Program-made: the position numbers and the translations under genes
In this document: piece after piece, positions 1-20,085 of the stretch
Position numbering within the stretch: position 1 is the first letter of the stretch
How the letters are laid out: each line of letters begins with the position of its first letter
IMG/VR virus record: IMGVR_UViG_3300035034_001068
Span: 1 to 20,085 of that record
Reading direction: 5' to 3' (one strand)
DNA length: 20,085 nucleotides
Source of the DNA: a virus
The notes under the pieces: model-generated
What the model was told of the DNA's origin: nothing
The model's input: only the letters and a program-made list of their open reading frames with translations
Databases searched by the model: none

Positions 1-1364
1 GAAGCCAAGTTTCCGTTTGTTACAACGTACTGAGCAGGACCAACACGACCTTCAGTCGCAATATAGTTTGATGAATTCAAGATTTTAGTGATAAGTTTTC
101 TCTGAACTGCATGAGAAGTTTCACCAGTAAGACCTGAGTCTGCAAGGAAACCTTCAACGTCAAAGTCAAAGATAGTTTCTCCTGTGATATTCGCAGTAGA
201 TGAACTTCTAGTAGGAGCCGAAACTCTGTTTAATTCACCCATTTCGAATATTTTAGCAACGATTTGCTTAGAGATAGTTTGAGATAACTCATTTACTAAG
301 ATAGACTCCATCTTTTGAACGATGTCCATACCAGTGTTAGCCTTGATATCTTCAATCTCTGTTCTTTTAAGAGCAGTAGAAATTTCGATAGTACCAACAG
401 CGATAGTCTTAGTAGATACGTTTGGTGCAATAATACCAGGATAAGAAGTATCATCTTCGCCTCTTCTCATTGGCGCAGTGTTTGAACTCCAGTTAGAAAC
501 ATATCCTGGGATATGGTCTTCTAATGCAGAAATCAATTCTATGTCAACTTTTAACGCAGTAAATGAAACTGCGCCAATTCCACTAGAACCAACAAGTGAA
601 TCTAAGAAACCAGCTTCTAATACAGTTTTCATAACATCAGTTGCTGCAAATGTATTCAATGTATCATTAAATGTCCATGCACCTGTAGATGCAGTGTTTG
701 CTTGTCTAAAGCTTCTGAACATTGGTAGTCCATCAATTCTAGAGAATCCTAAAAACTCAACAACATTTTCTTTACTAGTTAAGTTACTAATATCAGTATG
801 TGAAGTTAATACAGAACCACCTGTTGCTCCAGCTAAGTTAACATAAATTCTAGATGTTAAACCACCAACTGTTTCCTTGATACCTAAAGTAGTCATGATG
901 TCAAGTAAATAAGTTTTTAATTCAGCTTGCTCATTTGCTTCATCAGCTCTAAGTTTCCATACTTGTGGCTTTTCGTCACCTTCAAGTGGAGTATCATCGT
1001 ATTTAAAGTCGATGTACATCAAGTCAATTTTTGGACCTGGAGAAGGTTTTACAGCTACAAGGTCTAAACCAATAGTTTGAGCTGCGATTTTCATTGCCAC
1101 TGGCAATAATTGTTGACCGTAGTCACCTGAACCTTGTTGTGCACCAGAGGTACCAACGGTTACACCAGGGATTCCAGCAGGCTGTGCAGATGTTACATTA
1201 CCCATACCACCTATGTTACCTTGGTTTGCATATGCTAAGTTCTCACTTACTGCGTGAAGTTCAGCATACTCAGACATCCAATCAAGTCTATCTGAATCTT
1301 GTACTCCCATGTTTTCTAACACTGGAGACCATTTTTTCAACGCTTTCGCTTTGTCGATATTCAT
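1..1364 (-). CDS. 23: Major capsid protein, T4 gp23-like (3' end outside window)
   Basis: Open frame read from ATG at 1364 to the left edge with no stop, giving about 454 visible residues; T4 gp23 has 521, so roughly the last 60 or so may be missing. The protein forms the hexamers of the prohead shell. Stretches resemble gp23: an N-terminal helical delta region (MNIDKAKALKKWSPVLE), then LLPVAMKIAAQTIGLDLVAV, equivalent to the segment that opens the mature T4 capsomer domain, a G-rich insertion, and IEISTALKRTEIEDIKANTG, matching the gp23 segment on assembly-dependent helices. (I/L/M)-x-E-like tripeptides near residues 30-41 (MSE, VSE) could be where the prohead protease removes the N-terminal delta peptide, but the exact site is not determined. 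It is last in a minus-strand head block after gp20 and gp21/22, as in T4, and has its own late-promoter-like motif upstream at 1395-1407. The assignment rests on recalled family similarity, not a search. Confidence 0.9.
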   Translation of the reverse strand, partial: MNIDKAKALKKWSPVLENMGVQDSDRLDWMSEYAELHAVSENLAYANQGNIGGMGNVTSAQPAGIPGVTVGTSGAQQGSGDYGQQLLPVAMKIAAQTIGLDLVAVKPSPGPKIDLMYIDFKYDDTPLEGDEKPQVWKLRADEANEQAELKTYLLDIMTTLGIKETVGGLTSRIYVNLAGATGGSVLTSHTDISNLTSKENVVEFLGFSRIDGLPMFRSFRQANTASTGAWTFNDTLNTFAATDVMKTVLEAGFLDSLVGSSGIGAVSFTALKVDIELISALEDHIPGYVSNWSSNTAPMRRGEDDTSYPGIIAPNVSTKTIAVGTIEISTALKRTEIEDIKANTGMDIVQKMESILVNELSQTISKQIVAKIFEMGELNRVSAPTRSSSTANITGETIFDFDVEGFLADSGLTGETSHAVQRKLITKILNSSNYIATEGRVGPAQYVVTNGNLA

Positions 1365-1394
1365 AATTTTGAATTTTTTTTTCTTTTTCAATCG

Positions 1395-1407
1395 TATAGT
1401 ATATATT
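1395..1407 (-). promoter_or_regulatory. Candidate late promoter motif upstream of gp23
   Basis: On the minus strand this reads AATATATACTATA, ending 30 bases before the gp23 ATG. Almost the same 13-mer lies upstream of the protease-scaffold gene (3688-3700) and of the 15234-16520 gene (16549-16561). T4 late promoters are a single TATAAATA box at -10, so one AT-rich box with a short leader fits a gp55-type late promoter. The role is inferred. Confidence 0.5.
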
Positions 1408-1473
1408 CTGCTCTAAATGTCGTTTTTTTCCATTTCTAGCTTTTTTAACTATACTTTTAAGTTTTTTCTAATA

Positions 1474-3669
1474 TTAGTCAAGGTTTTTAAATCTCTCCAT
1501 AATACCAGTGATGGCAACGTCCGATAACTTATCCTCTTGGATGAAGTCATTTTTCTCTACCAATTGTTTTGTAACAGATTCGTTCTTCTTCATCTTTCTA
1601 GTAGACCAGAAATGTGAGACATTAGACTCTGTTGTTAAATCTGGGTAAAGTCTAGCTTGTGATAAGATACTTACCTTCGCTTTATCCTCTAATTGTTCCC
1701 AGATTGGTTTGATGTCACTAGGCATCAATCTAATAAGTCTATCTTCAAGAGATTCCTCTTGAACTGACAGTGCTTCTTTCATAAGCTTTAGTACGTCTCC
1801 GCTTGTGAAGAAATTGCCCTTCTCGTTTATATGGACAATAACTGATTCTTGTTCGTCTTTAGACAAGTCGTAGAATGAATCTACTTGTGACTTGTTTAAG
1901 AAGTTCAAGAAGTGATGCTCATTAGTTTCAGAAGCTTTACGTTTCTTAGCTTCTGTTATTAAGTTATCTATTTGTACTGATAATTTCGTTTTTTTCGTTT
2001 CTCCCATCATTTCCTCTTCTTCTTCAGCAGATGGTTCGCCTTCCATTCCTGGCTCAGCTAATTCATCATCTGAATTTTCATCTCCGTATTCAGACTCAAG
2101 ACCTTCTTCGCCAGCTTCTAATTCGCCAGCAGCCTCATCATCATCATCACATACAACGTGACAGTTTTCACCACCTTCGTCTTCAGAGTCAAATTCACTA
2201 TCAAGTTCGCCATCTGGCTCACCATCAGTAACATCCATAGCATCACCTTCCATGTTAGGTTCTTCAACCGCATCAAAGCCTGCATCCTGTGGAGTAGGGA
2301 ATGTTTCTTCTTCTTCTTCGCTTCCGAATGCTTCATTAATTTTAGAATTTGAATTCAATTTTTCAGAAATCATCTTCGTGTAACTAATTGATTTATCTAA
2401 TCCTTCTGCGATATAATCAGAGTAAGAAATGTTATCATCTAAGTTTTCAGCGATATACTCAGAGTATGCAATATTACCTTCTAAATTCTCTGCTAAATAT
2501 TCAGAGTAAGAAATGTTGTTATCTACATGCTCAGCGATGTATTCACCATATTCAATATTTTTGTCTAAGTTTTCAGCAATATATTCTGTATAATCAATGG
2601 TTTTATCCAAGTTTTCAGCAATGTATTCTGAATAGTCAATATTTTTAGATAAATTCTCAGCTAAATAATCAGAAAAACTAATAGATTTGTCTAAGTTTTC
2701 AGCAATGTATTCATTATACTTAATAGAATTATCTAAATTCTCTGCTAAATAATCAGAAAATTGAATAGATTTATCAACTTTCTCAGTGATAGATTGATTA
2801 CTTTCAATTATTTTTGTTTGATTATTTCTCAATTCTTTGTTTTCATTAACTACGAATTGAATCTTTTCAGCTAAGTAATCTAAGTACTTAACCAATTTAC
2901 CGTTATCGGTTTGTAAACTTTCATAATAAGCTAGTAATTCATCCATTTTCTTAGGAGTCAAATCACCTTTTTTCAAAGCTTCGTTTACTTTTTTTCTAGT
3001 GTCACCAAGCTCACCCACTAAATATTGTGAGTACTCTGCTAACTGCTGTTTTGTTACTAAATCATTCTGGTTCATGTTGAATAACTCGTTAATTTTTGTC
3101 TCATCTTCCATAGAGTAAACTCTAAAGTTTGAGTTATTTGAATATCCACAAGATTCATTTATTGATGACATTTTAGCAGAACCAAATCCTGGGTCAGCTA
3201 CGATATCATAAGTGAAAAGCTTTTTAAGTGTCACCGAACCATCAGATTCAGTAATACCAGCCGCTCTTGAAGATACGAATAGAGGAAGTTCATCATCTAC
3301 AATAGATTGGGCTTCCTTACCCCATTGTGTGTTCAAAAGTTGAATTTTACCTTCTACTATATTTGCTTCTTGGTTATAAGAAATATCTTTAATAACGTGT
3401 GAGGCTCTTGCTAGAGATGTGTCAAACACATCTGGATGGTCAAATTCACCAAAAACAACACCTAATGATGACATTCTAGTTTGTAACTCTTCTAAACAAG
3501 GTAAAAACCTATCAGCAGTGTAAATTCTTTCATTTCTGTTCTTTATATCGAACTCAGTAAAAGGACCTCCTAATATGTATTTTTTCTTGCCAGTTTTATC
3601 AACCTCAACTTCTTCATTTAGACTCAATGAGTTGTTGTGATTTTTTTGTACAATCATTACGTTTTTCAT
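1474..3669 (-). CDS. 21: Prohead protease fused to prohead core scaffold (gp21-gp22-like)
   Basis: 731 residues from ATG 3669. Residues about 28-172 resemble the T4 gp21 / herpes-type assemblin serine protease: GEFDHP with His78, FVSSRA with Ser134 and TYDIVADPGF with Asp155 as the probable triad. An (I/L)-x-E tripeptide (INE, 170-172) closes this domain and may be an autocleavage point. Residues about 200-300 are helical. Residues 301-440 are ten tandem 14-residue repeats of the form NISYSEYIAENLDK. Residues 451-556 are very acidic, and 557-731 form a Lys/Glu-rich helical C-terminus. T4 gp21 has about 212 residues and its scaffold gp22 is a separate gene; here no separate gp22, gp67 or gp68 is seen between gp20 and gp23, so this one gene probably supplies both protease and core. 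Every repeat contains [IL]-[AS]-E, the gp21 cleavage consensus. The protease call is strong; the scaffold role is inferred from position, composition and repeats. Confidence 0.88.
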   Translation of the reverse strand: MKNVMIVQKNHNNSLSLNEEVEVDKTGKKKYILGGPFTEFDIKNRNERIYTADRFLPCLEELQTRMSSLGVVFGEFDHPDVFDTSLARASHVIKDISYNQEANIVEGKIQLLNTQWGKEAQSIVDDELPLFVSSRAAGITESDGSVTLKKLFTYDIVADPGFGSAKMSSINESCGYSNNSNFRVYSMEDETKINELFNMNQNDLVTKQQLAEYSQYLVGELGDTRKKVNEALKKGDLTPKKMDELLAYYESLQTDNGKLVKYLDYLAEKIQFVVNENKELRNNQTKIIESNQSITEKVDKSIQFSDYLAENLDNSIKYNEYIAENLDKSISFSDYLAENLSKNIDYSEYIAENLDKTIDYTEYIAENLDKNIEYGEYIAEHVDNNISYSEYLAENLEGNIAYSEYIAENLDDNISYSDYIAEGLDKSISYTKMISEKLNSNSKINEAFGSEEEEETFPTPQDAGFDAVEEPNMEGDAMDVTDGEPDGELDSEFDSEDEGGENCHVVCDDDDEAAGELEAGEEGLESEYGDENSDDELAEPGMEGEPSAEEEEEMMGETKKTKLSVQIDNLITEAKKRKASETNEHHFLNFLNKSQVDSFYDLSKDEQESVIVHINEKGNFFTSGDVLKLMKEALSVQEESLEDRLIRLMPSDIKPIWEQLEDKAKVSILSQARLYPDLTTESNVSHFWSTRKMKKNESVTKQLVEKNDFIQEDKLSDVAITGIMERFKNLD
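2350..2769 (-). repeat. Ten 42-bp coding repeats (14-residue units) in the scaffold region
   Basis: Ten consecutive 42-base units encode residues 301-440 of the protease-scaffold protein. The consensus unit is [SN]I.[YF]SEY[IL]AENLD[KN]. All ten keep an (I/L)-x-E tripeptide; the last reads MISEKL. The period of 14 equals two heptads, consistent with a coiled-coil rod. DNA copies differ at synonymous positions, so selection appears to act on the protein. Confidence 0.9.
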
Positions 3670-3687
3670 ATTGGCATTTTTATTTTA

Positions 3688-3700
3688 TAAAGTATATATT
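3688..3700 (-). promoter_or_regulatory. Candidate late promoter motif upstream of the protease-scaffold gene
   Basis: The minus strand reads AATATATACTTTA, ending 18 bases before the ATG at 3669. It matches the motif upstream of gp23 at 12 of 13 bases. The rest of the 172-base gap between the portal gene and this gene (3670-3841) is AT-rich with no clear hairpin or open frame. Confidence 0.5.
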
Positions 3701-3841
3701 TGTAAAAAAAAGCCTATTTTTTCTACTTTTGTCATTATTACTTTAGATAATGATATTGTCCTAAATTATTAGTGTTTTATAACCTTTTAACACATAATTA
3801 TATATTATCTTCTTTTAATCGTTTTTTTCTATAATGTTTTA

Positions 3842-5593
3842 TTAGAATTCGAAGTCATCATCTCCACCAGCATCATCTCCACCAGCATCATCTCCGCCGG
3901 CATCATCACCAGCATCTCCACCCGCATCTCCACCGAAGTCATCTCCACCGCCGAAGTCATCATCTCCACCGAAGTCATCACCTCCACCGAAGTCATCACC
4001 TCCACTATCACCTCCGCCATCAGCAGCTCCTCCTGAGCCACCTGCTATACCAGAAGGATGTTTTTCCCACATAGCTCTATTTTCTTGCTTTTCTTCTTCT
4101 GTGAGTTTCATTATAGTATCAATAAGGTATTCCACATGGAAATAAGGCTTATCATCAACAGTGATTGTACTCAGCATACTAGCCACAATCTCACCTCTTT
4201 TTTGTAGGTTATTTAATCGCTTCCACTCTTCGAATAAATCATTTGAAAAGAATTCAACATTTACATCATTCAGGAATGTTGAGTCGTCCATTAATTCCGG
4301 ATATTCAATTAGCATTTGAAGTTTTAATGGCTTAACAACAAGTTCTTTGAATGTTGTTCTCAGCCTGGATATAAAGTTTGAAAATTTAACTTCATCCCTT
4401 GTCATTTCAGATGCATCTGAATATATATTACCACCACCATTATCAGAATCAAATCGTGTAAATGGAATTCTAGAAGCTCTTTTAAGTGCATTAAAGAACC
4501 ATGTTAGCATGTCGCTCTCGTTAAGGTCATGTCCTTCTGGAGAGACTAGTTCCATATCAGGAGTGCCGGTATCACCCTCTGGAAACCAAATTTGTTTATT
4601 ATATGGTAGGTGCTTTTGTCCATTAATTTGAACAGTTCCTAAATCATCATCGAATTCTATTTCTTCACTATAATCCGAAATCAACTGAGCAATTTGCTCC
4701 TCTGCCCTTTGTCTAGAAATACCTTGTACTGGAATGGTGAATTTCTGATATACTGTAGCATGAACCATGTTATACATGATTTTAGTTTGCTCAATAATTT
4801 TTAGTTGATTATACGGTCTGATTAAGCCTTCTACATAAGAAGTTTCAGAATAATCATTCTGTGTTTTATATGAGATATAAATCAATTGTGAGTCCAATAG
4901 AACCCTTCTCAGTTGAGGGTCTTCTGGATATTGAATCCAGATGTGCTCACCTGTTGTTGGTTCGAATCCAGGTACAAAGGTAGCTGCATCTAATTGCTCA
5001 AAACTAATAATAGTTTGTTGCTTATCATCATAGATAATTTCAAATGCTAAAAAGCCATCTACTAAAAATGCTTTGAAGTATTCCCAAGCCATCTTACCAT
5101 CGTTAAATCCAAATGCTTGATAAATATCATTGAAAGCTTCTTGATAACGGTCTTTAATATCCTGTGAAAAATCTTCGGATAATGAAGTTGGTGAACAGAA
5201 ATCTTTCTCATCATCATACACAATTCCTTCATCGGCAATTGTAGTTACAAAATCCTTAATTTCATCTTTAATTGAATACTCTCTTAATATTCTTCTCTTA
5301 TCACCATAAGATTGGTCTAAATAAGGTATAGACTTTCGGTTCATTATTGATGCAATAGCCCTTTGTGAAAAGAAGTCATACATACCATAATTTTTAACTG
5401 CCTGTGGGTCTTCGTTGATACCAATTGCTACTCTATTACGAGAAACCATATCGTCGTAATTCATACCCCACGAAGAAAGATTTCTAAGAACTTTACTAAA
5501 GAAACTTTTATTCTGAGTTGAGCTAGACATATTACCTCCATCTGCGTAGGGATTATACTGACTAGAATTTTGTGGATTGTAACTTCCTGCCAT
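3842..5593 (-). CDS. 20: Portal protein, T4 gp20-like
   Basis: 583 residues from ATG 5593. The portal forms the dodecameric ring at the special vertex through which DNA is packaged and to which the neck attaches. Features typical of gp20-family portals include an N-terminal segment on recurrent MYDFFSQRAIASIMNRKSI, a clip/stem part with long helices, WFFNALKRASRIPFTRFD and the following EMTRDEVKFSNFISRLR segment, which corresponds to the strongly conserved gp20 C-terminal core (ALRIPSSRL... followed by RDE-x-KF). T4 gp20 has about 524 residues; the extra length is largely a Gly/Asp tail (515-583). The gene is first of the minus-strand block gp20, gp21/22, gp23, matching T4 order without gp67 and gp68. 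A weaker AT-rich box (AAATATATAAT on the minus strand, 5614-5624) lies about 20 bases upstream. The start is preceded by an A/T leader with no Shine-Dalgarno. Confidence 0.9.
   Translation of the reverse strand: MAGSYNPQNSSQYNPYADGGNMSSSTQNKSFFSKVLRNLSSWGMNYDDMVSRNRVAIGINEDPQAVKNYGMYDFFSQRAIASIMNRKSIPYLDQSYGDKRRILREYSIKDEIKDFVTTIADEGIVYDDEKDFCSPTSLSEDFSQDIKDRYQEAFNDIYQAFGFNDGKMAWEYFKAFLVDGFLAFEIIYDDKQQTIISFEQLDAATFVPGFEPTTGEHIWIQYPEDPQLRRVLLDSQLIYISYKTQNDYSETSYVEGLIRPYNQLKIIEQTKIMYNMVHATVYQKFTIPVQGISRQRAEEQIAQLISDYSEEIEFDDDLGTVQINGQKHLPYNKQIWFPEGDTGTPDMELVSPEGHDLNESDMLTWFFNALKRASRIPFTRFDSDNGGGNIYSDASEMTRDEVKFSNFISRLRTTFKELVVKPLKLQMLIEYPELMDDSTFLNDVNVEFFSNDLFEEWKRLNNLQKRGEIVASMLSTITVDDKPYFHVEYLIDTIMKLTEEEKQENRAMWEKHPSGIAGGSGGAADGGGDSGGDDFGGGDDFGGDDDFGGGDDFGGDAGGDAGDDAGGDDAGGDDAGGDDDFEF
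3845..4051 (-). repeat. Gly/Asp low-complexity tail of the portal protein
   Basis: This stretch codes for the last 69 residues of the portal, almost entirely Gly, Asp and Ala, in irregular units such as GGDDF, GGGDDF and AGGDD, ending DDDFEF. The DNA is correspondingly a degenerate short repeat (tcatctccacc-type units on the plus strand), richer in GC than its surroundings and likely to change length by slippage. Confidence 0.85.
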
Positions 5594-5662
5594 GTGAAAT
5601 GTTTTAAATTTGAATTATATATTTAAAATCGATGCGCTCTTTTTTAAATAAATTATTTTCCG

Positions 5663-5670
5663 TATATTTG
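5663..5670 (+). promoter_or_regulatory. Bacteroidetes-type -7 element (TATATTTG) next to a start codon
   Basis: TATATTTG followed by CACT and then the ATG at 5675. It matches the Bacteroidetes housekeeping sigma -7 consensus TAnnTTTG. The -33 TTTG box is not clear; only T-rich sequence lies near 5639-5645. The start codon is only four bases past the box, so the transcript would be leaderless or nearly so. Confidence 0.5.
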
Positions 5671-5674
5671 CACT

Positions 5675-6208
5675 ATGTCACGTGAAGAAAAATATACACA
5701 TAGAATTCTTATACAAGCCGCTGCTGAAGGAAATTTAAATAAATTGAAAGAGATTTGCGAGGGCTTAACATCATATAGACAACTATATGGTGATAAACCA
5801 TTCTTAGAAGAAGCCTTGTTCTATTGTATTCGCTCATGTAGCATAGATTGTACAGAGTACTTATTAAGCACTTGTAAGTTGCCATTAAGTGCTATTTATG
5901 ATGATATAGTTTGGTCAATAATAAGTAAAAGCGGCAATGCGCAAGAAAAAAGGATATCTATGTTTAGATTCCTATATGATAAAGGTTTGAAATACATACC
6001 TTATGATGTAGCAACTAAATATCTTCAACTGAATAGGAAGGATTATTTTAAAATGACTCTTATGGAATTTACGGAAGAAATAGATTTAGACGAAATGTTA
6101 AAAGCTACTTCTGAAAATGTTATAGCAAAAGATAGACAAGGAATCCTTTTAGAAATAGTTAAAGAAATCCGCTCAGAGAAAATTGATAAAATATTGAAAA
6201 TGAAATAG
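5675..6208 (+). CDS. Unknown protein, helical, possibly ankyrin-like
   Basis: 177 residues. I do not recognise a family with confidence. The N-terminus (THRILIQAAAEGNLNKLKEI) looks like an ankyrin helix pair, and further helical pairs follow (EEALFYCIRSCSIDCTEYLL, then MFRFLYDKGLKYIPYDVATK). The pattern of short helices with 'A..G' and 'YLL' positions fits degenerate ankyrin repeats, but the repeats are poor. No signal peptide or membrane segment is seen. The gene points away from the portal gene and converges on the next gene, leaving six bases between stops. A host-like -7 element abuts its start, which suggests transcription by unmodified host polymerase and therefore early expression. Function unknown. 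Confidence 0.7.
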   Translation: MSREEKYTHRILIQAAAEGNLNKLKEICEGLTSYRQLYGDKPFLEEALFYCIRSCSIDCTEYLLSTCKLPLSAIYDDIVWSIISKSGNAQEKRISMFRFLYDKGLKYIPYDVATKYLQLNRKDYFKMTLMEFTEEIDLDEMLKATSENVIAKDRQGILLEIVKEIRSEKIDKILKMK

Positions 6209-6214
6209 TCTATA

Positions 6215-6892
6215 TTACTTAAACCGCTTGATACCCCTCTGTAGTCTTTTAATGTGGTTTTCTAAAGCATCATACTGACCACTTATATCTTCGGTTATAT
6301 CAAAGAAGTCACTCACTGTAGATTGAATAATTTCTTGATGTCTAAGCTCTCTTGTTTCTAGTTTCTTTAGCCATATAGAGTATAATTTGTCTGGGTCGTA
6401 TTTATTTTTAGGATATGATGAGTATAAAAAATTAGGTAATATACTAAAATCAATTTGATATGCTTGTTGAACTCTTTTCATATCATACTCGACCAAGGCA
6501 TACTCATACCCTACCTTCAAAAGCATTGTATACGCATTCTCAAAAGTTATACTAGATAGTTGGCTATTGTCCTCTAAATCATTTAAAATCTTATCTAACA
6601 TACCAGACCTTATTTCAAGGGGTAAGAAATTGAAATTTATTGCATAGCCTATTAATTGGTTATCAAATTTCTTATGGTCAATGAAAAGTACTGGTGAATA
6701 TTTCATCCAATTTGATTCGTCGAAGTATGTTAGAAAAAAGAAGCTACCTGCTGTTATAGAGTTTACATTAATGGGAGTAACCGTTTTATCTGGGTTTGTA
6801 TAAAGGTTATACATCTTCATAGTATTATCTTTGTAATACTGTGGTATATCTTTTTTAGCTTCTATTTCTATTTTATCGTTTAAAACTCCCAT
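6215..6892 (-). CDS. Unknown protein, possible virion-associated protein
   Basis: 225 residues from ATG 6892. The central stretch GSFFFLTYFDESNWMKYSPV, followed after about 20 residues by FNFLPLEIR, resembles a pattern I recall from uncharacterised proteins of other large T4-like phages (a 'Y.Y......YYD..PL' segment, then 'N.HYLP..R'). I cannot name a function for that family. The remainder is mixed helix/strand and ends in a basic helical tail (NHIKRLQRGIKRFK). There is no signal peptide or membrane helix. The sequence TATAAATA directly abuts the ATG, too close to act as a promoter for this gene. It converges with the preceding plus-strand gene, and its upstream region is shared with the divergent endonuclease gene. 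Confidence 0.65.
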   Translation of the reverse strand: MGVLNDKIEIEAKKDIPQYYKDNTMKMYNLYTNPDKTVTPINVNSITAGSFFFLTYFDESNWMKYSPVLFIDHKKFDNQLIGYAINFNFLPLEIRSGMLDKILNDLEDNSQLSSITFENAYTMLLKVGYEYALVEYDMKRVQQAYQIDFSILPNFLYSSYPKNKYDPDKLYSIWLKKLETRELRHQEIIQSTVSDFFDITEDISGQYDALENHIKRLQRGIKRFK

Positions 6893-6988
6893 TATTTATA
6901 TATTTAATTACTGAGTATAATATATGAAATTTAATATATGTGTTATGAGCATTTTTTATAACGGGGTGTGATTTTTAATATATACCAC

Positions 6989-8683
6989 ATGGTAAAAACT
7001 AAAAATTTCATAGAGAAAAGTAAACATAGATTTGGTGATATTTATACTTATGTAAATTCAATATATGTAAATAAACGAACTAAAATAAAATTCCATTGTG
7101 ACATACATGGTGAGTTTTCACAATTACCACATAATCACCTTAGTGGTAATGGTTGTCCAAGATGTAATAAAGATAGAATAGAAAGACTACGAGCCGAATC
7201 ATTCATTGATAAATGCATAGATGTGCATAAAGGTAAATATGATTATTCGTTAACTAAATATGAAAAATCATCATCAAAGGTCGATATTATATGCACTGAA
7301 CATGGTATATTCACACAAATAGCATCCAATCATATTAGCGGTAAAGGTTGTAAGAAGTGTCAATATGAAAAATTATCAAATGAGTTCAGTATATCAAATG
7401 AAGAGTTTATAGCTAAGTCAGTTAAAGTGCATGGTGATAAATATGATTATTCACTCATTGATTATAATAATAGGTCAAGTGAAATTGATATAATATGTGT
7501 TACACATGGTGAATTTAAGCAGAGACCTGTTAACCATTTAAATGGTTCTGGATGTAAACTTTGTGAGGCACCTAATTTAAGTTCTAGGAAAGAAAAGCTT
7601 AAGAATAAATTTGTCGATGATATAGTTATATTATCGGAGGAAAGTAATAATTTTTTTAAATTTAGATGCCATATACATGGTGAGTTTATAAAAAAATTCG
7701 ATAATGTGATTAACTCTAAATTTGGGTGTAATGAATGTGCCTCAGTAAAAAGACATAAATATAATTTAATGAGTAGTGATGAATTCATTGAACGTTCAAA
7801 TCATATTCATAAAAATGAGTATAATTATGACTCTGTTGAATATAAAGGTATGAATAAGCCAGTATTTATATACTGCGAAACACATGGATTCTTCGAGCAG
7901 AAACCTATACATCACCTAAGAGGTTCAGGGTGTTTTATATGCTCACTATCAAAGAGGAAAAAGATTAGATATGGTGATTATGTACAAATGGCGAATGATG
8001 TACACAAAAATAAATTTAAATATAATATACATGAGAAATGGCGTGGTATTTCGGGACATATCGAGATTGAATGTCCAGAACACGGTAAATCTACACAAAG
8101 GTGTGATTCACATTTGAGGACAAATGGGTGTGCTAAGTGCGGCTATGATAAATTATCCAATAGTAAAACAAAATCTACTAATGTTGTAATATCCGAATTT
8201 AATGAAATTCATGGGAATAGATATGATTATAGTAAATATGAATATATCGGATGTATTGATAAATCTACTATAATTTGTGAAATTCATGGTAATTTTGAAC
8301 AAACTGCGACCTTGCACCGAAGGGGATGTGGTTGCCCAAAGTGTAATTCTAGTAAAGGTGAGTCTAAAATAATTAAAATATTAGATGATTATGAATTTGA
8401 TTATGAAATAGAGAAAATATTACCAGGAACTAAATTAAGATTTGATTTTTATTTAACATATGAAAAAATTTATATTGAATATGATGGTAAGCATCATTAT
8501 GAATCTATTGAATATTTTGGTGGTGTTGATAATTTAAAATCGGTTAGAATTAATGATAAACTGAAAAATGATTATTGTAAAGAGAATAACATTAAATTAA
8601 TTAGAATACCATATTGGGAGTATGATAGTATTGAATATATACTATATGATGAATTAAAAATAAAAAAACATAATGATAAATAG
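6989..8683 (+). CDS. Repeat-zinc-finger endonuclease, probable homing endonuclease
   Basis: 564 residues from ATG 6989; an in-frame GTG lies seven codons upstream, but the ATG is preferred. Seven imperfect repeats of about 57 residues fill the first four fifths: 'FI.K...VHG.KYDYS...Y.....KV.I.C..HG.F.Q.P..HL.G.GC..C'. The paired Cys plus Cys/His look like a small zinc-binding module (DUF723-type); the fourth repeat is degenerate. The last ~110 residues form a Vsr/PD-(D/E)xK-like nuclease: GES, LRFDFYL, IEYDGKHHYE, then NDKLKNDYCKENNIKLIRIP. This architecture is common in phages, where such genes behave as free-standing homing endonucleases; the repeats probably bind DNA. The stop overlaps the gp4-like start by 11 bases, so it sits directly against a conserved head gene, a typical position for a homing element. 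It is even more AT-rich in wobble positions than the structural genes. Confidence 0.8.
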   Translation: MVKTKNFIEKSKHRFGDIYTYVNSIYVNKRTKIKFHCDIHGEFSQLPHNHLSGNGCPRCNKDRIERLRAESFIDKCIDVHKGKYDYSLTKYEKSSSKVDIICTEHGIFTQIASNHISGKGCKKCQYEKLSNEFSISNEEFIAKSVKVHGDKYDYSLIDYNNRSSEIDIICVTHGEFKQRPVNHLNGSGCKLCEAPNLSSRKEKLKNKFVDDIVILSEESNNFFKFRCHIHGEFIKKFDNVINSKFGCNECASVKRHKYNLMSSDEFIERSNHIHKNEYNYDSVEYKGMNKPVFIYCETHGFFEQKPIHHLRGSGCFICSLSKRKKIRYGDYVQMANDVHKNKFKYNIHEKWRGISGHIEIECPEHGKSTQRCDSHLRTNGCAKCGYDKLSNSKTKSTNVVISEFNEIHGNRYDYSKYEYIGCIDKSTIICEIHGNFEQTATLHRRGCGCPKCNSSKGESKIIKILDDYEFDYEIEKILPGTKLRFDFYLTYEKIYIEYDGKHHYESIEYFGGVDNLKSVRINDKLKNDYCKENNIKLIRIPYWEYDSIEYILYDELKIKKHNDK

Positions 8684-9229
8684 CCGACCAAACAACCCTA
8701 AGAAAAAGGATGGTACGTCTAAGTATCGACAAGGAAATTTTATACCTACTAATAAGGATAAAGTTTTGAAATTGAACTCAAATGGTGGTATATACTACCG
8801 TAGTTCATGGGAACAGAAAGTAAAAAAAAAATATGTCGATATTTAGATATGAACCCTAAAATTATAAAATGGGGATGTGAGTGTATTAAGATACCTTACA
8901 AAAAAACATCTGTTAAGAAAGCAAAGGATGGAATAATGGATTATAAAACAAGTGACCATAATTATTATCCAGATTTCTGGTATAAGAGATTGAGAGATGA
9001 TGGTTCTATTGAAGAAGTTGTTATGGAAGTAAAGCCATATGCTGAAACTAAAAAGCCAAAGGCTCCTGCCTTTAATGCGACTGCTAAACAGTTAGAGAAT
9101 TTTGAATATTCAATGAATTTATGGAACGCTAATATGTATAAATGGGAACATGCTATTTCTTTCTGTGAATCAAAGGGCATTAAATTCACTATTATGACTG
9201 AGGCTTATATCAAGAGGTTAGGCAATTAA
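8673..9229 (+). CDS. 4: Head completion protein, T4 gp4-like, split by a frameshift at a poly-A tract
   Basis: Two frames together make one gp4-like protein. Frame A starts at ATG 8673 (MINSRPNNPKKKDGTSKYRQ...) and carries the conserved YRSSWE; it ends at TAG 8844-8846 after 57 codons. Frame B, open to 9229, continues with YLDMNPKIIKWGCECIKIPY, the expected next segment, then YYPDFW and VVMEVKPYAET. YPDF plus EVK is a PD-(D/E)xK-type nuclease signature, also seen in gp4 relatives. A -1 shift at the A10 tract (8822-8831) joins them into about 185 residues; T4 gp4 has about 150. gp4 acts in finishing filled heads before tail joining. A stand-alone 140-residue product from ATG 8807 would lack YRSSWE and is less likely to be the full gene product. 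Upstream endonuclease overlaps by 11 bases; the next gene is convergent and overlaps the 3' end by 20 bases. Confidence 0.78.
8822..8831 (+). other. A10 tract, putative frameshift site in the gp4-like gene
   Basis: Frame A reads GTA AAA AAA AAA TAT across ten A residues, containing the classic -1 slippery heptamer A-AAA-AAA. A -1 ribosomal slip, or one extra A from polymerase slippage, joins the two gp4 frames. The joined protein reads EQKVKKKICRYLD. Compared with the gp4 pattern I recall (E.KVMRYLD type), the insert is just KKKI, the product of the A tract itself. A one-base sequencing error would look the same. Confidence 0.6.
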
Positions 9230-9842
9230 TCTTATATGCTCTTTTCAAATTAATTGGTAATAATTCTATATAAGGATTTGGTAATTCAATCGTAGGTGCA
9301 TCTTTTTTAAACCATGCTACCCATTCATAGTCTGAATGTATCTTTGGGTCAGTCCACTTCTTTATTTTTTTTGTCATTTCCTCAGAGAACATTTCTTCTT
9401 CTGCATCAAAATCCTTAATATGTTTGAATAATATATCTAAAAAGTCATAGCCAGATTCTTTAATAATTTCATAATATTTATCTTCGATATAAATATAAAC
9501 CATGGAGTGTAGCATATCTGCTTTATCAACCATGTTGAAAACATCTTTCTGAACCTTTGGGTAAGTAATTTCTCTATGCATTAAATATAATTCCATATCA
9601 TCACCAACCAATGGTAATATTTTCTTTGTGTGATTTTTATTATTTTCACCGAAGCGATAGAACACTTTATTACCTTCTTTATAAAATAGAAATATCTTAG
9701 CTCCTTTGTGTTTTGCGTATACACAATCCTTAGCGATTATATAGTGGTCAGACTCATTAAAAACATTTACACCCTTTAGATAATCGACAATGATTTGCTC
9801 ATTAGTCGATACCTTCTTCCCAGAGTATTCGTTTTGTTTCAT
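9210..9842 (-). CDS. Unknown protein
   Basis: 210 residues from ATG 9842; a GTG 15 bases upstream (9857) is an alternative start. I do not recognise it. The N-terminal half has alternating beta-like strands (DHYIIAKDCVYAKHKGAKIFLFYKEG form a hairpin-rich region), and the C-terminal half is acidic and helical (DFDAEEEMFSEEMTKKIKKW) with a Trp-rich patch (YEWVAWFKKDAP). No signal peptide, membrane span or metal-binding motif is visible. Its 5' end overlaps the 3' end of the upstream minus-strand gene by 41 bases, so the two are probably translationally coupled. Its 3' end overlaps the gp4-like gene tail to tail by 20 bases. Confidence 0.65.
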   Translation of the reverse strand: MKQNEYSGKKVSTNEQIIVDYLKGVNVFNESDHYIIAKDCVYAKHKGAKIFLFYKEGNKVFYRFGENNKNHTKKILPLVGDDMELYLMHREITYPKVQKDVFNMVDKADMLHSMVYIYIEDKYYEIIKESGYDFLDILFKHIKDFDAEEEMFSEEMTKKIKKWTDPKIHSDYEWVAWFKKDAPTIELPNPYIELLPINLKRAYKINCLTS

Positions 9843-10119
9843 TTTTATATTTTTCACGTTTATATTTATTTTCGTAATCCCACCTACTTCTTCTATGTGA
9901 AAATGATGATATCGCTCTCCAGCTATCTGGTTTACCTAATAAGTCACACCAAATCATCCTACCATATGGTATATCACCATCTGTATCAAGGGACCAATAG
10001 CTTCTAGCAATCATATATCGCTTATCGTTATTAAGTCGATATTTTACAACACAGTCTTGTTTAAATCTACGCCAGGCACGAGTACGGTTATGTTTAGTAT
10101 GTTCATATTTATATAGCAT
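9802..10119 (-). CDS. Unknown small basic protein
   Basis: 105 residues from ATG 10119; an in-frame TTG at 10146 would add nine residues, but TTG starts are otherwise unsupported here. It is rich in Arg, Lys, Tyr and Trp (NRTRAWRRFKQD, then SFSHRRSRWDYENKYKREKYK), which suggests nucleic-acid or negatively charged surface binding, but no known domain is recognised. It is first of a two-gene minus-strand unit with the gene ending at 9210. A Bacteroidetes-type -7 box lies about 120 bases upstream (10238-10245), between this gene and the divergent glutamine synthetase gene. Confidence 0.6.
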   Translation of the reverse strand: MLYKYEHTKHNRTRAWRRFKQDCVVKYRLNNDKRYMIARSYWSLDTDGDIPYGRMIWCDLLGKPDSWRAISSFSHRRSRWDYENKYKREKYKNETKRILWEEGID

Positions 10120-10237
10120 TTTCTCAATTTCTCTATTATATTCCAAGCACGTTAATTGTATGTGTTGTAAATAGACCTTGATTCTTCTTTTTGTTTTATA
10201 TTTAAATAAGCCTAAGTGTACATAAATGTTTATTATA

Positions 10238-10245
10238 CAAATATA
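10238..10245 (-). promoter_or_regulatory. Bacteroidetes-type -7 element (TATATTTG), minus strand
   Basis: The minus strand reads TATATTTG, an exact match to TAnnTTTG, within the 153-180-base divergent region between the small basic protein gene and glutamine synthetase. No strong TTTG -33 box at 17-23 bases spacing is evident, so this is a tentative host-sigma promoter for the minus-strand pair. The rest of this intergenic region shows no open frame or hairpin. Confidence 0.35.
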
Positions 10246-10299
10246 ATCAAAACAATTTGATTAAAAAAGCATATAAGTATAAAATATAATATTTAAAAT

Positions 10300-11325
10300 A
10301 TGTCATTAAGAGCAGAATATATTTGGTTAGATGGTAATGAGGTTCAATGCCTGCGTTCAAAAACAAAAATTATAGATACTAAAGAAAAATACATGAGTCC
10401 TGATGTCGTACCAGATTGGAATTTCGATGGCTCTTCTACTAAACAAGCAACCACGGATAACTCAGAAATGATTTTAAAACCGTATAAAACATGTAAAAAT
10501 CCTATTGATGGAGGTATTTTAGTTTTATGTGGCGTTTATGATACTGAAGGTAATCCACATTCCACGAATCATAGGGCTAAGTTAGAAAAAACTGTATCAC
10601 AAAAGGATAAGGAAACTTGGTATGGATTTGAACAGGAGTATATAATATACGATAACGCAACTAAAAGACCATTAGGTTGGTCTGCTGCTCCAGAAACATA
10701 TCCAGAGAAACAAGGTCAGTATTATTGTGGAGTAGGTGGTAATTACGTAGCTGGTAGAGAATTTGTTGAAGAGCACTTACAAAAATGCTTATCAATAAAT
10801 TTACAAATAGGTGGTATAAATGCCGAAGTTATGTTAGGTCAATGGGAGTATCAAATTGGTCCAGTAACAGCTTTGGATGGCTCAGACGAATTGTGGATTT
10901 CAAGATATTTACTTTATAGATTAGCAGAGAAATATAATTATTATATTAACATAGAACCTAAGCCGTTTAAAGGAGATGACTGGAACGGTTCTGGTATGCA
11001 TGTTAATTTTTCAACAAGTGACATTAGAAATAACATTAGTCGTAAGAAAGAATTAGCCTTTGAGTATTGTGAGAAACTAGAAGCTAAACACGTTGAGCAC
11101 ATTGCAGTTTATGGACAAGGGAATGAAGATAGGCTAACCGGTTCTAACGAGGCTCCTTCAATAAATGAATTCAAATCTGGTATTGGAGACAGAACAGCAT
11201 CGGTCAGAATACCTTATAGCATTCTGGATAGACACACAAAGGGTTATATTGAAGATAGAAGACCATCATCAAACGCAAATCCTTACGTAGTTGTTGAAAA
11301 ATTAATTAATACAATCTGTTCTTAA
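10300..11325 (+). CDS. glnA: Glutamine synthetase, type II (GSII)
   Basis: 341 residues, the usual length for the GSII class found in eukaryotes and in Bacteroidetes and other bacteria. It would catalyse ATP-dependent synthesis of glutamine from glutamate and ammonia in the cytosol. Conserved segments are all present: beta-grasp PDWNFDGSS (38-45), WYGFEQEY (107-114, metal-binding Glu111 and Glu113), NAEVMLGQWEYQIGP (Glu176, Glu183), KPFKGDDWNGSGMHVNFST (substrate/ATP region with His234), GIGDRTASVRIPY (Arg303) and GYIEDRRPSSNANPY (Glu318, Arg320, Arg321). No active-site residue appears lost, so an active enzyme is predicted. The start ATG follows an A-rich leader (aatatttaaa). The next gene starts one base after its stop, so it heads an operon with the winged-helix-like gene and adenylate kinase. 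A phage glutamine synthetase is an auxiliary metabolic gene, probably acquired from a host. Confidence 0.92.
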   Translation: MSLRAEYIWLDGNEVQCLRSKTKIIDTKEKYMSPDVVPDWNFDGSSTKQATTDNSEMILKPYKTCKNPIDGGILVLCGVYDTEGNPHSTNHRAKLEKTVSQKDKETWYGFEQEYIIYDNATKRPLGWSAAPETYPEKQGQYYCGVGGNYVAGREFVEEHLQKCLSINLQIGGINAEVMLGQWEYQIGPVTALDGSDELWISRYLLYRLAEKYNYYINIEPKPFKGDDWNGSGMHVNFSTSDIRNNISRKKELAFEYCEKLEAKHVEHIAVYGQGNEDRLTGSNEAPSINEFKSGIGDRTASVRIPYSILDRHTKGYIEDRRPSSNANPYVVVEKLINTICS

Positions 11326-11326
11326 T

Positions 11327-11662
11327 ATGGAAAATTCACAAATATTTTTAAAGAAAATGTATGACCTACGAGACAGGACTGAGGGCGCAAATTACCTGAC
11401 TAAGAATGCCGTTGCTAATATGGTAAAAAAGAAACATGGTATTAAATTAGAACGTAAAGAAATTAGAGATATACTTGATGATTTAGTTAACAAAGGACTT
11501 ATCGAAAAAACAAGAAATGGAATACGCATATCCGGTTTAGGAATTCAATTCTTTGATGAGAAGTCATTAAAGCCTAAAAAATCAAAAGGCTTTAAAAAAG
11601 TAATTTTCACCACTTTAGTCATTGTCGCTTTGGTTATTACATTATATTATCTATACATATAA
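11327..11662 (+). CDS. Small protein: winged-helix-like domain plus C-terminal membrane helix
   Basis: 111 residues. Residues about 22-72 have a winged-helix pattern: LTKNAVANMVKKKHGIKLER (helix-turn-helix), KEIRDILDDLVNKGLIEKTR (recognition-like helix and wing strand), then NGIRISGLG. After a Lys-rich linker (KPKKSKGFKK, 82-91), residues 92-110 are a hydrophobic segment (VIFTTLVIVALVITLYYLY), a predicted single tail-anchored membrane helix with only one residue after it. The gene is wedged between glutamine synthetase (one base after its stop) and adenylate kinase (17 bases before its start), so all three are likely co-transcribed. The domain call is from pattern only; I know of no named family. 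A DNA-binding domain tethered to the inner membrane could act as a local regulator or DNA anchor, but that is speculation. Confidence 0.7.
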   Translation: MENSQIFLKKMYDLRDRTEGANYLTKNAVANMVKKKHGIKLERKEIRDILDDLVNKGLIEKTRNGIRISGLGIQFFDEKSLKPKKSKGFKKVIFTTLVIVALVITLYYLYI

Positions 11663-11679
11663 AAAAGAGAAACTAATAT

Positions 11680-12246
11680 ATGAAACACATAGTTATATTC
11701 GGAAAACCTGGTTCTGGTAAAGGAACAATGAGTGAATTAATCGTTAAGAATCATGAGTACATGAGCATGGTTGCTGGTGATTTACTAAGAACAGAAAAGA
11801 AATCTGGTTCAGAGTTAGGTAAAACAATAGCTTCTATAATCGATAAAGGTAATTTAGTACCAGACGAGATGATTAGTACGATAATTGGTGATGAAGTCTC
11901 AAATTTATCATATAAAATAGTTTTTGACAAAGAGACTGGTATTGTTTTCGATGGCTATCCAAGAAGTATTCAACAAGCTATCGACTTGGATACCTTCATC
12001 GATGTTGATGTTGCTGTATATCTTAAGTGTGATGAAGAAGTGCTCGTAAAACGCCTCCTAGAGCGGGGTAAGACATCTGGTAGAGAGGATGATAGTGATG
12101 AGGATATAATACGTGCTAGAATGAAAAACTATTTGGAAATAACAGAACCAGTAAAGGCTTACTATCAAAACCAAGGAAAATATATTGAAATAGACGGTAA
12201 CCGAGAGATTGAAGAGGTATTTAAAGATATAGAAACTTATTTATAA
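11680..12246 (+). CDS. adk: Adenylate kinase, short form
   Basis: 188 residues. Reversible phosphoryl transfer between ATP and AMP (2 ADP to ATP plus AMP) in the cytosol. Visible motifs: P-loop FGKPGSGKG (7-15), AGDLLR (32-37, AMP binding), KGNLVPDEM (56-64), FDGYPRSIQQA (90-100, the adenylate kinase signature), RGKTSGREDD (129-138) and RARMKNY (145-151). Arg129, Arg135, Arg145 and Arg147 are the expected phosphate-contact arginines. The lid between RG and RxDD is a few residues, so this is the short variety without the long zinc/LID insertion. GSELG and REDDSDE match bacterial Adk rather than cytidylate or thymidylate kinase, though UMP/CMP kinases share the fold. Third gene of the glutamine synthetase cassette, followed five bases later by a terminator hairpin. 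Confidence 0.88.
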   Translation: MKHIVIFGKPGSGKGTMSELIVKNHEYMSMVAGDLLRTEKKSGSELGKTIASIIDKGNLVPDEMISTIIGDEVSNLSYKIVFDKETGIVFDGYPRSIQQAIDLDTFIDVDVAVYLKCDEEVLVKRLLERGKTSGREDDSDEDIIRARMKNYLEITEPVKAYYQNQGKYIEIDGNREIEEVFKDIETYL

Positions 12247-12250
12247 AAAG

Positions 12251-12279
12251 AAAAGCTCTAACATTTGTTAGAGCTTTTT
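12251..12279. terminator. Bidirectional rho-independent terminator
   Basis: Perfect 12-bp stem AAAAGCTCTAAC (12251-12262) / GTTAGAGCTTTT (12267-12278) with ATTT loop. A T-run follows on the plus strand (12275-12279), and TTTTCTTTTT follows on the minus strand. It sits between the adenylate kinase stop (+) and the stop of the convergent gene ending at 12282 (-), so it probably ends both transcripts. Confidence 0.85.
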
Positions 12280-12281
12280 AT

Positions 12282-12596
12282 TTAATCAACTATTTCTAAA
12301 AATTTATGATTTGTTAGTTTATCAGTATCCTTATTGTTATATGAGGAACCATGCCAACCACCTTGCTCACCCCAGTATTCTAGAGAATCTCCATTAGTAT
12401 TATCATTGAATTTAATATTATTCATTCTATAAAACTTTTGTATAAATTCTCCACTTGGATTCAATTGAGCATACTTGGCTTCGCCTGGTACACTACCTTC
12501 TATATCAGTTCTTTTAATTGTATTAACAATATTAATTTTATCCTCAACACTTTCTAACACTGTACTAAAACTTTCGAACTTTTTTAAATGTTTCAT
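12282..12596 (-). CDS. Unknown small protein with a capsid-targeting-like N-terminus
   Basis: 104 residues from ATG 12596. The N-terminal peptide MKHLKKFESFS resembles the short amphipathic leader (MKTYQEFI.E in T4 internal proteins) that directs proteins into the prohead; however no clear (I/L)-x-E cleavage tripeptide follows, so support is weaker than for its neighbour. The remainder (VEDKINIVNTIKRTDIEG... WGEQGGWHGSSYNN) is unrecognised and has no membrane segment. It starts one base after the stop of the upstream gene on the same strand (12598), so the two are an operon, and it ends at the bidirectional terminator. Confidence 0.65.
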   Translation of the reverse strand: MKHLKKFESFSTVLESVEDKINIVNTIKRTDIEGSVPGEAKYAQLNPSGEFIQKFYRMNNIKFNDNTNGDSLEYWGEQGGWHGSSYNNKDTDKLTNHKFLEIVD

Positions 12597-12597
12597 G

Positions 12598-13092
12598 TTA
12601 GTTACAATCTTTTTCGAATTTATCTTTCATTGCTTGAATTTTATCTTCAAGGTCTACCTTATTTATATTTCCTATATGGTGTGATGTACCATTTACACCA
12701 ATTGCATAACCTTTATCTTTCTCATCCCAAACATAAATTTTCTTACCACATTTAGTATCTACATACCTTGTTTTAGTAGATTCATTTTTATCAATCGAAG
12801 CCATAGAGTCATCGAAACGCTCTAATTCATCTTCACGAACTCTACCACCGGATGAAATGCCTTGTGGGTTTATTAAGTTATATAATATAACACCCATGTC
12901 CACAAATGCATAATCAATAGTATACGACTCATAACGACCGTTTGACCAGTCTACTTTATCACCTTTGATGAATTTAGCACGTTGTAATAAGTTATAATCA
13001 GCATCACCTAATTGGGATTTTTGTTTATTTCTATATTCCTCGTCTAAGATAGAATTTTCATTTATAAATTGGTTATATTTCTTGATTGCCAT
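12598..13092 (-). CDS. Unknown protein with capsid-targeting-like leader, possible internal head protein
   Basis: 164 residues from ATG 13092. The first dozen residues, MAIKKYNQFINEN, closely match the T4 capsid-targeting sequence (MKTYQEFI.E) and contain INE, an (I/L)-x-E site for the gp21 protease. If the analogy holds, the leader would be clipped at Glu12 and the remainder (about 152 residues) packaged in the head. The following segment (FIKGDKVDWSNGRYESYTID... GRVREDELERFD) looks like a small SH3-type beta barrel; the C-terminus is helical (KVDLEDKIQAMKDKFEKDCN). Otherwise unknown. First gene of a two-gene unit with the gene at 12282-12596. Confidence 0.65.
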   Translation of the reverse strand: MAIKKYNQFINENSILDEEYRNKQKSQLGDADYNLLQRAKFIKGDKVDWSNGRYESYTIDYAFVDMGVILYNLINPQGISSGGRVREDELERFDDSMASIDKNESTKTRYVDTKCGKKIYVWDEKDKGYAIGVNGTSHHIGNINKVDLEDKIQAMKDKFEKDCN

Positions 13093-13139
13093 AATTATTA
13101 ATTTTTTTATACCTTATATATAAATATAACAAACTAGTT

Positions 13140-13164
13140 ATTTAATTAGTTATACTAATTAAAT
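13140..13164. repeat. AT-rich inverted repeat at the 3' end of the endonuclease gene
   Basis: ATTTAATTAG (13140-13149) and CTAATTAAAT (13155-13164) with loop TTATA. It spans the endonuclease stop codon (13155-13157). No U-run follows on the minus strand, so it is not a clear intrinsic terminator; it could protect mRNA ends or be incidental in such AT-rich DNA. Confidence 0.4.
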
Positions 13165-14669
13165 GCCTTATGAATATACTTATCCTGACCACACCCATAT
13201 ATTCGATAATAACCTCTTCCGTGCATTATTTCAACTTCGGTTTTATTTGAATCAAATCCTTCCTTAATTAATTTCTTTTTATTATAATTGAATCTATGCT
13301 TTCTAATACCTTCTATTACCCAATAATAATTAGGTTTAGTTCTATGTATAAAATTAAATCCGAGTGTTTTATATAAAACACCGGTGAACATAGAGACATC
13401 AGCATATGATACAATCGAATCACATTTATGATTATCAATGAAATGCTTGAATAATTTAGATGCTGAACCAATGATAATTAAATTTATTTTATTACAAAAT
13501 CTAATTAACTCAACCGAGTCAGATAATTTCCTTCTGTTACCAAAAGTCATTAGACTCACTAATACATTATCATGAAACAGACCGATTTTAAACTTAGCAT
13601 TTGAATAACCTTGTATATGATTTTCATTTAAAAATTTTCTCGCCTCATCGGCTCTCACATTTCTAATTTCACACTTTCGTGCATAAATTCTATCTTTAAT
13701 TAATTTAAGTCGATTTTTCAGTATTGATTCAATTATCAATCTCTTATAATTCCAATCATCTTCGAAAATATGAATTAAATCAATATTCAATTCCTTGCAC
13801 ATATTGGTTTTGTTTATATGATAATCTTTGCTTTTATATAGCTCAGAGTGCCAATACACACCATTAAATTCAATTGCTAATTTAATACTTGGTATATAAA
13901 TATCTAATTCATGTGGTGGTAAAATTTTTCTATCATTTCTAATATAAGTTATATTCAATTCATCGAGAAATTCACTTAATTCACTCTCAGCGAAAGAAAC
14001 TTTAGATTCGATTGTGTTACAATAAGTACATGCTTCGCTACCAAGTGAAAGTCTTGAACTCAATGTATCTTTATTTATATTGAAATTTTGTCCACAAGCA
14101 TTATGATGTATGTTGAAATATACACGCTCATATGATAATATTTTATAATCTACATTTAACAATTTAGAAAATTTATTAAATGTAGATTCATTCCTCTTAT
14201 TTCGTATATCGTTAATGATATTTACATCCTGGAATATATTCTCAACGCCATATTTAATTAAACACGTTTCTTTATATTTGAGTTTATACTCATCTGTTTT
14301 TGAATAATGGTCTACGCCATACTCATCAATCAATGAATTGGCTAATTTACTTTTACCTATTTTAGACTGCATGATATTCTCAACGCCATATTTACCTAAA
14401 TTGGTTTTTTTAACTTTAATCCATTTACAATCATTGCAGAAATAATCATCAGTTAGATTTTTCGTACATCTTAAATATTCACGATACTCTAACTCTTTTA
14501 CCGAATCGCAATTATCACACACACATTTTATGATTGTTGTTGAACCTTTAGTTAAATCTGTTATTTTAACTTTTACTTTTTCACCAACCTTTATCTCATA
14601 TCCTTTGTTACTATAGTGTTTAATATTTCTTGAATGTCCCTTTATACATACATATCCATCTACTATCAT
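13155..14669 (-). CDS. Large Vsr/EDxHD-like homing endonuclease with C-terminal GNAT-like domain
   Basis: 504 residues from ATG 14669. N-terminal zinc-finger-like pairs (C51xxC54 and C78xxC81), then three modules of the kind 'KYGVEN.MQ' (93-101, 117-123, 139-147), DNA-binding NUMOD-type repeats seen in phage endonucleases. Residues about 220-320 look like a Vsr-type (EDxHD) nuclease: AESELSEFL (Glu228/Glu230), ELDIYIPS (Asp256), LAIEFNGVYWHSE (Trp273-His274), YHINKTNMC and IHIFEDDW. Residues 330-465 resemble a GNAT-like module (ARKFLNENHIQG, LVSLMTFGNRR, GSASKLFKHF). Known relatives act as mobile homing endonucleases in T4-like phages. It begins 22 bases downstream of the gp55-like gene stop, a typical location for a homing element beside a conserved gene. 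A 10-bp inverted repeat (13140-13164) spans the stop codon. Confidence 0.8.
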   Translation of the reverse strand: MIVDGYVCIKGHSRNIKHYSNKGYEIKVGEKVKVKITDLTKGSTTIIKCVCDNCDSVKELEYREYLRCTKNLTDDYFCNDCKWIKVKKTNLGKYGVENIMQSKIGKSKLANSLIDEYGVDHYSKTDEYKLKYKETCLIKYGVENIFQDVNIINDIRNKRNESTFNKFSKLLNVDYKILSYERVYFNIHHNACGQNFNINKDTLSSRLSLGSEACTYCNTIESKVSFAESELSEFLDELNITYIRNDRKILPPHELDIYIPSIKLAIEFNGVYWHSELYKSKDYHINKTNMCKELNIDLIHIFEDDWNYKRLIIESILKNRLKLIKDRIYARKCEIRNVRADEARKFLNENHIQGYSNAKFKIGLFHDNVLVSLMTFGNRRKLSDSVELIRFCNKINLIIIGSASKLFKHFIDNHKCDSIVSYADVSMFTGVLYKTLGFNFIHRTKPNYYWVIEGIRKHRFNYNKKKLIKEGFDSNKTEVEIMHGRGYYRIYGCGQDKYIHKAFN

Positions 14670-14691
14670 ATAGTTTATATAACTTTTATTA

Positions 14692-15060
14692 TTAAATGTT
14701 GTGCATTCCTTGTCCGTCGTTAGACGAGTCTATACTAAACATTTTAACCGGATAATTATCATCGGAGCCCTTTCTCTTGTACAATTCGTTGAATCCCTTC
14801 GCTATACCACGTTTGAATATTTCAGTAAAATATGCAAATGCGTTTTTACTTTTCTCTTCATTGAAGTTATACCAGTTATCGAACATATCAACTAATCCAG
14901 ATTGATAACAATCCAATCTATCATCGTTGTTCCAATATCTCATTTTTTTAATTGTTCTTTTCGCAAGTAACTCTAACATTCCTTGTGCGCTTCTTGTTAA
15001 TCTACCTTGTGCCTTTGAAATAATAATTTCTACATATAATTCTTTATTTGATAAATACAT
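14692..15060 (-). CDS. 55: Late-transcription sigma factor, T4 gp55-like (short)
   Basis: 122 residues from ATG 15060; T4 gp55 has 185. gp55 is a small sigma that binds RNA polymerase core and recognises the late -10 box. Matches to T4 gp55: YLSNKELYVEI (T4 YVNNKELLQAI) at the N-terminus, and the sigma region-2-like stretch NFNEEKSKNAFAYFTEIFKR, GIAKGFNELYKRKG (T4 NFDETKYKNPHAYITQ..., QRIKKERKE). The C-terminus ends ...FSIDSSNDGQGMHNI, with no hydrophobic/acidic sliding-clamp motif like T4's SLDFLYE. The clamp-dependent activation step may thus differ, or the tail may have been lost. The homing-type endonuclease gene begins 22 bases after the stop. A 37-base AT palindrome lies just upstream. 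Confidence 0.78.
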   Translation of the reverse strand: MYLSNKELYVEIIISKAQGRLTRSAQGMLELLAKRTIKKMRYWNNDDRLDCYQSGLVDMFDNWYNFNEEKSKNAFAYFTEIFKRGIAKGFNELYKRKGSDDNYPVKMFSIDSSNDGQGMHNI

Positions 15061-15089
15061 AAATTTTTATGTTCTTTTTTTTGGATATT

Positions 15090-15126
15090 TAAATTTATAT
15101 TATTATATTATAATAATATAAATTTA
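15090..15126. repeat. 37-base perfect AT-only palindrome upstream of the gp55-like gene
   Basis: Arms of 18 bases (15090-15107 and 15109-15126) are exact inverted complements around a central T at 15108. All A or T. It lies 30 bases upstream of the gp55-like ATG (minus strand), where a promoter or operator would be expected. Could be a cruciform or an operator for a dimeric regulator; low complexity makes chance more likely than usual. Confidence 0.6.
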
Positions 15127-15184
15127 TTTCCATATTTGTTATATGATTTTAAAAAGTAAAAGTTTAAAAAAGTTTTTAACCGAC

Positions 15185-15213
15185 AAAAGGTGTAATGAAA
15201 ATTACACCTTTTT
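15185..15213 (-). terminator. Rho-independent terminator after the 15234-16520 gene
   Basis: Perfect 12-bp stem AAAAGGTGTAAT (15185-15196) / ATTACACCTTTT (15201-15212) with GAAA loop. On the minus strand the stem ends in a TTTT run, 21 bases past the stop at 15234. The plus strand also carries TTTTT, so it may work both ways, but no plus-strand gene reads into it. Confidence 0.8.
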
Positions 15214-15233
15214 ATCAATTATTTATTCAAAAA

Positions 15234-16520
15234 TTACTTTCGAACAATCTCGTTATATTTAAGTTCTTTAATTGCGAACAATTCAGAAGTCTTTTCCTCT
15301 CTCTGGAGCTTAAGTGCTTCAAGACCTTTAGATAATGATTCAGACTCACCCATCATTTTAAGATTTGCTTCAATCTTATCAGCGTTTTTATCAATATCTT
15401 CGATACTCATTTGTATTTCTCGTTCTTTATCTTCTAATTGCTTTTTAACTTTAACCTCATCTGATAATTTATCTTCGTAGAAATAAGTTAAATCGTAATT
15501 CATCTCATTTCTAACATCATCAATGATTGACATTGCTGATTCATACTTGAAGAATGAGTTACCATATCTATTATCACATCTATAAGCATAAATATTATCT
15601 TTATAGTTCATTGCATAGATATCTACGAATGGATTAGCCAAGTTAGTTACTTTTTTAACTACATCTAACTCAACGAATTTATCCATATTAGAAGCAACTT
15701 CCATAATTAATGGGTAGTAATTCTTATTAACAATAGGAATAATTGGAGATTGGAATAAGTTTTCTAATGTAGTTTCTTTAGACGTTTTCTCTTCATTGAT
15801 ATAAGTAATACCTGATTCCTTTGTAGATAAACCAATTACTAAGCTTTCACTGATTTTGAAATCAATTCTATCTTCTTGAATCTCTGCGTATTGCATAGCA
15901 GTCTGTAATGTGTTTAAAATTCTAATTTTATCACCATCTTTAATGTGTACATCAAGTGTTGTTTTTTCGATAGAGTCTTCTTTAAGCAAAAACCAAGAAT
16001 CATTTAAGAAAGCTAAGTGACCATCCTCTACTCCTTCGACAATTGTGAAGATAGAGTCTGAATTACCACCGTTTAAAAGGTTAGCCTTTTGCTCTGGATT
16101 TTTAGTCAGATTATGTATGAAAACTTTAACCTCAGGTACCCAATCATATATAGATAACTCATTAAGAATCTTATTCATTCTATCTTCATCACTACTTAAG
16201 TTGATTATTGATAACAATGTATTCAATGGTTGTCTGTAGATTGTTCCACCTAAGTTTCTTTTTTCTACTAATCTGTATAAATCTTTTAAGTTGTAAACCA
16301 ACTCAAATTTCATCATATCGTCATTTAAACCTTCAAGTAAACCTTTAACTTCTTTGTCATAAGTATAAGGGTTCAACCTTTCGTTTAATGATTTTATTAT
16401 ATTCTTTTCAGATGAGTTATCGCAAGCAGAGAAGTGAGCTTCTAAGATTTTCGAGATGTCATCTTGTTCAAAAGTTAGATTCTTTTTAAAATCGAACAAT
16501 TCTTTTTTCAAATTCTTCAT
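15234..16520 (-). CDS. Unknown large protein, probable virion component
   Basis: 428 residues from ATG 16520. I do not recognise a family. The N-terminus (KNLKKELFDFKKNLTFEQDD) is charged and helical; residues about 130-260 have strands (GHLAFLNDSWFLL, ESLVIGLSTKESGITYIN); residues about 345-428 are a long charged coiled-coil candidate (VKKQLEDKEREIQMSIEDID, KNADKIEANLKMMGE, then KGLEALKLQREEK). No signal peptide or membrane helix. The late-promoter-like motif TATATATACTATA lies 28 bases upstream, and a strong terminator closes the gene, so it is likely a single-gene late transcript. Late timing plus the neighbouring gp15 gene suggest a structural or assembly role (inference). Confidence 0.65.
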   Translation of the reverse strand: MKNLKKELFDFKKNLTFEQDDISKILEAHFSACDNSSEKNIIKSLNERLNPYTYDKEVKGLLEGLNDDMMKFELVYNLKDLYRLVEKRNLGGTIYRQPLNTLLSIINLSSDEDRMNKILNELSIYDWVPEVKVFIHNLTKNPEQKANLLNGGNSDSIFTIVEGVEDGHLAFLNDSWFLLKEDSIEKTTLDVHIKDGDKIRILNTLQTAMQYAEIQEDRIDFKISESLVIGLSTKESGITYINEEKTSKETTLENLFQSPIIPIVNKNYYPLIMEVASNMDKFVELDVVKKVTNLANPFVDIYAMNYKDNIYAYRCDNRYGNSFFKYESAMSIIDDVRNEMNYDLTYFYEDKLSDEVKVKKQLEDKEREIQMSIEDIDKNADKIEANLKMMGESESLSKGLEALKLQREEKTSELFAIKELKYNEIVRK

Positions 16521-16548
16521 TTGATAACGAGATTATTTTTTTATATTA

Positions 16549-16561
16549 TATAGTATATATA
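16549..16561 (-). promoter_or_regulatory. Candidate late promoter motif upstream of the 15234-16520 gene
   Basis: The minus strand reads TATATATACTATA, 28 bases before the ATG at 16520, agreeing with the gp23 and protease-scaffold motifs in 12 and 11 of 13 bases. It lies in the 69-base gap after the gp15-like gene. Confidence 0.45.
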
Positions 16562-16589
16562 TAATTTTATTTACCTATTTTATGCGTTT

Positions 16590-17291
16590 TTATAACTTTT
16601 TGTTAGCACTATGTATTTGTCCTCCCCAGACAACACCAGTTGGTCTTTCAATAACGTGCTCTTTATTAAATGCTGGGTAATATGTATGTATATCAAAGTT
16701 TATGGTTAATCTAATGGCATCATCAGAACCAAGATTTTTTTCACGGTTAATTGTTATCTCTTGGTCTTCTGGAACTAATATAACAGCATCAATATACATG
16801 AAATTATATTCAAAGTACATATATTTATATAACCATAGAGTGTCCATAATAGCTTGTGATGCCTTGAAAGTGTCTAATTCTGAATTAACTAATATTGTCA
16901 TTTCATAACTTGCTTGAATAGGAAGTGCTCTAATCTTTGTTAAAACCTTTCTAATTTCTTTTTCATCTTCGACTACCATTTTCAACCATTGATTTGGATT
17001 GGCAAATTCGTCTGATTTTATTCGCCAAGATTTTAAAGTGACATGTCCTCTTGGGTATTCATCAGTGTTAATTTCTAAAGGCTGAGCATCACTGGCTATA
17101 TCCGATTGAAATGTGTCCATTAGGAAATCCTCATTTCCGGTCATTGAATAATAGATAGGTGCTACTACTTCAACTGGACCAGTTGAAAATCGGTTTACCC
17201 ATGAAATTTTACCTTCCAATGTTGCAAGTAAGCAAACCGATAAGTCCCTGTAAAAAATGTCGTCATAATTAAAACGGGTTTCTATAGACAT
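16590..17291 (-). CDS. 15: Tail completion / sheath stabiliser, T4 gp15-like
   Basis: 233 residues from ATG 17291 (an upstream TTG at 17324 is not used; the ATG is preceded by AAAAGGAATT). T4 gp15 has 272 residues and caps the tail tube and sheath at the head-proximal end. Similar order of features: FNYDDIFYRDLSVCLL (T4 YNSSFRRYATLMGDLFS), VVAPIYYSMTGNEDFLMDTF, SYEMTILVNSELDTFKASQA (T4 IYELSIFTRYEDDMFQI), a strand with EYNFMYIDAVIL, and RLTINFDIHTYYPAFN (T4 RRRIEWSLTFEVNGWMYPP). The C-terminus (GVVWGGQIHSANKKL) is divergent. Similarity is remote and judged by eye, so a related neck or tail-completion protein cannot be excluded. It sits between the 15234-16520 gene and the divergent clamp loader. 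Confidence 0.65.
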   Translation of the reverse strand: MSIETRFNYDDIFYRDLSVCLLATLEGKISWVNRFSTGPVEVVAPIYYSMTGNEDFLMDTFQSDIASDAQPLEINTDEYPRGHVTLKSWRIKSDEFANPNQWLKMVVEDEKEIRKVLTKIRALPIQASYEMTILVNSELDTFKASQAIMDTLWLYKYMYFEYNFMYIDAVILVPEDQEITINREKNLGSDDAIRLTINFDIHTYYPAFNKEHVIERPTGVVWGGQIHSANKKL

Positions 17292-17438
17292 AATTCCTTT
17301 TCTATTATTTTTTAATATTATCAAAATACCAATATGGCATTCTAATTAATTCGATATTATTTTATTAACCAAATATTAAACTTTTTGCTTAATTTACATT
17401 ATATATTAAAGAAACATTCTACAATTAAATAAAAAAAC

Positions 17439-18383
17439 ATGGAGCAATTATTTTGGAAAAAGTATAGACCTAAGACAATGGAAGAAATAATTCTTCTACC
17501 TAGGATTAAGGTGTCCGTAAAAGGTGGATTGAAAAACAATATGATATTCTACGGTGGTTATGGTATGGGTAAAACCGCTTTGTCTAAAATATTAATAAAA
17601 GATAATCCACATATAAGATTCAATGCATCATTACACACATCTATCGATAGCCTGAGATATGAGGTTGAGGAATTCTGTTCTAATATGTCAATGTTTGATG
17701 ACCCAAATGCATTAAAAATTGTATTCCTGGATGAAATAGAGCGTACTTCTGCACACTATCAAGATGCATTGAAGGGATTTATCGAAGAATATGAAAAGAA
17801 CGTCAGGTTCATCGCTACAACAAACCACATACAGAAAGTTGAAGGTGGACTTATATCTAGATTTGTGTCCATTGACTTTAATCCTCGAAATAACACCGAG
17901 ATTCATTTCTTGAAAACAGAATACGCTAAGAAGTTAAAGGAAATTACAGTTATAGAAGGTATAGATATAGAAGCCAAAGATATAGTATCTATTGTGAATC
18001 GAAACTTTCCTGATTTGAGAAAGATGGTTAATATTATACAACATATAAAAGAAACTGGAGAAGTTGATTTCAATTCATCTGTATATAAAACTCAAATGAA
18101 AGATGAGTTATTTAAGCATATAATGAGTAATAAAGAGTTTATCGATAATTATAATTTCGTAATGACTACATTTGGTCAAGAAAATGTAGTAGACATGATT
18201 TATCTATTAGGTCGCCCATTTATTGAACAAGCAATTTCTCAAAAGGGTGAGTTATTAGATAGTATGCAGGATATTGTAGACGTTGTTACAGAATACTCAG
18301 ATATGATAAAAGATTCATTAGACCCTATCGTATTAGGTGTTTCGTTACTTGGTAAAATTCAGAACATTATACATACCAAATGA
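17439..18383 (+). CDS. 44: Clamp loader subunit, T4 gp44-like AAA+ ATPase
   Basis: 314 residues; T4 gp44 has 319. gp44 (four copies, with gp62) loads the gp45 sliding clamp at primer-template junctions using ATP. N-terminus LFWKKYRPKTMEEIILLP is the family signature. Walker A GGYGMGKT (39-46), Walker B IVFLDEIER (94-102), sensor-1 TTN (127-129), and GGLISRFVSIDF (136-146), the equivalent of the SRC motif; here Phe replaces Cys. The sequence NRNFPDLRKMVNIIQ is the sensor-2 region with its arginine. Divergent from the gp15-like gene. The 147-base upstream region has an A-rich leader; no clear -7 TAnnTTTG box was found. gp62 is not seen in this window. Confidence 0.9.
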   Translation: MEQLFWKKYRPKTMEEIILLPRIKVSVKGGLKNNMIFYGGYGMGKTALSKILIKDNPHIRFNASLHTSIDSLRYEVEEFCSNMSMFDDPNALKIVFLDEIERTSAHYQDALKGFIEEYEKNVRFIATTNHIQKVEGGLISRFVSIDFNPRNNTEIHFLKTEYAKKLKEITVIEGIDIEAKDIVSIVNRNFPDLRKMVNIIQHIKETGEVDFNSSVYKTQMKDELFKHIMSNKEFIDNYNFVMTTFGQENVVDMIYLLGRPFIEQAISQKGELLDSMQDIVDVVTEYSDMIKDSLDPIVLGVSLLGKIQNIIHTK

Positions 18384-18472
18384 AAATTCCCACATAGTAC
18401 TTTTTGTGATATTGGTAGGCACTTCACGTATATTAATAAAATAATAAAGGATAAAATAAATAAATTAACAGA

Positions 18473-18868
18473 ATGAGAGTAATTTATGTAGAAGATAATT
18501 ATGAGACAATCACTAAGGGTAACCATTATACAGTTATAGAAGAAAGAATAATGGGTGATTTCGGTTTTAATCATAAATTAATAAAAAATGATAAAGGCGT
18601 TGAAGAATGGTTTGTAGAAATTCCTGGTATAATTAGATTTGCGAAAGCATATAACGTATATGTTAAATATATCGGAGAAGAGGCTCCATTCTTGACATAT
18701 GGTAAGGTATATCAAACATGTGGTCGGAAAGATTATGAACACTATTATTTTATGAATGATAACAATTCTTATTGTGGTATGAGAAAAACAAATTATTTTA
18801 GTGGTGCTAAAGAGTTTGAAATATTCGATAGAGAAAAAAAGATAGATTTTTTATTAAAAGAAACATAA
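18473..18868 (+). CDS. Unknown protein with two SH3-like halves
   Basis: 131 residues. Two similar halves: ITKGNHYTVIEERIMG... HKLIKNDKGVEEWF (13-48) and LTYGKVYQTCGRKDYEHYYF, MNDNNSYCGMRKTNYF (73-108). Each looks like a small SH3-type barrel, the 'L..GK.Y.V......Y.I.ND.G....Y...F' pattern I recall from other phage proteins. This suggests an internal duplication. Function unknown; possibly nucleic-acid or partner binding. No signal peptide or membrane span. It lies 89 bases after the clamp loader and 16 bases before gp25 on the same strand. Confidence 0.65.
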   Translation: MRVIYVEDNYETITKGNHYTVIEERIMGDFGFNHKLIKNDKGVEEWFVEIPGIIRFAKAYNVYVKYIGEEAPFLTYGKVYQTCGRKDYEHYYFMNDNNSYCGMRKTNYFSGAKEFEIFDREKKIDFLLKET

Positions 18869-18884
18869 TATTAATATATAACAT

Positions 18885-19259
18885 ATGGCTTTTAACTTCA
18901 CAGACTTTTATGTTAAATATGATGGACACCCAAGGTATAATACACTTGAAGTAATCGAAGATGAGATTTTCGAGGTTATTGTACAGAAAATAGAAAATGT
19001 ACTATTTACTAATAAGGGAGAATTTATAGGTGACCCTGACTTTGGTGCTGATTTAGAGAAGTTTTTACACGAAACAAGAGTATCGGCAGACTTCGTTGAG
19101 CGTTCTATAATCGACCAGATTGGTGAGTATATTCCAGAGCTTGATTCATTTGGCTACACATTAGAAGTTACGTTTGCTGAAAATCCAAACAGTTATTCAG
19201 ATATGATGTTCGTATCTATAACATTTAAAGAAACTGAGGTTAACGCATTTTTCGCTTAA
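18885..19259 (+). CDS. 25: Baseplate wedge protein, T4 gp25-like
   Basis: 124 residues; T4 gp25 has 132. gp25 is a small wedge component at the sheath-baseplate junction and nucleates the tail sheath. The conserved core is ENVLFTNKGEFIGDPDFGAD followed by LEKFLHE (37-63), the GPW/gp25 signature (LFT..GE...P.FG..L...L.E). The rest has the usual helix-strand layout and ends VSITFKETEVNAFFA. ATG 18885 follows an AT-rich leader. The stop TAA overlaps the stop TAA of the convergent ADP-ribosyltransferase-like gene through TTAA. Confidence 0.88.
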   Translation: MAFNFTDFYVKYDGHPRYNTLEVIEDEIFEVIVQKIENVLFTNKGEFIGDPDFGADLEKFLHETRVSADFVERSIIDQIGEYIPELDSFGYTLEVTFAENPNSYSDMMFVSITFKETEVNAFFA

Positions 19260-20085
19260 TTCCAATTCGAACCACTGAAGAATTTATTATTAACTAATAG
19301 ACAAGGTTTATTTGTCCAAAGTTCAAATTGTGTATATTTTCTATCGTTGTATTTATTAGTTCTTCCGAAATATATATCAGAGTTGTACTTAACACTTTCG
19401 AATTGGTTCAATTCTGGGTCAAACATTTTCTCTATCCATTTCATTAAACCCCCTTCTTTCTCTAATTCTTCTTTAGTTATAATATCTTCACGGTCTTTGC
19501 CGGTCTTGGAATTTTCAAAGTTTAGGAATTGCATAAAATCCTCAGTTAGTGTTACGTTTTCACTTGTTTTATGATTAGAATTGTATATAGATTCAATTTC
19601 TTTTTTCATCTCATTAAGAGAATTATAATCCCAATTAGTAAGACCTAACTGACGAGTTATTTCTCTAGAAAAGTGTGACATATCTATACCAAACCTTTTA
19701 TTTATGTAAGTGAAGGAGCCATAAGTATCAGGTGTGAATCCCATTATAAACTCAGTATTCTCTTCTAATGGTATAACTCTGTAAGTTGAGCCTTCCGAAT
19801 CTCTACCATAGTTATAAGTAGCGTTTATATCATTGGTGCAGAATATTGACTCACTTCTAGGAATATATCCCGGGAATCTTCTCCACCGCTCCGATTCATT
19901 CATGATTAAGTTATAATAAAGCGGTACCGGCTCATCAGAGCTTCCTATATTACCTACTGGCTTTCTATTATGTCCCTTCGAATCTATTAATAAATAGTCT
20001 TCATTTGATTTTATGCCTCTGTATAAAGGAACTTCAGTCATATCTTTATTAATATACCAGGGAGCATATTCTTTAATTACATCGA
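19256..20085 (-). CDS. Putative ADP-ribosyltransferase (5' end outside window)
   Basis: Open from the right window edge to the stop at 19256, about 275 visible residues; an ATG at 20041 is not necessarily the start, because the frame stays open above it and reads DVIKEYAPWYINKD before MTEVPLYRGI. Pattern of an R-S-E ADP-ribosyltransferase fold: PLYRGI (R), RSESIFCTND (S/T segment), NYG, STYRVIPLEENTEF, and FELWTNKPCLLVN (the Glu of FELW as candidate catalytic Glu). T4 Alt, a packaged ADP-ribosyltransferase, modifies RNA polymerase; related toxins and phage proteins have similar spacing. The N-terminal extension is off-window, so a capsid-targeting leader could not be checked. Function is a fold-level guess. 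It overlaps gp25 by four bases tail to tail. Confidence 0.55.
   Translation of the reverse strand, partial: DVIKEYAPWYINKDMTEVPLYRGIKSNEDYLLIDSKGHNRKPVGNIGSSDEPVPLYYNLIMNESERWRRFPGYIPRSESIFCTNDINATYNYGRDSEGSTYRVIPLEENTEFIMGFTPDTYGSFTYINKRFGIDMSHFSREITRQLGLTNWDYNSLNEMKKEIESIYNSNHKTSENVTLTEDFMQFLNFENSKTGKDREDIITKEELEKEGGLMKWIEKMFDPELNQFESVKYNSDIYFGRTNKYNDRKYTQFELWTNKPCLLVNNKFFSGSNWN

Follow-up and report, generated by a model that had tools for sequence, protein, structure and literature searches.

The gene at positions 1474 to 3669 of the window (the whole 20,085-nucleotide stretch of viral DNA analysed, IMG/VR record IMGVR_UViG_3300035034_001068) probably encodes the prohead core of a huge phage of the Mahaphage type, with a gp21-type head maturation protease and the head scaffold in one polypeptide. 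The nearest named relatives are huge phages of 634–735 kb, and scaffold and protease are one protein in the largest known bacterial viruses. Protease–scaffold fusions as such are already known and already deposited; a description of the repeat rod presented here, or of a nested start in it, was not found in the open-licence literature, which is a weak negative. The features concerned are as follows, with ↓ marking a putative cut.

3842..5593, minus strand: gp20-type portal gene, upstream neighbour (PF07230, E 8.4e-63)
1474..3669, minus strand: whole fusion gene, comprising protease, linker, 14-residue repeat rod, acidic belt, and helical tail (731 aa, ATG to stop)
3154..3669, minus strand: T4 gp21-type head maturation protease domain, residues 1–172 (conserved H78, S133/S134)
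3154..3162, minus strand: putative release (self-cleavage) site INE↓S, residues 170–172, proposed from conservation
2377..2796, minus strand: ten 14-residue units, residues 292–431, consensus EY[IL]AENLDKNIxYS, predicted helical rod
2362..2790, minus strand: eleven [IL]xE motifs at 14-residue spacing, E296 to E436, candidate secondary cleavage sites
2332..2340, minus strand: INE, residues 444–446, rod end, candidate second junction cleavage site
1990..2331, minus strand: acidic belt, residues 447–560, 42% D/E
1477..1986, minus strand: C-terminal helical domain, residues 562–731, with an invariant FW
1242..1364, minus strand: gp23 N-terminal region up to the putative maturation site VSE↓N (gp23 residue 41)

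The protease domain and its place among the head genes

An earlier sequence-only reading had proposed a gp21-type protease fused to a long scaffold, and this is borne out by sequence profile, fold, and the single 731-residue open reading frame (ORF), which runs on the minus strand, a point that reading had not given. Residues 2–185 match the phrog_207 profile (E 1.8e-30), and the protease aligns with T4 gp21 by hhalign (probability 91.5, E 8.7e-7). The protease model matches PDB 5jbl by Foldseek at E 2.6e-8, with a VIA Z of 16.7 and an rmsd of 2.5 over 144 aligned residues. No Pfam family matches the fusion protein at E 0.01, and phmmer against PDB sequences gives a single weak match (E 0.34). 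H78 and S133/S134 are unchanged in 38 sequences and align with T4 H85 and S140/S141, which we take to be the catalytic residues of gp21. The same reading ended the protease domain at INE; N171 and E172 are invariant in the 38 sequences, and, of the 52 non-redundant relatives, 51 have [LI]NE↓S at the junction and one has INE↓T, so that [LI]NE is kept in all 52.

Gene order follows the T4 pattern, the fusion lying between gp20 and gp23. As had been claimed, separate gp22, gp67, and gp68 genes are missing from this interval: among the window's ORFs, none of 60 aa lies wholly between gp20 and the fusion gene, and none of 30 aa between the fusion gene and gp23, which begins at 1364. On the gp23 side, gp23 starts 22–199 bases downstream of the fusion in 80/80 close relatives kept, these being the best 80 of 369 from a search of viral contigs. 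A separate gp22 gene, which the first reading had named as a finding that would count against it, did not turn up: phrog_237, the gp22 family, matches nothing in seven huge-phage records (two of them from almost identical phages).

The resemblance to T4 thus covers the protease fold, the conserved histidine and serine, the position between gp20 and gp23, and, in the case of gp22, a motif-rich scaffold adjoining gp23. In T4, however, protease and scaffold are encoded by separate genes, gp67 and gp68 lie between gp20 and gp21, and gp22 has no 14-residue repeats. Identification of the scaffold half as gp22 by sequence was rejected: hhalign against T4 gp22-type scaffolds gives probabilities of 0.5 and 0.1, and residues 200–731 do not match phrog_237 at E 1, whereas T4 and S-SSM7 gp22 do. 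This lack of a detectable sequence relation to T4 gp22 counts against the preferred reading of a fused protease and scaffold.

Further parallels are the Tenacibaculum phages PTm1 and pT24 (the latter known here only from a structure-library entry), Bacillus phage SP-15, and Prevotella phage Lak-A1, all with single protease–scaffold proteins of 527–584 aa. The capsid gene directly follows the fusion in PTm1 and SP-15; beside the Lak-A1 fusion gene, no gp23 was recognised within the stretch fetched. No 14-residue EY[IL]AE rod was found in these four fusions, and PTm1 differs in having a repeat of roughly 16 residues, identified by eye, that contains LSE/LCE. Used as a query of viral contigs, the PTm1 protein retrieved PTm1 itself and nothing else. 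Fused or nested protease–scaffold arrangements also occur in P2 (gpO) and lambda (gpC/Nu3), with other protease families and scaffolds.

The repeat rod, the acidic belt, and the tail

The ten repeats of 14 residues stand as originally described, with [IL]-[AS]-E in every one: ten [IL][AS]E motifs occur at exact 14-residue spacing from E310 to E436, and an eleventh site, ITE (E296), is in register. Within residues 291–445, [IL][AS]E is observed 10 times against 0.72 expected (10,000 shuffles, maximum 5), and [IL]xE 11 times against 3.8, a count reached by 3 of the 10,000 shuffles. Self-identity of this region is 0.56, 0.59, and 0.52 at lags of 14, 28, and 42, and no other lag between 3 and 44 exceeds 0.16. 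Among 52 non-redundant relatives, repeat number ranges from 10 to 13. At the rod end, [ILVM]xE is found in 52/52 of these relatives, most commonly as LNE↓S (15/52) or LFE↓S (8/52).

A coiled coil had been suggested for residues 300–440. The AlphaFold2 model agrees as far as helix is concerned, with helices at 278–327 and 330–440, albeit at low confidence. The acidic belt and helical tail named in the first reading are likewise present, after the repeats. The invariant FW of the tail is common to Lak-A1 and the Tenacibaculum phage PTm1. Modelled alone, the tail domain reaches a pLDDT of 72.6 and a pTM of 0.36, and nothing in the PDB matches it at an E of 0.001 or lower, so that no fold is assigned to it.

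A candidate scaffold-only product

Two further features lie between protease and rod.

3082..3144, minus strand: linker block, residues 176–196, with the strongest codon-level constraint in relatives (relative entropy)
1477..3075, minus strand: putative 533-residue scaffold-only product from a candidate internal in-frame start, M199

Beyond the protease, a codon-constrained block and a conserved ATG hint that a scaffold-only product may be made. In herpesviruses, the scaffold is the product of UL26.5, an overlapping gene in the same frame (PMC4498786), and UL26/UL26.5 (assemblin and scaffold) share with the window gene an N-terminal protease, a C-terminal scaffold, a single frame, and a release site at the junction, putative in the window. 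The herpesvirus protease is also weakly similar in structure to that of the window (VIA Z about 5–7). The scaffold-only product is, however, established there and suggested here, and the cleavage rule differs.

Relatives were compared in two clades: clade A (85 sequences, thinned to 52 at 93% identity) and the distant clade B (22 loci, from which L116, without a complete ORF, and the truncated L111–L114 were left out; L006 repeats L095). The competing view, that no such product exists and the core is built solely from the fusion, every scaffold bringing one protease, falls a little short of an even call. It has to accommodate a codon constraint that, by relative entropy, is the highest of the gene at residues 173–204, and an ATG conserved in both clades at different alignment columns: methionine occupies the M199 column in 84/85 clade-A sequences and lies one residue earlier in the 85th, while M[ED] occurs elsewhere in the linker in 17/17 clade-B sequences. 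It must also account for GGATATATAGAA, the best promoter-like site of the gene in 14/18 clade-B loci, situated 45–48 bases before the ATG and scoring 9.8–10.9, where 93 upstream sites have a median of 10.7; synonymous-codon shuffles match this score in 1–12.5% of cases. Speaking for a core of fusion alone, the window linker lacks the promoter-like core of its relatives (promoter score −2.4), and all 52 clade-A linkers (maximum 5.8; 2.8 in 23) score under 6.3, the 5th percentile of gp21/gp23 upstream sites. A simpler codon measure, moreover, puts the linker block at rank 15 of 528 windows, with parts of the tail higher.

Two other candidate signals were discarded. A conserved AGG at codon 183 precedes M187 in 39/51 sequences but is unlikely to be a Shine–Dalgarno sequence, because starts in the fusion family do not carry such a motif (gp21, 1/51; gp23, 0/50; ORFs of 200 aa or more, 9/332). 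The clade-A element AGGATATATGAAATG, considered as a general promoter, occurs with up to one mismatch at five places in seven records, three of them the fusion gene, and low promoter scores also weigh against it.

The scaffold as likely substrate of its own protease

The scaffold is supported as a substrate of the protease it carries, as judged from motif counts and conservation. T4 gp21 had been said to cut after (I/L)-x-E, in agreement with the L/I-X-E rule in PMC9026906; T4 gp22 itself is cleaved after L/I-X-E into small peptides, according to PMC9026906 and PMC9958956. Relative to shuffled sequences, and in scaffold regions delimited by eye, [IL]xE is 1.9–3.2-fold in excess in 10/11 scaffolds (all p 0.0025 or less): window 23 versus 11.8, L002 26 versus 13.2, L004 22 versus 11.4, L107 18 versus 7.1, L095 16 versus 6.4, PTm1 20 versus 7.6, SP-15 20 versus 7.8, GAP32 23 versus 7.2, T4 gp22 16 versus 5.8, and S-SSM7 15 versus 6.1. 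The excess is absent from the eight other window proteins tested, of 22 (p at least 0.11). Two points run the other way: the Lak scaffold has no significant excess (9 versus 5.6, p 0.095), and the window's gp23 site is VSE, which departs from [IL]xE.

The glutamate of the repeats shows the pattern expected of a protease P1 residue, since it is never replaced by aspartate while other acidic positions swap: among 183 distinct units it is E in 181, G in 2, and D in none, whereas position 1 is E in 152 and D in 24, and position 8 is D in 147 and E in 31. In clade B, E5 is the most conserved column (2.86 bits), the preceding residue holding 1.55 bits.

A less likely alternative is that the repeats act only as structure, forming a coiled-coil rod whose glutamates serve helix packing or salt bridges, with cuts falling at the rod ends and tail only. 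Such a role would suit residues 278–440, nearly one continuous helix in the low-confidence model, and L095, in which the 14-residue period persists although [ILV]xE is kept in 6/11 units and missing from 5. H at P1′ in 115/608 repeat motifs would also suit it. N at P1′, found in 399/608 repeat motifs against 164/1265 other motifs, sides instead with cleavage of the repeats; the gp23 site is INE↓N in 82/88 sequences, with N at P1′ in 87/88. P2 is A in the repeats and mostly N or F at the putative junction, rod-end, gp23, and leader sites; across the leader sites of five genomes, A is not enriched in any (0.34–1.38-fold) and N is enriched in all, which also tells against the preferred reading of the scaffold as substrate. 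A structural role explains less well the absence of E-to-D change, the conservation of E in clade B, and the motif excess in scaffolds without such a repeat, for example T4 gp22 and GAP32.

The consensus that the repeats were said to carry as the protease's own is the T4 rule [IL]xE; the putative maturation sites of the lineage favour [ILV]-[N/F]-E. Because those sites favour N or F at P2 and the repeats have A, the strongest candidates for cutting are the two rod ends, E172 and E446, while a cut in every repeat is possible at secondary candidate sites.

Capsid-targeting likeness and candidate cargo leaders

The N-terminus of T4 IPII and IPIII is MKTYQEFIAEA, and the Y-x-E-F-I-A-E of this capsid-targeting sequence resembles the repeat core Y-S-E-Y-I-A-E. 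Both share an aromatic-x-x-aromatic-aliphatic-x-E core (repeat columns 13, 2, 3, and 5). In T4, cargo carries one copy as an N-terminal leader, which directs it into the core and is cut off, unlike the tandem array inside the scaffold seen here; the repeats are not single N-terminal leaders, which are borne by separate proteins only. One candidate for such a protein lies in the window.

12598..13092, minus strand: candidate cargo protein with the capsid-targeting-like leader MAIKKYNQFINE↓N (putative function)

On a position weight matrix (PWM) from 69 repeat octamers, on which a typical repeat scores 23.9, the IPII/IPIII leader scores 18.0 and MAIKKYNQFINE 10.2.

The repeats might accordingly be tandem capsid-targeting modules, with cargo bearing a one-copy leader docking in the rod and being freed by the same cut; from sequence likeness, this is a tentative and rather unlikely reading. 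The T4 match aids it, as does the presence of repeat units within separate proteins in 3/7 records. PWM matches at score 8, counted as motifs and not as genes, were compared between N-termini and internal positions in 400 kb from each of five genomes (54–87% of each; uncurated, longest-first ORFs of 60 aa or more). They are commoner at N-termini in the 735-kb (14/515 versus 18/3187, p 3.6e-5) and 642-kb genomes (8/587 versus 14/3066, p 0.017), which prompted the idea, and in the 462-kb (11/540 versus 14/3024, p 5e-4), 636-kb (10/593 versus 19/2963, p 0.015), and 635-kb genomes (7/544 versus 20/3106, p 0.095), which were added afterwards. At [ILV]NE sites, aromatics at both P4 and P7 are also richer N-terminally than internally (18/53 versus 1/137 at 735 kb; 8/32 versus 6/104 at 642 kb). 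Of 100 column-permuted PWMs, however, 0, 1, 6, 10, and 12 attain the fold observed at score 10 for the 735-, 636-, 462-, 635-, and 642-kb genomes, and so only the 735- and 636-kb genomes are clear on their own. A looser PWM (score 6) is beaten by 1/20 permuted matrices at 735 kb and by 5/20 at 642 kb. The commonest 642-kb leader, K-x-Y-K-[IL]-F-E↓S, lacks the P4/P7 pattern, and the leader of T4 IPI, at −4.1, is no match for the PWM.

Broader, and more doubtful still, is the idea of one code for the whole head core, in which the rod would be an array of targeting modules, dozens of single-leader cargo proteins would dock on it, the tethered protease would cut every contact, and the nested start would supply excess scaffold as in herpesviruses.

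The suggestion of a length-setting core, with repeat number fixing head length or size, is rejected as highly improbable: spacing is regular, repeat number is near-constant inside the clade, and, among the four largest genomes, the one of 735 kb carries the highest number of units, but 10, 11, 11, and 12 units for 636, 635, 642, and 735 kb do not track genome size (four genomes cannot reveal a trend), the 584-aa fusion of Lak-A1 (540 kb) has none of these repeats, and PTm1 (225 kb) has a different one.

Proposed working of the core

The scheme of cuts, their order, and the rod's role is built upon the fusion, its fold, gene order, the repeats, and the conservation and excess of the motifs. Helical rod units, acidic belt, and C-terminal domain would form the core beneath the gp23 shell, and the protease, tethered to the scaffold, would thereby be located in the core. 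At maturation, the protease would release itself after INE172, the rod would be parted from the belt by a cut after INE446, and gp23 would be trimmed after VSE41. The rod is probably nicked at the [IL]AE of the repeats as well, and the core would exit as peptides. T4 has about 580 gp22 per 55–100 gp21, according to PMC9958956 and PMC5694885; the suggested product from M199 would resolve the corresponding protease-to-scaffold stoichiometry here.

According to the T4 review PMC9958956, the ways in which proteins come to be localised in the core 'remain mysterious', and core structure is unresolved. A scaffold built from a regular module that can be named offers a handle on both. Head-assembly parts can now be named for very large phages whose records, as met here, derive from metagenomes, and predicted packaged proteins can be listed by their leaders with [ILV]NE or [ILV]FE. 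If the single code for the head core were true, one activation event would dissolve the core and free the cargo together.

The fusion gene, its parts and its relatives

The window is an entire IMG/VR virus record of 20,085 bases, in which the fusion gene lies between a portal and a capsid gene:

3842-5593, minus strand: gp20-type portal gene, upstream of the fusion (PF07230, E 8.4e-63)
1474-3669, minus strand: fusion gene, 731 residues
from 1364, minus strand: gp23-type capsid gene, downstream of the fusion (PF07068, E 4.5e-11)
fusion residues 1-172: protease, then linker
fusion residues 292-431: ten 14-residue units (the rod)
fusion residues 447-560: acidic belt, 42% D/E
fusion residues 562-731: helical tail

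The sequence-only reading of a scaffold made of repeats and joined to its own protease proved real: residues 291-445 hold ten [IL][AS]E motifs versus 0.72 in shuffled sequence (10,000 shuffles, maximum 5), and the periodicity of the rod far exceeds chance level. Read directly, the portal ends in a long C-terminal glycine/aspartate-rich tail with GGDD repeats (3845-4040); this phage DNA also carries a glutamine synthetase gene (10300-11325; PF00120, E 1.8e-20).

In the phage collection, the fusion protein finds its best matches in four huge-phage genomes, of 634,780, 636,363, 642,428, and 735,411 bases (50-63% identity, 82-88% coverage), with a further match at 33% identity in a genome of 462,018 bases. 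Al-Shayeb et al. 2020 assign their four largest genomes to the Mahaphage clade, together with Lak phages, with Bacteroidetes as predicted hosts (PMC7162821), and we infer that our four best matches (634,780-735,411 bases) are members of that clade. The best 80 of 369 relatives in viral_contigs were kept, and in all 80 gp23 comes 22-199 bases after the fusion. Close relatives are called clade A here; the 22 loci of more distant relatives (clade B) came from a second search with the protein of the 462-kb genome as query.

The protease domain

The N-terminal domain is a phrog_207 member by profile search and aligns by profile with T4 gp21 (prob 91.5, E 8.7e-7). In the PDB, its model matched only T4 gp21 at E <=0.001 (5jbl, three chains; Foldseek E 2.6e-8), with a VIA Z of 16.7 over 144 residues; herpesvirus proteases come next in the structure ranking, at the weak level of Z about 5-7. 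H78 and S133/S134, which do not vary across 38 sequences, line up with H85 and S140/S141 of T4 gp21. The whole-protein model (mean pLDDT 60, pTM 0.30) is of fair confidence for protease and tail, and draws the rod, at low confidence, as a nearly continuous helix.

Second protease-like genes are present in the 735-kb phage (locus L119, 1815-2351; phrog_207 E 3.4e-19) and the 462-kb phage (L121, 1841-2245; E 7.6e-13); the catalytic His and the SSR serines are missing from both, and their products may be inactive paralogues with a structural role. For SPN3US, too, a protease paralogue that has diverged is reported (PMC5694885).

The scaffold half and other fusions

No relation of the scaffold half to T4 gp22 was detected by sequence, and phrog_237, the gp22 family, was unmatched in all seven huge-phage records (two of them nearly the same phage). 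The scaffold half is therefore called gp22-like in place and composition, and identity with gp22 is not claimed. Protease-scaffold fusion as such is not new, since PTm1, pT24, and others have deposited proteins of 527-657 aa with the same protease type and the phrog_207 profile (519 positions) spans the full length of the 568-aa protein of SP-15. The window's clade has its C-terminal domain, in which an FW is invariant, in common with clade B, Lak-A1, and PTm1, a Tenacibaculum phage.

By eye, about the middle third of the PTm1 fusion (NC_049340) holds a different repeat of around 16 residues, with an LSE or LCE in every unit—another array bearing the [IL]xE motif. The Lak-B2 fusion gene (L008, 7397-8734) appears to be in pieces under table 11 and the Lak-A1 gene is intact; a recoded stop codon, as in Lak phages, probably explains the breaks. 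Separate small or collagen-like proteins in three of the seven records carry three to four EY[IL]AE-like 14-residue units (L117 2436-2639; L118 1761-2384; L120 2118-2315).

The scaffold as a likely protease substrate

T4 gp21 cleaves after L/I-X-E (PMC9026906), and T4 gp22, gp67, and gp68 end as small peptides (PMC9026906, PMC9958956). The [IL]xE motif stands 1.9- to 3.2-fold over shuffled sequence in 10 of 11 scaffold regions (cut by eye) and 7 of 8 lineages, Lak-A1 being the sole lineage without a significant excess (9 versus 5.6, p 0.095); none of eight other window proteins tested has one. Among 183 distinct clade A units, repeat position 5 is E in 181 and G in the other two, never D; E/D exchange is 152/24 at position 1 and 31/147 at position 8. 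In clade B (58 distinct units from 8 sequences, register set independently of position 5), conservation peaks at E5 (2.86 bits), with a variable residue just before it (1.55 bits). In both clades, the pattern agrees more with a protease motif than with a fixed place in a coiled coil.

The junction site is [LI]NE/S (slash, predicted cut) in 51 of 52 non-redundant relatives and INE/T in the other, and the commonest rod-end forms are LNE/S (15/52) and LFE/S (8/52). The inferred gp23 site is [IVML]xE/N in 87 of 88, with INE/N in 82. Gene starts (residues 7-28) were compared with internal windows in five genomes, 400 kb of each being covered, and [ILV]NE was enriched at p <0.001 in all five: 3.9-fold in the 735-kb genome (50 motifs/515 genes, p 1.3e-13), 2.5-fold at 642 kb (28/587), 2.3-fold at 635 kb (27/544), 2.15-fold at 636 kb (33/593), and 1.9-fold at 462 kb (34/540). 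[ILV]FE was enriched in four (642 kb: 40/587, 6.2-fold); in the 462-kb genome it falls outside the five strongest, and M, C, and I at P2 outrank N. [ILV]AE was enriched in none of the five (0.34-1.38-fold). The lineage thus seems to prefer [ILV]-[N/F]-E as its site. The repeats, with A before the E and N or H after it, are at best predicted sites of second choice, and both rod ends therefore read as the main predicted cuts. A self-destructing scaffold is plausible, but a cut in every repeat is unproven, and the idea of a length-setting ruler is unsupported.

Capsid-targeting likeness

The T4 IPII and IPIII N-terminus, MKTYQEFIAEA, resembles the repeat core Y-S-E-Y-I-A-E: in a weight matrix built from 69 repeat octamers, the T4 leader scores 18.0 and a typical repeat 23.9. 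At score 8, N-termini exceed internal windows 2.0- to 4.8-fold across five genomes (p <0.05 in four; 635-kb p 0.095), and at score 10 column-permuted matrices equalled the real fold in 0, 1, 6, 10, and 12 of 100. An earlier, looser matrix at score 10 gave 19/515 N-termini versus 10/3187 internal windows in the 735-kb genome; at score 6 it was beaten by 1/20 permuted matrices there and by 5/20 at 642 kb. These two genomes were the source of the idea, and the other three were added afterwards as a repeat test. The likeness is clear at 735 and 636 kb; in the 642-, 635-, and 462-kb genomes it is no more than suggestive.

The window ORF at 12598-13092 has the N-terminus MAIKKYNQFINEN. Leaders of the types M-K-x-L-K-x-Y-K-[IL]-F-E/S and M-x-K-K-Y-x-x-F-I-N-E were noted at window 12282-13092 and at ORF N-termini in W01-W05; dozens occur in the 642- and 735-kb samples, and they are candidate capsid-targeting propeptides. 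A separate peptide, DPYGEExW (DNA GAYCCNTAYGGNGARGARNNNTGG), has 103 copies in LR756501.1 (735 kb; examples L118 1761-2384, L119 1815-2351, and L128-L157), and none in six other huge-phage records or with a reversed-pattern control. In 30 places inspected, it lies near the N-terminus, near the C-terminus, or internally in many different ORFs; 94 stretches of viral_contigs carry it, some contigs having many copies. It is perhaps a sorting tag.

A putative nested scaffold-only product

T4 uses 576-580 gp22 per 55-100 gp21 (PMC9958956, PMC5694885); a fusion without a nested product would fix protease and scaffold at 1:1. Just past the protease-scaffold junction is a codon-constrained block: the ten best of 456 11-codon windows all fall in residues 178-198, where mean relative entropy reaches 1.02 bits versus 0.19 gene-wide. 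The codon of residue 183 is AGG in 39/52 sequences (overall, AGG is 92 of 883 Arg codons). By a simpler codon measure, the linker block ranks 15th of 528 windows, with parts of the tail higher. Met199 is present in 84 of 85 clade A sequences, the remaining one having Met one residue earlier, and M[ED] occurs, at a different alignment column, in all 17 clade B linkers examined.

In 14 of 18 clade B loci (five or six independent), GGATATATAGAA lies 45-48 bases upstream of the linker ATG (counted from TATATA) and is the best site in the gene, scoring 9.8-10.9 on a promoter-like matrix built on 93 sites that lie upstream of gp21 and gp23 (median 10.7, 5th percentile 6.3); synonymous-codon shuffles reach its score in 1-12.5%. 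Clade A linkers score at most 5.8, under that 5th percentile, and the window linker -2.4, so that for the window sequence only the ATG is left. If the putative nested start exists, the arrangement would be that of herpesvirus UL26/UL26.5 (PMC4498786). In many of 31 clade A loci inspected, a second conserved element, roughly TATAAAAAATCCACC, was seen by eye a few tens of bases ahead of the TATATA box that precedes each of gp21 and gp23.

Taken as a whole, the fusion gene is a well-supported novel form of prohead core gene of the T4 type, carried by very large phages.

Follow-up and report, generated by a model that had tools for sequence, protein, structure and literature searches.

Proteins packaged in phage heads are best described in T4. 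Experiments on the T4 internal protein IPIII by Mullaney and Black assigned residues 4 and 7 of the capsid-targeting sequence (CTS) to targeting, and residues 8 and 10 to processing (reviewed in PMC9026906). IPII and IPIII possess the same N-terminus, MKTYQEFIAEA, and about four such leader genes are found in the T4 genome. In giant phages such as SPN3US and phiKZ many ejection proteins are packaged and processed after Glu by a gp21-like protease (PMC9026906); this set is known from virion proteomics. Internal capsid proteins (gp142 and gp154) are also described for Sphingomonas phage PAU, in which a leader of its own, MKTLTxLYE, recurs on numerous genes in the neighborhood of those for portal, protease and capsid (locus L085, around 17747-25431) and differs from the class-1 leader described below. 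Huge phage genomes of 634-735 kb have been grouped as Mahaphages, which infect Bacteroidetes (PMC7162821). We found no published work on Mahaphage heads or huge-phage leaders in the open literature, although earlier reports elsewhere are possible.

In this study, two adjacent small genes from a virus contig were analyzed. Judging from sequence comparison, both N-termini probably serve as capsid-targeting leaders, in a system for loading the head that is of the T4 type but greatly enlarged in this group of phages.

Genomic context

The window, that is the whole stretch of DNA analyzed (20,085 bases), is one complete virus-contig record whose relatives are Mahaphages of 634-735 kb. Its portal protein displays 48-66% identity to those of LR756502, LR745206, LR756504 and LR756501, and this similarity places the window with the huge phages. 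Comparisons were made with LR756502 (642 kb, W01), an IMG/VR genome (508 kb, G001) and LR756501 (735 kb, W02), and with the more distant LR756500 (462 kb, W05). The features relevant to the two genes are collected in Table 1.

Several other genes are present in the window. A phage-borne glutamine synthetase is encoded at 10300-11325 (+; Pfam Gln-synt_C, 1.8e-20) and is followed by an adenylate kinase at 11680-12246; 345-aa proteins resembling this glutamine synthetase are found near the portal gene in several related loci. Large homing-endonuclease-like genes occupy 13155-14669 (-) and 6968-8683 (+), and one such gene lies immediately upstream of the two leader genes. A 261-aa protein encoded at 19256-20041 (-) matches phrog_12810 (unknown function, 4.1e-17).

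Table 1. Coordinates of the two leader genes and of head-related features in the window
Feature	Position	Strand	Evidence
gp21-like prohead protease fused to scaffold-like helical rod	1474..3669	-	phrog_207 head maturation protease, 1.8e-30
14-residue units in tandem (consensus NIxYSEYIAENLDK) that fit the class-1 motif	2362..2808	-	N-terminus-trained matrix
Portal protein, gp20-like	3842..5593	-	phrog_213, 2.3e-59
104-aa orphan ORF with class-2 (MKHLK) leader	12282..12596	-	ORF call, codon signal, class-2 enrichment
Leader MKHLKKFESFSTVLE of the 104-aa ORF; E8 and E15 are alternative candidate cleavage positions, neither of them canonical	12552..12596	-	Sequence; class-2 relatives
164-aa orphan ORF with class-1 (T4-CTS-type) leader	12598..13092	-	ORF call, codon signal, leader score
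Leader MAIKKYNQFINE of the 164-aa ORF; predicted gp21-type cleavage after E12	13057..13092	-	T4 IPIII spacing, conserved motif columns
Box TTTATATATA, candidate late-promoter element of the two-gene unit	13115..13124	-	Variant of AATATATA
gp55-like late sigma factor (late-transcription context)	14692..15060	-	phrog_234, 1.1e-07

The two genes and their relation to the T4 leader

The 164-aa ORF and the downstream 104-aa ORF are separated by 1 nt. Their in-frame codon-usage scores, +0.42 and +0.32 bits per codon respectively, fall in the range of known window genes (0.2-0.5), the other five frames are negative at both places, and codon usage thus supports that both ORFs are coding. No convincing homologue of either body was found among 50,697 phage records, 2.9 million viral contigs and eleven related huge-phage records. 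Weak matches from PHROG (0.009) and phmmer (0.013) were disregarded. The mature bodies have no Pfam match and no detected homology to T4 IPI, IPII or IPIII, and the AF2 model of the 164-aa protein was too poor for use (pLDDT 45.6).

The N-termini read MAIKKYNQFINENS in the 164-aa protein and MKHLKKFESFSTVLES (MKHLKKFESFS) in the 104-aa protein. In the former, MAIKKYNQFINEN reproduces the T4 CTS pattern Y-x-x-F-I-x-E, and Y6..F9-I10-x-E12 of the window has the same spacing as Y4..F7-I8-x-E10 of T4. CTS residues 4, 7, 8 and 10 correspond to columns 0, +3, +4 and +6 of the huge-phage matrix, and thereby to Y6, F9, I10 and E12. The leader scores 25.4 bits on this motif, well outside what chance would give, and the originally noted match to the T4 internal-protein leader, with its INE tripeptide, is confirmed. 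The 104-aa leader reaches 7.2 bits on the same class-1 motif. Aromatic residues of the targeting type are present in both proteins (Y6/F9 and F7/F10), while [LI]-x-E right after the second aromatic is found as I10-N-E12 in the 164-aa protein and is absent from the 104-aa protein, which reads FSTVLE. The MKHLKKFESFS start that had been noted for the second gene is correct, but it belongs to a separate class and not to the T4-type pattern. The predicted loading through the gp21-type pathway has good support from comparison; the 104-aa protein, being of the other leader class, lacks the canonical tripeptide.

A matrix built only from huge phages was applied to 266 T4 ORFs. The three top-ranked ORFs were IPIII (17.9 bits), 61.1 (17.5 bits) and IPII (16.8 bits), which amount to about two independent observations, since IPII and IPIII have one common leader. 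The fourth ORF scored 5.0 bits, and IPI was ranked ninth. The 61.1 protein (NC_000866 18966-19130; L270), which is annotated only as hypothetical, starts with MKTFKEFIKED and scores level with IPII and IPIII, suggesting that it may be a further T4 internal protein.

The T4 internal proteins IPI, IPII and IPIII and the class-1 proteins of huge phages are alike in carrying a short N-terminal Y/F-x-x-F-I-x-E of identical spacing on unrelated small proteins. Both kinds of phage encode a gp21-type protease, and leader genes are often adjacent in both. Unlike that of T4, the huge-phage leader has an extra basic and hydrophobic stretch (IKK), and a second class, MKHLK, exists besides. Huge phages also differ in the number of leader genes, from tens to about a hundred per genome, in the fusion of protease and scaffold with 14-residue repeats, and in bodies unrelated to the T4 internal proteins.

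Distribution of the two leader classes

The strict N-terminal pattern M-x(1-7)-[FY]xx[FY][ILVMST]x[ESN] was found in 36 of 987 ORFs from W01 (6.8 with shuffled N-termini as background), in 19 of 777 from G001 (4.9) and in 59 of 1041 from W02 (6.5). For the position matrix a cut-off of 10 bits was used, which corresponds to about one false N-terminus per genome. The matrix from W02 alone retrieved 40 leaders in W01 at this cut-off (1.3 expected), and the matrix from W01 and G001 retrieved 67 in W02 (1.4 expected). A total of 31 leaders were found in W05 against 2.7 expected. When the DNA of 2.9 million viral contigs was searched for KKYN[QE]FINE without anchoring, each of the 20 matches fell at a protein N-terminus, though several represent one gene repeated in overlapping contigs. 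At locus L348, four tandem genes possess a single leader and four different bodies. Other proteins with the same leader, for which a search had been proposed, are thus plentiful in the relatives.

The signal is limited to some lineages and is not universal, as seen from its near-absence in PAU (2 of 303 ORFs over the class-1 threshold), in the Lak phages of the same Mahaphage clade (one match in 515 ORFs, with about 83% of the genome covered) and in RaK2, the negative control (0 of 567 ORFs). RaK2 had been considered as a lineage with virion proteomics and was dropped for having no leader at all. PTm1 was rejected as an independent lineage, with six weak matches against 0.6 expected and no clear leader family.

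The leader of the 104-aa protein belongs to a distinct class, MKHLK-x-[FY]..E(S), represented by MKHLKKFNES, MKHLKLFESF and MKHLKTFEGFS. The pattern M[KN][HN][LIV]xx[FY] opens 63 ORFs in W01 (0.3-0.6 expected) and 29 in G001 (0-0.3 expected). Glu follows within four residues in 54 and 25 of them, respectively, and the next residue is mostly Ser. The absence of the T4 cleavage tripeptide makes the processing of class-2 proteins less certain. The bodies are diverse, with 98 ORFs from W01, G001 and W02 falling into 82 clusters. A class-2 gene array was observed at about 10-36 kb of W01, several members of which have a common body bearing a DILLELxDDG-like segment. With both classes counted, each of the three relatives has about 55-105 proteins that begin with such a leader and are otherwise unrelated.

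An upstream box common to leader genes and head genes

The box AATATATA precedes 79 of the 194 class-1 genes at a distance of up to 60 nt, compared to 380 of 3128 other genes (p 7e-22). Because the box was derived from leader genes, the independent evidence comes from the structural genes: it was found at 12 of 23 T4-like structural genes, a few of whose assignments are doubtful, and at 2 of 35 genes of the replication type (p 8e-5). Both leader classes have the box in common with portal, protease and capsid genes. Class-2 genes carry it in 32 of 63 cases in W01 and 16 of 29 in G001. In the window the genes for protease/scaffold, portal, gp4-like and gp25-like proteins are preceded by the box. 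The 164-aa gene has no exact copy and only the variant listed in Table 1, the same form as is found at the portal gene of W02. The T4 late promoter TATAAATA was also considered and showed no enrichment upstream of leader genes, where the AATATATA box is found instead.

Bodies of the leader proteins

The 194 class-1 ORFs (at least 9 bits, four genomes), including a few false positives such as an ATPase with the N-terminus MIICEIGIRGYKSFG, fall into 155 body clusters, of which 136 are singletons. In an alignment of 96 leader proteins, conservation is confined to xxIKxYxxFINE. Pfam and PHROG matches among the class-1 proteins include methyltransferases, polyphosphate kinase 2, a CCA/poly(A)-type nucleotidyltransferase and a T4-type RNA ligase, as well as NUDIX, radical SAM, DHH and HNH proteins. 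It is a matter of speculation whether RNA ligase, tRNA nucleotidyltransferase and tRNA methyltransferase might act in early repair of tRNA damage inflicted by the host. Several proteins with a leader resemble ordinary enzymes that would not have to be packaged, which would be a point against head loading. Part of the leader-gene count could stem from duplicated genes whose bodies have since diverged.

Proposed head loading

At the level of sequence, targeting to the head by a pathway of the gp21 type has good support from the match at the CTS residues, the retrieval of T4 internal proteins, the protease encoded in the window and the upstream box common to head genes. According to the proposed mechanism, both small proteins would be made late in infection, alongside the head proteins, and each would dock, by the aromatic pair of its leader, onto the scaffold core while the prohead is growing. 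Cleavage by the gp21-like protease after the leader glutamate (E12 in the 164-aa protein) would then free the mature body in the head, and the body would leave the head together with the DNA. All of these steps, from docking and cleavage to residence in the head and delivery, are inferred. The large number of leaders suggests that particles of these phages may contain a large and mostly unstudied set of proteins.

Repeats in the protease/scaffold fusion

A refinement of head loading, which we consider a serious possibility though somewhat short of an even chance, is that the class-1 leader represents a detached copy of one 14-residue unit of the protease/scaffold rod, so that the cargo would join the core by packing like a repeat. 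When the N-terminus-trained matrix was run over all internal positions, the protease/scaffold proteins of W01, G001 and W02 gave 12, 12 and 11 matches and alone stood out, the next-best protein having at most three in each of the three proteomes. Permutation of the repeat units gave p values of 0.0015 (window) and 0.00075 (W02). Between 34 and 37 homologues of the protease/scaffold were aligned, and 37 homologues possess 7-14 units each. The repeat region (residues 239-439) was predicted by AF2, with moderate confidence, as a single helix of 200 residues. Small proteins joining a leader-like start to scaffold units were also found at 271117-271314 of G001 and 715658-716576 of W02. However, the reciprocal search of N-termini with the scaffold motif was weak, with clear enrichment only in W02 (13 against 1.05) and negative scores for the window leaders. 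W05 has strong leaders yet degenerate repeats (mean -2.2 bits, p 0.02), and no such repeat matches were found in T4 proteins by the internal scan with the leader matrix. Moreover, the I/L-x-E common to leader and repeat may denote a protease site and not docking.

The fusion protein of the window also has an acidic linker. In W02, a 207-aa protein (619760-620383) has a stretch of GVSGSSG-like repeats and, behind it, three repeats of the scaffold type.

A broader proposal, which we regard as tentative and rather doubtful, combines the detached scaffold repeat with preloading: about 5-10% of genes, among them RNA-repair, methyl-transfer and nucleotide enzymes, would bear either leader and have their products placed in the head for the start of infection. 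If head loading by the leaders is right, the N-terminus alone would list candidates for head-packaged proteins in the largest known phages, most of which are unannotated, and many of these proteins might act on the host ahead of any phage gene expression. A leader copied from a scaffold repeat would also provide a recognition code for the ten-residue T4 CTS, which may resemble a repeat of the scaffold that it has to join.

Other readings of the leader

The leader might instead be mainly a recognition tag for the protease, the motif being the context of gp21-type cleavage and the bodies entering the head by other means. This conforms to the conservation of I/L-x-E, which is also found in the scaffold repeats and near the N-terminus of the capsid protein (INEN/MNEN). 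We consider it unlikely, as the aromatic pair and the upstream I-K-K are conserved equally to the E, and targeting in T4 rests on the two aromatics (PMC9026906). For T4 IPIII, a leader in which E was replaced by D is reported to load its cargo uncut.

A signal unrelated to the capsid (for another phage compartment, stability or translation), or a residue of gene-family expansion, would agree with the tandem class-2 arrays with related bodies in W01 and with leader genes often being neighbors, but is very improbable given that the bodies are mostly unrelated in both classes, that T4 internal proteins are retrieved and that the upstream box is common to head genes. An account of the leader at the RNA or codon level is unsupported: codons at the conserved leader residues match genome usage, which indicates that selection acts on the amino acids.
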